This document shows, piece by piece, positions 1 through 64,000 of a stretch of 64,000 bases of DNA. How positions within the stretch are numbered: the first letter of the stretch is position 1; the number at the start of each line of letters is the position of its first letter. The notes beneath the pieces were generated by a model that was not told where the DNA came from, made no database searches, and saw nothing but the letters and a program-made list of their open reading frames with translations. A program made the position numbers and the translations under genes. Source of the stretch: Amphritea atlantica (GTDB lineage: Bacteria; Pseudomonadota; Gammaproteobacteria; Pseudomonadales; Balneatricaceae); contig CP073344.1 in NCBI GenBank assembly GCA_024397875.1, forward strand, positions 3,339,001 to 3,403,000, given 5' to 3'.

Positions 1-1614
<1,614 letters not shown>

Positions 1615-1627
1615 TTATCTGGAACTG

Positions 1628-3514
1628 TCAGGCGGTTGTGGTTTTTTTCAGTTTACGCATTTCAAACGTGCGGATGCGCTCGCGGTAGTGCTCTTTGGTC
1701 TGATCCCGCATGGTAGAACGGTTCTCATCCAATAATACGCCGTGCAGGTTTTTGGCCACGGCAACAGCGGTTGCCAGCATGCACTCGTAAGCATTCATCA
1801 CATCGCGGGGCTCTTCCATTGACATAAAGAAGGTGACCCCCCGGGTTTCCATATTATCCATGGTATCGATATCAAAATAGCCCGGTTCAAGCGCGTTGGT
1901 CATACTGAACTGGATTGCGCCCTGATCGATACCATCTTCATAGCGATGGAAGATTTTCATATCGCCATAGCGCATACCGCACGCCAGCAGAATTTGCAGC
2001 AGACTACGACCGGAAAAGCTTTCTCCCCCCTCTGCTGCCACCACTGAGATGACCAATACTTTATCGGCTTCAGGAATCTTCTGCAGTGACTGTCCCTTAA
2101 TGCCGATAGCGCTGTCAGATGTTTCCGCTTTTTCTACAGGTTTTTCTGCAGCTTTTTCTGATGACGGGCTTGCCGGCTCATCAACAAAGAAACCATCAGC
2201 AAGGTCGCCCGGTTCATCCCGGGTGGCAGAAAAATGTTCTGGCTCGATTTCTGGCTCCGGTTTCTGCTCAGCCCGGGCTTGTTTAAGCTCGGACTGTTCA
2301 AGCCCGGATCGTTCAGAAGGGGATTGCGATGCAGTTGCAGGCTCATCAATCAGTGAAAAAATAGATTCCTGATGTTCCGGCAGATCCATCGCGGCCTGTT
2401 GCAGCTGATTGTTATCTTCGCGTACCGGGCGCATCAGTTCACTCACCGGGCGGGTATAGTCAAACCCATGATCATCTTCATCGTCATCACTTTCAGACAC
2501 GCTGTCGGTTCGAAACCCCTCAGGCAGTGAGTCGATCAGGTCATCATCTTCAGCAGAGTATGCCGCCTCTGGCTGAGCTGTTGCATATTCAGGTGCAGAG
2601 TCTGACTCATCCTCATCGACGGGAAACAGCTCTACCGTTTCAGGTTCGGAGTCTTCAGGTTCCGCGTCTTCAGTTTCAATGGTGTCAGCGTCAGTGCTGT
2701 CAAATTCATGTATATCAGGTTCATCACTCTCAGATTCAGAGCTTTCAGGCTCAGCGCCGGAACGGTATTCGACTGACGCTTCGTCCTCTTCTGCAGCGAT
2801 CTCAGGCTGATCAGCAATATGCTTCACAACAGGAATCATCGCCTCATCAACAGACGCCTCTTCCGGAATGACAACCGGGGGTTGCGGTTCCTCTTGTTCA
2901 GAGAGAGGGGCCGGGTCGGCCACCCGAACCACACGCACAGCAGAGACCCCTTCATCCATCTCATCAAACGAAGGACCATCATGGTGTGGAGGAAAACTGT
3001 CAGATGACGCGAAAAGAGGATCATGCTCATCCTCTGAAAAAGTCGGGCTTATATGCTCTGATTTCTGCTCAACCGACTTTTTCTTCCAGGAAGGTTTTGT
3101 AAAACTCCGGGAAGACCCAGGCACTTGCGGAACGGTACCGGAACCGGACGTGACCGGCTCTTGAGCAGTCTGATATTTAGAAAGCGGTTTGTCCAGGCCA
3201 GGCTCTTCGGCAACCAGGTTAGCCGTTCTGGGCAATGAAAGATCCAGTTCATCATTACCAAACACAGGCTCACGACGGGCATCAGTAGCACTATCAGTCG
3301 TCCCAGCCGCCCGGCCAACAACCCTTGCTCCACCACCGGGCAGTTCAGGGTTGAATGATTCTTCGGGCACATCCGGAATATCGCTGAACGACTTATCAAT
3401 TTTCATCTTCAGCCGGTTACCGCTACCCCGCATCCGGCGCCAGCCATCCAACACAATCAGGAGAACAACTATCGCGCCACCGATAATCAGCCATTCGCGT
3501 AATCCTAATTCCAT
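1628..3514 (-). CDS. zipA: Cell division protein ZipA
   Basis: Inner-membrane anchor that tethers and bundles FtsZ at the division ring. The 628-residue product has an N-terminal membrane segment (about 8-24) followed by a basic stretch (WRRMRGSGNR). A very long, highly acidic linker follows (about 45-480, rich in Glu, Asp, Ser and Pro), then the globular FtsZ-binding domain (about 490-615). E. coli ZipA is about 330 residues, so the linker here is greatly enlarged. It is flanked by ccmI upstream and ligA downstream; the zipA-ligA pair is a standard gammaproteobacterial neighbourhood, but smc, which often precedes zipA, is absent. Confidence 0.95.
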   Translation of the reverse strand: MELGLREWLIIGGAIVVLLIVLDGWRRMRGSGNRLKMKIDKSFSDIPDVPEESFNPELPGGGARVVGRAAGTTDSATDARREPVFGNDELDLSLPRTANLVAEEPGLDKPLSKYQTAQEPVTSGSGTVPQVPGSSRSFTKPSWKKKSVEQKSEHISPTFSEDEHDPLFASSDSFPPHHDGPSFDEMDEGVSAVRVVRVADPAPLSEQEEPQPPVVIPEEASVDEAMIPVVKHIADQPEIAAEEDEASVEYRSGAEPESSESESDEPDIHEFDSTDADTIETEDAEPEDSEPETVELFPVDEDESDSAPEYATAQPEAAYSAEDDDLIDSLPEGFRTDSVSESDDDEDDHGFDYTRPVSELMRPVREDNNQLQQAAMDLPEHQESIFSLIDEPATASQSPSERSGLEQSELKQARAEQKPEPEIEPEHFSATRDEPGDLADGFFVDEPASPSSEKAAEKPVEKAETSDSAIGIKGQSLQKIPEADKVLVISVVAAEGGESFSGRSLLQILLACGMRYGDMKIFHRYEDGIDQGAIQFSMTNALEPGYFDIDTMDNMETRGVTFFMSMEEPRDVMNAYECMLATAVAVAKNLHGVLLDENRSTMRDQTKEHYRERIRTFEMRKLKKTTTA

Positions 3515-3582
3515 TGCCAGATATTACCCTTATTTGAATTTATTGTCGGTGACAGACTCTCTATTGTCCTGAATTTGATCAA

Positions 3583-4836
3583 TCATTCAACTATATGATC
3601 AATAGACAGCTCTAATATATCAACTTGGCCATGAACAGCAACAGGAGAAATGGTTCCGCTCAGGTCTCCGGGTTCCGGTGTAGGTTGTCCCGAAGCGGAT
3701 ATACGCGCAACAATCTCAACCGTTTCAGCAGCAGAAAGCTTCGCTTGCGGACTCATAGACAAACTATCATCCAGAACGACTTTGATGGGCAGGTCCGCTA
3801 CGGTAACCCGTTTTGCCGCCAGAGGCATTCGTCCACCCACCGGGCGGGCAAAGATAAACACGGCCATATCCGGTGTTACACGACTCTGCAGTTCAGCGCT
3901 CAGGCTGACCGACAGTTCCAGTTTCACCTCAGCAAGCTCAGGCAGGTCGGGAACACTTTCTCCTGCTGCAATCAGTTTATCCCGGGCAGAGGTGATGCCG
4001 GATTTCAGCGAATCAGCCTGCTCGACACTGGCATTGGTCAACGCTTTACGCCAGAATTCCATCGCCGCCCGATAGTCCTCCGACTCGTAAGACTCGATCC
4101 CCAGCAGACCCAGTGCAGTCACGTCAAAGGGATCAATCGACAGGGTTTTATCAACCTCACTGCGAATCTGCAGGTTCATTTTACCGCTATTTGCAAAGAA
4201 CAGTGCCTGTGCATACTGTCCATTCACACCGGCATACTGAGGAGCATCCTCAGGCAGGTATTTCAACGCCTGAGCGTAACTATCTGCAGCCGCAGTATAG
4301 TTCTGCATGCTCATAAAGGTGTTAGCCAGTAAGTACCAACCTTCCGGATTTTCCGGTTCCTCGTTGAGACGTTCCTGCAATGCAGTCACAGCTTCTTCAA
4401 CGGTCGGTTGGCGCCCATCAAACGGGTCCGCGGGCCGGTTCATCGCCACGGCCAGATCTCCGGAACGGCCATATTCACTATAGATCGCCAGTCCCATTGC
4501 GGGGATCAGCGCCGCCAGCAGAAATGCCGTAATGATCGCCTGCCGGGTAACGTGCAAAGGCTTACCCGAAGAGGCAACTGTGTCATCCACATCCTGAAGC
4601 AGGTTACGCTCCAGCTCAAGCTTCAGAGAATCATAGTTGTCCTGATCAAGGTTGCCTGCAGCCTGCTCAGCGTCGAGTTCAGCAAGACGTTCCTGATAGA
4701 TAGAGATATTCAGCTCACGTCGATCAACATCAGGCTGAATATCGTTTTCAATCTGGCGCCCCTGATAAACCGGAACTAAAACAAATGCCACCGCAAGAAG
4801 TGATAGCAGTGCAATTCCTAACCATAACGCCGTCAT
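3583..4836 (-). CDS. ccmI: Cytochrome c maturation protein CcmI
   Basis: Apocytochrome c chaperone of the System I haem ligation complex in the cytoplasmic membrane. The 417-residue protein starts with a membrane segment (about 2-22), has a cytoplasmic loop rich in Leu and Glu (heptad-like, about 40-90) and a second membrane segment (about 100-118). TPR repeats follow (from about 145, for example the GWYLLANTF and YAQALKYLP helices), then a periplasmic C-terminal beta domain. It is a full-length CcmI, the two-domain CycH type. Its start overlaps the ccmH stop by 4 bases, so the two are translationally coupled. Confidence 0.95.
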   Translation of the reverse strand: MTALWLGIALLSLLAVAFVLVPVYQGRQIENDIQPDVDRRELNISIYQERLAELDAEQAAGNLDQDNYDSLKLELERNLLQDVDDTVASSGKPLHVTRQAIITAFLLAALIPAMGLAIYSEYGRSGDLAVAMNRPADPFDGRQPTVEEAVTALQERLNEEPENPEGWYLLANTFMSMQNYTAAADSYAQALKYLPEDAPQYAGVNGQYAQALFFANSGKMNLQIRSEVDKTLSIDPFDVTALGLLGIESYESEDYRAAMEFWRKALTNASVEQADSLKSGITSARDKLIAAGESVPDLPELAEVKLELSVSLSAELQSRVTPDMAVFIFARPVGGRMPLAAKRVTVADLPIKVVLDDSLSMSPQAKLSAAETVEIVARISASGQPTPEPGDLSGTISPVAVHGQVDILELSIDHIVE

Positions 4837-5306
4837 TTATTCTGTTCCTGTTTCAATAACTGATCGAGCCGTTGTTTCTCTGCATCACTTAAACGACTGT
4901 CTGGTTTACCCGGTTCAGCTTTCTTTCGCTTACCACTCACCAACAACACCACGACAACACCGATCAACAGTAACGCGGCCGGTCCAAACCAAAGCAGATA
5001 AGTATGTTCTGACATCCTGGGACGATACAACACAAACTCACCGTAACGGGTCACCATAAAATCGATCACCTGCTCATCATCGGCTCCCTCTTCCAGCATC
5101 CGGTGCAGCTCATTACGCAGATCCTTGGCGATAGGCGAATTAGAGTCAGCAATATTCTGGTTCTGGCATTTTGGACAACGCAGCTCAGTGGACAGTGCCT
5201 GAAAACGCTCCCGGGTCTCATCGTCTTTAAACTGGTAGGTATCAATCGCCGCACTGACTAAACTGCTGAAGCTGAGCAGAACCACCAGGCAAATATGACG
5301 GATCAT
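4833..5306 (-). CDS. ccmH: Cytochrome c maturation protein CcmH (CcmL type)
   Basis: Membrane-anchored thiol-oxidoreductase that reduces or presents apocytochrome cysteines to the haem lyase. The 157-residue product has a signal/anchor (about 1-20), the diagnostic LRCPKCQNQ motif with Cys44 and Cys47, a small helical bundle, and a C-terminal membrane segment (about 104-124). It lacks the fused TPR region of E. coli CcmH; that part is the separate ccmI next door, as in Pseudomonas. Its start shares one base with the ccmG stop. Confidence 0.96.
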   Translation of the reverse strand: MIRHICLVVLLSFSSLVSAAIDTYQFKDDETRERFQALSTELRCPKCQNQNIADSNSPIAKDLRNELHRMLEEGADDEQVIDFMVTRYGEFVLYRPRMSEHTYLLWFGPAALLLIGVVVVLLVSGKRKKAEPGKPDSRLSDAEKQRLDQLLKQEQNK

Positions 5307-5842
5307 CAGTTCACCTCCATCTGGTGCATTTTCTGGCGCAACTCACTCCAGACCCGCTCATCGATCGCTCCGACATGCTTGTAACGAATGATTCCCTGTG
5401 CATCCAGCAGGAAAGTTTCCGGTGCGCCATACACGCCCAGGTTCAGGCCCAGCTTGCCTTCCGGATCATAAATATTCAGGGCGTAAGGGTTCAGATATTT
5501 ATCCAGCCAGATTCTGGCCTTGTCGCGGTCATCCTTATAATTCACTCCGTAGATGACGATTCCTTCATCCCGGGCCATGCGATTCAGTTGCGCATGCTCC
5601 TGTTTACAGGTCGGACACCAGGTCGCCCATACGTTAAGCAACGCCGGACGACCTTTCAGGTCAGCCGCAGTGACCGTTTGCTGCTCATCAAGAAGCGCTG
5701 ACAGACTGAACTCCGGTACCGGCTTATTGAGCAGCGGGGAAGGAATGCTCTCGGTGTCTTTTCCGATACCATTCCAGAGAAATAACCCCAGAGCAACAAA
5801 CAGAACCAGAGGCAAAATAACAATTATTCGACGCATCATCAT
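5306..5842 (-). CDS. ccmG: Thiol:disulfide interchange protein CcmG/DsbE
   Basis: Periplasmic thioredoxin-like reductant for apocytochrome c, receiving electrons from DsbD/CcdA. The 178-residue protein has an N-terminal anchor (about 6-23), then a thioredoxin fold with the WCPTC active site (Cys76, Cys79) and the CcmG-type acidic insert (GVNYKDDRDKAR), and the cis-Pro loop region near GVYGAPETF. It follows ccmF after an 18-base gap and overlaps ccmH by one base. Confidence 0.96.
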   Translation of the reverse strand: MMMRRIIVILPLVLFVALGLFLWNGIGKDTESIPSPLLNKPVPEFSLSALLDEQQTVTAADLKGRPALLNVWATWCPTCKQEHAQLNRMARDEGIVIYGVNYKDDRDKARIWLDKYLNPYALNIYDPEGKLGLNLGVYGAPETFLLDAQGIIRYKHVGAIDERVWSELRQKMHQMEVN

Positions 5843-5860
5843 ACCTATCGAAACACTTAA

Positions 5861-7822
5861 TCAGGCGACTGCCCGGGCAGCATCCCGCCGGGCCTGTTTA
5901 CGGTAGCGGGGGTCGGTAGCCGCCAGTAACCCACCAGCGGTCATCAGTAAGCCGCCCAGCCAGAGCCAGCGAACAAAGGGTTTATGCTGTATCCGCACAG
6001 CCCAGGCGCCGTTCTCCAGCGGCTCACCCAACGCAACATACAGATCACGGAATAGCCCCGGATCGATATCGGCTTCGGTCATGACATTACCCCGGGCCGG
6101 GTAGAAACGCTTTTCCGGACGCAGTTCGCCATACAGCTCGCCCTTATAACTGACACGAATGATACCCATATCCGAGCTGTAGTTCGGCCCCTGCTTCTTC
6201 TGCGCGCCGAGAAACTCAAACTGGTATTCACTGAAACTAAGCACATCACCGGGCGCCATCCGCAGATCACGTTCTTCATTATAAGTGCTGACCATCAGCG
6301 CCCCAACGACAGTCACCGCAATACCCGTATGCGCCAGAATCATGCCAAAGTAGCTTCGGGACATACCCGATACAGCCGCTTTAAGGTTGCTCCGGCCAGC
6401 GACTTTTTTCCAGAAATCTCTGATACTGCTGAATACCACCCAGAACACCAGTGACATCACCCCGGCTACGGTCAGATTAAACACCTCCGCGTAAAAAGAC
6501 TGAACCAGCAGACCGGCAATCACACTGAGCAGTGCTGGCAACCACAGCTGCTTCAACAGGAAAACCACTGAGGTTTCCCGCCAGCGTGCAGCCACGCCAA
6601 TACCCAGGGCTCCCAGAATCAACAACATCAATGGAATAAAGAGTGAATTAAAATAAGGAGGACCTACTGAGATTTTACCCCAGCCCATCGCATCAACGAT
6701 CAGCGGATAGATGGTTCCCAGCAGTACCATCATGGCGGAAACCACCAGCAGAATATTATTCAACAGCAGTAAAGATTCCCGTGACAACAGAGCAAAACTG
6801 GATTCGCTCTTCACATTGCCCGCTTTAACCGCATATAGGATCAGAGAGCCACCAATCGTGATCACCAGTAACGCCAGGATAAAATACCCCCGATCCGGAT
6901 CAGACGCGAACGCATGCACCGATGTCAGCACCCCGGATCGTACCAGGAAGGTTCCCAGCAGGCTGAGGGAGAAGGCAAAGATAGCCAGCAATACGGTCCA
7001 GCTTTTAAACACGCCGCGTTTTTCAGTCACCGCCAGTGAGTGCACCAGCGCGGTACCCACCAACCATGGCATAAATGATGCGTTTTCAACCGGATCCCAG
7101 AACCACCAGCCGCCCCAGCCAAGCTCGTAATACGCCCACCAGCTGCCCAATAAGATTCCCAGTGTCAGAAAGGCCCAGGCAATATTGGTCCACGGACGGG
7201 ACCAGCGCGCCCAGGCGGAGTCAAGACGTCCGGTCAGCAGCGCCGCAATCGCAAATGCAAAGGCAACCGAGAAGCCTACATAGCCCATATACAGCATCGG
7301 CGGATGGATAATCAGGCCGATATCCTGCAGTAGCGGATTAAGATCGCCGCCCTCCGCTGGAAACTGAGGCAGGTGACGATCAAACGGACTCGATGTCATC
7401 AGGGTAAAGAGGGTGAAGCCCACCCCAACAATACCCATTACCGCTAACACACGGGAGACAATTTCCACTGGCAGATTCTGGCTTTTAAACGCAACAGCTA
7501 CTGTCCAGCCACTCAGAATCACAACCCACAGCAGCAATGATCCTTCATGCCCCCCCCAGATCGCACTTATCTTGTAATACCAGGGTAATAACGTATTCGA
7601 GTTGGTAGCAACATAGGCGACAGAAAAGTCGTCCACAACAAAGGCGTAGCCCAGACAGGTGATACTGATCGCCAGAAAGAAGAACGTCCCCACCGCCAGC
7701 GGCCGGGCATAGTTCATTAGCAATGTATTGCCAACAGACGCCCCTACCATCGGCACTACAGCAAGCAACAAAGACATACAGAGCGCCAGAATCAGCGCAT
7801 ATTGACCCAGTTCAGGAATCAT
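5861..7822 (-). CDS. ccmF: Haem lyase subunit CcmF
   Basis: Large polytopic membrane protein that attaches haem to CXXCH motifs of apocytochromes, taking haem from holo-CcmE. It is 653 residues, the normal family length, with about 15 hydrophobic segments. The WWD haem-handling domain is visible as GWGGWWFWDPVENASF near residue 235, flanked by conserved histidines. The C-terminal periplasmic domain ends with a last membrane segment and a basic tail. It lies 2 bases after the ccmE stop. Confidence 0.97.
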   Translation of the reverse strand: MIPELGQYALILALCMSLLLAVVPMVGASVGNTLLMNYARPLAVGTFFFLAISITCLGYAFVVDDFSVAYVATNSNTLLPWYYKISAIWGGHEGSLLLWVVILSGWTVAVAFKSQNLPVEIVSRVLAVMGIVGVGFTLFTLMTSSPFDRHLPQFPAEGGDLNPLLQDIGLIIHPPMLYMGYVGFSVAFAFAIAALLTGRLDSAWARWSRPWTNIAWAFLTLGILLGSWWAYYELGWGGWWFWDPVENASFMPWLVGTALVHSLAVTEKRGVFKSWTVLLAIFAFSLSLLGTFLVRSGVLTSVHAFASDPDRGYFILALLVITIGGSLILYAVKAGNVKSESSFALLSRESLLLLNNILLVVSAMMVLLGTIYPLIVDAMGWGKISVGPPYFNSLFIPLMLLILGALGIGVAARWRETSVVFLLKQLWLPALLSVIAGLLVQSFYAEVFNLTVAGVMSLVFWVVFSSIRDFWKKVAGRSNLKAAVSGMSRSYFGMILAHTGIAVTVVGALMVSTYNEERDLRMAPGDVLSFSEYQFEFLGAQKKQGPNYSSDMGIIRVSYKGELYGELRPEKRFYPARGNVMTEADIDPGLFRDLYVALGEPLENGAWAVRIQHKPFVRWLWLGGLLMTAGGLLAATDPRYRKQARRDAARAVA

Positions 7823-7824
7823 AA

Positions 7825-8286
7825 TTACTCGGCTCCCGTCGCGCGCATCTGTTCAGGCATCTTCCCCGCCTTTTTAAGCGCTTCAGCAACTTCCGGAGGC
7901 ATATAGTTTTCATCATGTTTGGCCAGCACTTCAACCGCCTCAAACACCCCTTCACTGTTCATCTCACCCTGTGCAACAATTCCCTGCCCCTCACGAAACA
8001 GGTCAGGCAGAATACCGGTAAAAGTCACTGTCACCTGATTGGCATAATCGGTCATATCAAACGTCACCTGCAGACTCTGAGGGTCACGCTTTACGCTGCC
8101 TTCAACCACCATACCACCGGCTCTGATACGGGTGCCTTCCGGCGCTTTATGCTCAACGATATCGGTCGGCGAGTAAAACAGATTAATATTCTGGTTCAGC
8201 GCATACATGGCCAGCCCTACTGCAACGGAGGCACCAAAAATGATAAAAAGTACGATAATCAGTCGCTGTTTACGTTTCGGATTCAT
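7825..8286 (-). CDS. ccmE: Periplasmic haem chaperone CcmE
   Basis: Carries haem covalently from CcmABCD to CcmF. The 153-residue product has one N-terminal membrane anchor (about 9-29) and an OB-fold beta barrel. The haem-binding loop [10 protein letters not shown] contains His124 (covalent haem ligand) and Tyr128. The C-terminal tail is short and flexible. The ATG overlaps the final base of the ccmD stop codon, indicating translational coupling. Confidence 0.97.
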
Positions 8287-8462
8287 TAGCGCTGTTTCTC
8301 CCTGCGAAGGCGGCGGGCCTGTTCACTAAAGATCTGACGCTTTTGCATCAGGGGGTTAACAATATTCATAACAATCACAATCAGTGCGATGGCATAACTC
8401 AGCCATACATAGAGGCCATGACCACCCATATCGATAAAGTCTGCAAACGATTCAAAACTCAA
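8286..8462 (-). CDS. ccmD: Haem exporter accessory protein CcmD
   Basis: A 58-residue single-span membrane protein that helps release holo-CcmE from CcmABC. It reads from a TTG at 8462, giving [15 protein letters not shown], then a membrane helix ([16 protein letters not shown]) and a basic tail rich in Arg, Lys and Gln, all typical of CcmD. A GAGGG ribosome site lies 8 bases before the TTG, and no ATG or GTG fits better. Position between ccmC and ccmE is exactly as expected. It is easily missed because it is short and has a TTG start. Confidence 0.9.
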
Positions 8463-8472
8463 GTTAATACCC

Positions 8473-9225
8473 TCAACCAGTAATCAGATCGCGCACCCAG
8501 CTGCTGCGACGCTCACGCTGGATAATTTCATTACGCAACCGCAGCATCATTACCACAGCAAAGAAACAGTAAAAACCGATCGCCATCACCAGTAAAGGCA
8601 CCCACATCTCTACAGGCATCGCCGGGCGTTCGGTCAGTGTAAAGGTGGCGGGCTGATGCAGTGTATTCCACCAATCCACCGAATATTTGATAATCGGGAT
8701 ATTCACCAGGCCAACCAGTGCAAGCACCGCGGTAGACTGAGCGGCAGTCCGCTCACTCTCGATAGCAGAGTTCAGCGCAATAATCCCCAGGTAGAGAAAA
8801 AACAGAATCAGCATAGAGGTCAGACGGGCATCCCATACCCACCATGCCCCCCAGGTAGGTTTGCCCCAAATAGCTCCGGTCGCCAGTGATAATACAGCGA
8901 TAGATGCACCGATCGGAGCACAGCATTTCGCTACCATATCGGCAACTTTCATCTTCCAGATCAGACCGATCGCACCTGCAACCGCCATCAGCATATAACA
9001 TGACTGTGCCAGGATAGAGGACGGCACATGAATATAGATAATCCGGAAACTATTGCCCTGCTGGTAATCAGCAGGGGCAAAAACAAGCGCCCAGACAGTA
9101 CCTGTCACTAACAGCAGTACTGCAGCCACGGCAAAGAAAGGTAGTAATTTACCGGTAATTTCATAACACCAGCGGGGAGAAGCCAGTTGATAAAACCAAC
9201 GTGGCATCCACTTCTTATCAGCCAT
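8473..9225 (-). CDS. ccmC: Haem exporter/handling protein CcmC
   Basis: Six-span membrane protein that loads haem onto CcmE. The 250-residue product contains the tryptophan-rich WWD motif WGAWWVWDARLTS between membrane segments 3 and 4, with conserved flanking histidines (HVPSS and TLHQPA). The length is normal for the family. It lies between ccmB and ccmD, 10 bases before the ccmD start. Confidence 0.96.
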   Translation of the reverse strand: MADKKWMPRWFYQLASPRWCYEITGKLLPFFAVAAVLLLVTGTVWALVFAPADYQQGNSFRIIYIHVPSSILAQSCYMLMAVAGAIGLIWKMKVADMVAKCCAPIGASIAVLSLATGAIWGKPTWGAWWVWDARLTSMLILFFLYLGIIALNSAIESERTAAQSTAVLALVGLVNIPIIKYSVDWWNTLHQPATFTLTERPAMPVEMWVPLLVMAIGFYCFFAVVMMLRLRNEIIQRERRSSWVRDLITG

Positions 9226-9245
9226 ATTTCAACCTTATCGGGGTC

Positions 9246-9974
9246 TTACCCACTTACACTAATTCTTAATGCGGCACCAATTGCCAGCGGTGCCATCACC
9301 AATCCGAGCGACAGCATCGCGCCCAGAATGGCAAGATACCCGTCCAGGGGCAACCCCGTCACTGCGCCCTGCACCGCCGCACTGCCAAATATCAGTACCG
9401 GGATATAGAGCGGCAACACCAGCAGTGAAATTAACACGCCGCCCTTTCGCAAACCAACGGTCAGCGCGGCACCAATGGCACCGATCAGACTCAGGGTTGG
9501 CGTGCCAAGCAACAAACTCAGTACCAACCCCCACATGCCATCTCCTGGCAAAAACAACATAACCCCTAACACCGGCGCCAGGAGTGTCAACGGTAAACCG
9601 GTCAGCATCCAGTGCGCCAGTACTTTTGCCAGCACAACCAGATAGAGTGGCTGGGGACTGAGTAAAATCTGTTCCAGTGTTCCATCCTCAAAATCAGAAC
9701 GGAACAGACTGTCCATCGACAGCAGCGTTGCCAGTAACGCAGCAACCCAGACCACACCCGGCGCCACATCAGCGAGGAAGGTTGGATCAGGGCTGACGCC
9801 CAATGGGAACAGAGTTGCGACCATCAAAAAGAAAATCAGCGGGTTCACCAGATCACTTTTCCGCCGGTATGAAAGTAACAGATCCCGCTTCAATGCACCC
9901 CAGAAAGGACCATCAACTTTGTATACATGGGCCATCGACTTGTCTGCCGACTGATTAGGCATACTATCGTTCAT
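9246..9974 (-). CDS. ccmB: Haem exporter permease CcmB
   Basis: Membrane subunit of the CcmAB ABC transporter that powers release of holo-CcmE. The product is 242 residues with six hydrophobic segments after the cytoplasmic sequence KRDLLLSYRRKSDLVNPLIFF (split here only for reading: KRDLLLSYRRK, then SDLVNPLIFF), a conserved CcmB hallmark. The usual length is about 220; the extra N-terminal residues may be real, or translation may begin at a later Met (MAHVYKVDG, residue 14). The ATG overlaps the ccmA stop by 4 bases. Confidence 0.94.
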   Translation of the reverse strand: MNDSMPNQSADKSMAHVYKVDGPFWGALKRDLLLSYRRKSDLVNPLIFFLMVATLFPLGVSPDPTFLADVAPGVVWVAALLATLLSMDSLFRSDFEDGTLEQILLSPQPLYLVVLAKVLAHWMLTGLPLTLLAPVLGVMLFLPGDGMWGLVLSLLLGTPTLSLIGAIGAALTVGLRKGGVLISLLVLPLYIPVLIFGSAAVQGAVTGLPLDGYLAILGAMLSLGLVMAPLAIGAALRISVSG

Positions 9975-10609
9975 AAAGTTCCCGCTAATTGATCAAGATT
10001 AAGCTTGCGAATCTTGTCCCCCATCACCAGTTCGTGATGGGTCGTCAGAATAACGGTACCGCCCTGTTCTGCATGGGCGGTAATCAGTGCCTCTTTCTCT
10101 GCCACCCCGCGCTTATCAATGGCGGTAAAGGGTTCGTCCAGAATCCATAACGGAGCACTGCTGAGATAGAGTCGCGCCAGACTTACACGGCGGTTCTGAC
10201 CGGCAGAGAGAGTATGACAAGGAACATCCTCATACCCCTTCAAGCCAACTTTAATCAGCGCATTATCCAGCTTACTCAGGTCCATCTCCGGGTGCAAAGA
10301 CGCATACCACTGCAGATTTTCCCTCGGAGTGAGTACCGCTTTCACGCCGGGCTGATGTCCAAAATAGAGCAATGATTCACGATAACTCTCTGCACAGTTA
10401 TCCAGATGCTCTCCCTGCCAGTAAATATCGCCTTCAAAATGACGCGATAAACCACTGAGGATACGCAACAACGTGGTTTTACCACTGCCGTTCTGCCCCT
10501 CTATCTGGATCACTTCACCTGCATTGACCTCAAAGCTGAGCCCTTCAAACAACACCCGCTCATCCCGCTCGCAGAACAGATTGTCAATTTTCAGTCTTGG
10601 TGTGGACAA
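9971..10609 (-). CDS. ccmA: Haem exporter ATPase CcmA
   Basis: Cytoplasmic ABC ATPase of the CcmAB complex. Walker A is GQNGSGKTT, the signature is LSAGQNRRVSLARLYL and Walker B is LWILDEPF. A TTG at 10609 is preferred over the upstream in-frame ATG at 10690. The TTG has GAGGG 7 bases before it and gives the usual family length (212 residues), while the extra 27 residues of the longer form look unlike CcmA and overlap a likely -10 element (10680-10685). It is the first gene of the ccm operon. Confidence 0.93.
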   Translation of the reverse strand: MSTPRLKIDNLFCERDERVLFEGLSFEVNAGEVIQIEGQNGSGKTTLLRILSGLSRHFEGDIYWQGEHLDNCAESYRESLLYFGHQPGVKAVLTPRENLQWYASLHPEMDLSKLDNALIKVGLKGYEDVPCHTLSAGQNRRVSLARLYLSSAPLWILDEPFTAIDKRGVAEKEALITAHAEQGGTVILTTHHELVMGDKIRKLNLDQLAGTL

Positions 10610-10679
10610 CAGAACACCCTCAAAAAACAAAACAGGCAAACTCGCCTTTATAATTAGCAATACCCGCCGAAAGCAAGGC

Positions 10680-10709
10680 ATTATATACAAAATAAACAGC
10701 CGTAGTGCA
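10680..10709 (-). promoter_or_regulatory. Candidate promoter of the ccm operon
   Basis: Read on the minus strand, a perfect TATAAT (10680-10685) lies about 70 bases before the preferred ccmA TTG start. The -35 region (around 10703-10709, TGCACT or GCACTA) is a weak match, so an activator or an A/T-rich context may matter. This is inferred from pattern only. Confidence 0.35.
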
Positions 10710-10762
10710 TACCCGGGCCAAAAGAACTATATCTACTATCAAACCGCACAGGAAAACTGATT

Positions 10763-12322
10763 GTGCTTAACCCACTGAGCATACAAAACCTGCAAACCAG
10801 TGCCGGGAAAACACTTTCGGCCGCTGAGCTTGTTCGCACCCTGCCACTGAACTCCCCGACCCGGATAACCATCCAACAGGTCACTCCTGATGCGGTACGC
10901 CCCAATCAATTTAAGTTGCAGGTACAGCTCGGCAGTCAGTTATATCAATTGAAAAGTAACCAGTCACTGCCTCCCGGCAGCACTGCCACATTAACCCGTA
11001 CCCCTGCGGGACAGCTGCTCCTGAGCAGCGCAGCCCCTCAGCCTGCAACCGGACTGCAAGCCCAGACATTTACCCAGCCCGCCACGACCCAGTCACAGCC
11101 GATACAGCAAAGCGGAGCCATATCCCCGCCAGGCAATCACCGGACCATCGCCCCTGATCAGCCTCCCATCGTACAAATCAAAGGACGCGATCAACCGAGC
11201 CAACAGGAACAGCCCAGCCAGCAACGACCGGGGACTCAGTCATCGCAATCCCCACCAACCGCAACGGCGACGATTCCCCCTCGCTCCCTGACCGGACTAA
11301 ACCGGTTATTACCGATCAATCAACCGGTACTGGCGACGCTCTCGCTGGCGATAAAAGCCCGTGCGGGTGAGGGAAACCTTATTGCCACTATCAACGGTCG
11401 CACGCTCCCCCTGACAACGCCACCGCCGCTGCCCTTTGACGGTAAAGTATTGCTGATCAGGACCGCCAGCGATCAGGTTCAGATACATGCCCTGACATCA
11501 CCGGCACAGAATCAAAATCTCAATCACAGCATCAGCGACGCGTTACGCTATGTATTACCGGCACAACAGCCGGTAGCCAACAGTCTGATAAAGCTGCAAC
11601 AACTGAACAGCCGTGCCGGCGGCGAAAAAAGCCCGATAAACAGCATTATCAGTTCACTGATTAACCTGTTCGGGGTAAAAACAGAGTCTGCCACCGCGGG
11701 ACAACCCGGCGTTCAGCAAAACCTTTTAAATGGCGGTCTGTTCACCGAGCGTAATCTGGCCGATCCCCGCAGTCAGATCCCCGCCGGAGAGATGAAACAT
11801 CAACTGAACCAGCTATTACAGCAGGCCGACAAGTTACCGGAACAGGCACGACAGCAGCTGCATGAGCTGGTGAAAGGTTTACTGAACCGGGTCACCGGCA
11901 ATCAGTTGGAAAGCATTCAGAATACCCGGATTAACAGTGATGGCGGCCTGGAGCGTTTTTTTGCCCTGGACCTGCCGGTCAGGAACGGGGAGCGGCTGGA
12001 TAATGTTGAGCTGAAAATATCAGAGCACCGCAAACAGCTGGCCGAAGATGAGTGGCAACGGCTCTGGCGGGTCCGGCTTCACTTCGACCTTCTGGAGCAG
12101 GGCACCATCGATGCGGAACTGTTGCTGGAACAGGAGCATCAGATAACCGCGCATTTCTGGTGCAGCCTCGCGACGACTGCAGAGGAACTGAACGGAAAGT
12201 TACCCGACTTTAATCGCCAGTTACACCTTCAGGGCTACAGCATTAATTCGGTTCACTGCAGTCAAGGCGCAGCCCCCAAACCGACCAATCAGGTCGAACA
12301 GCTCATCGATGTGATCACCTGA
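10763..12322 (+). CDS. FliK-like flagellar hook-length control family protein
   Basis: The 519-residue product starts at a GTG with AGGA 8 bases upstream. The N-terminal two thirds are Gln/Pro/Thr-rich and low in complexity. The C-terminal part (about 395-505) fits the FliK C-terminal (Flg_hook) domain, with alternating beta-like segments (LDNVELKISEHRK, WRVRLHFDLLEQGTIDAELLL) and an invariant-looking ITAHFWC strand. It is the second FliK-type gene in the window (the canonical one is at 32299) and is followed at once by a FlhB C-domain paralogue. The same pair lies next to ccmA in Pseudomonas, so this is a conserved arrangement. The function is not established; a link to export-substrate switching is inferred from the two families. 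Confidence 0.8.
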   Translation: MLNPLSIQNLQTSAGKTLSAAELVRTLPLNSPTRITIQQVTPDAVRPNQFKLQVQLGSQLYQLKSNQSLPPGSTATLTRTPAGQLLLSSAAPQPATGLQAQTFTQPATTQSQPIQQSGAISPPGNHRTIAPDQPPIVQIKGRDQPSQQEQPSQQRPGTQSSQSPPTATATIPPRSLTGLNRLLPINQPVLATLSLAIKARAGEGNLIATINGRTLPLTTPPPLPFDGKVLLIRTASDQVQIHALTSPAQNQNLNHSISDALRYVLPAQQPVANSLIKLQQLNSRAGGEKSPINSIISSLINLFGVKTESATAGQPGVQQNLLNGGLFTERNLADPRSQIPAGEMKHQLNQLLQQADKLPEQARQQLHELVKGLLNRVTGNQLESIQNTRINSDGGLERFFALDLPVRNGERLDNVELKISEHRKQLAEDEWQRLWRVRLHFDLLEQGTIDAELLLEQEHQITAHFWCSLATTAEELNGKLPDFNRQLHLQGYSINSVHCSQGAAPKPTNQVEQLIDVIT

Positions 12323-12334
12323 AACGGAGATAAT

Positions 12335-12598
12335 GTGAACAAAAAAACGGAAGAGTATCAGAAAGCGATCGCCCTGAATTACGATCATCAGGGCGCGCCA
12401 AAAGTGACGGCCAAAGGTCAGGGCATCATTGCAGAGCAAATTATCCGGCTGGCCCGGGAGCATGATGTACATATTCACGAAAGCCCCGAACTGGTAGAAG
12501 TGTTACTGCGTCTGGAACTGGGCGATGAGATACCGGAGAGCCTGTATCGTGCCATTGCCGAAATTATCGCCTTCACCTATAACCTTAATAACGAATAA
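12335..12598 (+). CDS. FlhB C-terminal-domain-like protein (FhlB type)
   Basis: An 87-residue protein that resembles only the cytoplasmic FlhB-CC domain: ALNYDHQGAPKVTAKG aligns with the sequence just after the cleavage site of FlhB, and GDEIPESLYRAIAEIIAF with its end. It has no membrane segments and lacks the NPTH autocleavage tetrad that the full FlhB at 26745 keeps. The start is GTG, 12 bases after the stop of the FliK-like gene, so the two form one operon. Homologues can substitute for the cleaved FlhB C-fragment in some bacteria; whether this one does is inference. Confidence 0.85.
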   Translation: MNKKTEEYQKAIALNYDHQGAPKVTAKGQGIIAEQIIRLAREHDVHIHESPELVEVLLRLELGDEIPESLYRAIAEIIAFTYNLNNE

Positions 12599-12653
12599 GC
12601 TCACAAGCAGGCGGCGCGCAAAAAGACTCAACAGAAAGAGATAAAGACAGTGC

Positions 12654-13046
12654 TCAGTTGCGATTATCCGGGGCTGCAATCTCTTTATGCAGCAGCGCCA
12701 TTAGCTCAGCTTCAGGCCGCCCGATACCACAATTCTTAACCAGATCATCAACATCGGCCCCCATCTCCATCAACCGGGCCGCCTGATTATACGCCAAAAC
12801 CCCCGGATCACGATTCGCCAGCTCTTGCTGTTTTTCAGCGGTAATATTGAGCTTATTTTCCACATCCATCAACCGGTGTCCCATGCCGATAGAGCTGCTG
12901 GTCAGCGCCTGAATCTCATTACGCAGCACATTGATGAGCGCTTCATACTGGCGCTGGTGCTGGTGCAACTGTCGGCGGGCGTTGATTGAATATCCAATCG
13001 ATACGCATGAAACGATGGCGACCACCGCCAGAGCTAACCAGATCAT
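12654..13046 (-). CDS. DUF2802 family protein, end of chemotaxis operon
   Basis: The 130-residue product has one N-terminal membrane segment (about 2-20), a Gln/Glu-rich coiled-coil stretch (about 25-80) and a small helical C-terminal region (YNQAARLMEMGADVDDLV, then CGIGRPEAELMALLHK) that looks like a winged or helix-turn-helix fold. This matches the DUF2802 proteins found at the end of polar-flagellar chemotaxis operons. It begins 12 bases after the CheW-like gene. No biochemical function is known to me. It converges with the FlhB-like gene. Confidence 0.75.
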   Translation of the reverse strand: MIWLALAVVAIVSCVSIGYSINARRQLHQHQRQYEALINVLRNEIQALTSSSIGMGHRLMDVENKLNITAEKQQELANRDPGVLAYNQAARLMEMGADVDDLVKNCGIGRPEAELMALLHKEIAAPDNRN

Positions 13047-13058
13047 CTTATCTCCTTA

Positions 13059-14227
<1,169 letters not shown>

Positions 14228-14231
<4 letters not shown>

Positions 14232-15004
14232 CCTCTGCCCCGCTCCGCCAGGCCGCGTAAAATACGGATATATGCTTGCACACCAGACATCGTCAGATCC
14301 AGCTCAGACGGAGTAATTCCTTTAGCACTGGCGGTAATAAATTTACTGTCCACCGGCACCACAGACGCAGCAATATTCTCAGCAAAGCGCTGATGCAACT
14401 CGCGTAAGCAGCTTACCGAAGCGGGAATAGTACGATCATAGAACGTCGGAATCAGGGTATAGGTTAACTGCCGTTTTCTCGCCCGGTTGATCATCGTAAT
14501 GGTTCGCAACATTCGCTCCAGCCCTTTCAACGCCAGAAACTCAGTCTGTACCGGTACCAACAGATGCCCGCAGGCAGCCAGTGCATTGATCATCAGCACA
14601 CCCAGCACCGGAGGACTGTCAATGACGACATAGTCATAGCGGTCTTTTACCAGCCGTAACGCTTTCGCAACCTGCAGCCCCATGCCCTCCTGGCCAACCG
14701 ATTTTCGCTCCAGTGTCGCCAGCGCAGTCGTCGCCGGAATCAGATCGATACCGCTGTTTGATGTCGGCATCAGCAACGGCTCAAGCAGTCTCATAGTGAC
14801 TTCACTACCCGGCTGAAACAGGTCATAGACGCTATTCTCAAGTTCATCCGGATCATATTTAAAATAGCTGGTCATCGAACCATGAGGATCGAGATCCACC
14901 AGCAACACGCGCTGGCCCGCATCAGCCAGCAAACCCGCTAAAGTAACTGCGGTTGTGGTTTTTCCCACCCCGCCTTTCTGATTAGCTACCGCCCATACCT
15001 GCAT
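14228..15004 (-). CDS. ParA-family ATPase for chemotaxis array positioning (ParC-like)
   Basis: A 258-residue MinD/ParA ATPase with a deviant Walker A (KGGVGKTT, residues 10-17), the DLDPHG switch motif near residue 38 and a Walker B-like VVIDSPP. In Vibrio and Pseudomonas the ParA encoded within the che operon (ParC) sets the polar placement and inheritance of chemoreceptor arrays with ParP. Here it sits between motD and the ParP-like gene, overlapping both by 1-4 bases, so the same role is likely. It is distinct from FleN at 22077. Confidence 0.88.
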
Positions 15005-15984
15005 TACTGCGGTGACTCCTGAGTCTGCGGAGAACGATTCTCCGGTGACATTAATGTTTCTGTATCCAGCGGCTGAGAAGCGTCCTTACGACGAAATATT
15101 ATCCGCCCCTGGTCATCTTTAACCGGCTTAATCGACGACTCTGGCAAACCGCTGTCAGTCAAAATACCACTGACAGCATCTTCACTCACCTGCTCACTGC
15201 CGAAAGCCGACACTACGCGCTGAGTTTTGCGATCCCGGGTAACCACAATCATTATTCTCCGGTTAATCTGCCGACCACTCTCCGTATCGTTATCGGCATG
15301 AGGCTGATACTCGCCAAAACCGACCGCAGCCATCCGCTGCGCCTTCACTCCATTCATCTCCAGAATACGCACAACACCCGCCGCACGCGCCGCTGATAAC
15401 TCCCAGTTTGAAGGATACTGATCTGAAGAGATAAACTGACTGTCGGTGTACCCCTCTACATGGATCGGGTTATCGTACGGCTCAAGTATTTTAGCGACCC
15501 GTTCAAATACAGGATCCGTGGTTATCGCTGGTAATGCACCGCCCTCAGGGTATACAAGGTTTGCTCCCAGTTCCAGAGCAACCCAGAGGTTATTACTCTG
15601 AACAGCCACACTGCCGTTACTGATCAGTTTTTTAAACTGCATTTCCATCTGCTCGCCGATCGCTTTCAAAGCAGCGCTGTTTTCCGGGTTGGGCGGGACA
15701 ATGCTTACTGTAGGGTTTTCCTTAAGGGACTCCCCGCCCTGAAATATACCGATCCCGGCCGGATCACTGTCCGATTTGCCGCCAATAGGCGGACGCAAGG
15801 CCCCATCCTGGCCGGAAAACACACCCGCAAATGATTCGGTCACCTGCCGGTATTTCTCTTCATTCACCGAGGAAATAGCATACATTACGACAAAGAAAGC
15901 AAATAACAGGGTAATAAAGTCTGCATAGGATATCACCCAGCGCTGTGAATGCAGATCCTGCTCTTCAACTCTGCGCCTGGACAT
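15004..15984 (-). CDS. motD: Flagellar stator subunit MotD (MotB family)
   Basis: A 326-residue MotB-type stator protein. It has a single membrane helix starting at VISYADFITLLFAFFVV, in which Asp22 is the proton-carrying residue. The C-terminal OmpA-like peptidoglycan-binding domain (about 165-265) shows HVEGYTDSQFISS and SNWELSAARAAGVVRIL. It lies 1 base after motC and next to cheB, the position of MotD in Pseudomonas. The C-terminal tail beyond the OmpA domain is longer than in E. coli MotB. Confidence 0.94.
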   Translation of the reverse strand: MSRRRVEEQDLHSQRWVISYADFITLLFAFFVVMYAISSVNEEKYRQVTESFAGVFSGQDGALRPPIGGKSDSDPAGIGIFQGGESLKENPTVSIVPPNPENSAALKAIGEQMEMQFKKLISNGSVAVQSNNLWVALELGANLVYPEGGALPAITTDPVFERVAKILEPYDNPIHVEGYTDSQFISSDQYPSNWELSAARAAGVVRILEMNGVKAQRMAAVGFGEYQPHADNDTESGRQINRRIMIVVTRDRKTQRVVSAFGSEQVSEDAVSGILTDSGLPESSIKPVKDDQGRIIFRRKDASQPLDTETLMSPENRSPQTQESPQ

Positions 15985-15985
15985 G

Positions 15986-16738
15986 TTATCCCTCCTGTTC
16001 CAGGTATCCCTGCAACCTTAGCTGAATGACCCGGGGATTTTGTCCCTCTGCAATTGAGAGCAATCCCTCCAGCATCATCTCCTGAAAGTAAAACCGCTGA
16101 AGGACCATGGCTCGAATTTTATTTGCCATTGGCAGAAATAGCAGATTAGCAATAGCAACACCGTAGATAGTCGCCACAAATGCCGTGGCAATACCCGCTC
16201 CCAGATTTTCCGGATCCGCCAGATTTGACATCACATGGATAAGCCCTAAAACGGCGCCGATAATCCCCATCGTTGGCGCATACCCCCCCATGCTTTCCAA
16301 AACTTTTGCCGCCTGAAGATCACGATTTTCACGGCTGATCAACTCGGTTTCAAGAGTGGAACGAATGACATCCGGCGTCCGACCATCAACCAGCATCTGC
16401 AAACCCTTGCGGATAAAGCTGTCGTGCTGTTCACCGACCTCATCCTCCAGCGCCAACAAACCCTTACGACGGGCAATCACACACCAGTTGACGATGCGAT
16501 TTATGCCATCATGATAATTCAGCTCATTATTACCAAAGACCCGGCCCGAGAGCCTGATCGCACGGGAGAGCTCAGCCTGTGACGACTGGACAAAGACTGC
16601 CGCAAAGGTGCCCCCCACAACAATCAGTAAAGCCGGTAGATTCAGCAGTTCACCGAAACCGCCTCCTGCGAGATAGTTGCCCCCAACTATCGCTATGATT
16701 GCCAGTAGTATTCCACTAATACTTACCAGATTCATCAA
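15986..16738 (-). CDS. motC: Flagellar stator subunit MotC (MotA family)
   Basis: A 250-residue MotA/PomA-type protein with four membrane segments: two near the N-terminus (about 3-22 and 33-52) and two in the second half (about 150-170 and 180-200). The large cytoplasmic loop between them carries the conserved charged residues that contact FliG. The GGYAPTMGIIGAVLGLIHVM segment (20 residues) is the MotA hallmark. It pairs with MotD to form a proton channel. The start overlaps the cheB stop by 4 bases. Confidence 0.94.
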   Translation of the reverse strand: MMNLVSISGILLAIIAIVGGNYLAGGGFGELLNLPALLIVVGGTFAAVFVQSSQAELSRAIRLSGRVFGNNELNYHDGINRIVNWCVIARRKGLLALEDEVGEQHDSFIRKGLQMLVDGRTPDVIRSTLETELISRENRDLQAAKVLESMGGYAPTMGIIGAVLGLIHVMSNLADPENLGAGIATAFVATIYGVAIANLLFLPMANKIRAMVLQRFYFQEMMLEGLLSIAEGQNPRVIQLRLQGYLEQEG

Positions 16739-17877
16739 TGTCCCCAGTGTTTAAATAACTGCCGGATACTGTCCAGATTGAGTACGGCATCGGCCAGTTC
16801 CGCGTCAATAACCGCCTTGGGCATACCAAAGATAGTACAACTCTCTTTGTCCTGCGCCCAGACCGTCGCGCCAACTGTTTTCAGCAGTCGCGCACCATCA
16901 CAACCATCTGCGCCCATACCGGTCAGAACCAAAGCAACAGCCCGACGGCCATAACCTTTTGCCACAGAAGCAAAAGTCAGATCGACGCTGGGCTTGTAAG
17001 TCATCCGCTCATCACTTTCGCGGATAATCAGTTTTCCCGCATTAGATGGATCGAGAATCATCTGCTGTCCGCCGGGTGCCAGGTAGACATGTCCGGCGAT
17101 CAACTTATCGCCATTCTCAGCTTCCTTGACCGTTACCGCGCAAAGATCATCAAGGCGCTTTGCAAAGACCGAGGTAAACGCCTTCGGCATATGCTGTGTA
17201 ATCAGCACCGGCACAGGAAAATCAGCTGGAATCTGCGTCAGAATAAACTGTAAGGCCGCCGGCCCGCCAGTCGAAGAACCAATAGAGACAATGCCGCAGT
17301 CCGGAATTCTGACCTTGCCATCCCGCTTAACAAACTGACTGCTACTCTTCGGTTCTGTGAGCTGCGTGGACGGTCTTGTCAGCGCCGCGGTCGATACAGG
17401 CGCCCGCAGAGCAGCACCCGGTTTCGCAACAGGCTCGGGCCGGCTGTGCAGCCCCGGACGCGGCTTGCGTCCACCGAGCGCCAGAATTTTTTCCGCCAGA
17501 ATCTTTTCCACAGCCCCCGCATCTGACTGACCGCTACCCGCAACCCATTCCCGGGCATCTTTTTCCATGTAGTCGGCAGCCCCCAAAGATAATGCTTCAA
17601 GGGTGACCGCAGCACTGCGTCGGGTCAGGGTAGACAGCATAACGACCTGACAGGGGTTCTCTGCCATGATCTGTTTCAGCGCGGTGATGCCGTCCATCTC
17701 GGGCATCTCCACATCCATAGTGACCACATCCGGGTGCAACAGCTTTACTTTAGCAACGGCTTCTGCACCGTTCTTTGCAGTATCAACAACCTCTATATCA
17801 GGATGGTGGGCCAGTATCTGCTTAATACGGTTGCGGAAAAAAACCGAATCATCAACGACTAAAACTCGAACTGCCAT
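16735..17877 (-). CDS. cheB: Chemotaxis methylesterase/deamidase CheB
   Basis: Removes methyl groups from chemoreceptors and deamidates glutamines to reset signalling. The 380-residue product has an N-terminal receiver domain with phospho-acceptor Asp55 (VVTMDVEMPEMDG), a Pro/Arg-rich linker (about 140-190), and the C-terminal esterase. The catalytic Ser is in GSSTGG, the His in TQHMP and the Asp in TGMGADGCDG. It lies between cheA and motC. No cheR lies in this window; that gene must be elsewhere. Confidence 0.96.
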   Translation of the reverse strand: MAVRVLVVDDSVFFRNRIKQILAHHPDIEVVDTAKNGAEAVAKVKLLHPDVVTMDVEMPEMDGITALKQIMAENPCQVVMLSTLTRRSAAVTLEALSLGAADYMEKDAREWVAGSGQSDAGAVEKILAEKILALGGRKPRPGLHSRPEPVAKPGAALRAPVSTAALTRPSTQLTEPKSSSQFVKRDGKVRIPDCGIVSIGSSTGGPAALQFILTQIPADFPVPVLITQHMPKAFTSVFAKRLDDLCAVTVKEAENGDKLIAGHVYLAPGGQQMILDPSNAGKLIIRESDERMTYKPSVDLTFASVAKGYGRRAVALVLTGMGADGCDGARLLKTVGATVWAQDKESCTIFGMPKAVIDAELADAVLNLDSIRQLFKHWGH

Positions 17878-17916
17878 ACAGTTATCCAGTATAGGTCTGC
17901 CGTCCGGACGCTATGC

Positions 17917-20055
17917 TCAACTGGCATAGGCCTTCAGCAGACTCGGAATATCAACTATCAGAGCGATCCGGCCATCACCCGTAATAGTCGCTCCGGAAAG
18001 ACCCGGCGTGCCATGCAAAACAGATCCCAGAGGCTTGATAACAACCTCCTCCTGTCCAACTAACTGGTCGACCACAAAAGCAACCTGCATAGTACCAACA
18101 TTGGTAATCACTACATGGCCATTTTGTGGCAGAGGATCTTTTTCAAAGCCCTTCATCAGCCAGCGTTTCAGATGAAATAGCGGCATCGCTTTATCGCGAA
18201 CAATAATGACCTGCTGACCATCGACCATATTAATCTGGGTCAGATCAAGATTGAAAATCTCATTAACATTAACCAGTGGCAAGGCGAACGCCTGACTTTC
18301 CAGCAACACCATCAGAGTCGGCATGATCGCCAGAGTCAGCGGCACCTGAATTTCAATTCTGGATCCCATCCCCAGAGTAGAATCAACATCCAGCTTACCA
18401 TTGAGCTGAGATATTTTGGTTTTCACCACATCCATTCCGACACCTCGACCCGAGACGTCAGAGATCTGCTCTTTGGTGGAGAAGCCCGCAGCAAAAATCA
18501 GGTTATAACACTCATGATCACTCAGCCGGGCGGCGGCTTCCTGATCCAGCATTCCCCGCTTAACGGCGAGCGCCCGGAGCTTATCCGGATCCATACCGGC
18601 ACCATCATCTTCGATAATCAGAAGAATGTGATCGCCTTCCTGCTCTGCGGAGAGCAGCACATGACCCTCTCTCGGTTTATCATTCCTTTCGCGAACATCA
18701 GGCTCTTCAATACCATGATCGATCGCGTTTCTGACCAGGTGAATCAGTGGATCTGCCAGCGCTTCAACCAGGTTTTTATCCAGATCGGTATCCTCTCCCC
18801 GCAGCTCAAGGTTAACCTCTTTATGTAGCTGACGAGAGAGATCACGCACCAGGCGCGGGAAGCGACCAAACACTTTTTTAACCGGCTGCATACGGGTTTT
18901 CATCACCGACATCTGCAGGTCAGCGGTCACCATATCGAGGGACCCCAGCGCCTTCGTCATCTCCCCGTCATCCAGCTCGGCTCCCAGACGAACCAGCCGG
19001 TTACGCACCAGCACCAGTTCACCCACCATATTCATGATCTGATCCAGCAGACGGGTATCAACCCGGACATTACTTTCCGCAACTGGCTTGTTTTGGGGCT
19101 TAGCTGCCGCAGCGGGGTCAGCCGGCGCCTGCGCGACTGCAACCGTAGTATTTGCCGCAGCAAAGGCCCCTTCCCCTTTGGACTGCAGATCATCCAGAAG
19201 ATGTTCAAATTCATCGTCAGTGATCAGATCACCGCCCACCGATGGGGCCGTCGCTACCGGTTTTAGCGAATCCGCAGCAGGGGCCGCGCGAACAGGACCT
19301 CCCAGCAACTGATCAAACTCAGCATCGGCACTATTATCTACTGTGCCAACCTGACTGAGGCCTGGTGCGCCATTGGGCCCATGCAGCTGGTCCAGCAGAT
19401 CATCAAACTCATCTTCGGTAATCAGGTCGGAAACCGGCGCTGCAGCTGGAACAACCGTACCCCCTGGCGCGCCATTGGGCCCATGCAGCTGGTCCAGCAG
19501 ATCATCAAACTCATCTTCGGTAATCAGGTCAGATCCGGCGGCTGCATTTCCAACTTTAGAGCTGTCTGCAACATCAAGACCCGATATTAATTTATCAAAC
19601 TCAGCACTGACCGCCGCATCGCTATGCACTGTAGCAGAAGAACTTACCGCTGCCACAGGAGTAGCCTGACCAGCAGCCATGGCATTTAACCCCGCCAGCA
19701 ACTGCGGATCAACCGGATCGGGAAACTCCCCCTGCTGCACACACTGAAACATTGAATTTATTGAATCCAGCGCCTGCAACACCAGATCCATCAACTCCGA
19801 TGAAACCTTAAGTGCATCATTTCGCAGCTGGTCAAACAGATTTTCAGCGCTATGACAGCAATCAACCATCGGGTCGAGCTGAAGAAAGCCGGCTCCCCCT
19901 TTAACGGTATGAAAACCACGAAAAATAGCATTTAACAGCTCCCTGTCTTCAGGGTGCTGCTCAAGATCAACCAACTGTTCAGACAGCAGTTCCAAAATCT
20001 CCCCGGCTTCAACTAAAAAGTCTTCCAGTATTTCCTGATCAACATTCAAGGACAT
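17917..20055 (-). CDS. cheA: Chemotaxis histidine kinase CheA with five linker repeats
   Basis: A 712-residue kinase. The Hpt (P1) domain is at about 1-105 with phospho-acceptor His49 (FHTVKGGAGF). The dimerisation domain (P3) is at about 328-390, the ATPase (P4) at about 395-565 with N, G1 and G2 boxes (HLVRNAIDHGIEEP, DDGAGM, GRGVGMD), and the CheW-like P5 at about 570-705. Between P1 and P3 there is no evident P2 fold but an Ala/Pro-rich linker with five short motifs at about 151, 176, 210, 246 and 276. The best two read DLITEDEFDDLLDQLHG. They resemble the CheY-binding peptides of FliM and CheZ. The gene lies 12 bases after cheZ. Confidence 0.96.
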   Translation of the reverse strand: MSLNVDQEILEDFLVEAGEILELLSEQLVDLEQHPEDRELLNAIFRGFHTVKGGAGFLQLDPMVDCCHSAENLFDQLRNDALKVSSELMDLVLQALDSINSMFQCVQQGEFPDPVDPQLLAGLNAMAAGQATPVAAVSSSATVHSDAAVSAEFDKLISGLDVADSSKVGNAAAGSDLITEDEFDDLLDQLHGPNGAPGGTVVPAAAPVSDLITEDEFDDLLDQLHGPNGAPGLSQVGTVDNSADAEFDQLLGGPVRAAPAADSLKPVATAPSVGGDLITDDEFEHLLDDLQSKGEGAFAAANTTVAVAQAPADPAAAAKPQNKPVAESNVRVDTRLLDQIMNMVGELVLVRNRLVRLGAELDDGEMTKALGSLDMVTADLQMSVMKTRMQPVKKVFGRFPRLVRDLSRQLHKEVNLELRGEDTDLDKNLVEALADPLIHLVRNAIDHGIEEPDVRERNDKPREGHVLLSAEQEGDHILLIIEDDGAGMDPDKLRALAVKRGMLDQEAAARLSDHECYNLIFAAGFSTKEQISDVSGRGVGMDVVKTKISQLNGKLDVDSTLGMGSRIEIQVPLTLAIMPTLMVLLESQAFALPLVNVNEIFNLDLTQINMVDGQQVIIVRDKAMPLFHLKRWLMKGFEKDPLPQNGHVVITNVGTMQVAFVVDQLVGQEEVVIKPLGSVLHGTPGLSGATITGDGRIALIVDIPSLLKAYAS
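19361..19530. repeat. Near-identical 68-base duplication within cheA linker
   Basis: Two 68-base copies (19361-19428 and 19463-19530) differ at one position and are 102 bases (34 codons) apart. They encode two identical motif copies followed by GPNGAPG. Conservation at synonymous sites points to a recent in-frame duplication. Confidence 0.92.
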
Positions 20056-20067
20056 TTGCTTTACCTT

Positions 20068-20886
20068 TCAAAAGCCGAGGCTGGAAAGAAGATCGTCAAC
20101 GTCATCCTGGCTGGATGCGACCTCCCCCTGATTGCGGCCCCTCATTTGAGGGCCTTCTGCTTTTACCACTGACACCCCTTCAGCTTGCTCAGCTTCAGGA
20201 TCTGACAGATCATTTTGCATCGCCGGGAGTGCGCCAAGGTTATTGACCCTGGCAGCCACTTCCATCAACCCAACCAATTTATCTTCAATATCTGCAACTA
20301 ACTGAATAACCCGCTTGATCAGCTGTCCGGTAATATCCTGATACTCCTGACCTAGCAAGATACCCGTCAGTCGCTCTTTTAATGCGGCCAGCATTGCGGA
20401 ATGGCCATCGTCATAACGACAAGCTTTGTTATACAAGGCTTCTAATTGTGGGTGGTCGGATTTAAGTGCCGACAGATCTTCGATCAGCTCCTGACGACGC
20501 AGGAACTCTTTTTCAATGAGGCCAACCTGTTGCAACGCCTCATCGACCTCATCAATCGTTTTATGGGCGTTACTCTCCGTCAGCTCAATAACATAGGATA
20601 AGCGTTCACTTGCATCAGCTATCGAGGCGATATGTTGTTTCGAGTCCTGCAACAACTCTGTCGAACTGACATCCTCAGTAAAACCGACAATCGCATTATG
20701 AACCGCCCGCGTAAGCGTACCCACCTCATGATAGAGTGCCTGATGTCGCATCTCATTCAGTTGCTGAACCAACTCCATCGCATGAGGAAGTTCGCCCCGG
20801 CTGAGCAGCTCAACAAGCTGCTCAGCGCGCGCCTGAAGTTCGGCCTCAAAACTGGGCTGATCCCGGTATAAATCAAAGTCAGACAT
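20068..20886 (-). CDS. cheZ: CheY-P phosphatase CheZ
   Basis: A 272-residue helical protein that dephosphorylates CheY-P. The catalytic segment EYQDITGQLIKRVIQ carries Asp184 and Gln188, matching the E. coli Asp143 and Gln147 pair. The C-terminal tail ends SSQDDVDDLLSSLGF, the conserved CheY-binding helix. It is somewhat longer than E. coli CheZ (214) in the N-terminal and linker regions. It follows cheY by 9 bases. Confidence 0.95.
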   Translation of the reverse strand: MSDFDLYRDQPSFEAELQARAEQLVELLSRGELPHAMELVQQLNEMRHQALYHEVGTLTRAVHNAIVGFTEDVSSTELLQDSKQHIASIADASERLSYVIELTESNAHKTIDEVDEALQQVGLIEKEFLRRQELIEDLSALKSDHPQLEALYNKACRYDDGHSAMLAALKERLTGILLGQEYQDITGQLIKRVIQLVADIEDKLVGLMEVAARVNNLGALPAMQNDLSDPEAEQAEGVSVVKAEGPQMRGRNQGEVASSQDDVDDLLSSLGF

Positions 20887-20895
20887 TGACGCCTC

Positions 20896-21282
20896 CTAGC
20901 CTTGAAGGCGTTCAAATATCTTATCGATTTTCTCTTTCAGTACTCCAGCAGTAAAAGGCTTAATGACGTAGCCATTTACACCCGCCTGGGCAGCCTCAAT
21001 TATCTGCTCGCGTTTTGCCTCAGCCGTAACCATCAGAATTGGGATATGACGCAGTTCAGGATCAGCCCGAACTGTTTTCAAAAGATCGATACCGGACATC
21101 TTTGGCATATTCCAGTCGGTAACCAGAAAGTCGATACTCCCGCCTTTCAGAATAGGTAGCGCCGTTGCACCATCATCGGCTTCAACAATATTGCTAAAAC
21201 CCAGATCCCGCAGCAGATTCTTAATAATCCGGCGCATTGTTGAGAAATCATCTACTACCAGAATTTTCATGTCTTTATTCAA
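20896..21282 (-). CDS. cheY: Chemotaxis response regulator CheY
   Basis: A single receiver domain that binds FliM when phosphorylated. The phospho-acceptor Asp is in FLVTDWNMP (residue 56 in this numbering), with the acidic pair in LVVDDFSTM, Thr in MVTAEAK and Lys in VIKPFTA. A TTG at 21282 is the likely start because a strong AGGAGGG lies 6 bases upstream. A longer frame from GTG 21300 would place that ribosome site inside the coding sequence. The resulting [12 protein letters not shown] start also matches Vibrio CheY. A further ATG is at 21270. Confidence 0.95.
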
Positions 21283-21336
21283 GACAATCCCTCCTAACAC
21301 TCTCTCTGACGATGAAAAATAACTTCAGGTACTCAC

Positions 21337-22047
21337 TCATCGCCACTCTTTTAAACGGCCACGTAATCGTAATGCCGCCTGACTATGTATCTGACTCACC
21401 CGCGATTCACTGACACCAAGCACTTTACCAATCTCTTTAAGGTTCAGTTCCTGGTCGTAATACAGCGACAACACAAGTTTTTCACGTTCGGGAAGCCCCT
21501 GTATTTCACGGGCTATCGCCTTGATAAAATCTTTTTGCTCGTACTCTTCAGAAGGATCTGGCTCATTACTGGCGACTCCCTCTCCCGGCCCCTCATCCTG
21601 AGGGCCTGTGAGCTTATCAAAGCTGAACAGACGACTCTCCGCCGAATCTTTCAATAATGCATGATATTCAGTCACACTGATATTAAGTTCAGCAGCAACC
21701 TCCCCATCTTGGGCATCTCTACCGGTACGCGATTCAATTATCTGAATGGCATCCGATACCCGGCGACCATTCCGGTGAACCGAACGGGGCGTCCAGTCAC
21801 CGCGCCGAACCTCATCAATAATCGAGCCACGAATACGAATGCCCGCATACGTTTCAAAGCTGGCCCCTTTACTTGCATCATATTTCTTTGCCGCCTCAAG
21901 CAGACCAACCATACCCGCCTGAATCAGGTCTTCCAGCACAACATTACTCGGCAGCCTGGCCAGCAAGTGATGAGCAATACGCTTAACCAGCGTACTGTGC
22001 TGCTCAATAATCTCCTGACTCGACTGAAACTGAAGCTGGTTATACAT
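21337..22047 (-). CDS. fliA: Flagellar sigma factor FliA (sigma-28)
   Basis: Directs RNA polymerase to late flagellar promoters such as that of fliC. The 236-residue product has region 2 (DLIQAGMVGLLEAAKKYD, GASFETYAGIRIRGSIIDE), region 3 (RRVSDAIQIIESRTGR) and region 4 with a helix-turn-helix (LNLKEIGKVLGVSESRVSQIHSQA, i.e. LKEIGKVLGVSESRVSQIH). It lies between fleN and cheY, the order in Pseudomonas and Vibrio. The matching promoter is seen at 57449-57475. Confidence 0.96.
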   Translation of the reverse strand: MYNQLQFQSSQEIIEQHSTLVKRIAHHLLARLPSNVVLEDLIQAGMVGLLEAAKKYDASKGASFETYAGIRIRGSIIDEVRRGDWTPRSVHRNGRRVSDAIQIIESRTGRDAQDGEVAAELNISVTEYHALLKDSAESRLFSFDKLTGPQDEGPGEGVASNEPDPSEEYEQKDFIKAIAREIQGLPEREKLVLSLYYDQELNLKEIGKVLGVSESRVSQIHSQAALRLRGRLKEWR

Positions 22048-22076
22048 AGAGACTATTCGCTACTCTGCTAATTCAT

Positions 22077-22907
22077 TCATGCGCCGGTAATCAGGCGCTC
22101 AACAAAAAACTCAAGATGCCCACGAGGACTGGAGGACACCGGCCAGGCATCGACTTTAGTTGCCAGCTGCTTATAGGCTAATGCAGCTTTACTCTGTGGA
22201 AACGCTTTTAAAACAGCACGTTGCTGCTTCACGCCCTTTCTGACCGCTTCATCATAAGGGATTGACCCGAGGTATTGAAGGGTTATATCGAGAAACCGGT
22301 CCGTAACGGTCAGCAGCTTATTATACATATTCCGCCCTTCCTGCTCTGAACGGACCATGTTCGCCAACACCCTGAAGCGGGTCATTTTATAGTCCCGGTT
22401 TAACAGCTTCATCAACGCATAGGCATCGGTTATTGACGTGGGCTCATCACACACCACCACCACGACATCCTGAGCCGCCTTAACAAAACTAACCACCGCC
22501 TCCGAAATTCCCGCAGCAGTATCTATTACCAGAATATCCAGATCATCAGCAATCTCACTAAAGGCGTGTATCAGCTCAGAATGTTCGTGTACACTGAGTG
22601 ACGTCATCGCCTGAGTACCTGATGCAGCAGGCACTATACGCACATTCGTATCCACATCGATCAGCAGATCTTTCAGACCACACTCACCAGACAACACATC
22701 GGCGATATTACGTTTCGCCTTAACCCCCAGCAATACATCGACATTCGCAAGCCCGAGATCCGCATCCATCAATACCACCCGATGCCCCATCTCCCCCAGG
22801 GCCAGACTCATATTGACCGAGACATTGGTTTTGCCTACGCCACCTTTACCCCCGGTAACAGCGATCACCTTAACCGGCCGGAGACTACTCATTGCGACTT
22901 CCCGCAT
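22077..22907 (-). CDS. fleN: Flagellar number regulator FleN (FlhG), MinD-like ATPase
   Basis: Limits the number of polar flagella, in Pseudomonas by antagonising FleQ and acting with FlhF. The 276-residue product has a deviant Walker A (TGGKGGVGKTN, about 18-28), a DADLGLANVD switch motif and a Walker B-like ILVIDTAAGI. The ATG at 22907 is assigned; a second in-frame ATG at 22892 (MSSLRPVK) has GGGAAG before it and could be the true start. It lies 11 bases after flhF. Confidence 0.95.
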   Translation of the reverse strand: MREVAMSSLRPVKVIAVTGGKGGVGKTNVSVNMSLALGEMGHRVVLMDADLGLANVDVLLGVKAKRNIADVLSGECGLKDLLIDVDTNVRIVPAASGTQAMTSLSVHEHSELIHAFSEIADDLDILVIDTAAGISEAVVSFVKAAQDVVVVVCDEPTSITDAYALMKLLNRDYKMTRFRVLANMVRSEQEGRNMYNKLLTVTDRFLDITLQYLGSIPYDEAVRKGVKQQRAVLKAFPQSKAALAYKQLATKVDAWPVSSSPRGHLEFFVERLITGA

Positions 22908-22918
22908 CTGCTAACAAA

Positions 22919-24433
22919 TCAGCTCTCCCAATGCTCATCTTTGGTCACCCGTTCCTGCTGGTGTTCGTGGAATACCCTGCGACTGCGGGTCGCTTTCTGC
23001 GCGGTTATTACCGCTCGACTGACCAGATCCTTCTTGTGAGCCACATCAATATCATCCGGCACCCGCTGCCCATCCGTTACATAACTTACTGATAATCCAT
23101 TTTCCATGACCAGATCCAGCGCTTCACCCAGATTTCCGGACTCATCCAGCTTGCTCAGGACGCAGCCACTCAACCCAAGCGGTGCATAGGTTTCATAAGC
23201 GCTCTCAATCACATGCCGCTGACTCGAACAGGATAGCACCAACAGTTTTTTCAACCGTACAGAGACCCCTTCCAGCATATTAAGCTGCGCCTGGGTATGT
23301 GGCTCATGGGCATTCATACCGGCGGTATCGATTAAAACCAGGCGTTTACTGCGAAGCGACAGAAGAACCTCGTCCAGGCTATTTTTCTCATCCACAACCC
23401 GCACCGGCACATCCAGTATGCGGCCAAACGTCAGCAACTGCTCATGGGCAGCAATCCGGTATGAATCGGTGGTCACCAACGCTACGCTTGAGCTACCGTG
23501 CTTCAGCACATAGCGGGCAGCCAGCTTACCGATCGTTGTGGTTTTACCCACGCCTGTCGGTCCCACAAAGGCGATCATCCCACCCCGTTCGACAAAATCC
23601 TCGCCCATCACCGGTATCCTGTCACTGAAACGGGTCAGCGCTGAACGCCAGGCATCATCAAGTTCATCATCATCCGCCACCGAAGCTGACAACTGCTGGC
23701 TAACCTGCGCGCCCAGCCCGATCCTAGCTAAGCGACGTTCCACCTTAATAACCGCAGAATCCGCATGCTCATGCCGTGGACGCTGCTGCCGATGCGGGAG
23801 AGGTTCAGGCTGAACAGGTTGAGGCGGGGGAGAGTAGGTCAGCGGATCATCCGCTTCAGGCTCATGAGGCCGGCTGAGAATACTCTTCAGCGATTCGATC
23901 TCCTGCCGGAGCGAATCCATCGTTTCACGTTCATCGTTCTGATGAATCTGATCGATTTCTGGCTTGAACTCATGCTGCTGGCGGGTTGGATCAAGTCTCG
24001 GCTGAGCCATTCTTTCGGGACTATGCTGAACATTTGGCGGCTGATTTGCCCGCCCACGCTGACGACGTTTCAGGGTATCTAAAATCTCACTCAGCTCTTC
24101 ATCATCGCCGTCCAACTGCCGGTTTTTTTGCCGTGGCTCGGGAATACCATCCTGAGCGGTTGCGATCCGGGCCTGCGCTTTGCGCAGCTCCTCGGCCAGA
24201 TTACTTTGCATCCTGTGCGATTTCTGAGGCGTTTCACTACGGGCATTCTCAACAGCGCGTTTACGCTTAAACTCCTTCTGCGCAGCCTCGTACTCATGCT
24301 CATGCGCGGCAACAACTTCAACGCCACCTGCTACACGATGATTTGAGACGATAACAGCATCAGGGCCGATCTCGTCCCTGACTCTCTGCATAGCCTGCCT
24401 CATATCCGGAGCAAAAAAGCGTTTAACTTTCAT
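22919..24433 (-). CDS. flhF: Flagellar positioning GTPase FlhF
   Basis: SRP-type GTPase that marks the cell pole for flagellum assembly. The 504-residue product has an N-terminal B domain (MKVKRFFAPDMRQAM), a charged, low-complexity linker (about 60-230), the helical N domain and the G domain with P-loop GPTGVGKTTT (291-300) and DTAGM switch. Pairing with fleN downstream and flhA upstream is the standard polar-flagellum set. The linker is rich in Gln, Arg and Pro and is likely disordered. Confidence 0.96.
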   Translation of the reverse strand: MKVKRFFAPDMRQAMQRVRDEIGPDAVIVSNHRVAGGVEVVAAHEHEYEAAQKEFKRKRAVENARSETPQKSHRMQSNLAEELRKAQARIATAQDGIPEPRQKNRQLDGDDEELSEILDTLKRRQRGRANQPPNVQHSPERMAQPRLDPTRQQHEFKPEIDQIHQNDERETMDSLRQEIESLKSILSRPHEPEADDPLTYSPPPQPVQPEPLPHRQQRPRHEHADSAVIKVERRLARIGLGAQVSQQLSASVADDDELDDAWRSALTRFSDRIPVMGEDFVERGGMIAFVGPTGVGKTTTIGKLAARYVLKHGSSSVALVTTDSYRIAAHEQLLTFGRILDVPVRVVDEKNSLDEVLLSLRSKRLVLIDTAGMNAHEPHTQAQLNMLEGVSVRLKKLLVLSCSSQRHVIESAYETYAPLGLSGCVLSKLDESGNLGEALDLVMENGLSVSYVTDGQRVPDDIDVAHKKDLVSRAVITAQKATRSRRVFHEHQQERVTKDEHWES

Positions 24434-24456
24434 AACCGTCTCTATTCATTATCTAA

Positions 24457-26571
24457 TCAGGCACCTGATTGGCTCTGACCACCGACCGTTGCAATAATCG
24501 TAACCCGTTTATTTTCAGGAATTTCCTGATAAGAAAGCACACTAATCTGATGCTCACCATAACGCACAAATTTCGCCAGCAAAGGTCTGATAGGTGCCGC
24601 TACCAACAGTATTGATGCCCTGCCTGCAATCTCCTGCTGCTGCGCCACTTCAGCCAGAGAGTTTTGCAGCCGTTCAGCCATCATCGGCTCAATCACCAGT
24701 CCATCACCACTCTCGCCCCGCTGCACCGATCCCAACAGCAACTGCTCCAGCTGCGGATCCAGCGTAATCACCGGCAATTCGGTTTCATTACCAACAATAT
24801 TCTGCACAATCATCCGTGACAACGAAATCCGTACCGCTGCTGTTAAACCCTGAGGATCCTGAGTCCGCGCTACCGCTTCGGCCAGCGCCTCCGTTATCGT
24901 CCTGAAATCCTTGACCGGAACCTGCTCCATCAGCAGGTTCTGCAATACTTTTAGCAGTGTACTCACAGACAGCTTGCCAGGTACTAACTCTTCTACCAGT
25001 TTTGGGGACGTTTTTGCCAGAAGGTCCAATAGTTTCTGCACCTCATCATGCCCCAACAACTCATGAGAGTGTGCCTGAAGGATCTGATTCAGGTGAGTTG
25101 CCACTACCGTTCCGGCATCCACCACGGTATATCCGAGGGTTTGCGCTTGCTCTTTCTGACTCTGTTCAATCCATACAGCATCCAGTCCAAACGCTGGATC
25201 TTTTACATCGATCCCTTTCAGCGAGCCAAACACCTGACCTGGATTGATGGCCAGCTCCCGGTCAGGATAAACCTCTGACTCACCGACAGAGACCCCCATA
25301 AGGGTAATTCGGTACGCCCCGGGCATCAGATCGAGGTTATCCCGGATATGCACGGACGGAACGAGAAAACCCAGATCCTGAGAGAGTTTTTTACGCACGC
25401 CTTTAATCCGACTCAAAAGCTGACCGCCCTGCAACTTATCCACCATCGGGATCAGGCGGTAGCCGACTTCCAGGCCGATCATATCGACTGGCATCACATC
25501 ATCCCAATCCAGGTCTTTAATATCCTGATCCGGCTCGGGCTGTTTAACCTGCGCAACACTCTCCTCTTCTAAACTAGCCGCTTCAGCAAGGTTACGCTGT
25601 TGAATAAAGTAGGCGCCAATGCCCGCAGCAATTGCCAGCGATAAAAATGCCACATGCGGCATCCCCGGAATAGATCCCATAATAAACAGAATGCCAGCCG
25701 CCACCGCCAGCGCTTTTGGCGAACCGAACAGCTGGCTAATCACCTGCTTACCCATATCCTGGGAAGAGTTAACCCGGGTCACCATGATCGCCGCGGCTGT
25801 TGACAACAGCAACGAGGGTATCTGTGCCACCAGGCCGTCACCGATGGTCAGTAATGAGTAGTACCGGGCCGCCAACTCGAATGACAGATCATGCTGCAGC
25901 ATGCCGATTCCCAGACCACCGAGAATATTGATCACCAGAATCAGTATACCGGCGACCGCATCACCACGGACAAACTTACTGGCGCCATCCATAGAACCGT
26001 AAAAATCGGCTTCCTGAGTCACCTCCTGGCGACGATCTTTAGCATCTTCCTGACTAATCAGTCCGGCATTCAGATCAGCATCGATCGCCATCTGCTTACC
26101 CGGCATCGCATCCAGAGTGAAGCGGGCACTTACTTCGGATATACGCCCCGCACCTTTGGTAACCACCACAAAGTTGATAATCACCAGAATCATGAATACC
26201 ACCAGACCGACGACATAGTTCCCCCCGATCACTACTTCACCAAAGGCTTCAATAACCTTACCGGCGGCATCTCCCCCTTCGTGACCATAGAGCAAGACTA
26301 TACGGGTGGAAGCCACATTGAGCGCCAGACGCATAAGCGTGGCAATCAGAAGAATGGTGGGAAAAACAGCAAAGTCCAGGGGGCGCATCGAATAGACACA
26401 GACCAGCAAAACAACGATGGAGAGGGCAATATTAAAGGTAAACAGCGTATCCAGCAGAAACGGCGGCATCGGCAGCGTAACCATGCCAAGCACCAGCAGC
26501 AGTAGAAAAGGGATACCCAGATTCCCTTTACCCACTCCACGAACATTACTGTAGATCGCCGCTCTGTCCAC
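24457..26571 (-). CDS. flhA: Flagellar export gate protein FlhA
   Basis: Core of the flagellar type III export gate. The 704-residue product has eight membrane segments in residues 20-330, the conserved FHIPEP-family cytoplasmic loop (MPGKQMAIDADLNAG; GAMDGA-like YGSMDGASKFVRGDA), and a large C-terminal cytoplasmic domain (about 365-700) that docks chaperone-substrate complexes. It starts its own transcription block: the 173 bases before it carry FleQ-like elements. Confidence 0.97.
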   Translation of the reverse strand: MDRAAIYSNVRGVGKGNLGIPFLLLLVLGMVTLPMPPFLLDTLFTFNIALSIVVLLVCVYSMRPLDFAVFPTILLIATLMRLALNVASTRIVLLYGHEGGDAAGKVIEAFGEVVIGGNYVVGLVVFMILVIINFVVVTKGAGRISEVSARFTLDAMPGKQMAIDADLNAGLISQEDAKDRRQEVTQEADFYGSMDGASKFVRGDAVAGILILVINILGGLGIGMLQHDLSFELAARYYSLLTIGDGLVAQIPSLLLSTAAAIMVTRVNSSQDMGKQVISQLFGSPKALAVAAGILFIMGSIPGMPHVAFLSLAIAAGIGAYFIQQRNLAEAASLEEESVAQVKQPEPDQDIKDLDWDDVMPVDMIGLEVGYRLIPMVDKLQGGQLLSRIKGVRKKLSQDLGFLVPSVHIRDNLDLMPGAYRITLMGVSVGESEVYPDRELAINPGQVFGSLKGIDVKDPAFGLDAVWIEQSQKEQAQTLGYTVVDAGTVVATHLNQILQAHSHELLGHDEVQKLLDLLAKTSPKLVEELVPGKLSVSTLLKVLQNLLMEQVPVKDFRTITEALAEAVARTQDPQGLTAAVRISLSRMIVQNIVGNETELPVITLDPQLEQLLLGSVQRGESGDGLVIEPMMAERLQNSLAEVAQQQEIAGRASILLVAAPIRPLLAKFVRYGEHQISVLSYQEIPENKRVTIIATVGGQSQSGA

Positions 26572-26605
26572 TTACGCCCCAAATGAGATTTAGCCGCCCG
26601 AAAAA

Positions 26606-26622
26606 GCGTCAAAAAAACATCA
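26606..26622 (-). promoter_or_regulatory. 17-base element shared with the fleQ upstream region
   Basis: On the minus strand the sequence is TGATGTTTTTTTGACGC, 35 bases before the flhA ATG. The same 17 bases occur on the plus strand at 57245-57261 in the fleQ-fliC intergenic region. Two exact matches in the only two intergenic regions with FleQ-like boxes suggest a shared regulatory role, perhaps FleQ or an architectural protein. This is inference from sequence identity. Confidence 0.45.
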
Positions 26623-26672
26623 CAATAAAAATAATTATTTTAAGATTGAAAAATAACATTAAAGAGAGGCTA

Positions 26673-26696
26673 AAAGCATCAATTTTTTGACGCTTT
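26673..26696. promoter_or_regulatory. Inverted repeat with FleQ-like box upstream of flhA
   Basis: AAAGCATCAA and TTGACGCTTT form 10-base arms with one mismatch around a 4-base T spacer. The core ATCAATTTTTTGAC (26678-26691) matches the FleQ box pattern GTCA-N6-TGAC at all but the first arm base. It lies about 107-120 bases before flhA, a fitting place for an enhancer-type activator. Factor identity is inferred from the known FleQ consensus in Pseudomonas. Confidence 0.5.
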
Positions 26697-26744
26697 GCTC
26701 ACCACAGCATGAGAAATGCAAGAATCCAGCCAGATAACGAAAAA

Positions 26745-27881
26745 TCACTCATCCTGACGCAGCTCGTCCGGAATATCCAGATCTCGGGATACTTCCTTCG
26801 GCGCAGGACCTTGCTGCTTCTTATAACGCTGCAACTGAAACACATAGGCCAGCACTTCCGCGACCGCTTTAAACAACCCCGAAGGGATCTCTTCATCGAC
26901 TTCGGTTGAGTGATAGATAGCTCGCGCCAGAGGGGGGGCAGAAAGAATTGGGATATCGTGCTTATCGGCAATCTCGCGTATTTTCAGGGCAACAAAATCC
27001 CCCCCTTTAGCAACCAGATAGGGAGCCCCACCGCCGGACTGATCATATTTCAGCGCCACAGCATAGTGCGTAGGGTTAGTAATAACCACATCCGCCTCAG
27101 GCACAGCCGACATCATTTTCCGCTGCGATATTTCCCGCTGCAATTGTCTGATCCGTCCTTTAACCTCAGGTTTACCCTCGCTGTTTTTCATCTCATCCTT
27201 GACCTCTTGAAGGGTCATTTTAAGCTTCTCAGTATGGTCGTATATCTGAAACGGCACATCGACCAGCGAGATAATAATCATCGTCGAACTCATCACCAGA
27301 AATGCCCAGATCACCAGCTCAGTCGCATGGGACATCGCCGGAAACACATCCTGGGTGCCAAGTGAAAACAGCGCTTGCCTGGAGAAATACAACACCAGAA
27401 AGGAGAGCGACCCGACCACCAGAAACTTCGCCAGCGCCTTAAATAGCTCAAGCAGCGCTTTCAGCGAAAACATCCTTTTAATTCCCGCCAAAGGGTCGAT
27501 TCTGCTGAGTTTAGGCGCCATCGCTTTCATACTCAGATTCCAGCCTCCCAGCGCTAGCGGCCCAACGATAGCAGCCGTCAGCAAAACCAGGAAGAAACCG
27601 AAAAGCGCCTGTAAAGCTTCGGACAGAGAATAACCCAGATGGATAAACATCAGGGCGGGATCCATCACCGCTTCCCGATCGAGACTGAAGTTAAACTTCA
27701 TCATCCCGGCCATCTTGTCAGCCACCACGCCGCCAAACATCATTGCGGCGGCGGCGGCGGACAGCAGCAGAACAGTGGTCGTCAGCTCCTTAGAACGGGC
27801 GACATCCCCCTTTTCTTTGGCGTCCTGTAATCGCTTCGAGGTGGGCTGTTCGGTTTTTTCCTGACCGCTATCTTCAGCCAT
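26745..27881 (-). CDS. flhB: Flagellar export switch protein FlhB
   Basis: Export-gate component that switches substrate from hook to filament. The 378-residue product has four membrane segments (residues 33-210) and the cytoplasmic domain with the autocleavage site Asn269-Pro270-Thr271-His272, at the same numbering as in Salmonella FlhB. The end GLFKAVAEVLAYVFQL is typical. A second, truncated FlhB-like gene lies at 12335. The start lies 2 bases after the fliR stop. Confidence 0.96.
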   Translation of the reverse strand: MAEDSGQEKTEQPTSKRLQDAKEKGDVARSKELTTTVLLLSAAAAAMMFGGVVADKMAGMMKFNFSLDREAVMDPALMFIHLGYSLSEALQALFGFFLVLLTAAIVGPLALGGWNLSMKAMAPKLSRIDPLAGIKRMFSLKALLELFKALAKFLVVGSLSFLVLYFSRQALFSLGTQDVFPAMSHATELVIWAFLVMSSTMIIISLVDVPFQIYDHTEKLKMTLQEVKDEMKNSEGKPEVKGRIRQLQREISQRKMMSAVPEADVVITNPTHYAVALKYDQSGGGAPYLVAKGGDFVALKIREIADKHDIPILSAPPLARAIYHSTEVDEEIPSGLFKAVAEVLAYVFQLQRYKKQQGPAPKEVSRDLDIPDELRQDE

Positions 27882-27883
27882 CG

Positions 27884-28669
27884 CTAAAGCACCCCCACAC
27901 CGACAACCTGATCCAGATAGTTAAATGCAACAGAAACAAAACGCTGGTACTGCCCCAGAAATCCTTCCAGACTGACCCAGGTGATCACCAGCCCGACCAT
28001 CATGGTAAAAGGAAAACCGATAGCAAATATATTCAGTTGGGGGGCCGCCTTCGCCATCACCCCAAAAGCAAAATTAATGACCAGCAGCGCGGTTACTGCA
28101 GGCAAAGCCATCAACAGGGCACTGGCCAGCATCCAGCTACCCGATTTCGCCAGTGCCATATACCCGGAAACCGGTAGTCCTCCCTGCGAAACCGGTAACA
28201 CAAAAAAACTCCGTGCCAGCGCCTCAAACATCACCAGGTGTCCATTAAAAGCCAAAAACAGCAACATCACCATCATCAGATACATCTGCGAAAGCACCAC
28301 CACTGAAACGCCATTTGCCGGGTCACTGACCGAAGCAAATCCAAGACCCATTTGTGAGGAGATCAACTGTCCGCCCAGTGAAAACACCTGAAATAACAGC
28401 TGAATAACAAATGCCATTGCAGTACCAATAATGATCTGCTGAGCAACCAGAATATAGGTTTGCAGCGACATCCCACTTAACAGCGGCATCTCAGGCAGCG
28501 TGGGTAACAACACAACCGTCATCGCCAGCGCCAGACCAAGGCGGATACGCGCAGCGACCAGCTGAGTACCGATCATCGGCACAACCATAAAGAATGATGC
28601 TATACGAAAGAAAGGCAGCAGAAACTGAGCGAGCCACTGTTCCAGTTGAAGCGAGGTTAGCTGCAGCAC
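27884..28669 (-). CDS. fliR: Flagellar export gate protein FliR
   Basis: A 261-residue polytopic protein with about six hydrophobic segments that forms, with FliP and FliQ, the helical export gate. The sequence VPMIGTQLVAARIRLGLALA and the later LGGQLISSQMGLGFASVSDP (20 residues) are FliR family hallmarks. It lies between fliQ (3-base gap) and flhB (2-base gap), as in nearly all flagellar operons. Confidence 0.95.
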   Translation of the reverse strand: MLQLTSLQLEQWLAQFLLPFFRIASFFMVVPMIGTQLVAARIRLGLALAMTVVLLPTLPEMPLLSGMSLQTYILVAQQIIIGTAMAFVIQLLFQVFSLGGQLISSQMGLGFASVSDPANGVSVVVLSQMYLMMVMLLFLAFNGHLVMFEALARSFFVLPVSQGGLPVSGYMALAKSGSWMLASALLMALPAVTALLVINFAFGVMAKAAPQLNIFAIGFPFTMMVGLVITWVSLEGFLGQYQRFVSVAFNYLDQVVGVGVL

Positions 28670-28672
28670 AAC

Positions 28673-28942
28673 CTACCCCAGAAACAACGGAATATTGGCA
28701 AAGATATTATTGAAATGATCCATCAACTGCCCGAGAATCCAGGGCCCTGCCCACATAATCATCAGCAGGGTAACAATTAAACGAGGCAAAAAACTCAGGG
28801 TCTGCTCGTTGATCTGGGTCGCCGCCTGAAAGGTAGACACCAGCAGACCTACCAACAGTGAAGGCACGACAATTACCGCAACCAGAAGAACCACCAGAAA
28901 CAGCGCCTCCCCAAACAGATCCAGAGCCATTCCCGGCGTCAT
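28673..28942 (-). CDS. fliQ: Flagellar export gate protein FliQ
   Basis: An 89-residue, two-span membrane protein of the export gate. The hairpin of two hydrophobic helices (about 12-38 and 52-72) joined by STFQAATQINEQTLSFLPR is diagnostic. The start is supported by GGAGGG 7 bases upstream. A 70-base gap separates it from fliP, longer than other gaps in this operon. Confidence 0.95.
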   Translation of the reverse strand: MTPGMALDLFGEALFLVVLLVAVIVVPSLLVGLLVSTFQAATQINEQTLSFLPRLIVTLLMIMWAGPWILGQLMDHFNNIFANIPLFLG

Positions 28943-29012
28943 AATATGCCCTCCAAAAGCGCCTGCAAAACAATGTATAAACCAACAGGCAGGTAATTTT
29001 TTTTACAACCCC

Positions 29013-29756
29013 TTAAACCACAAAACTACCCGCCAGCGTCCCGATCACCATAGCCCAGCCATCCACCAGCACAAATAACATTATCTTGAACGGCAGTGAG
29101 ATAATCACCGGTGACAGCATCATCATACCCATTGCCATCAACACACTGGCCACCACCAGGTCGATAACCAGAAACGGAATAAACAGCATAAAGCCAATCT
29201 GAAACGCTGTCTTCAGTTCACTGGTAACAAATGAGGGAACCAGAACCGTAAATGGAATATCCTCCGGTTTTTCAACCGCCGGAGTCCGGGAGATCTCCAT
29301 AAAAAGATTAAGATCGGTTTCCCGCGTCTGCGCCAGCATAAAGCCGCGAAAAGGCATACTGGCGGCTTGCAGAGCTTCAATAGAGGTTATCTCTTCATTC
29401 AGATAGGGCTGAACCGACTGTTCATTCACCTTATCCAGTACCGGAGACATAATAAACAGCGTCAAAAACAGCGCCAACCCCACCAGAATCTGATTTGACG
29501 GGGTTTGCTGCAACCCCAGTGCCTGGCGCAAAATCGCAAATACGATGATTATCCTGGCAAACGAGGTCATCATCATCATGATCGCCGGCAGGAACGTCAG
29601 CAGCGTCATCAGCCCCAGAATCTGGAGCGTCACACTGTAATCGGCACTGCCATCAGGATTGGCTGTAAAGGTAACCGCAGGAATACCGGGGTCAGCCGCC
29701 AGCACCGTCCCGGGCAACAGCAAAAGCGGCAGAAACAGAGCTAAGCCTCTTTTCAC
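29013..29756 (-). CDS. fliP: Flagellar export gate protein FliP
   Basis: A 247-residue membrane protein with a cleavable signal peptide (about 1-20, ending VLAAD), then four hydrophobic segments and a periplasmic loop. The conserved [20 protein letters not shown] (20 residues) and the C-terminal [19 protein letters not shown] are FliP signatures. It nucleates the FliPQR gate. It overlaps fliO by 4 bases. Confidence 0.96.
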
Positions 29757-30232
29757 TCTGCCTCCTTACGGCTCATCACTTGCTGAAGTCTGGAGGCAAA
29801 CTCGCCCATCGCAACACCCGGTTCAATCAACGACTCATCATAACTTTTTAACAGACTCACCCGACCCGGTGCCACACCTAACAGCAACTGCTGATCTCCT
29901 GCCTGAACCAGCACCAGTCGTTCCCGGGCAGTGAGTGGCAGAGAAGCAACCACACGCAAAGCCCGGTTTTGCCCCGGCAAGCCTGAATAACGCTTCACCA
30001 GCCAGCCAAGCAGAAAAATCAGCGCAATAACAAGGATCAGCCCCGCCAGCAACTGCATCACTGAACCGGCATTGACCGGACCTGTAACCTGACGCGTGAC
30101 TACTGCAGGCACGCCATCAGATTCCACTGCGAACGTCAGACCACTGAAGACAGTCAGAAACGCCATCACAAGTACACGACTAAGCCGCCGCAGAACAACA
30201 TTCGCCAGTGAACGGACACGCAACCGGATCAC
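29753..30232 (-). CDS. fliO: Flagellar assembly protein FliO
   Basis: A 159-residue membrane protein that assists FliP assembly. A hydrophobic N-terminal segment (about 20-36) could be a signal peptide; a second (about 58-80) is the conserved FliO anchor, followed by a small cytoplasmic beta domain ([20 protein letters not shown], and [20 protein letters not shown]). The start is a GTG overlapping the fliN TGA stop (GTGA). Family similarity is modest but position and layout are decisive. Confidence 0.9.
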
Positions 30233-30636
30233 CTTAGTTTATCTATACGTTCCTGCGGACTGATCACATCAGTCAGCCGGATACCGTAGCGATCATTCAC
30301 TACCACCACTTCGCCATGGGCAACCAGAGTACCGTTAACCAGCACATCCAGCGGCTCACCGGCCACCCGATCCAGCTCTACCACTGAACCCTGATTAAGC
30401 TGCAACAGGTTACGGATTGAAATATCAGACCGACCAACCTCCATCGATAACTTAACCGGAATATCGAGAATTACATCCAGGCTGGGATTATTGAGGGCCG
30501 CACCCTCGTCCTTCAGCTCATCAAGATCAATCGCCTGTCCCTGTGAAGCCTCTGACTGAGCCTGTTCAGCCATCGCTGCGCCCCAGTCATCCAGACCATC
30601 ATCCTGGTCCTGGTTTTCAATATCGTCATTACTCAT
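30229..30636 (-). CDS. fliN: Flagellar motor switch protein FliN
   Basis: C-ring protein with a SpoA domain (about 60-130: LDVILDIPVKLSMEVGR, LNQGSVVELDRVAGEPLDVL) preceded by an acidic, flexible N-terminal tail. It forms the bottom of the rotor with FliM and takes part in CheY-P response and in FliH docking. The ATG at 30636 is used; an in-frame TTG at 30642 is possible. It lies between fliM and fliO. Confidence 0.95.
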   Translation of the reverse strand: MSNDDIENQDQDDGLDDWGAAMAEQAQSEASQGQAIDLDELKDEGAALNNPSLDVILDIPVKLSMEVGRSDISIRNLLQLNQGSVVELDRVAGEPLDVLVNGTLVAHGEVVVVNDRYGIRLTDVISPQERIDKLR

Positions 30637-30660
30637 GGGCAATATGCTCTGTCCAACGGT

Positions 30661-31635
30661 TTAATCATTTTTAACCCGGCTAATAATTTGTACCGCCAGA
30701 TTCCCACGGGATGTACCCAGCTTACACTTAAAAACCGGCACTCTGGCCGCCTTCAACTGCAGAGTATCAGAAATATCGATAGGGATAATATCCCCGGCCT
30801 CCAGCTGCATAACATCTCTCAACTTCATTTTACGTTCGGCAACAATCAGGTCCAGATTAATCGGTGCACCCAGCATGTCACGCTTCAGGGACGTCAGCCA
30901 TTGCTCATCCAGCTCCTCCTCTACCGGCTTATAACCAGAGATCAGAATATCCCGGATAGGCTCCAGCATTGAGTAGGGCATCGTCACGTGAAACTCGCCG
31001 GTCCCCCCTTCCATATCAACTTGAAAGCTGCTTACGACTACCACTTCTGACGGATTGATCACATTTGCCATCGCCGGGTTTACTTCGTGTCCGAGCACTT
31101 CGAACTTAAGCGGCATGACCGGCTCCCAGGAGCCTTCCAGGTCTATAAAAAACTGACCAATCACCTTATTAATCAGACGAATCTCGGTCGGAGTAAACTC
31201 GCGACCCTCTATTTTTGCGTGCCGGCCATCCCCGCCAAAAAAGCCATCAACAAGCTTAAACACCAGCTTGGCATCCATCACCAGCAACGCGGTACCGCGC
31301 AGAGGAGTCACACGCAGAAGATTGATACTGGTCGGCACATAAAGGGTATGAATATAATCGGAGTACTTCATGATCTGTACGCCGCCAACCGAAACATCGG
31401 CGTTATTGCGCAACAGGTTAAACAGAGATATCCGGGTATGACGGGCAAAACGCTCGTTAATCATCTCAAGCGTCGGCATTCGGCCACGAACTATTCGTTC
31501 ATGGCTGGCCAGATCATAAGTTTTGACCGCGCCCTCATCCTCGACAACGCCCTCTTCGGTCTCAATATCTCCATCATCCACGCCATGCAACAGCGCATCG
31601 ATTTCATCCTGAGAGAGCAGGTCTTTGACTGTCAT
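30661..31635 (-). CDS. fliM: Flagellar motor switch protein FliM
   Basis: A 324-residue C-ring protein. The N-terminal peptide DLLSQDEIDALLHGV is the CheY-P docking segment. The middle CheC-like domain contains the FliG-binding GGxG loop (FFGGDGRHAKIEGREFT), and the C-terminal SpoA domain (about 245-320) packs with FliN. It lies 13 bases after fliL. The same kind of acidic docking peptide recurs in CheZ and CheA in this window. Confidence 0.97.
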   Translation of the reverse strand: MTVKDLLSQDEIDALLHGVDDGDIETEEGVVEDEGAVKTYDLASHERIVRGRMPTLEMINERFARHTRISLFNLLRNNADVSVGGVQIMKYSDYIHTLYVPTSINLLRVTPLRGTALLVMDAKLVFKLVDGFFGGDGRHAKIEGREFTPTEIRLINKVIGQFFIDLEGSWEPVMPLKFEVLGHEVNPAMANVINPSEVVVVSSFQVDMEGGTGEFHVTMPYSMLEPIRDILISGYKPVEEELDEQWLTSLKRDMLGAPINLDLIVAERKMKLRDVMQLEAGDIIPIDISDTLQLKAARVPVFKCKLGTSRGNLAVQIISRVKND

Positions 31636-31648
31636 ATATGCGCTTCCA

Positions 31649-32173
31649 TCACTGCATTATAAATCCGGTGAAGAGTATTTTTTCGACTCCGGGTTTACCG
31701 ATTTTCTCCTGCATAACCCCCTGAATTCCGACCAGGGCGGCTTGTTGAAGCATCACTTTCCCCTCAGAGGTTCGCAGCGTGTCAAAAGACTGCCGGGAAA
31801 ACAGCTGATTAAGCACAGAAACAATTTTCGGCATATGCTTAGTCAGTGCAACAGCCACTTCATCATCGCGGCTTTTGGCCTCGACATAGAGTTGCATATA
31901 GTGTGTTCGGTCATCCTTACTGGGAACAACAACCGTAAAGTAGGGATTACCTTCGAGAGTTCGAATCTTGGTATAGATAGCCCGCGCAGGTTTTGCAGGC
32001 TTCGCATCCTCAACGACCTGCTCTGCATCAGAGCCGCTCATCAAAAACATCGCAACACCGCCCCCTATAATCGCAGCCAGAATAATCCCGGCAACAATAA
32101 TGAGGATCAGCTTTAATTTCCCGGACCTCTTTACGCCTTCTTCATCAACTGTATCAGTCGTTTCTTCAGCCAT
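31649..32173 (-). CDS. fliL: Flagellar basal body-associated protein FliL
   Basis: A 174-residue single-span inner-membrane protein that rings and supports the stator. A cytoplasmic N-terminus is followed by a membrane helix (about 19-42, LKLILIIVAGIILAAIIGGG) and a periplasmic stomatin-like domain ending KILFTGFIMQ. The ATG at 32173 is chosen because it gives the normal FliL start (MAEETTDTV) with an AGG upstream. A longer frame to 32278 is open but adds sequence without FliL features. Confidence 0.94.
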   Translation of the reverse strand: MAEETTDTVDEEGVKRSGKLKLILIIVAGIILAAIIGGGVAMFLMSGSDAEQVVEDAKPAKPARAIYTKIRTLEGNPYFTVVVPSKDDRTHYMQLYVEAKSRDDEVAVALTKHMPKIVSVLNQLFSRQSFDTLRTSEGKVMLQQAALVGIQGVMQEKIGKPGVEKILFTGFIMQ

Positions 32174-32298
32174 TACCTGCCCCACCGTCAACCAGCCGAA
32201 AAACCGGCCGATGCATAAAATCACACTCCAGCGCGTAATATAACATACTGATTCGGCGGCGGAAGCAGACGACCTCACATTCCTGGCAAGTTAACTGA

Positions 32299-34200
32299 TC
32301 AGGCGTAATAATCGACCAGAGACAGACTCTCTGCGACAACGTCCTCCAGCGCCCCTTCATCCACGCTATCACTCTGGTAACCCATAAAAGAGGTCCCCGA
32401 ACCGGATTCCTCTCTCTGATTACCACGACTATGGTCTTCCACCGAAGATTCTGACAGATTCAACCCCTGATCAGCGAACATCTCTCTCAGCCTCGGCATA
32501 TTCTGTTCCAAAGCGTCCCGCACACTGCCATGAGGGGTATTAAACACCACAGTGACCTGTTCGTTTTTAACCTGCAGCCTGACCTGCAATGAACCCAGCT
32601 CTGGCGGATCAAGTTGGATATCAGCAAACTGCCCATTTTTTGACGCCATGACCATTACCCGGTCATTGACCGCCTGACTCCATGCCGCCTCACCGGGACG
32701 CACACCATGAGGCATTACCTGCTGCACCAACTCCTGAGCCGGACGGGCACCTCGGGATGCAGCCGCCAGCGAATCAGCAAAGCTGGTCAACTGACTCTCC
32801 TGACGCCCCTCTGAACGCCCCCCGGAATCAACACTACCGGGCAACTTATCTACTTCGGCCCCGACAGTTTTTAACTTATCCCTGATGCTATCTGCACCCG
32901 GCTGCCCACCAGACATAGAAACCGCCTGAGCCTGCGCAGGAGACTGAGGAGCAAGGAGCTCATTATGCTGCCGCCCGGACTGCTGACTGTTTTGGTCCTG
33001 TGACAGAGGTCGAGGCAACGGCCCGTCAGCCGGACTGATTACCCCCTTATCTTCCCGACTCGACAGAGCAGAATTCCCGCTCCGGTCAATACGCTGCCCT
33101 GAAGCCTGAACCATCGGAGCAGACTCAGCCGCAAACTCCCCGACCATTGCTGCCGGAACCGCCTGCAGACCACCCGCTTGTACCACACCCGCTGGCACAG
33201 GTTTAATTAACGCTGCATCCCGGTCATCCGCCAGAGCAGCACTCCCGGCACTTTGGCTATCCGGTGCTGAAAGCTCATTTACATCCCTGACGGATACCTC
33301 GCTCTCACCCCCCTGCCCCAGAACATCAGCAGCAATCCGGGAGATTTCTGTTCCTTTGCCCGGCAGCGGCCTTACGTCAGCGGGCCCGACCTCAGCGCGC
33401 ATCGCTTCACCAGCCCCTGTATGGTGGGGCGCAACACCACTGGGAGTTAATTGACTTGTGAGCGTCTCACGCGCTGCTAATTCAGAAACGACCGCCGACG
33501 GAGCCTGTGCACCAGCCTGGACAGCCTGAGTGAAAGACACTCCTTGAGGCTCAGTCGCGACAGCAGCAACCGAATCAGCCGACGTGACACCCTCTGATAG
33601 CGAACGATCCCAAGCGCTACCGCCCCCCTTTTCGCTACCACCACGGGTGCTGAAGGAGCCCAATTGTTTCAATGCGGAATCCACCGCCACAGCCAGATCG
33701 GCACGACGATACCGGTCGATCTGATTAAGCGTGTCAGCACCCGACTTACCACTAGTATGAAGAGCATCAATATTACTATCTGACAGGCCTGGTGGGGGTG
33801 GCTTAAATGATTGCTGTGACTGCTGTTCCAGCGCCTGCTCTTGCCCTCGCTGCGCTATCCTGTCTGCTGTTTCAGCACCCGCCTTAGTGACAACATCGAC
33901 TACAACCTGCACACCGGGGCGCTCTGCCACATCGACTGCACCGGGACCATTCTCCATTCCGGCAGGCAATAACTGGCCACTATCCGGCAATGTTTGTCCG
34001 CTGCGGCCCGGCTCTCCATCCGATTGCTCGCCACTCCCGGACAACGGTTGCGCCTGCAGCAGCGATTCGCCAAACGAGGGAGTCCCGCCCACCGCTGCGC
34101 CAGTACCCGGTGAAACACCCGACATTGCGCCGCGGACAGGCGCTGAGCCGACATTCAAGAGTGACCCGACTCCGTTAGGAGCGGAAAGCGTTTGATTCAT
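32299..34200 (-). CDS. fliK: Flagellar hook-length control protein FliK
   Basis: Secreted molecular ruler that ends hook growth and triggers the FlhB switch. The 633-residue product has a long low-complexity N-terminal region rich in Gly, Ser, Gln and Ala, and the conserved C-terminal Flg_hook domain (about 505-595). That domain includes ADIQLDPPELGSLQVRLQV and an Asp/Glu-rich tail. It is longer than Salmonella FliK (405); ruler regions vary in length. It lies between fliJ and fliL. Confidence 0.93.
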   Translation of the reverse strand: MNQTLSAPNGVGSLLNVGSAPVRGAMSGVSPGTGAAVGGTPSFGESLLQAQPLSGSGEQSDGEPGRSGQTLPDSGQLLPAGMENGPGAVDVAERPGVQVVVDVVTKAGAETADRIAQRGQEQALEQQSQQSFKPPPPGLSDSNIDALHTSGKSGADTLNQIDRYRRADLAVAVDSALKQLGSFSTRGGSEKGGGSAWDRSLSEGVTSADSVAAVATEPQGVSFTQAVQAGAQAPSAVVSELAARETLTSQLTPSGVAPHHTGAGEAMRAEVGPADVRPLPGKGTEISRIAADVLGQGGESEVSVRDVNELSAPDSQSAGSAALADDRDAALIKPVPAGVVQAGGLQAVPAAMVGEFAAESAPMVQASGQRIDRSGNSALSSREDKGVISPADGPLPRPLSQDQNSQQSGRQHNELLAPQSPAQAQAVSMSGGQPGADSIRDKLKTVGAEVDKLPGSVDSGGRSEGRQESQLTSFADSLAAASRGARPAQELVQQVMPHGVRPGEAAWSQAVNDRVMVMASKNGQFADIQLDPPELGSLQVRLQVKNEQVTVVFNTPHGSVRDALEQNMPRLREMFADQGLNLSESSVEDHSRGNQREESGSGTSFMGYQSDSVDEGALEDVVAESLSLVDYYA

Positions 34201-34259
34201 ACTGCATTCTCCGGCAGACCGTTATCTGCTCATTCACTGCACAATCAGTGCCAGAAAAG

Positions 34260-34703
34260 TCAGATAAAGGGAGGGCGGATTAACTGTGAGCGCTCATCAA
34301 GCTCTTTCTGCAGCTGTTTTTCAGCCTGTTGCGACTCTTGCAGCCTGATCTTATCGACCAGCATTTCAACTGCTTTAAAGTGTTGATAGGCACTTTGCCA
34401 ATACTCTTTCACTTTCTCCAGCTGAGCACGATCCATCTGCAGGGCATTTTCCTGCTGCTGAACAGCAACCCTTAACTTCTGCATGAAAGCCTGATGAGTT
34501 TCTATCTGTCCGGGCGAGATACCGGAAGCGCCCACCTGATAAAAACTATTAGCATAGTCTGAATAATAGTTTCTGAGCTGATCCAGCGTCGCTTCACCCT
34601 GCTGCACCCTGGACTGCGACTGACCCAGCCACTGATCTGCCTGCTTACGTTTTCGCTCGGCAAGATCAAGCACCACCTGCAACCGCTTTGAGCGCTTCAT
34701 CAC
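34260..34703 (-). CDS. fliJ: Flagellar export chaperone/ATPase stalk FliJ
   Basis: A 147-residue, almost wholly alpha-helical coiled-coil protein rich in Gln, Glu and Arg. It begins [20 protein letters not shown], the typical FliJ start, and inserts into the FliI hexamer and contacts FlhA. It overlaps the fliI stop by 4 bases. Sequence conservation is low in this family, but start motif, length and position agree. Confidence 0.92.
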
Positions 34704-36094
34704 TGAGCCTGATTACCCATAGCGATATTCTGTCGTCCCTGCGGCGCAGGATTAGCATTACCAGGATTAGGCGTTAACACCATCGCCAGATCCGTGAGGC
34801 TTTTCTGAAAAGCGTAAGACTCACCAAGACCCTGCTGCAGGAAGGCGCTCATCAACGGCATTCGCTCAATGGCAAAATCGGTCTCCGCATCACTGCCCCG
34901 CACATAAGCACCTATTGAGATAAGGTCGCTGTTTTGCTGGAATTTGGAATAAAGTTGCTTGAACCCCATAGCCGCCTGCAGATGATCGGAACTAACGACC
35001 TGCGGCATAGCACGACTAATCGATTGCTCTATATCGATCGCCGGGTAGTGGCCCCGCTCGGCCAGCGTACGGGACAGTACAATATGCCCATCCAGAATCG
35101 CCCGGGCAGAGTCCGCAATCGGGTCCTGCTGATCATCACCCTCGGTCAGCACCGTATAAAATGCCGTGATTGAACCTCCATCCTTATCACCATTACCGGC
35201 CCGCTCCACCAGCCTGGGAAGCTTAGCAAAAACCGAAGGCGGATATCCCTTGGTTGCCGGAGGCTCACCAACCGCAAGCGCGATCTCCCGCTGAGCCTGA
35301 GCATAGCGGGTCAGAGAATCCATCAGTAAAAGCACATTTTTACCCTGTTCTCTGAAATACTCCGCCAACCGGGTTGCCAGCTGAGCGGCCCTGAGCCGCA
35401 TTAACGGTGACTCGTCGGCCGGAGATGCGACTACCACTGCTCGACGCATTCCCTCTTCACCCAGGCTGTGATCGATAAACTCTTTCACCTCCCGGCCACG
35501 CTCACCGATCAGCCCCACAACGACAATATCCGCTTCAGTAAACCGGGTCATCATACCCAACAACACACTCTTACCCACACCACTACCCGCAAACAGCCCC
35601 AGACGCTGTCCCCGGCCAACACTGAGCAGTGAATTGATTGCGCGAATACCCACATCAAGGGTCTGTTTAATAGGCTGCCGACTGAGAGGGTTAATATTCC
35701 GCCCCTGAAGTGACACTGTCGTTTTACAACCCAGCGGTCCGAGACTATCCAGCGGTTTGCCAACACCATTGACAACCCGCCCAAGCAACTCAAAACCCAC
35801 TTCAACATCGCCACCGCCCTGCATCGGACTGACCCGGGATCCCGGCGCCAACCCTTCCAGCAGATCGACAGGCATCAGATAGATCCGATCACCGGAGAAA
35901 CCGACGACCTCCGCCTCGACGGGATCCCCATGCTCCGGATAGATCAGACAGTACTCACCCATAGATGCTTTTATACCAACAGCTTCGAGGGTTAAACCGA
36001 TCAGACGTGTTATTTGTCCGTGAGCCACTGGCGCAGGAATCTGATAGTCCAGCCCCTTAAGACGGGACAGACGTTTTAAAAGCTGATCACTCAT
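34700..36094 (-). CDS. fliI: Flagellum-specific ATPase FliI
   Basis: A 464-residue F1-beta-like ATPase of the flagellar export apparatus. Walker A is AGSGVGKS (169-176), the catalytic glutamate region is [14 protein letters not shown], and Walker B is [20 protein letters not shown] (20 residues). It hexamerises with FliJ as the stalk and FliH as regulator. It overlaps fliH by 8 bases. Confidence 0.97.
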
Positions 36095-36866
36095 GGAGAT
36101 CCGGTGGCTGAGCGGATCCAGAGGAAGGTTCAGTCTCTCCCCCCATCTGATTCAAAGCGTTTTGCAAGCGGGATGCAGCAGCATCAAAGCGACGCTCAAG
36201 GGTATTATCAAGCAAGCCATAACCACTCATCACCTTGCAACCGCCACGGGTAACAGATGACTCCTCAACCAGGGTCCAGTTTTCATTCAGAACCAGCAAA
36301 GGTTCCAGTACCGCTACATCGTCCGGATTAAGGATTATTTTAACCTCAGCACCGCTCTGCGGCAGTTGGGCAACAGCGTCTTCCACAGCCTTAATAATTG
36401 TTCCGGTATCCTGTGCAATCTGCGCACCGATAACCGCCCGACTAAACTCAGTAATCAGTTCTGCCACTAGCTGTTCGATCTGCGCACTCACCTGCTGCAA
36501 CGGCTTATCTAACTGCTGTTGCAGGGTATTCAACAACAGCAACTGAGTGTCAATCTCAGCGCGCGCCGCAACCAGGCCTTCCTGACGACCACGGGCGCGG
36601 CCCTCTTCAAGCCCCTGCTGCAGCCCCTCATCTCGCCCCTGCTGCAACCCTTCCTGATAAGCATCTTCGCGTATTTTCTCCAGCTCTGACAGCTTCAGAC
36701 GGCCATCCACAACCTCTTCAACCGACTCCTCTTCGACTGGCTCAGGCTTTCGCTGCAACCCCACCACATGACTGCTTTGCATCACAGGCAGCGTCCACAG
36801 AGCAGCAGCCCGGGCGTCTTCCGCACGAATTCTGATGACCGATTTGTCGATAGACTTGATCTGCAT
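36087..36866 (-). CDS. fliH: Flagellar assembly protein FliH
   Basis: A 259-residue regulator that binds FliI and tethers it to the C-ring. The central region holds glycine-zipper-like repeats ([19 protein letters not shown]), a known FliH trait, followed by a coiled-coil and a C-terminal domain like the F1 delta subunit (about 140-235). The ATG overlaps the fliG stop by one base. Confidence 0.95.
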
Positions 36867-37888
36867 TACATCATCTCTTCGCCGCCACCACCCAACACAA
36901 TCTCGCCCTCATCGGCGAGACGACGAGCCACGCTAAGAATCTCTTTCTGAGCATCTTCAACTTCACTCACACGCACCGGACCTTTAGCTTCGAGGTCATC
37001 ACGCAACAACTCAGCAGCACGCTTCGACATGTTTTTGAAAACCTTGTCCTGCAAGCCCGTTTCGGCACCTTTCAACGCAACCACCAGGGTATCAGTATTA
37101 ATCTCGCGCAGAATAACCTGAATACCGCGGTCTTCAACATCTATCAGGTTATCAAATACAAACATCATCTCAGAGATCTGATCACCCAGAGCCTCATCCA
37201 CCTCACGAATTTTCTCCATCAACTCCTGCTCAGTATTACTATCAAAGTAGTTCATAATATTGGCAGTAGTTTTCAGGCCACCCAGGCTTGCACTCTGACT
37301 GGTTGCTCCCGAGAACTGCGATTCCAAAATATCATTCAGCTCCTGCAGCGCCGAAGGCTGAATCTCATCAAGAGAGGTGATTCTCATCATGATCTCCAGA
37401 CGCACATTCTCATCAAATCGCTGCAGCACATGCGCCGCCTGATCAGGATCAAGATAGGCAATGACCACCGCCTGAATTTGCGGATGCTCATAACGAATAA
37501 TCTCGGCAACCTGACGGGAATCCATCCATTTAAGACTTTCCAGGCCCGAGGTATTGGTCGTCATCAGAATTCGGTCCACCAGCGTCTGAGCCCGGTCGCT
37601 CCCCAGCGCCTGACTCAGCATCTCTTTAATATAGTGGTCGTTATTAATACCGATACTGGTCTGATCACTGATCGCTTCCATAAAGTCAGCCATCACAGAC
37701 TCGACCGAGGACTGAGGTATATTATCCAGGTTACTCATAGCCAGGCCCAGCTGCTGCACCTCCTTTTGCCCCAGATAGCGCAACACCTCAGCGGCATCAG
37801 CTTCACCCAGAGAGATCAGTAATACTGCCGCTTTCTGAACGTTAGTCAGCTCAACACCGGATTCCGTTACCTTATCATTCATTTTCAA
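36866..37888 (-). CDS. fliG: Flagellar motor switch protein FliG
   Basis: A 340-residue torque-generating rotor protein. The N-terminal domain binds FliF. The middle domain contains the EHPQ motif (YEHPQIQAVVIAYL) that binds FliM, and the C-terminal domain carries the charged torque helix (DKVFKNMSKRAAELLRDDLE, 20 residues). The ORF can start at 37888 (MKMNDK) or 37882 (MNDKVTE); both overlap the fliF stop. Confidence 0.97.
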   Translation of the reverse strand: MKMNDKVTESGVELTNVQKAAVLLISLGEADAAEVLRYLGQKEVQQLGLAMSNLDNIPQSSVESVMADFMEAISDQTSIGINNDHYIKEMLSQALGSDRAQTLVDRILMTTNTSGLESLKWMDSRQVAEIIRYEHPQIQAVVIAYLDPDQAAHVLQRFDENVRLEIMMRITSLDEIQPSALQELNDILESQFSGATSQSASLGGLKTTANIMNYFDSNTEQELMEKIREVDEALGDQISEMMFVFDNLIDVEDRGIQVILREINTDTLVVALKGAETGLQDKVFKNMSKRAAELLRDDLEAKGPVRVSEVEDAQKEILSVARRLADEGEIVLGGGGEEMM

Positions 37889-39575
37889 TCACCCACTGAC
37901 GGATCGCCTGCGCCACTTTAGCCGGATCTTCAGCAATCATGCTACGGATCGCATTCATCTGATACTCATAGGTTTCATTCGGCGTAGGCGCAAGGGCATT
38001 ATCAATACCACTAAAGGTAACCTGATCTGCAGATATGCCACTCATATCCAGCGATTCAAGCTCTGAAGCCATATCAGCCTCAGTCTTTACCGCAGCGCCA
38101 TCTGCGGCCACTTTATGGGCGGCACTGACGGCCAGGTTTTTCATAATAGGCCGCAACACACCAAACACCAGCAGCAAGATAAAGAGCCCACCCAGCACCT
38201 GCTTAGCAAGATCGATGACCCATTCCTGCTTCCAGACGGGGATCTCCTCTTCCTGATACACCTCAGGCACAGCAAAAGGTGAATTGATCACACTCACACT
38301 ATCACCCCGCACAGCGGAGTAACCCACCGCATCCTTAACCAGTATAGTCAATCGATCCAGCTCATTCTGACTCCAGGCACTACGGACTTTCGCACCACCA
38401 TTCGGACCGGCCGTGGGTATATCATCAACAACCACTGCCACTGACAACCGGCTGACCTGCCCCATCTGATGTTTCGTATAACTAATCGAGCGATCCAGCT
38501 CATAGTTTCGGGTCGCTTGTGAGCGGGCATTTTTCGGTCCCGCCGGGCGTGCGCCCCCCCCCTCATTTTGCAGCGATAAGCCGTTAGCACCGACTTCCGG
38601 CACAGAACCCGCACCCGGGGGCTGATTGGACAGCGAACCGGGCACGCCACCCGCGGCGGCCTGACCGGTGGTGCTTTCATCGAGAACCTGTTCACTGCGC
38701 AGTGCAGGAAGGTCAGGATTATAAATTTCATCGGTCTGCTCAACCGAGGTAAAGTCGATATCAGCAGACACCTCTGCCCGATAACGTCCCAGTCCCACAA
38801 CCGGCTGCAAAATACTGTTTACCCGATTTACCAGGGTTTCTTCTATTCTGCGGGTATATTCTATTTGCTTGGCGGCCAGAACCACATCGGTATCCATATC
38901 CCGGGTATTCAGTAACCGGCCTTTCTGATCAACTACGGTTACATCTTCACTGGATAGCTCCGGGATACTGGAAGCAACCAGATTGGTAATCGCTTCCACC
39001 TGAATCGACTCCAGCCGTTTACCAGCGACCAGATCAAGAAACACAGACGCGGTGGGCTTGCGCTGATCACGCACAAATACCGATTGTTTCGGCAGCGCCA
39101 GATGGACCCGCGCACTGCGTACTGCCAGCATACTGGTTACGGTACGGGCCAGCTCCCCTTCCAGACCACGCCGATAACGGGCATTTTCCATGAACTGACT
39201 GGTTCCGAGACCCTGCTCTTTATCGAGCAGTTCAAAACCGACCGTCTTATCATTGGTAAAGCCCTCGGCGGCCAGGCGCAACCTGGCCTTATGCAGATAC
39301 TCATCCGCCACCAGGATATTGTGCCCGGTTGAATCAAACTTATAAGGGATACCGTTCAGCTGCAGCTGCTCAACTATCTGATTCGCATCTGCGTAGGAGA
39401 CATTATTGTAGAGCACCCGGTAATCCGGCTCCTGAGACCAGAGAACAACCGCAAAGCCGATGGCAATGGTGGCCGCAAGCCCTACCATCAGACCTAACTG
39501 ACGCACCAGCCCCAAGCGGTTAAAGCCAAAGGCTACCGACCCACCTGATCCTGACTGCACTGTTGCGCTCTCCAT
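37875..39575 (-). CDS. fliF: Flagellar MS-ring protein FliF
   Basis: A 566-residue protein that forms the MS ring, the base of rotor assembly. There are two membrane segments (about 26-46 and 455-478). The periplasmic ring-building motifs lie between them (for example LARTVTSMLAVRSARVHLAL, 20 residues), with a Gly/Pro-rich insert near 305-345. The C-terminal tail (PAKVAQAIRQWVIENE) is the FliG-binding segment. It overlaps fliG. Confidence 0.97.
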   Translation of the reverse strand: MESATVQSGSGGSVAFGFNRLGLVRQLGLMVGLAATIAIGFAVVLWSQEPDYRVLYNNVSYADANQIVEQLQLNGIPYKFDSTGHNILVADEYLHKARLRLAAEGFTNDKTVGFELLDKEQGLGTSQFMENARYRRGLEGELARTVTSMLAVRSARVHLALPKQSVFVRDQRKPTASVFLDLVAGKRLESIQVEAITNLVASSIPELSSEDVTVVDQKGRLLNTRDMDTDVVLAAKQIEYTRRIEETLVNRVNSILQPVVGLGRYRAEVSADIDFTSVEQTDEIYNPDLPALRSEQVLDESTTGQAAAGGVPGSLSNQPPGAGSVPEVGANGLSLQNEGGGARPAGPKNARSQATRNYELDRSISYTKHQMGQVSRLSVAVVVDDIPTAGPNGGAKVRSAWSQNELDRLTILVKDAVGYSAVRGDSVSVINSPFAVPEVYQEEEIPVWKQEWVIDLAKQVLGGLFILLLVFGVLRPIMKNLAVSAAHKVAADGAAVKTEADMASELESLDMSGISADQVTFSGIDNALAPTPNETYEYQMNAIRSMIAEDPAKVAQAIRQWVIENE

Positions 39576-39628
39576 CTAACCCGGCACCCTGATGCTATTA
39601 CTGCATATTATTGTGTTTATCAAACCAA

Positions 39629-39982
39629 TCAGATTGGCATTTTCATAACGTCTTCATAAGCGCCAACCATTTTATTGCGCACCTGAGTCAGCGCCTGAAA
39701 AGAGACTGATGCTTTTTCCATACTGATCATCACCTGATGCAGATCGACACCGGGAACACCCTTCTCATAAGCCGTCGCAAGACTTTTAGCCTGCGCCTGA
39801 GAGTTGTTGACACCATCGATAGCCCCTTTAAACAGATCCGCAAAACTCTCGCCACTCTGCTCGCCGGCAACAGGCCGAATAGCATTTGGCCGGGGCATTT
39901 CAGGCGAAATACCCTGCTGGACCTGCATCTTCACTTCACGCATCTGCTGTAAAACGGCGCTTATCTCTGCCCGCTCAATCAT
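39629..39982 (-). CDS. fliE: Hook-basal body protein FliE
   Basis: Joins the MS ring and proximal rod and is the first exported rod protein. The ATG at 39982 (117 residues, MIERAEISAVLQQMR) is preferred because GGAGG lies 7 bases before it. The in-frame GTG at 39994 would include that ribosome site. The C-terminal helix (VSFQALTQVRNKMVGAYEDV, 20 residues; ends MKMPI) is typical FliE. It is the first gene of the fliE-flhB block. Confidence 0.95.
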   Translation of the reverse strand: MIERAEISAVLQQMREVKMQVQQGISPEMPRPNAIRPVAGEQSGESFADLFKGAIDGVNNSQAQAKSLATAYEKGVPGVDLHQVMISMEKASVSFQALTQVRNKMVGAYEDVMKMPI

Positions 39983-40058
39983 AGGCACCTCCACAATGGC
40001 AGTATATTGACATTATAAGTTTGAAAAGCCACTTAGCAAGCAACAAAACCACTTATTC

Positions 40059-40086
40059 GCCAAAAATATGACACAAAATAGTGTCA
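40059..40086. promoter_or_regulatory. Inverted repeat and FleQ-like half box upstream of fliE
   Basis: TGACAC and GTGTCA form perfect 6-base arms around AAAATA (40069-40086), about 87-104 bases before the fliE ATG. Overlapping it on the minus strand, GTCATATTTTTGGC (40059-40072) matches GTCA-N6-TGAC with one arm mismatch. Either could bind FleQ or another dimeric regulator. No strict sigma-54 -24/-12 pair was found near fliE. Confidence 0.35.
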
Positions 40087-40112
40087 ATTTTTAATCTCAC
40101 CTTAGTACATAG

Positions 40113-40137
40113 CAAAAAACGAGCCATAGGCCCGTTT
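40113..40137 (-). terminator. Intrinsic terminator after the DEDDh exonuclease gene
   Basis: Read on the minus strand, ACGGGCC-TAT-GGCTCGT forms a 7-pair stem (one G-U wobble) followed by six T. It separates the exonuclease gene from the fliE promoter region. The plus strand also has a T run, so weak activity in the other direction is possible. Confidence 0.75.
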
Positions 40138-40159
40138 GTTTTTTGACGTATATTGATTT

Positions 40160-40786
40160 CTATTTGGCAGACGGAGGCTCACCATACTTTAAACGCACAT
40201 ACATCAGCGCAACAGTGATCGCATCACCCAACGCAGTATGTCGTTCCAGCATAGGAATATCGAGGCGCCTGGAGATGGTATCAAAACGCAGATCGATATC
40301 GCCGCCCACATAGCGCCACTTAATAATATCATGGTAAACATGTGACAATTCTATCGCCTTACCGGGAAAGCCAAAGCCATAACGCGGCCGCAGATATTTC
40401 TCCAGCATGCGCACATCATAATTGACGTAATAACCAAGAATCGGGCGGTTGCCGACAAACTCCAGCAACCTCTCCAGCGCCTCATCCATATAGACGCCAT
40501 CCACCAGATCCGCTGCCCGGATCTTATGAATCTTGATGGAATCACCGGTGAGACTTTTGGGTGGTTTAAGCTTTATATCCAGCCGTTCACTGGTCATCAC
40601 TTTGCGGCCCTTAATTTTAACCGCCCCGATAGAAAGAATCTCACCCTCTTTAACATTCAGACTGGTCGTCTCACAATCCAGAGAGACCACCTCATCCCCC
40701 TCATAGGGTTCAAACAGGTGCGCGTACGGGCCATGTTTATGATCCATACGATCTTTCATTTTTCTTATAGTTCTGGGAATAATCAT
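40160..40786 (-). CDS. DEDDh-family 3'-5' exonuclease (DnaQ-like)
   Basis: A 208-residue exonuclease of the DnaQ/polymerase epsilon-subunit type. The five active-site residues are visible: Asp37 and Glu39 in SLDCETT, Asp124 in YYVNYDVRML, and His183 and Asp188 in ERHTALGDA. It is shorter than DnaQ (about 240) and lacks the polymerase-binding C-terminal tail, so it is not the replicative proofreader. It follows the DUF294 gene by 7 bases; this pair recurs beside acetate genes in related bacteria. The substrate is unknown. Confidence 0.88.
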   Translation of the reverse strand: MIIPRTIRKMKDRMDHKHGPYAHLFEPYEGDEVVSLDCETTSLNVKEGEILSIGAVKIKGRKVMTSERLDIKLKPPKSLTGDSIKIHKIRAADLVDGVYMDEALERLLEFVGNRPILGYYVNYDVRMLEKYLRPRYGFGFPGKAIELSHVYHDIIKWRYVGGDIDLRFDTISRRLDIPMLERHTALGDAITVALMYVRLKYGEPPSAK

Positions 40787-40793
40787 ATTCCGT

Positions 40794-42620
40794 TTAGCCT
40801 CCCAGGTGATACCTGAGTGTCAGATGCTTTTTAAAACCCTTAACGATATGCATACCATCTCGCAGCAAATCTCGCTCCATTTTATCCAATGATGACAACT
40901 CGAGGATATTAGGCGTTAGATCTACGCCGTCCTCAGATCCATCGATTCGCCTCACCTGCTGCTTCAGGCGGGTCTGAATAAACAGCGCCAACGCTTCAGC
41001 CAGTTCACGACCGTGCGCCTCTTTCATCTGCCCCATCTCAACCAACGCTTCAATTCGCTTAAACGTATTCGTCTCGAGTATTCTGAACTGCAGCGCCATT
41101 GTGCGGATACCGTGCACTATCGGGAAAATACCGGCCTTCTTAACATCCAGCTCCCCCTTATCTTTCAGATTACCAAAGAAGGTCAGCGGGGTATCAAACT
41201 CAATCGCGGCCCGGGCAAAGTGAGAAAAAAACACATCGTTATTTTTCAGATGACGCAGAAACCAGTTCCGGGAAGTTTTAAACAGCGCAGCATTGCCCGC
41301 AACCGGATGAGCATCCACAGCAATCGCCAGATTCATCTGCGCCTCCCCCTCACAAAGGTAAGACCAGTCACTTAACTGCTGAGTCCACTCACCGATCGAC
41401 TTAACCCAGGCAGGATTAGACACCATAATATCACCCGGGCATTTCGGAAAACCAAATGAGATCAGCGTTTCACTGAAGCGCTGCATTGTTTCCTGCATAT
41501 CAGGCCAGATCAGACCGTCACGATAGATCAGGGCATTATCCTGATCGGTCTTCATGATCTGTTCACCCCGCCCTTCACTGCCCATCACAACCAGGCAGAC
41601 ATGCGGCTGCATGTCCCGGGGAATCACCAGACCAAACAGTTTTGCGATAATCCGCGCATTCATCGCAGCGATCAACTCCATCGCAAAGCGCGCCTTCACC
41701 CCGTGTGACACCAGCGCTTTTATCAGATCATTCAGTCCATGAGCGGCTTCGTAGAGATCTTCAACCGTCTGGGCACGCTCAATTCGCAATCCGATAACAT
41801 GAGAGTGACTGGAAAAATAACTCAGCACATCGGTCAGCTCTATGACTCCGGTAAGGCGGCCGTCATCCATCACCACCACCCGTTCAATGCGTTGCTGAGT
41901 CATCGTAATCAGGGCATTAAACAGATAATCATCCGAAGTAGTGGAGATCAGACGGTAACTGGCAATCTCCGCAACGGCCGAATCAAGGCTGAGCTTATTG
42001 ATAACCACCGCATCGAGAATATCCGTCCCGGTGACCATACCATAGCGATTACCACGCTTAACCAGCACACAGTCTGCATGCTTGTCACGCATCATCGTTG
42101 TAGCCTCAGCAATGCTGGTCCCCTCGAGCACAATCAGCGGTTCACGTATCAGACCATCTTTAATCTGAGCCAGCATAAACTCCGCCATATCCTGATCCCC
42201 GCCCTCCTGAGCCTGGATCTCGGTCTTAGCAGAAAGACTTTGCTGAAAATAATCGGCAAACCGGTTATTCGTTGCACACAGATCAAGCAGCACACGGGTC
42301 GGCAGAATATGGCAGATCGTTTCTTCAACGGCGATAAAATTGTGGATCGCTTTACCCCTGATCGCTGACCAGCCACCAAAATAATCCTCATTGGTATAAT
42401 GAACATACAGATGCTGCTGAACACCATCCTCACCAGGCACATCGCTTTCAGCGACCCGCCCCTTCAGAATGACGTACACCCCCTCAGGCACACTCCCCGC
42501 AGCGAGAATCGTTTCACCCGACTGATAATAGCCAATATCCAGACTTAATCGCAGTAACTCCTGCTCCTTTTCGTTGAGCAGACTGAATGGCATATTCTCA
42601 ATTTTAAACGACGATGGCAT
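40794..42620 (-). CDS. cNMP-binding/CBS/DUF294 nucleotidyltransferase-like protein
   Basis: The 608-residue product has, in order, a cyclic-nucleotide-binding-like domain (about 10-125), two CBS domains (about 145-270, adenosine-nucleotide sensors), a DUF294 nucleotidyltransferase-like domain (about 295-440, motif GSEGRGEQIMKTDQDNA) and the DUF294 C-terminal substrate-binding domain (about 465-600). The ATG at 42620 has GGGAG 6-7 bases upstream; an in-frame upstream start at 42650 is less likely. The GS and DxD-like residues suggest GlnD-like nucleotidyl transfer. The target is unknown; position suggests a link to acetate metabolism. Confidence 0.88.
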   Translation of the reverse strand: MPSSFKIENMPFSLLNEKEQELLRLSLDIGYYQSGETILAAGSVPEGVYVILKGRVAESDVPGEDGVQQHLYVHYTNEDYFGGWSAIRGKAIHNFIAVEETICHILPTRVLLDLCATNNRFADYFQQSLSAKTEIQAQEGGDQDMAEFMLAQIKDGLIREPLIVLEGTSIAEATTMMRDKHADCVLVKRGNRYGMVTGTDILDAVVINKLSLDSAVAEIASYRLISTTSDDYLFNALITMTQQRIERVVVMDDGRLTGVIELTDVLSYFSSHSHVIGLRIERAQTVEDLYEAAHGLNDLIKALVSHGVKARFAMELIAAMNARIIAKLFGLVIPRDMQPHVCLVVMGSEGRGEQIMKTDQDNALIYRDGLIWPDMQETMQRFSETLISFGFPKCPGDIMVSNPAWVKSIGEWTQQLSDWSYLCEGEAQMNLAIAVDAHPVAGNAALFKTSRNWFLRHLKNNDVFFSHFARAAIEFDTPLTFFGNLKDKGELDVKKAGIFPIVHGIRTMALQFRILETNTFKRIEALVEMGQMKEAHGRELAEALALFIQTRLKQQVRRIDGSEDGVDLTPNILELSSLDKMERDLLRDGMHIVKGFKKHLTLRYHLGG

Positions 42621-42713
42621 AAGAACTCTCCCAATCCAAACGAACCACAAAGCACCTGATTAAAGAGTCATCTTAACCCTTTAGGCTGGCGCTCTGATAC
42701 AAACCAGAGCCGA

Positions 42714-42750
42714 TAAAAAAAGGCGCGCCAACCCTCGCTGGCGCGCCTTG
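42714..42750 (-). terminator. Intrinsic terminator after the acetate symporter gene
   Basis: A perfect 11-base stem (AAGGCGCGCCA and its complement) around an 8-base loop is followed on the minus strand by a run of T. It marks the end of the DUF4212-symporter operon. Confidence 0.9.
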
Positions 42751-42774
42751 CGTTTATTTAGATCTATTCAGATC

Positions 42775-44583
42775 TTAGTGCGCGTGAGCAACACCAGCAC
42801 CACGTGGTACACGGATATTCTCAACAATCTCCTGAATTTCAGCAGGAGGCGGCGGAGTCATCTTAGATACAACGTAGGCTACGATAAAGTTCAGGATCAT
42901 ACCGACGAAGCCGAAGCCTCCGGTAGAGATACCCAGGAACAGATCGTCTTTCGAACCACCCATGAAGGTGAAGTAGATCATGTAAGCCATAGTAGAACCC
43001 AGACCTACAATCATACCTGCAATAGCACCTTCTTTATTCATGCGCTTGTTGAAGATACCCATCACGATAACCGGGAACACGGAGGAGGACGCCAGACCAA
43101 AGGCCAGTGCGACTACCTGCGCCACGAATCCGGGCGGATTGATACCGAAGTAACCCGCTATACAGATAGCCACCACTGCTGCCATACGCGCATACAACAG
43201 CTCCTGCTTCTCGGAGATATTCGGGTTAATAATCGTCTTCATCAAGTCATGCGCTATCGCAGTAGAAATTACCAACAACAGACCCGCCGCAGTAGACAGT
43301 GCCGCAGCAACTGCACCCGCCGCAACCAGGGCAATTACCCAGTTTGGCAGCTGCGCGATCTCAGGGTTAGCCAGTACCATGATGTCACGGTCAACATAGA
43401 CTTCGTTGACAAACGGAACACCTGGCTTAGCCGTTGGATTCTGGAATGCGTTAGTTACCGCGCGCTCACCGTTCTCACCACGGACGTCACCGTCGTATGC
43501 AGGCTTACCTTTAGCGCCATCAAACGCCGCACCAGCAGCATACTGAACCTTGCCGTCACCGTTATAATCGTGCCATCCCAACAGACCCGCATTTTCCCAG
43601 TTCTTGAACCAGGTAGGCATCGCCTCATAAGACGTACCCGTATTATCAACACCGTTGATAGTCTGAATCAGGTTTACACGGCCAAAGCCAGCAACACCCG
43701 GTACAGTTGTATACAGAATAGCGATGAAGATCAGCGCCCAGCCCGCAGAAGTACGCGCATCTTTTACACGAGGAACCGTAAAGAAACGTACGATTACGTG
43801 TGGCAGACCAGCAGTACCAGCCATCAGAGCAGCTGTCAGACAGAAGATATCAATCGTTGATTTCTTACCGGCGGTGTATTCAGCAAAGCCAAGATCCAGA
43901 GACAACTGATCCAGTGTCGCCAGTACAGACACACCTGAATCCAGAGTCGCACCCAGGCCAAGTTGCGGCAGGAAGTGACCGGTAACCTGCATAGACATGA
44001 AGATAGCCGGAACCATGAATGCCAGAATCAATACACAGTACTGAGCTACCTGAGTATAGGTAATACCCTTCATTCCACCCAATACAGCGTAGAAGAATAC
44101 GATCGCCATACCGATAACAACACCGGTGTTGATATCAACGTGCAGGTAACGGGAGAATACGATACCAACACCACGCATCTGACCCGCAACGTAGGTAAAG
44201 GAGATAACGATAGTACAGACAATCGCAATCAATCGCGCAGTCTTCGAGTAATAACGATCACCCACAAAATCAGGGATCGTGAACTTACCGAACTTACGCA
44301 GATAAGGCGCCAGCAACATCGCCAGCAGCACGTAGCCACCTGTCCAGCCCATCAGGTAAGCCGCACCATCACGACCGATGAAAGACACCAGACCTGCCAG
44401 AGAGATAAACGATGCTGCAGACATCCAGTCAGCCGCAGTCGCCATACCGTTAGCGACCGGGTGTACACCACCGCCAGCTACGTAAAATTCTTTTGTAGAC
44501 CCGGCACGGGCCCAGATTGCAATACCGATATAAAGGGCAAAAGAGCCCCCTATAAAGAGGTAAGTAAGTAGATCAAGACTCAT
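42775..44583 (-). CDS. Sodium:solute symporter, acetate type (ActP-like, VC_2705 subfamily)
   Basis: A 602-residue Na+/solute symporter with about 13 membrane segments, likely importing acetate or another short monocarboxylate. The N-terminal DWMSAASFISLAGLVSF and PDFVGDRYYSK segments are typical of ActP relatives. A soluble insert of about 90 residues (near 305-400, FKNWENAGLLGWHDYNGDGK) interrupts the core, as in the VC_2705 subfamily. Its partner, the DUF4212 subunit, lies 31 bases upstream. Acetate as substrate is inferred from the neighbouring crbS, crbR and acs. Confidence 0.92.
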   Translation of the reverse strand: MSLDLLTYLFIGGSFALYIGIAIWARAGSTKEFYVAGGGVHPVANGMATAADWMSAASFISLAGLVSFIGRDGAAYLMGWTGGYVLLAMLLAPYLRKFGKFTIPDFVGDRYYSKTARLIAIVCTIVISFTYVAGQMRGVGIVFSRYLHVDINTGVVIGMAIVFFYAVLGGMKGITYTQVAQYCVLILAFMVPAIFMSMQVTGHFLPQLGLGATLDSGVSVLATLDQLSLDLGFAEYTAGKKSTIDIFCLTAALMAGTAGLPHVIVRFFTVPRVKDARTSAGWALIFIAILYTTVPGVAGFGRVNLIQTINGVDNTGTSYEAMPTWFKNWENAGLLGWHDYNGDGKVQYAAGAAFDGAKGKPAYDGDVRGENGERAVTNAFQNPTAKPGVPFVNEVYVDRDIMVLANPEIAQLPNWVIALVAAGAVAAALSTAAGLLLVISTAIAHDLMKTIINPNISEKQELLYARMAAVVAICIAGYFGINPPGFVAQVVALAFGLASSSVFPVIVMGIFNKRMNKEGAIAGMIVGLGSTMAYMIYFTFMGGSKDDLFLGISTGGFGFVGMILNFIVAYVVSKMTPPPPAEIQEIVENIRVPRGAGVAHAH

Positions 44584-44614
44584 ATAATTTTCCTCAGCTC
44601 AATTCTTATTGTTC

Positions 44615-44878
44615 TTATTCGTGAACGTCGTATTTTTCATCAAGCTTGTTCATGCTGGATACATACATCCAGATCAAAGCTACATAGATGAAAATTGCGC
44701 CCTGTTGTGCGATCCAGAAACCCAGAGGAAAACCGAAAAACGGAATTGCATCCAGAGAATCAACTAGCAAGATCCCGCAAACATAAGACACTACAAACCA
44801 AACAGACAGGTAAGTCATGATAATGCGCAGGTTTTCGGACCAGTAGGCCGAAGCATTGTCTTGTGAAGAAGTAGACAT
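44615..44878 (-). CDS. DUF4212 small symporter subunit
   Basis: An 87-residue, two-span membrane protein (helices about 20-42 and 50-72) of the family that always accompanies VC_2705-type symporters. The ATG at 44878 (MSTSSQDNASAYW) has AAGGATGG 7 bases before it. The longer frame to 44944 adds residues without support. It is the first gene of the two-gene symporter operon and shares a divergent intergenic region with crbS. Confidence 0.9.
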   Translation of the reverse strand: MSTSSQDNASAYWSENLRIIMTYLSVWFVVSYVCGILLVDSLDAIPFFGFPLGFWIAQQGAIFIYVALIWMYVSSMNKLDEKYDVHE

Positions 44879-44962
44879 TTGCACCATCCTTATTTTTGTT
44901 ATTAAAAGGTTAAGTAAAAGTTGTGGACTGATAGAATTTAACAAAGTGTTATGGCAAACAAA

Positions 44963-44969
44963 TCCCCTA
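44963..44969 (-). promoter_or_regulatory. Candidate CrbR site before the symporter operon (TAGGGGA)
   Basis: On the minus strand TAGGGGA-TT-TG-T-TT lies 85 bases before the DUF4212 ATG. A matching TAGGGGA-CG-TG-G-TT lies 83 bases before acs. Eleven of thirteen positions agree. The assignment to CrbR is inferred from the shared predicted regulon and equal placement. Confidence 0.4.
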
Positions 44970-45159
44970 CTTTGGTCTGATCAAACAAGTCAAAACCGTT
45001 ACAAATGAGCCGCAGCCTAAGCGCTGCGCGACCTTGAGGCCTTTAAAAAAAACCTTTATAACTCAACATATTAGACAAAGGTATAAGAGTCGTAGGGTTA
45101 TTCCCCAGAGTTCGGTTACACTAAGCGCTCAAACACAGTAACAACGGACAGACCTGACT

Positions 45160-48100
45160 ATGCTATCCGGCGGCTCAATTATTCTGATATCACTGGCCTA
45201 TGTGGGCCTGCTCTTTGCTATCGCCTACTTTGGCGATCGCAGCCCTCAGGGACGCTCCTACGCCAGCAACCCGGTTATCTATTCGCTGTCACTGGCCATC
45301 TACTGTTCATCCTGGACCTTTTATGGCGCAGTCGGGCGTGCTTCTGTCAGTGGCTGGCAGTTTCTTGCCACCTATCTGGGACCGGCGATCGTGTTTATTT
45401 TTGGCTGGCGGATTATTGAGAAGATTATTCTGGTCAGCAAACAACAAAACACCACCTCTATTGCCGATTTTCTCTCCTCCCGTTACGGTAAAAGTCAGGC
45501 ACTGGCGGTCCTGGTGACCATCATCGCCGTGTTTGGCACCATCCCTTATATCGCCATGCAGCTGAAAGCGGTGGCGATCAGTTATGATGCGATTGCACCG
45601 GGGGTCACCGAAGCGCTCAGTAAAGGCAACGATACAGCACTGTTTGTCGCGCTGGTCATGGCCGTATTTACCATGCTGTTCGGCACCCGCCATATCGATG
45701 CCACGGAACATCATGAAGGGATGGTACTGGCCGTAGCCTTCGAATCCATCGTCAAGCTGACAGCCTTTATCTCCGTCGGCCTGATGGTGACATTTCAGAT
45801 CTTTGATGGCGTCCCCGACCTGATTGCCAACATTCGTGACCAGCTTTATCACAACGATAATTTCAGCAGTCCACTGGAGGGCAGCTTTCTGGGCAACAGT
45901 TTCCTCACTGAGATACTACTCGCCTGCGCCGCTATTCTCTGCTTGCCCCGCCAGTTCCACGTCACCATTGTTGAAAACACTCAGCTTGAAAACCTGAAAA
46001 CCGCCCGCTGGCTATTCCCGCTCTACATGGTACTTCTGGCACTGTTTGTTTTGCCAATCGCCACAGCCGGAATGACCCTGTTCAAGGGCCAGGATATCAA
46101 CCCTGATACCTTCGTGCTGATGCTGCCACTGCATGAAGGCTATAAAGACCTGGCCACATTCGCCTTTATCGGCGGCCTCTCTGCGGCCACCAGCATGGTT
46201 ATCGTGGCGTCAATCACCCTGTCCACTATGGTCTGCAACGATATCGTCATGCCACTGCTATTGAGGGTTTCCTGGCTCAAGCTGTCGAAAAATAAAGATC
46301 TTGGTGCAATGCTTCTCAGAGTCAGGCGGATCACGATTATCAGCCTGATGATCATGGCCTATTTTTATTACCGTATCCTTGGCGATCAGGGCACCCTGGC
46401 CTCATTCGGCCTGCTGGCGTTTGTGGCGGCGGCCCAGTTTCTACCGGGACTGATCGGCGGAGTCTACTGGAAAACCGGCTCCCGGCACGGCATTCTGACC
46501 GGCCTCTGCGCCGGTTTTATAATCTGGCTCTACACACTGGTATTCCCCACCATGGCCAACGCCGGACTGATGCCAGCCTCTTTTTTACAAGAGGGCCTGT
46601 TTGGCTCTGACCTGCTCAGACCCACCCAGCTATTTGGCATGACCGGCATGGACCCGCTCACCCACGGCGTGCTCTGGAGCCTCTCCATCAATGCGTTCCT
46701 GTATGTCCTGATCTCCCGTTACAGCCCTCAACGCCTGGTCGACCGGATTCAGGCAAGCGCCTTTGTCGATGTCTATAGCAAAGACCTGTCCGAACCCTCC
46801 CGGGTCTTCAGTCATGCCACAGTTGGCGACCTGCAGATTCTCACCGAGCGTTTTCTCGGCATCAGCCGTACCCAGCACGCCTTTACCGGCTTTGCCCTCA
46901 AAGCGGGTATAGAGCCTCCACTGTCGGGCGACAAAGCCAGCCCTGAACTGATCCAGTTTACCGAACGACTGCTGGCGGGGGTTATCGGCGCCTCCTCTGC
47001 GCGAATTGTGCTGGCTTCTACGTTACGCGGTAAAGATATGCAGATTGGCGATGTCGTGACCATCGTCGACGAGGCATCCCAGGCGCTGCGTTTTAACCGC
47101 TCACTACTGCAATCCACCATCGAACACATCACCATGGGGATCAGCGTGGTCGATCAACAGATGCGCCTGGTTGCCTGGAACCGCCGTTATATTGAGATGT
47201 TCGACTACCCTGACGGACTGATCTGCGTGGGCCGTCCAATTGAAGAAATTTTCCGCTATAACGCCAGCAAAGGCGAGTACGGTTCGGGAGAGCCCGAAGA
47301 ACAGGTAGAGAGCCGCCTGAAAATATTAAAAGAGGGTAAAGCTCACTCCTATGAACGTCACCGGATGGATGGCTCCGTATTAGAGGTTCGGGGCAACCGG
47401 ATGCCCAATGGCGGTTTTGTTAATACCTACATGGATATCACCGAACACAAACGGGTACAGGAAGCGTTACGCGAGAGCGAACAGAATGTCCGCACCTATA
47501 CCGACAATGTTCCGGTACTGATCGCCTTTCTTGATACCGATCGCAACTTCCGCTTTGTCAATAAAGCCTATGCCCGCACCTTTGGCCTCGACCGACACCA
47601 TATTGCGGGCGTGAACAGCGCCACAGTCCTTTCCAGGGAGGAGCTTGAAATGCGCCGCCCCTATGTCAATAAAGTACTACAGGGCGAGCGCCAGCGTTTT
47701 GAAACAGAATTGCCATCGACCGATGGCAAGTTCAAATTTGCTGAAGTCACCTATATTCCGCACACCAACGAAGCGGGAGAGTTGCTCGGCTATTTCACTC
47801 TCTATCAGGATATCACTGAGCGGCGTAAAGCCGAGCAACTGCTGCAGGAAACCAACGAGAATCTGGAACAGCGGGTTCGGGAAAGAACCCACACCCTGTC
47901 GGTAGTCAATAAAGAGTTGCGCAAAGAGAATACCGTGCGCGCCCTGATTGAGGACGAACTGCGGCAAGCCAAATTTGATGCCGATGCAGCCAATCTGGGC
48001 AAAACCCGCTTTCTTGCCGCTGCCAGTCACGATCTGCTCCAGCCCCTGAACGCGGCCCGGCTATTTATCTCGGCACTGGCGCAACAGAAACATACCGAAG

Positions 48101-49101
48101 AGACCCACCAGCTGGTTAATAATCTGGATGGCTCGCTAAAAGCCGCTGAAAGCCTTATAACCACCATCCTGGATATCTCCAAGCTGGATGCTGGCGCGCT
48201 TGAACCCAACCTCTGTCATTTCTCTATCAATGAGATGTTTGACAACCTGAGCGCCGAATTCACGGTACTGGCAGAAGAGAAACACCTGCAGTTTGACTTT
48301 GTGAAGTGCTGCCAGGTGGTCCATTCGGATCAGCAGCTGTTACGCCGGATTCTGCAAAACTTTCTCTCCAATGCGATTCGTTATACCCAGCAGGGCAAGA
48401 TCATGCTCGGTTGTCGCCGCCACGGAAGGAACTTGCGCATTGAGGTCTGGGACACCGGGGTCGGGATCCCCAAAGACAAGCTGGGGGAGGTATTTGAAGA
48501 GTTCCGCAGGATAGACAATCCAAGACACTCACAGGTCAACGGCCTCGGCCTGGGACTGGCAATCACCGAGCGTATCGCCCGCATGCTCGATCATCCGATC
48601 AATGTGCGCTCATGGCCTGGCAAAGGCTCGGTATTCAGTGTTCAGGTTCCCATGGGAGATAAGGACAAGGCAGTTAAACCCCGCCCGGAAAAGCGTGGCT
48701 GGATTCGCAGCAAAGGACTTGAAGGCATTAAAATACTGGTGATCGATAATGAGCCAAAAATTCTGGAAGGCATGAGCGCTCTGCTTCAGGGCTGGTCCTG
48801 CTCGGTGCTGACAGCCGTCTCGGCAGCAGAAGCCAAAGCCGAGATCATTGCACAGGAGTTTGTGCCGGATATCATCCTCGCCGACTACCATCTCGATGAA
48901 ACCCGCACCGGGATTATGGCACTCAAGGAGCTGGGGCAGCTCTGGCATCACCCGGTTCCGGCCGTTGTGATTACAGCAGACCGGACGGATGAAGTTAAAG
49001 ATGAGATCGCCGCAACCGATGCTGAAATACTGCATAAGCCAATAAAACCAGCAGCATTACGCGCCATTATCAGCAAACTCATTGCCCAGCAAAAACAATG
49101 A
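45160..49101 (+). CDS. crbS: Symporter-fused hybrid histidine kinase, CrbS-like
   Basis: A 1313-residue sensor. Residues about 1-510 form an SLC5/SSS-type transporter domain with 12-13 membrane segments. A PAS-like region lies at about 645-760 and a second PAS at about 770-885. A coiled coil leads into the HisKA domain with phospho-acceptor His957 (ASHDLLQPLNAA), the HATPase domain (NAIRYTQQG, DTGVGIP, GLGLGLA), and a C-terminal receiver with Asp1242 (IILADYHLD). This is the CrbS/CbrA architecture. With acs, crbR and an acetate symporter adjacent, CrbS is favoured: it controls acs through CrbR in Vibrio and Pseudomonas. Confidence 0.92.
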   Translation: MLSGGSIILISLAYVGLLFAIAYFGDRSPQGRSYASNPVIYSLSLAIYCSSWTFYGAVGRASVSGWQFLATYLGPAIVFIFGWRIIEKIILVSKQQNTTSIADFLSSRYGKSQALAVLVTIIAVFGTIPYIAMQLKAVAISYDAIAPGVTEALSKGNDTALFVALVMAVFTMLFGTRHIDATEHHEGMVLAVAFESIVKLTAFISVGLMVTFQIFDGVPDLIANIRDQLYHNDNFSSPLEGSFLGNSFLTEILLACAAILCLPRQFHVTIVENTQLENLKTARWLFPLYMVLLALFVLPIATAGMTLFKGQDINPDTFVLMLPLHEGYKDLATFAFIGGLSAATSMVIVASITLSTMVCNDIVMPLLLRVSWLKLSKNKDLGAMLLRVRRITIISLMIMAYFYYRILGDQGTLASFGLLAFVAAAQFLPGLIGGVYWKTGSRHGILTGLCAGFIIWLYTLVFPTMANAGLMPASFLQEGLFGSDLLRPTQLFGMTGMDPLTHGVLWSLSINAFLYVLISRYSPQRLVDRIQASAFVDVYSKDLSEPSRVFSHATVGDLQILTERFLGISRTQHAFTGFALKAGIEPPLSGDKASPELIQFTERLLAGVIGASSARIVLASTLRGKDMQIGDVVTIVDEASQALRFNRSLLQSTIEHITMGISVVDQQMRLVAWNRRYIEMFDYPDGLICVGRPIEEIFRYNASKGEYGSGEPEEQVESRLKILKEGKAHSYERHRMDGSVLEVRGNRMPNGGFVNTYMDITEHKRVQEALRESEQNVRTYTDNVPVLIAFLDTDRNFRFVNKAYARTFGLDRHHIAGVNSATVLSREELEMRRPYVNKVLQGERQRFETELPSTDGKFKFAEVTYIPHTNEAGELLGYFTLYQDITERRKAEQLLQETNENLEQRVRERTHTLSVVNKELRKENTVRALIEDELRQAKFDADAANLGKTRFLAAASHDLLQPLNAARLFISALAQQKHTEETHQLVNNLDGSLKAAESLITTILDISKLDAGALEPNLCHFSINEMFDNLSAEFTVLAEEKHLQFDFVKCCQVVHSDQQLLRRILQNFLSNAIRYTQQGKIMLGCRRHGRNLRIEVWDTGVGIPKDKLGEVFEEFRRIDNPRHSQVNGLGLGLAITERIARMLDHPINVRSWPGKGSVFSVQVPMGDKDKAVKPRPEKRGWIRSKGLEGIKILVIDNEPKILEGMSALLQGWSCSVLTAVSAAEAKAEIIAQEFVPDIILADYHLDETRTGIMALKELGQLWHHPVPAVVITADRTDEVKDEIAATDAEILHKPIKPAALRAIISKLIAQQKQ

Positions 49102-49114
49102 ACGACACAATTGA

Positions 49115-49909
49115 ATGAAGCATAGGCTTTTTATTAATGCCTTGCAGGGCTATTTCAGGCTCAGTACCGGCCTGAGCCTGTGGATATTATTCTCCGCACT
49201 GGCACACGCCGACAGTTCTGGCAAAGAAACCAGTAGCTGGCAGCAGGTAGCGCCGCCAGGCTACCCTCTGGAACGTAAACGGGTTGCCAGCAATCAATAT
49301 CCATGGCGAACGATTGGCCGGGTCAATCTGGCGGGAAGGGGGCACTGCAGCGGCATACTCGTGGGAACTCACCAGGTACTGACATCCGCTCACTGCTTAT
49401 GGAATCAGCGCAGTAACCAGTGGTTTCCGGCACAATATATAACCTTTGTTGCCGGAGAAGAGCAGGAGGCGTATCAGGCATACAGCAACGCCACCTCATT
49501 CCATATCGCCGAAGACTTCTCCCCCGACACTTCAAATCAGCCCGATACCATCAGACATGACTGGGCGGTTCTGACCCTGGAACACCCATTAGGTAAGACG
49601 CTGGGCTATATCAAGCTGGCGGCGGCAACACAGATCAGTGTGGGTCAACGGATCTTTCAGGCGGGCTACCGGGCGGACCGGGCGAATGTACTTACCGTAG
49701 AGAGCAACTGTCATATTGCCAGACTGTACGATGACTCCAGCGTTTTTAGTACCAGCTGCAAAACATTAAGCGGGGATTCTGGCGGACCGGTGTTAATAAA
49801 GCAGAACCAGCAGTGGCAACTGGCAGGCATCCATCGGGGACGAACAGATAAAAACCAAAGCCTCGTCGTCAGCATCAACAACGTCAGAAGCTCGCTCTCT
49901 TCAGATTAA
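49115..49909 (+). CDS. Secreted trypsin-like serine protease
   Basis: A 264-residue protein with an N-terminal hydrophobic segment (about 18-32, probable cleavage after ALAHA) and a chymotrypsin-fold domain. The catalytic triad is His93 (LTSAHCLW), Asp149 (RHDWAVLTL) and Ser222 (GDSGGP). Cys78 and Cys94 are spaced like the classical disulfide at the active-site His. It starts 13 bases after crbS on the same strand without a strong ribosome site, so coupling to crbS is possible. It is not a usual member of the crbSR-acs locus. The target is unknown; secretion to periplasm or medium is inferred. Confidence 0.88.
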   Translation: MKHRLFINALQGYFRLSTGLSLWILFSALAHADSSGKETSSWQQVAPPGYPLERKRVASNQYPWRTIGRVNLAGRGHCSGILVGTHQVLTSAHCLWNQRSNQWFPAQYITFVAGEEQEAYQAYSNATSFHIAEDFSPDTSNQPDTIRHDWAVLTLEHPLGKTLGYIKLAAATQISVGQRIFQAGYRADRANVLTVESNCHIARLYDDSSVFSTSCKTLSGDSGGPVLIKQNQQWQLAGIHRGRTDKNQSLVVSINNVRSSLSSD

Positions 49910-49967
49910 CGGCCTTTGCAGAGCACTGACAATTTCGCCCTGTTAAGATTTGCTGAGCAGAGAAAAA

Positions 49968-49996
49968 CAAAAAACGCGCCTACAGGCACGTTTTTC
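49968..49996. terminator. Bidirectional terminator between protease and crbR
   Basis: AAAAACGCGCC-TACA-GGCACGTTTTT forms a stem with one mismatch on the plus strand, which becomes a G-U wobble on the minus strand. T runs lie on both sides, and it sits between two convergent genes. Confidence 0.75.
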
Positions 49997-50062
49997 AGAT
50001 ATAAAGCAGACGGCTAACACTTGATAGCGCAGTTCAACCGGTCGTCTATAGTACAGACACGA

Positions 50063-50728
50063 TCAGCCCATTTCAGTCTTGGGTGGATCAACGCAGAGGC
50101 GCTGCGCGGCAATAACCGCCTGTGTACGACTGTGAACTCCCAGCTTACGCAGGATCGCAGTAACATGGGCCTTGATGGTCGCTTCAGACACGTTCAGGTC
50201 ATACGCGATCTGCTTATTCAGCAACCCTTCGGTCAGCATCGTCAGCACCCGGAACTGCTGAGGTGTCAGTGAAGCAAGGTTGTTGGCAAACTTCTGATCC
50301 TCTTCGGTGACATCCACCACCCCTTCGGCAACCTCCTCAGGCAGCCACTCTTCCCCCTCAAGCACCGTTGTAATCGCTTCTGCGATCACCTCAAGAGGTG
50401 AGGATTTGGGGATAAAACCGGAAGCACCATAGTCCAGTGCCCGCTTCATAACAGACGATTCTTCACTGCCGGAAACAACCACCACGGGAATCCCCGGGTT
50501 TTTTCCTCGCAGGAAGACCAGTCCGGTAAAACCGTTGGTACCCGGCATATGCAGATCAAGCAATACCAGATCGGCATCAGAGTGGTTTTCTACGGCAGCC
50601 TGAACGGCTTCCAGGGAATCGGCTTCGACGATTTCAACGCCAGGAACAGCCTGAGTAACGGCCTGTTTAAGTGCCGCTCGGAACAACGGATGGTCATCCG
50701 CAATGATTATCTTCTGCGCCAGTTGCAT
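50063..50728 (-). CDS. crbR: LuxR/NarL-type response regulator, CrbR-like
   Basis: A 221-residue regulator with a receiver domain (phospho-acceptor Asp58 in VLLDLHMPG, acidic pair in IIADDHP) and a C-terminal LuxR helix-turn-helix (about 150-212, LTEGLLNKQIAYDLNVSEAT, 20 residues, and KAHVTAILRKLGV). It lies between crbS and acs, the cognate place for CrbR, which activates acs after phosphorylation by CrbS. Identity of the pair is inferred from synteny and architecture. Confidence 0.9.
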   Translation of the reverse strand: MQLAQKIIIADDHPLFRAALKQAVTQAVPGVEIVEADSLEAVQAAVENHSDADLVLLDLHMPGTNGFTGLVFLRGKNPGIPVVVVSGSEESSVMKRALDYGASGFIPKSSPLEVIAEAITTVLEGEEWLPEEVAEGVVDVTEEDQKFANNLASLTPQQFRVLTMLTEGLLNKQIAYDLNVSEATIKAHVTAILRKLGVHSRTQAVIAAQRLCVDPPKTEMG

Positions 50729-50843
50729 TCAGCTAATCTCCCTCGTTACCCGCTCTCAGTCCGTGACAACGTGTAAATGTATCTGCTTATAGAGTGCAAA
50801 ACCCGTTGGCTGCACCCGATTATATTAACACCACTTTTAAAGC

Positions 50844-50879
50844 AAAACTCCCCCCCGACCTAAAAAACCGGGAGGGAGT
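50844..50879 (-). terminator. Intrinsic terminator after acs
   Basis: On the minus strand an 11-pair G/C-rich stem (ACTCCCTCCCG with CGGGGGGGAGT, one G-U pair) and an 11-base loop containing six T are followed by a short T run. It lies 38 bases after the acs stop. Confidence 0.8.
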
Positions 50880-50916
50880 AAGGGAATTGCAGGCCGAAAT
50901 TAATTCAGCAACACAA

Positions 50917-52866
50917 TTACTTACGGTTCATACGATGTTCGATCAGATCATCGACCACTGACGGATCAGCCAGAGTTGAGGTATCACCCAGCGCATCAAA
51001 GTCATCTTCGGCGATCTTACGCAGAATCCGACGCATGATCTTACCGGAACGGGTCTTCGGCATGCCCGGTGCAAACTGAATCAGATCGGGAGAAGCGATT
51101 GGACCGATCTCTGACCGGACATGCATGCGCAGCTCTTTCAGCAGTTCATCAGACTGTTCAAAGCCCGCCTGCAGGGTTACATAAACATAGATACCCTGCC
51201 CCTTCACTTCATGCGGATAACCCACCACAGCCGCTTCAGCGACAGCAGGGTGTGCCACCAGCGCAGACTCGACCTCTGCGGTACCCATACGGTGCCCGGA
51301 TACGTTGATTACATCATCCACACGACCGGTAATCCAGTAGTAGCCATCTTCATCACGACGGGCACCGTCACCGGTAGTGTAATACCCCTTATAAGTGGTG
51401 AAGTAGGTCTGAATAAAGCGCTCATGATCGCCCCAGATAGAACGACTCTGACCCGGCCAGGAATCTTTGATGACCAGGTTACCATCGGTGGCACCTTCCA
51501 GCTCGTTACCATCCGCATCCAGCAGCGCAGGCTGAACACCAAAGAATGGACGGGAAGCTGCACCCGGCTTAGCCGCTGTGGCACCCGGCAGTGGCAGAAT
51601 CATCATGCCGCCAGTCTCGGTCTGCCACCAGGTATCAACGATAGGACAACGGCTCTGACCGATAATACGGTAGTACCACTCCCACGCTTCAGGGTTAATC
51701 GGCTCACCCACAGAACCCAGGATACGCAGACTGGAGAGATCAGAATCACCCAGCACATCTTCACCCTGCTGCATCAGCGCACGAATCGCTGTAGGAGCGG
51801 TGTAGAACTGGTTAACTTTATGCTTTTCAATCACACGACCAAAACGACTGTTATCCGGATAGCTCGGCACACCTTCAAACATCAGGGACGTGCCACCGTT
51901 GGCCAGCGGACCGTAAACGATATAACTGTGACCGGTTACCCAGCCGACATCCGCAGTACACCAGTAAATATCACCTTCTTTATAATCGAAAGCATATTCA
52001 TGGGTCATCGCGGCATACACCATGTAACCACCGGTCGTGTGCTTCAGACCTTTCGGCGCACCGGTAGAACCCGAGGTGTAGAGAATAAACATCGGCGCTT
52101 CAGCTTCCATCTCTTCTGCAGGACAATCAGCAGACGCTTCAGCAACTAAGTCCTCATACCAAACATCAACATCAGTCCAGGCAACATCCTGCTCAACGCG
52201 CTTAACAACGATAACACTTTCAACCAGCGCCTTCGCCGCTGCATGCTCCAGTGCCTTATCAACATTCTGCTTAAGAGGAACCGACTTACCGGCACGCAGT
52301 GAATAGTTAGAGGTCACCACCACCTTAGACTCGGCACCCTCAATACGGGCCGCCAGCGCCTCAGGCGAGAAGCCACCAAATACAATAGAGTGCACCGCAC
52401 CGATACGGGTACAGGCCAGCATCGCAACAGCCGCCTCAGGGATCATTGGCATATACAGGGTAACCACGTCACCCTTTTCAACGCCACGGGCTTTCAGTGC
52501 ATTGGCAAACTTACAGACACGCTGATGCAGATCGCGGTAGGTGATGTTTTCAGAATCACTCGGGTCATCGCCTTCCCAGATAATGGCAACCTGATCGCCC
52601 CGGGTTTCCAGATGGCGATCGAGACAGTTATAGGAAGCGTTCAGCGTCCCATCTTCAAACCAGCGAATATCAACATTATGGGGATCAAAAGTGGTGTTTT
52701 TGACTTTGGTATACGGCTTGAACCAATCCAGGCGCTTACCTTCTTCGCCCCAGAAAGCATCCGGGTCGTTGATGGACTGTTCATACATCGCCAGATATTT
52801 TTCATTATTGATATGCGCAGTCGCAGCCAGCTCTTCGCTAACTGGATATACCTTAGAATCGCTCAT
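50917..52866 (-). CDS. acs: Acetyl-CoA synthetase Acs
   Basis: Activates acetate to acetyl-CoA through an acetyl-AMP intermediate. The 649-residue product has the ANL-superfamily P-loop ([11 protein letters not shown]), the WWQTETGG motif near residue 414 and the C-terminal [11 protein letters not shown] with Lys609, the regulatory acetylation site at the same number as in E. coli Acs. It is full length. Control by CrbR is expected from its neighbours, and a candidate TAGGGGA site lies 83 bases upstream. Confidence 0.97.
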
Positions 52867-53178
52867 GTGAGATGCCCTTAGCTTGTTATTTATTCTGTGC
52901 AGTAACTGTAGTTATCAATCACAAGGAATCAAACTCCCGATAACCACGTCCCCTATCCCTGCTCTACCGATATTATTGTTATTGACGGTGAGATTTTCAG
53001 GTAGTTAATATTCAGAGTAAGACGGTGACTCTGTAACTATTATTTTTTGTGGTTAATGTTATACCGAAGTGACCGATTACTCCTGAATTAGACATTGGTC
53101 TATCCGGCGCTGGCCATTAGTCGTAGGAAGCCGCTTTCATACGACTTTAGTCGAATAATTGAGCAGAAATTTAACCCC
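52867..53178. other. Intergenic region between acs and fleR
   Basis: About 312 bases with no credible gene. It holds the acs promoter region, including the TAGGGGA element, and the end of the fleR unit. A small hairpin (CGAC-TAAA-GTCG, near 53137-53152) without a good T run is the only terminator-like structure for fleR that I see. Confidence 0.6.
52949..52955 (-). promoter_or_regulatory. Candidate CrbR site before acs (TAGGGGA)
   Basis: On the minus strand TAGGGGA-CG-TG-G-TT lies 83 bases before the acs ATG, matching the element at 44963 before the symporter operon in sequence, orientation and distance. Assignment to CrbR is inference. Confidence 0.4.
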
Positions 53179-54552
53179 TCAGCTTTTCAATTCGGCATCA
53201 AGATCGATTCCCGCCTCGCGAATCCGGGCCAGTTTATAGCGCAGTGTCCGGGGACTGATACCCAGCTTTTCAGCCGCCTCTTTACGACTGCCACCGGTCT
53301 CCCGAAGCGTTTCGATAATCAGCTGAAACTCATGCTGTTTCATATCATTGCCCAGCTGACTGCTGTCATCAGGTGTAACGCTGACAGAACTGATCCGCCC
53401 GGCCATCTCCGCGGTGTGCATACTACCGGGCTGAATGTGCAGATCAGCAGGACCAATCAGCGCGCCCTGTTGCAGAATAAGCGCCCGCTGCACGATATTA
53501 TCAAGCTCCCGCACATTACCGGGCCAGTGATAAGCCTGCAGGGTGCATTGCGCATCCGCGCTGAGAGAAACAGCGGTACGGTTCATTTTACGTGAGTATT
53601 TTGCCAACAGACGCTGCGCCAGCGGCACGATATCGCCAACCCGCTCCCGCAGGGGCAACCACTGTAACGGGAACACATTCAGCCGGTAATAAAGGTCTTC
53701 ACGAAACTTATGCTCCGCAACATACGCTTCCAGCTTGCGGTTGGTGGTCGCCAGTATACGCACATCCAGGTTGATCACCTTGCGGCCACCGACCCTTTCC
53801 ACCTGTTGCTCCTGCAGCACTCGCAGCAGCTTGGCCTGCAACCCAAGATCCATCTCGGAGATCTCATCCAGCAAAATAGTGCCGCCGTTGGCCTGCTCAA
53901 ACTTTCCCGGATTACTGGTATAGGCGCCGGTAAACGCGCCTTTCTCATGTCCGAACAGGGTCGCTTCAAGCATATTTTCGGGTATCGCCGCGCAATTGAT
54001 CGCCACAAACGGCTTATCCGCCCGGGGAGAATGCATATGGATATACTGCGCCAGCACCTCTTTACCGGTGCCACTCTCGCCGGTTATCAGCACCGTTGAG
54101 TCGGTCTCAGCGACACGCCGGGCCACCTGCAGCAACTGCTTACTGCTGGTCTCTTCCGCGATCGGCTGAACACTGTCCTGCTCATTTAACTGTGTCCCGG
54201 TATAGCGTTTAACCACTTCGATCAACGCATCCGGAGCAAAGGGCTTCATCAGATAATCCACCGCCCCGCTGCGAATCGCATCCACAGCTTTATTCACCTG
54301 GCCATAGGCCGTAATCAGCATGACCGGCAAACAGGGTTGTGTCTGCTGTATTTTTTCCAGCAATTGATGGCCATCCATGCCGCCCATATTGACGTCACTG
54401 ACCACCATATCCACCGGATGTTCAGCGATCACCTCCAGCGCCCGCTCCCCCGAGTCCGCTTCCAGATAATCAAACCCCGCCAGCTCGAGAGTATCGACCA
54501 GCGCTTCACGCAGATCCGCATCGTCTTCAACCACTAATATCTGCATGCTCAT
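53179..54552 (-). CDS. fleR: Sigma-54-dependent response regulator FleR
   Basis: Activates mid-stage (basal body and hook) flagellar genes with sigma-54. The 457-residue product has a receiver domain (Asp53 in MVVSDVNMGG), an AAA+ domain (about 135-370) with Walker A GESGTGKE and the sigma-54-contacting GAFTGA loop, and a C-terminal Fis-type helix-turn-helix (RKEAAEKLGISPRTLRYKLA, 20 residues). It begins 3 bases after the fleS stop; the pair forms the FleS-FleR two-component system. Confidence 0.95.
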   Translation of the reverse strand: MSMQILVVEDDADLREALVDTLELAGFDYLEADSGERALEVIAEHPVDMVVSDVNMGGMDGHQLLEKIQQTQPCLPVMLITAYGQVNKAVDAIRSGAVDYLMKPFAPDALIEVVKRYTGTQLNEQDSVQPIAEETSSKQLLQVARRVAETDSTVLITGESGTGKEVLAQYIHMHSPRADKPFVAINCAAIPENMLEATLFGHEKGAFTGAYTSNPGKFEQANGGTILLDEISEMDLGLQAKLLRVLQEQQVERVGGRKVINLDVRILATTNRKLEAYVAEHKFREDLYYRLNVFPLQWLPLRERVGDIVPLAQRLLAKYSRKMNRTAVSLSADAQCTLQAYHWPGNVRELDNIVQRALILQQGALIGPADLHIQPGSMHTAEMAGRISSVSVTPDDSSQLGNDMKQHEFQLIIETLRETGGSRKEAAEKLGISPRTLRYKLARIREAGIDLDAELKS

Positions 54553-54555
54553 AAA

Positions 54556-55698
54556 CTATCCGATCCTGGCTTCATTATTATCTTCCCCGTTCTGACTGCT
54601 CGTCTGACTGCTCATCTGATAGGGAATAAGAAAGGCCGCCTGAGTACCGACCCCTGACTCGGATCGCAACAGAAACTCGCCATGGTGCGCCTTCGCAACG
54701 ACCTGCGCCACCGCAAGGCCCAGTCCGGTGCCATGGGATTTGGTGGAGTAAAAAGGCTCCAGCACTTTTTCGCACAGCTCGGCATCCATGCCCGGACCAT
54801 TATCGCGCACTTCTATGCCCAGCTTATCCCCCACCAGTTGAGCTTCAATGACCAGCTCGGTGCCTTTACCGCCCGCCTGCAGCGCATTGTTCACCAGATT
54901 CATAATCGCCCCCAGCAGGGAATCTTTATTGCACTGCAGCTGCAGTTCAGGCACCCGGTTGATACAGTCACAATCGGCATCCCAGCTATGCAACGGCATA
55001 TCCAGGGCATCTTCCAGCTCGCGAAACAGCTGACCGATGCTAATCTGATCTTCCAGCCGGGTTTCTCCCCGGGCAAAGATCAGCATATCGCGCACCTGCA
55101 ACTCGAGGTTTTCCAGACGGGACTTCACTTTGCCGGCAAACTTAACCCGCTGTTCCGGCCTGAGCTCCGGCTTCATCAGATGACCGGCATACAGCAGCGC
55201 CGCTGACAGCGGTGTGCGCACCTGATGTGCCAGCGAGGCCATCATCCGGCCCATCTCGGAAAGACGCTGATAATGGGCCAGACGTCCCTGCAGCAAGCGG
55301 GTATCGGTCTGATCGGTCAGCATCAGCAACTGGCCCGACTCATTTGCCAGGGTACTGGTAGACAGACTGACCCGTCGGCCACTTTGCAGGGATACTTCAT
55401 GGCCATCATCACTGCGCGGCGCAAAACTGCGCTGAATCACCGAGATCCAGGTCTCATTTTTTAGTGGCGTTCCCAGTAACTGTTCAGCCGCACTGTTACA
55501 CTCCACCACCCGCCCCCGGCTATCAATCACCACGACGCCGGCGGGCAGCAGATCCAGCAAGTCCTCCAGACGACCGGAGAGACGCTCATGTTCAACCTGC
55601 TTTTCAACGCTGGACTGGCGGATCTGATCCAGCTGCGCCTGAAGCTGGCTATTTTGCGCTTCCAGCTGAGCGATTCTGTTATTCGGGTCTGTCATCAT
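54556..55698 (-). CDS. fleS: Flagellar sensor histidine kinase FleS
   Basis: A 380-residue cytoplasmic kinase with no membrane segments. An N-terminal coiled coil (about 5-40) is followed by a PAS domain (about 42-125), HisKA with phospho-acceptor His158 (MASLAHQVRTPLSAAL) and a HATPase domain (NNALQAGGKG, RDNGPGMD, GTGLGLA). It phosphorylates FleR. It starts directly after the fleQ stop with no gap, so fleQ, fleS and fleR are very likely one transcript. Confidence 0.94.
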   Translation of the reverse strand: MMTDPNNRIAQLEAQNSQLQAQLDQIRQSSVEKQVEHERLSGRLEDLLDLLPAGVVVIDSRGRVVECNSAAEQLLGTPLKNETWISVIQRSFAPRSDDGHEVSLQSGRRVSLSTSTLANESGQLLMLTDQTDTRLLQGRLAHYQRLSEMGRMMASLAHQVRTPLSAALLYAGHLMKPELRPEQRVKFAGKVKSRLENLELQVRDMLIFARGETRLEDQISIGQLFRELEDALDMPLHSWDADCDCINRVPELQLQCNKDSLLGAIMNLVNNALQAGGKGTELVIEAQLVGDKLGIEVRDNGPGMDAELCEKVLEPFYSTKSHGTGLGLAVAQVVAKAHHGEFLLRSESGVGTQAAFLIPYQMSSQTSSQNGEDNNEARIG

Positions 55699-57144
55699 CT
55701 ATTTTCGCTGAATTCCATATTTACGCATTTTCTCCACCAGTGTGGTCCTGCGGATCTGTAACCGATCGGCTGCCCTGGCAACCACTCCAGCGGTCTGATC
55801 CAGCGCCTGCGTGATCAGCGCCTGCTCTATCGCTTCGATATGAAGCTTCAAATCCAGCCCCTGCTCGGGTAACTCAACCAGATTCCGGGGCTCCGCCGCG
55901 CCGGTAGCCTCAATAGGCTCAACAGTGCGGCGATAGAGATCGGGATCAGGCTCTTCGACATGACGAAACTTGGGCGGCAGCTCACTAACCCCCACCACGG
56001 CATCGGGATAAAGAATGGCCAGTCGCTCAACCAGGTTGGCCAGCTCGCGTATATTGCCCGCCCAGTCATGCTGCTGCAGCGAACGAATCGCCGCAGGATG
56101 GAAGCGAATACGGCCGAACCCCTCTTTTGCCAGACGACGGGCAAACTCATCCACCAGCGGCGGAATATCCTCTATACGGGCACGCAGGGAGGGCATATCG
56201 ATGGGAAAAACATTCAGACGGTAGTAGAGGTCTTCACGGAAACTGCCTTCCACGATCATCTGCTCAAGATTTTTATGGGTGGCGGCAATGATTCTGACAT
56301 CACAATTAATGGTAATGCTACCGCCAACCCGCTCGAAGCAGCGTTCCTGCAGTACCCGCAGCAGTTTAACCTGCATCGTCAGCGGCATATCGCCAATCTC
56401 ATCGAGGAACAGAGTACCGCCATTGGCTAACTCAAAGCGCCCCGCCCGGGAATTGATGGCACCGGTAAATGCGCCCTTCTCATGACCAAACAGTTCACTC
56501 TCCAGAAGATCCGCCGGAATAGCACCACAGTTCACCGGCACAAAGGGGCCACTGGCCCTTTTTGATGCCCGGTGCAGATTATTCGCAACAATCTCTTTGC
56601 CGGTACCGCTTTCGCCGGTAATCAGCACATTGACATCGCGCCCGGCAACCTGACTGATCATTTTCCGCACCAGCGCCATCGCCTCACTGTGCCCTACCAT
56701 TCCCTCAAACTGACTGGCAACCGATTTCGGCGAAAACAGATCCGGCTGACCGGCATACTGTAACTGCAACTGACGGTAAATCAGCGCCCGGTGCAGCATG
56801 ACCGTCAGTTCCTCAAGGGTGGCATCCGGGTTCAGCCGACCGATAATTTTTTCCTGCAGCTTTTCCGGCAGCCGTTCCAGTTCCGGCCAGGGAGAGATGG
56901 CGATCACCGGCAGCTTGTCATCCAGTTGGTCAAACTGCTGCATCAGTTTTTCCAGAGAGATCGGTAATGAACAATGACCCAGCCAGACCACCGCGCGCTC
57001 ACCCGGCGCTGTGATATCGCCCTGCAGCCAGGAGACATAGTCGGTGGTTATATGCCTGATTTCAGCAAAACCGAGCCGCTCTGACAGATGAGTCCGGCTC
57101 TCAGCATCATCATCGATAAAAATAATTTGTAGCGGGCTGCTCAT
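55699..57144 (-). CDS. fleQ: Master flagellar regulator FleQ
   Basis: Top-level sigma-54 activator of flagellar genes, and in Pseudomonas a c-di-GMP-responsive one. The 481-residue product has an N-terminal receiver-like domain (about 1-115) that lacks the phospho-acceptor Asp (AVVWLGHC at the expected strand), as in FleQ. The AAA+ domain (about 147-380) has Walker A GESGTGKE (177-184) and GAFTGA (224-229), and a Fis-type helix-turn-helix ends the protein ([20 protein letters not shown], 20 residues). A FleQ-like box in its own upstream region suggests autoregulation. FlrA is the Vibrio name. Confidence 0.94.
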
Positions 57145-57202
57145 AGGGTTACCAGATTATCAGTCATCAGCGAACGTAATGTTTAAACCTTAACATCAAT
57201 AC

Positions 57203-57216
57203 GTCAAATTTATGAC
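57203..57216. promoter_or_regulatory. FleQ-like box in the fleQ-fliC intergenic region
   Basis: GTCAAATTTATGAC has perfect GTCA and TGAC arms around six A/T bases and is close to the Pseudomonas FleQ consensus (GTCA-N6-TGAC). It lies 59-72 bases before the fleQ ATG, suitable for autoregulation. Factor assignment is inference. Confidence 0.55.
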
Positions 57217-57244
57217 ATACAGGACTAAAACACAATAAAGACAC

Positions 57245-57261
57245 TGATGTTTTTTTGACGC
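57245..57261 (+). promoter_or_regulatory. 17-base element shared with the flhA upstream region
   Basis: TGATGTTTTTTTGACGC is identical to the minus-strand sequence at 26606-26622 before flhA. It lies about 100 bases before fleQ (opposite orientation) and about 315 before fliC (same orientation). The role is unknown; shared flagellar regulation is inferred. Confidence 0.45.
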
Positions 57262-57448
57262 AGCCTATACACTCTTAGCAAACAGACTCAAAACAGGTCG
57301 CAATACGTTCTTTGCTTTATGCCGTTCCACCCTCCTTTAACACAACATTACACAAAATGGGTAACGCTCTATCTGGCCGACAGCCCCCGCACTACGAGGG
57401 CTTTAGTAAAAATGTCGATTTATTGCGACTTTTTCAATCAGATGCCTC

Positions 57449-57475
57449 TAAAGTTTCAAAACAGTGCGCCGCTAA
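57449..57475 (+). promoter_or_regulatory. Sigma-28 (FliA) promoter of fliC
   Basis: TAAAGTTT, an 11-base spacer and GCCGCTAA match the FliA consensus TAAAGTTT-N11-GCCGATAA with one difference. It lies about 100 bases before the fliC ATG, leaving an untranslated leader of about 90 bases. The sigma factor itself is encoded at 21337. Confidence 0.9.
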
Positions 57476-57577
57476 CCCTTTCACGAAATGAAATTATAAG
57501 TGAGGTAGCACCGCTACCTCGAAAGCTCAAAAAGCCGTCCAGGGAACACTATCTGGTCAGGTTAAGGAGATAAAAAA

Positions 57578-58744
57578 ATGGCAGTAATCAATACCAACAT
57601 CGCTTCCCTGAATGCTCAGAACAACCTGAACAAGTCTTCCAGCAATCTGCAAACTTCCCTGCAGCGCTTATCCTCTGGACTGCGTATTAACAGCGCCAAG
57701 GACGATGCGGCCGGTCTGGCAATCTCAAACCGGATGACCTCTCAGATTAACGGTTTGAATGTAGCCGTCCGTAACGCCAACGATGGTATCTCTCTGGCGC
57801 AAACCGCTGAAGGCGCTATGCAGGAATCAACCAACATTCTGCAACGTATGCGAGAACTATCACTACAATCTGCCAACGGTTCTAACGGTGCAGATGACCG
57901 AGCAGCGTTGCAGGCGGAAGTAACCCAACTCCAAGCAGAATTAACCAGAATCTCTGACACAACATCATTTAACGGTCAGAAACTGTTTGATGGCACCTTT
58001 GGTACAAGAAGCTTCCAGATTGGTTCAGAAGCTAACGAAACTGTCGATCTAACGATAGAAGATATCGGCGCTGACCAACTTGGAGTAGTATCAGGCAAAA
58101 CACTGGACAAGGCTGGTTACAATGCTGACAATCTTGGTGTCGCCGCTGAAACTCTAACTTTCGACGTTACCGACGCTAATGGAACGTACAGTATAGACGT
58201 TGACCTCGAACTCGGTGCAGGCAACACCGACCTAATTAACGCCATCAATGATAACGTCGGATCATATGGCATTCTCGCAACGGACGATGGCGCTGGCGGA
58301 TTTACTTTATCGGCAAATAACGAAGTCACCGCTGTGACAATCACATCCGATATAGCTGCCGATGCTGGTACATTTGCAACTGCGGGTTCAGCACAAGCAG
58401 TAGGCGCAGCTGACAGCTCGGTAACAGGCTCCGCAATAAACTCAGTCAACATCTCAACCGCCAACGGTGCCCAAGACGCTATTAGCTCAATTGACGCAGC
58501 AATCAAAGAGATCGACGCCAAGCGAGCAGATCTGGGTGCCTTCCAGAACCGCATGGACAGCACTATCAGCAACCTGACCAATGTTGCAGAAAACGTATCC
58601 GCTGCACGTTCCCGCATCATGGATGCTGACTTTGCGGCTGAAACAGCAAACCTGACTAAAAACCAGATTCTGCAACAGGCAGGAACTGCTATGCTGGCTC
58701 AGGCAAATACTTTGCCACAGGGCGTACTGTCTCTGCTACAGTAA
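57578..58744 (+). CDS. fliC: Flagellin FliC
   Basis: Filament subunit. The 388-residue product has the conserved N-terminal D0/D1 region (about 1-140, [17 protein letters not shown] and [19 protein letters not shown]) and C-terminal D1/D0 region (about 295-388, ending in [17 protein letters not shown]). The short central region (about 160-290) is rich in Ala, Asp, Thr and Val and is the variable surface domain. An AAGGAGAT ribosome site precedes the ATG. It has its own FliA promoter and a strong terminator. Confidence 0.97.
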
Positions 58745-58756
58745 GCATAACGCGCT

Positions 58757-58787
58757 AAAAAAGGGCGGGCTTTGCCCGCCCTTTTTT
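58757..58787 (+). terminator. Intrinsic terminator after fliC
   Basis: A perfect G/C-rich stem (GGGCGGGC and GCCCGCCC, extended by A-T pairs) with a TTT loop is followed by six T, starting 12 bases after the fliC stop. It likely ends most transcripts here, giving fliC far higher expression than flaG and fliD. Confidence 0.95.
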
Positions 58788-58834
58788 GGTTAAATCGTTT
58801 TAATTTAAGAGCAATCTGAGCCAGGAGGAACATC

Positions 58835-59206
58835 ATGTCCAGCGAAATGCAGGTCTCTTCTACTCAGGCCACTGCAAAGCCCACTGTGGACCCGTCGGCA
58901 ACTGCCACGCAAGCACAACCAGCCCAGCAAACAACTGCTCAGAAGCCGGCAGGGCCTGGCCCGGCAGATTTTTCTCAGCAGAGTGTGGAAGCACTTCATG
59001 AAACCGTTGCTGCCATCAATGATTTTATGTCTCAGTTTCAGCGAACACTGAATTTTTCAGTTGACCAGGAAGGCGGACAAACGATAATTAAAGTTATCGA
59101 TAAATCGAACGATGAGCTGATCCGTCAGATCCCCTCTGAAGACTTTATTGCGATCAGTAAACATATTGAGCAGATGAACAACCTGCTGTTCAGCGAGAAG
59201 GCCTGA
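58835..59206 (+). CDS. flaG: Flagellar protein FlaG
   Basis: A 123-residue protein of the FlaG family found between fliC and fliD in polar flagella; it affects filament length or secretion. A Pro/Thr/Gln/Ala-rich, likely disordered N-terminal half is followed by the conserved domain (about 55-120, LNFSVDQEGGQTIIKVIDK and LIRQIPSEDFIAISKHIEQM, 20 residues). The ribosome site is AGGAGG 7 bases upstream. The biochemical role of the family is not firmly known. Confidence 0.92.
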   Translation: MSSEMQVSSTQATAKPTVDPSATATQAQPAQQTTAQKPAGPGPADFSQQSVEALHETVAAINDFMSQFQRTLNFSVDQEGGQTIIKVIDKSNDELIRQIPSEDFIAISKHIEQMNNLLFSEKA

Positions 59207-59253
59207 CCGCCTTCTTTGCTTCTCTTAAAGAGAATAGGTAAGACGAGGTAGTT

Positions 59254-60657
59254 ATGTCCATTTCATCACCAGGTATCGGTTCTGGTATCGATATCCAAAG
59301 TATAGTTCCCAGCCTGGTTGCAGCCGAACGCCAGCCAACACTTAGTCGCCTGGCTCAAAAAGAAGCTAGCCTTCAAGCAGAACTTTCAGCCGTGGGTCTT
59401 CTCAAAAGCGCACTTTCAGAATTCCAGAGCAAGCTAGATGGATTGAAAGATACTACCACGTTTAGCAATCGCTCTGCGTCTGCCTCTGATACGAGCATAG
59501 CCAGTTTCACCGCAAGTAATGATGTTGCAGCTGGCAGCTACTCCCTTGAAATTACCAGCCTGGCAACCGCTCAGAAATTGGTCACTATGCAGGATTATGT
59601 GGTCAGTGAAGGCACCCTCGAATTTACCGATGCCGGTGGCAGTTTTTCAGTCCCACTTGATAGTTCCAATAACTCAACGATTGAAAGCCTACGTGATGAA
59701 ATCAACAACGCCGAAGATAATATCGGTGTAACCGCTACAATCCTGGTGGTCAATGGCAGTAAGCGTCTGGTGTTTACTGCAAATGACACTGGCGCTGAAA
59801 ATGAACTGACAATTTCTGGCACCAGCACCAGCGGTGATCTTGACATCTATGATTATAATTCAGGCACAGCGATCCCAGATGTTAATGGTGATGTAGCCAG
59901 TTACTACGATCAGGTCACAGCGGCAACCGATGCGGTATTCAGTGTTGATGGCCAATCGATGACCAGCGCCTCCAATGTCATTACCGACGTTATACCCGAT
60001 ACAACAATCACCCTCAAAGAGGCTAATCCAGGCAATCCAATCACTCTTTCAGTCAGCACCGATACCAGTGAAGTCAGAAACCAGATCGCAGGAATGATTG
60101 AGGGATATAATGAGCTGGTTTCACTGATTAACAAGCAAACCAGTTATAATGCTGATACCGAAGTGGCCGGCACACTTATTGGCGACTCTCTTATCAATAG
60201 CATTGAGCAGCAGATCAGGCGCACACTCACTAGTCAAATATCAAACCCTGACAGCGATTATACGTCGCTCACATCCATAGGGATTACTACAAATAGTGAC
60301 GGTACCTTAGAACTTAATAATGAAAAACTCGACACGGCACTAGAGACTGACTATGCAGGCGTAAGCACATTATTTTCAAGTGATCCAGAAGGTATAGCCC
60401 TAAAGGTTAACATAATTCTGGAAAATTACCTTCAAACCAGCGGCACACTAGATAGCCGAACCGAATCAATCAACGACAAGCTTGCAGGTCTTACAGAAGA
60501 TAGGGAAGCACTTGATTTACGTAGCAAAAAGCTAGAAACCCGCCTTTATGCACAATACAACGCAATGGACCTCCTTGTAGCTCAGCTAAACTCTACCGGC
60601 CAGTGGCTGGCATCTGCATTGGATAGCCTGCCCGGAGTAGTTTTTGAGAAAAAATAG
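59254..60657 (+). CDS. fliD: Flagellar filament cap protein FliD
   Basis: Forms the distal cap under which flagellin folds. The 467-residue product has the conserved N-terminal segment (SSPGIGSGIDIQSIVPSLV, then about 1-100), a variable middle with beta-rich D2/D3 domains, and a C-terminal conserved region (about 225-455) ending in a coiled coil (LRSKKLETRLYAQYNAMDLL, 20 residues). Length is usual. It lies 47 bases after flaG. Codon use in the middle and end is more A/T-rich than in the basal-body operons. Confidence 0.95.
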   Translation: MSISSPGIGSGIDIQSIVPSLVAAERQPTLSRLAQKEASLQAELSAVGLLKSALSEFQSKLDGLKDTTTFSNRSASASDTSIASFTASNDVAAGSYSLEITSLATAQKLVTMQDYVVSEGTLEFTDAGGSFSVPLDSSNNSTIESLRDEINNAEDNIGVTATILVVNGSKRLVFTANDTGAENELTISGTSTSGDLDIYDYNSGTAIPDVNGDVASYYDQVTAATDAVFSVDGQSMTSASNVITDVIPDTTITLKEANPGNPITLSVSTDTSEVRNQIAGMIEGYNELVSLINKQTSYNADTEVAGTLIGDSLINSIEQQIRRTLTSQISNPDSDYTSLTSIGITTNSDGTLELNNEKLDTALETDYAGVSTLFSSDPEGIALKVNIILENYLQTSGTLDSRTESINDKLAGLTEDREALDLRSKKLETRLYAQYNAMDLLVAQLNSTGQWLASALDSLPGVVFEKK

Positions 60658-60712
60658 TATAGCAAAGCTTTTGTCGCATATTTTTTGCAGTCACAATGTT
60701 TAAGGATCCAAA

Positions 60713-61126
60713 ATGAATCGTAACCATGCTTCTCAACAGTACCTGAAAGTAGGCCTTAACTCCGCCCTGGCGAATGCAACACCCCATCAGCAGGTACTAA
60801 TGTTAATGAATGGCGCTCTGGGGAGTATCGCGACCGCTAAAGGCGCTATTGAACGCAATGATACCGCTCTAAAAGGAACAAACCTGAGTAAGGCTATCTC
60901 AATAATTGGCGGTCTGCAGGCATCTCTATCAGATACTGATGAAAACGAGATCGCCCAGAACCTTGATAATCTTTATGCTTACATGGCAGAGACACTGATG
61001 AAAGCCAATATCGAATCATCAATGGACAAGCTGGACGAAGTCACTCAGCTAATGCTGGATATCAAATCTGCCTGGGAAAAAATTCCCGCAGAGCATCACA
61101 ATACCCAGAGCCCGGCAGACAAGTAA
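60713..61126 (+). CDS. fliS: Flagellin chaperone FliS
   Basis: A 137-residue helical export chaperone that binds the C-terminus of flagellin and keeps it unfolded. The start HASQQYLKVGLNSALANATP (20 residues) and LMNGALGSIATAKGAI are FliS hallmarks. AAGGA lies 7 bases before the ATG. It forms a unit with the next gene, 2 bases away. Confidence 0.93.
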   Translation: MNRNHASQQYLKVGLNSALANATPHQQVLMLMNGALGSIATAKGAIERNDTALKGTNLSKAISIIGGLQASLSDTDENEIAQNLDNLYAYMAETLMKANIESSMDKLDEVTQLMLDIKSAWEKIPAEHHNTQSPADK

Positions 61127-61128
61127 AG

Positions 61129-61485
61129 ATGCCTCAACTCAGTCCGGCAGCCCTTAAATGGCGGCAGGAATTTTCCGAAATAGAACGATTGCAGCAAGCG
61201 ATATTTGCCGCGTTGAGAACAACACTCAATGAAGAGGGCGATGATGAGCTACCTCTTTCTGACCTAATTAAACAGCAGGACAGCCTGATTCGCCAGCTGC
61301 CATTTAGCCAGCTCAATGCCGATGACGTAGAACAACTGAAAGATAAGATCGCATTGCTGCAACAGAATCATCAAACGCTGATTACAGCGATTAGCAACCG
61401 AAGGCAGACATTGCTTGATCAGTCCAGCCAAAGTAAAAAAGCCGGACGTAGCATCAAAGCGTACCAGAAAGCGCAGGATCTTTAA
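61129..61485 (+). CDS. Small helical protein, probable FliT-type chaperone
   Basis: A 118-residue, mostly alpha-helical, Gln- and Leu-rich protein that starts 2 bases after fliS. FliT-type chaperones of FliD are short, helical, poorly conserved and occupy this place, so this is the best guess. I see no specific motif that proves it. The C-terminal tail is basic (SKKAGRSIKAYQKAQ). Confidence 0.6.
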   Translation: MPQLSPAALKWRQEFSEIERLQQAIFAALRTTLNEEGDDELPLSDLIKQQDSLIRQLPFSQLNADDVEQLKDKIALLQQNHQTLITAISNRRQTLLDQSSQSKKAGRSIKAYQKAQDL

Positions 61486-61536
61486 GTTACAAAGCCTTTA
61501 GCCCGGTGCTTGACCTTTAACTCAAATGAATACGTA

Positions 61537-61560
61537 TTTAAAAGCCCGTTTATCCGGGCT
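61537..61560 (-). terminator. Terminator between the fliT-like gene and flgL
   Basis: AGCCCG-TTTATC-CGGGCT forms a 6-pair stem. On the minus strand it is followed by TTTT and A/T-rich sequence, fitting the end of the flgK-flgL unit. On the plus strand the T run is poor, so activity for the fliS unit is less certain. Confidence 0.65.
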
Positions 61561-61594
61561 ATTAAACATTATACAGATAGACGGAATAATCTGA

Positions 61595-62824
61595 TCAGTT
61601 GATATAATTGAACAGACTCAGATTCTGTATCTTGGCAAAACTGGCATAAGCCGCATTCAGAGTATTTTGTTGCAGGGTAAACTGACTGATCGCTTCATTA
61701 TAATCCAGGTCCCTGAGAGATGACTGAGCTTCATTGGTATAGAGTATATACTCCTCATTAACCGCCTCCTGCGAATCCAGAGCATTCATTCTGGCACCAA
61801 TGCTACCCCGAACTTCAATATTCTTATTTTCGATACTATCAATCTGCAGTAAAGCCCGATTAACCGCTTCATTCAGCTTCTCAGATCCCTGCGGATCCCC
61901 CACTGTGTCGATACCACTTAGTGCTGCACTTAACTGGTGAACCATATTCAGAACATTCGTACGGGGGGTTTCAGTCTCGAGTACCACAGCACCGTCGGCG
62001 GGGCTATCAATCACCAGACTAACCCCTTCAAACGCTATCACATCCCCCTGTTGATAACTGATACTGGTTAGTTCCGTCGCAGGATTGCCACTGAAAACCG
62101 GGGCACCATTAGTATCAGTAACGCTGTACGTACCTGCTGCCGTATCAAAGGTAATGGTCGCAGGGCCATGACTGTTAGTGAACGCTTCGAATGTACCAAA
62201 ATCAGTGATGATACGTTCTGAAAAGTTGCTCCCGCTGACCGGAGCCAGCCCCAACTGCCTGTCTACATTTTCAAAGATATTAAACCCTGAATCGGTCGAC
62301 GTTATATTGGCATTCGGACCCACCTGGATTGAACGACTGCCCTGATCACCATTAAACACATAACGATCGGTTGCACCATCATAGCGATACGCAGCATCAA
62401 AGCCCTTAAAGCCCGAAAACAGATATTCGCCCTGAACATCCTGAGTGTTGAGAAGACCAAACAGTTGTGACTCGATCTCCTGCAATTCGCTGGCAATCAG
62501 AGTACGATCATTGTCATTGACTGCACCACTATTGGCTTGAATAGCCAGTTCTTTAATTCTCAGGGTCGCCGTATTAACGGCATCCAGCGTCGTTTCTTCG
62601 AGGCTGAGGCGACGACGGGAGACCAAAATATTATCCTGGTATTTCTCTGTCTTTGACACCTCCTGATCCAGCTTAATCAGCTGCGCCGTTGCCACCGGGT
62701 CATCAGAGGGCTGAAGGATACGCTGGCCGGTCGATAATTGCTGCTGCGTTTTAACCAGACTACTATTAGCATTACTAATACTTTCTGCACTACGACTGAA
62801 TATCTGAGCAGTTGAAATGCGCAT
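61595..62824 (-). CDS. flgL: Hook-filament junction protein FlgL
   Basis: A 409-residue flagellin-like junction protein (HAP3). The N-terminal D0/D1 region begins MRISTAQIFSRSAESI and includes QQLSTGQRILQPSDDPVATA (20 residues). The C-terminal conserved region contains LDYNEAISQFTLQQNTLNAA (20 residues). It follows flgK by about 20 bases. The middle domain is variable in the family. Confidence 0.95.
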   Translation of the reverse strand: MRISTAQIFSRSAESISNANSSLVKTQQQLSTGQRILQPSDDPVATAQLIKLDQEVSKTEKYQDNILVSRRRLSLEETTLDAVNTATLRIKELAIQANSGAVNDNDRTLIASELQEIESQLFGLLNTQDVQGEYLFSGFKGFDAAYRYDGATDRYVFNGDQGSRSIQVGPNANITSTDSGFNIFENVDRQLGLAPVSGSNFSERIITDFGTFEAFTNSHGPATITFDTAAGTYSVTDTNGAPVFSGNPATELTSISYQQGDVIAFEGVSLVIDSPADGAVVLETETPRTNVLNMVHQLSAALSGIDTVGDPQGSEKLNEAVNRALLQIDSIENKNIEVRGSIGARMNALDSQEAVNEEYILYTNEAQSSLRDLDYNEAISQFTLQQNTLNAAYASFAKIQNLSLFNYIN

Positions 62825-62845
62825 AATTTACTCCTCCACTGCTAC

Positions 62846-64000
62846 TTAAATACTTTGCAGCAGACTATCAAAAATAGTCTGCGATACGCGGATTAACTGG
62901 GCTGATGCCTGATAGGCCTGTTGAAACTGCACCAGTTTAGCTGCCTCTTCATCGAGGTTGACCCCCGATACACTCGCCTGAGCACTGGTGGTGGTGTCCA
63001 GAACAGCCTTACTGGCCTGCTCAGAAATCACAGAGGTTGCCGTATGGGTGCCGACCTTTTCTACCAGGCTGCCATAGAGATCCTGATACGAGCCATGATC
63101 AAACAGCTTTTCCTGCTGCAGATCTGATAAGGCAAAAGCATTACGGTTGTCGGACACACCATCCAGATTGAAATCAAAACTGAAACGATCGCCCGGACGC
63201 GGCTGATTATCTATGGTCACCGTAAAACCATCCAGTTGAATCCCGCCACCTGAAGTGAACGCCTGATCCGATAACGGCCCGACTAAAGGATCCAGCTCCA
63301 ATACAACAGGGTTATTCGGATCGGTCATATCGTACACGGTATAGGTCATTTCTCCGGAAGGGGATGAAGCCGGATCATTGAAGACAATCTCAATGGGGGG
63401 CGACAGTTCACCCGCAGTTGCAAACGCACCGGCTTTCGAATCTGTCACCGCAACCGAAGCGGCACCCGTACCCTGATTATCGATATCATTACTGACTTTT
63501 ACGGGCGATGCTAACGCCAGAAGCCTGCCATCATGCAGCGACAAAGACAGATCCTCTGCGCCACTGGTGACCGGTTGTATAAGAAAGCGATCTCCCTTAA
63601 TCAGATCAGTGCCAGTATTAATCGTTACTTTAATCCCATCAATCGCAAATGATAAAAACTTGCCATCAGGGTCACGATAGAACTGATCCTGATCCACCGC
63701 TGCAATATCCGCAGCCGCGGTCAGTTGATCAATGCGCACCTGTTTCCCGTCACTGCTTCTATACAGCGTAAGCTTGTTGCCATCACCAACGACCAACTCA
63801 TACTCACTCGCCTGCAGCAGGTCCGTTTGCTGAATCTCTACCCGTGCTATATTCAGCACCGACTGGTTATTACCATTGGCTGAGATTCGTTTTTGCTGTA
63901 AAAAATCATCGTTCATATCGGTGAACAGATCAGCACCAAATTCATTATTCAGGTTGATCCCGAGGTGGTGCTGCTCATTCATGCTCTCAGCAAAACCGAT
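62846..64000 (-). CDS. flgK: Hook-associated protein FlgK (partial, N-terminus beyond window)
   Basis: C-terminal 384 residues of the first junction protein (HAP1). The frame stays open to the window edge; the Met at 63982 is internal, since the preceding in-frame residues (IGFAES) continue without a stop. The end (VNLDEEAAKLVQFQQAYQAS, 20 residues, then AQLIRVSQTIFDSLLQSI) is the conserved FlgK C-terminal D0 helix. It is followed by flgL on the same strand. Confidence 0.94.
   Translation of the reverse strand: MGFAESMNEQHHLGINLNNEFGADLFTDMNDDFLQQKRISANGNNQSVLNIARVEIQQTDLLQASEYELVVGDGNKLTLYRSSDGKQVRIDQLTAAADIAAVDQDQFYRDPDGKFLSFAIDGIKVTINTGTDLIKGDRFLIQPVTSGAEDLSLSLHDGRLLALASPVKVSNDIDNQGTGAASVAVTDSKAGAFATAGELSPPIEIVFNDPASSPSGEMTYTVYDMTDPNNPVVLELDPLVGPLSDQAFTSGGGIQLDGFTVTIDNQPRPGDRFSFDFNLDGVSDNRNAFALSDLQQEKLFDHGSYQDLYGSLVEKVGTHTATSVISEQASKAVLDTTTSAQASVSGVNLDEEAAKLVQFQQAYQASAQLIRVSQTIFDSLLQSI

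Follow-up and report, generated by a model that had tools for sequence, protein, structure and literature searches.

The minus strand of the window (the whole stretch of 64,000 nucleotides of Amphritea atlantica DNA analysed here) carries a gene cluster for chemotaxis and flagella in the order flhA-flhF-flhG-fliA-cheYZA-cheB-motCD-parC-parP, which is the gene order of F6 systems. The domains of CheA, CheZ, CheY, ParC and ParP are named by Pfam, and we take flhA, flhF, flhG, fliA, cheB, motC and motD to be these genes by recognition. The CheA of the window is of the F6 type, as assigned from this gene neighbourhood. Its Pfam domains are Hpt (residues 8-99), H-kinase_dim (328-387), HATPase (435-574) and CheW (581-709). 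Between the Hpt domain and P3 lies a linker that encodes five copies of a 27-nt core, starting at positions 19194, 19302, 19392, 19494 and 19584, with start-to-start distances of 90-108 nt. The corresponding motif cores begin at CheA residues 151, 181, 215, 245 and 281, in agreement with the original prediction, which had placed five motifs at about residues 151, 176, 210, 246 and 276. The coordinates of the linker features and of the possible partners are collected in Table 1.

Table 1. Features of the window related to the CheA linker and its possible partners.
Feature	Position in window	Strand	Remarks
parP-like gene, rival ligand	13059..14231	minus	C-terminal CheW-like (AIF) domain; Pfam CheW 252-382
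parC-like ATPase gene	14228..15004	minus	Pfam AAA_31; adjoins parP
cheA	17917..20055	minus	712 aa; domain order Hpt, motif linker, P3, P4, P5
Motif copy 5, DLITDDEFEHLLDDLQSKGEGAF	19162..19230	minus	residues 276-298; 40.0 bits
Motif copy 4 (weaker), SADAEFDQLLGG	19297..19332	minus	residues 242-253; 18.7 bits
Motif copy 3, same 23 residues as copy 2 (DLITEDEFDDLLDQLHGPNGAPG)	19360..19428	minus	residues 210-232; 38.4 bits
Motif copy 2, DLITEDEFDDLLDQLHGPNGAPG	19462..19530	minus	residues 176-198; 38.4 bits; tandem duplicate
Motif copy 1 (degenerate), VSAEFDKLISGL	19576..19611	minus	residues 149-160; 27-nt repeat member at 19584
CheZ C-terminal peptide, SQDDVDDLLSSLGF	20071..20112	minus	Pfam CheZ; modest profile match of family C-termini
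cheY, proposed ligand	20896..21300	minus	Pfam Response_reg
FliM N-terminal CheY-docking peptide, LLSQDEIDALLHGV	31579..31620	minus	in profile comparison, FliM N-termini come closest to the CheA motif

According to a profile built from 313 distinct motif copies (17-mers), from which the bit scores of the table were obtained, the CheA of the window holds three strong copies, a clear but weaker one and a degenerate one. The degenerate copy, AEFDKLISGL, scores below 2 bits, and relatives keep the first copy better, as in the case of NTPNDEFEMLLGDLAG in Marinobacterium. A tandem duplication with a period of 102 nt comprises copies 2 and 3, which do not differ at any of their 23 residues. In the nearest relative drawn, the counterparts of these two copies are unlike each other, so that those of the window have probably been duplicated or homogenised recently. 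As for the linker in which they are embedded, Ala makes up 22% and Pro 11% of the residues of F6 linkers, and Trp, Cys and Tyr are almost absent. FoldIndex gives 0.089 for CheA residues 126-327, similar to the Hpt stretch (0.091), and does not support disorder; it is from its composition that the linker is read as probably disordered.

The motif is not restricted to the window. The loci used for its survey comprised the CheA of Gammaproteobacteria genomes together with 80 named loci, the best 80 of at least 592, in 78 of which the linker was readable. Once five duplicate loci had been dropped and loci lacking a readable linker excluded, a profile scan at 8 bits detected at least one copy in 149 of 153 linkers: one copy in 5, two in 12, three in 55, four in 76 (the mode) and eight, the maximum, in one. 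Counting by eye in the named loci gives four copies for most Pseudomonas and three for all 3 Shewanella and for 8 of 10 Marinobacter. By eye, the CheA of one genome (G033; L009 and L067) has eight copies, the majority of which read alike, as ITDDEFENLLDELQG. The four linkers with zero copies (L115-L118) belong to CheAs with a core identity of just 41-46%, which are much more divergent and are taken to be other CheA classes. A phylum-wide draw added 20 CheAs with a similar outcome: 2-4 copies in each of the 16 whose core identity is at least 51%, and none in the four at 44-47%; in this draw 77 of 397 genomes match at E<=1e-100, and the two of these 77 that fall outside the class both lack the motif. 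The absence of the motif from four short-linker CheAs (L308-L311) is counted against a docking role.

The consensus of the copies is (D/E)I(T/S)(D/E)xEF(E/D)xLLDxLHG. They are spaced by a median of 41 residues (range 23-69, n=357), and the final copy stands at a median distance of 60 residues from P3. A chance or low-complexity origin was rejected, as shuffled linkers give a mean of 0.0023 copies per linker at 8 bits, against 3.31 observed. A strict peptide pattern, composed after CheA and FliM had been seen, is found in 154 of 164 CheA ORFs, in none of the 1130 ORFs of nine other labelled families and in 2 of 3996 other ORFs of at least 150 aa, one of the two being the FliM of the window. At the DNA level, a degenerate pattern yields 25 matches in the own genome versus 11 for a backward control; three of the 25 lie in CheA and one in FliM, and the remainder are judged to be chance. 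In addition, the copies within a CheA resemble each other more than those of different genomes (11.95 versus 10.44 of 18 positions within the ordinal classes first, middle and last; 0 of 2000 shuffles; 48 genomes), as expected from one shared partner or from gene conversion.

The domain that the motif linker seems to replace is P2. In E. coli, P2 binds CheY with a Kd of 0.5 uM, and the isolated Hpt domain (P1) with just 900 uM (PMC5705603). In a large survey, more than half of the CheAs have been reported to lack P2 and to present instead an extended unstructured stretch from Hpt to the dimerisation domain, on the basis of HHpred and AlphaFold (Berry et al., PMC10782961); some CheAs reported as P2-less still work, and E. 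coli P2 is described there as not essential for phosphotransfer (PMC10782961). Given that it is P2 that confers CheY binding in E. coli, such CheAs are left without a known docking site, and the difference between the two reported affinities suggests that a P2-less kinase would profit from another one. In Pseudomonas putida, what is presumably this region of CheA has been treated as a Pfam-predicted CheY-binding domain (PMC11978298).

The original prediction had described the linker as lacking an evident P2 fold, and this description holds. Pfam finds no P2 model in the linker of the window at E<=1, nor among the 25 Pfam families listed of 70 for the N-terminal halves of 44 F6 CheAs. Pfam also misses the domain at the P2 position of other CheAs (PF09078 appears in 1 of 18, at E 0.14), so its silence says little by itself, and profile-profile comparison was used instead. 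A profile of the P2-position domain from 9 CheAs of other types recognises 9 others with a probability of 100, and the 10 other-type CheAs that lack the short signature with a probability of 99.5; against F6 linkers, in contrast, no match is obtained (probability 2.0, and 0.5 for the other half). Signature patterns of this domain are found in 0 of 149 F6 linkers. Conversely, the motif occurs in 0 of 28 other-type CheAs, in contrast to its presence in 149 of 153 linkers. The proposal of repeated motifs standing in place of P2 is supported. By profile comparison, then, no folded P2-type domain appears detectable between Hpt and P3 of F6 CheAs. That the domain of the other-type CheAs is P2 is deduced from its position, size and hydrophobic pattern, and searches of PDB and Pfam with it returned no credible confirmation of this identity. 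Compared with P2, the F6 linker occupies the same position between Hpt and P3 and would have the same role, but P2 is folded, while no folded domain is detectable in the linker.

The C-terminal peptide of CheZ is a known type of CheY-docking peptide that prefers CheY-P, and FliM, CheZ and E. coli P2 all use the alpha4-beta5-alpha5 face of CheY. The EIDAL(L) sequence of FliM is the CheY-P site (PMC6946799, PMC9126983), and FliM-type peptides prefer CheY-P (PMC9126983). An hhalign comparison was made between 203 CheA 24-mers, taken as a profile, and 28 distinct N-termini of FliM or 61 distinct C-termini of CheZ. The score for FliM is 18.0 and exceeds that of each of 318 control windows, drawn from nine families encoded in the cluster (one of them CheZ); the best control (16.9), from internal CheZ windows, comes close to the FliM level. 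The CheZ C-terminus reached 11.3, and 7 of the 318 controls score as high. The likeness to known docking peptides claimed in the original prediction therefore stands for FliM and is weaker than claimed for the CheZ tail. With a BLOSUM-smoothed profile, FliM ranks second among the 271 other ORFs of the window, and its score is reached by 49 of 8666 ORFs; the window ORF ranked above FliM reads like an acetyl-CoA synthetase and was judged to be a chance match. A PDB search with a motif peptide gave no match.

The hydrophobic positions 0, +3, +4 and +7 are common to the CheA, FliM and CheZ peptides. The CheA motif shares with FliM the spacing h-(S/T)-x-x-(E/D)-h-(D/E)-x-L-L-x-x-h and with CheZ the spacing h-D-D-L-L-x-x-L, and in terms of sequence it has the pattern of a docking helix of the FliM/CheZ type. 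However, the FliM and CheZ peptides are single and sit at a chain end (N-terminal and C-terminal, respectively), whereas the CheA motif is internal and present in 1-8 copies; it also differs from FliM in having F for I/V, an Asp after LL and an extra L-H-G tail. By eye, the FliM tail shows no consistent pattern relative to the CheA tail across the 28 FliM N-termini. Among Pfam models, SHOCT matches 43 of 44 F6 N-halves (with 19.5 bits for the CheA of the window, below the cut-off of 27) and EF-hand_7 matches 6 of these 44. As these matches and the high scores of the internal CheZ windows show, the pattern is in part that of any well-capped helix.

The partner that has to be weighed most carefully against CheY is ParP. 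In Vibrio, a region of CheA between P2 and P3, the CheA-LID, binds the AIF domain of ParP, a contact for which W305 of ParP is required (PMC7534058, PMC5706961), and the LID is said in a review to exist only alongside ParC/ParP (PMC7534058). ParC and ParP of P. putida are also under study (PMC12918733). According to this alternative, the copies would serve to attach CheA to the ParC/ParP system at the pole by binding the CheW-like AIF domain of ParP, with no part for CheY. Several observations are consistent with it. The motif linker lies, like the LID, in CheA and N-terminal of P3; parC and parP are both present in the window; and in the alignment consensus of 44 F6 N-halves the motif is the sole conserved block after Hpt, from which it seems probable that these copies constitute the LID. 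All 30 AIF domains aligned share a Trp, a possible counterpart of W305 of Vibrio.

Genomes that lack ParP argue in the opposite direction. In a draw of 370 genomes, 147 hold an F6-like CheA (E<=1e-105), and 15 of these 147 show no ParC at E<1e-45. The AIF profile detects ParP in two of the 15 (G215 at 5e-32 and G398 at 4e-44), which were excluded; G174 was added from the draw of relatives, giving 14 ParP-less genomes of 10 families in which AIF matches are at the level of CheW (3e-8 or weaker) or missing. ParC is likewise undetectable in 13 of them; in G174, the parC position is taken by a gene with weak similarity to ParC (27%, 8e-16), so that this genome is counted as ParP-less only. All 14 keep the motif: four copies in G001; three in G226 and G387; two in G010, G026, G174, G191, G208 (whose CheA is split by a frame break), G315 and G402; and one in G022, G025 (weak, 14.7 bits), G206 and G376. 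At least one copy with an HG tail is present in 10 of the 14. The gene order of G001 is otherwise intact (cheYZAB-motCD-cheW). CheY is encoded in the locus of 13 of the 14, the locus of the other one (G191) ending at a contig edge; in G022 and G206 (one family; L110 and L205), cheZ is also absent from the che cluster, which is the region that was examined.

To the question of whether the motif tracks only ParP and not CheY, these genomes answer in favour of CheY. ParP cannot be the sole reason for the motif, and the rule that a LID exists only with ParC/ParP, as worded in the review, fails for this motif. A role confined to ParP is thus unlikely, and the difference from the Vibrio CheA-LID is precisely the persistence of the motif where ParP is not detected. 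Nevertheless, ParP may use some of the copies where it is present. Copy number is lower in its absence (median 2, versus 3 with ParC or ParP; Mann-Whitney p 0.001-0.002, the related genomes in this test not being independent), and against 16 rows of similar divergence the difference has a p of 0.10.

We consider that the best explanation is a replacement of P2 by FliM-like CheY-docking peptides, perhaps shared with ParP where this protein is present, a candidate role to which we assign an even chance. In this mechanism, an Ala/Pro-rich and probably disordered tether would sit in place of P2 in F6-type CheAs of Gammaproteobacteria and would present a short, capped amphipathic helix, usually repeated three or four times; each repeat would dock on the alpha4-beta5-alpha5 face of CheY. 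Several weak sites would provide avidity and raise the local concentration of CheY beside Hpt and P4, as P2 would do. After phosphotransfer, CheY-P would depart to FliM, the bearer of the same kind of peptide. Where ParC/ParP occur, some of these copies may also be recognised by ParP, by way of the CheA-LID contact described in the literature, and the placement of the array would then be coupled to the tether.

The main difficulty for this docking role is that FliM-type peptides prefer CheY-P and the kinase must load CheY. The CheA version may have lost this preference, or the array may hold the product near the pole. The modest match of the CheZ tail, the partly generic helix pattern, the deficit of copies in ParP-less genomes, the weak ParC-like gene of G174, the working of some CheAs reported as P2-less and the published binding of the Vibrio LID to ParP also count against docking, as does the loss of the motif tail in one family (f54; 3 genomes, L209, L210 and L212). 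In this family, all copies have changed the tail LHG to (N/Q/A)(Q/M)R, keeping the EF-x-LL core and losing the hydrophobic residue at +7. The private changes of its CheY include E93S and N104D; just 4 of 21 are on the docking face, so they are not concentrated there, and a co-variation of the motif with CheY is unsupported. A co-variation with CheZ was also rejected: in G010, CheZ reads IL and the two CheA copies read VL, but one locus (L105) has an odd CheZ together with a normal CheA.

Two other alternatives do not involve CheY. The copies could act inside CheA, docking on its own domains or on neighbouring kinases to regulate the kinase or the packing of the array. This improbable alternative is compatible with the presence of the motif in all 149 F6-like linkers regardless of their neighbours, with the similarity to SHOCT and with the homogenisation of the copies, but it leaves the likeness to FliM and the exchange with the P2-position domain without a reason. 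It is also improbable that the copies bind an ATPase of the ParA/MinD type (FlhG or ParC) for polar placement or flagellar assembly: FlhG has been reported to act via the FliM N-terminus (PMC12826062), and 13 of the 14 ParP-less loci have an FlhG-like ORF upstream of CheA (with 31% identity in L123; L207 ends at a contig edge), but the 13 genomes without ParC speak against this ATPase as the only partner.

The original interpretation as a whole is partly supported: the copies, their conservation, the lack of a detectable P2, the likeness to the FliM N-terminus and the survival of the motif where ParP is not detected are observed, and docking on CheY is the proposed role. A more far-reaching version of this role can be put forward only tentatively, and we regard it as rather doubtful. 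According to it, an entire class of kinases would have swapped P2 for multivalent peptides that mimic the flagellar switch, kinase and motor would be competitors for a single face of CheY, the amount of CheY held at the pole would be tuned by the number of copies (1 to 8), and ParP would use some of the copies.

Among the open-access papers listed for CheA, P2 and docking motifs, none was seen to describe this motif; subscription papers, the 2014 LID paper among them, may print an alignment of it. CheAs of the type described here include those of Pseudomonas and Shewanella, and more than half of the surveyed CheAs have been reported as P2-less (PMC10782961). If CheAs of this F6 type hold a conserved docking array, the way in which P2-less kinases find CheY becomes directly testable with short peptides. 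In that case, the published ParP-binding LID and a CheY-docking site may also be the same sequences, which would link array placement to signalling.

Some further features of the cluster concern ParP and its surroundings. An AIF-profile search of the own genome gives a sole other match, at G000:C1:1938343. No cheW ORF of at least 100 aa follows parP on the minus strand between positions 12657 and 13059 of the window; a DUF2802-like ORF comes after parP, and several relatives show the order parP-cheW-DUF2802. In another genome (G012, locus L318, positions 6419-12914), motC, motD, parC and a CheW-like gene adjoin a motif-less CheA of 43% identity; the F6 CheA of G012 is encoded elsewhere. The ParP linker of the window contains a long run of Glu-Pro dipeptides at about positions 13524-13650. 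The N-terminus of this protein (positions 14160-14231) holds a short motif of its own, of the Y-L-x-x-x-L type (KEYLDALL in the window), which appears close to the N-terminus in 90 of 108 ParP-like ORFs and is a candidate for contact with ParC or for dimerisation.
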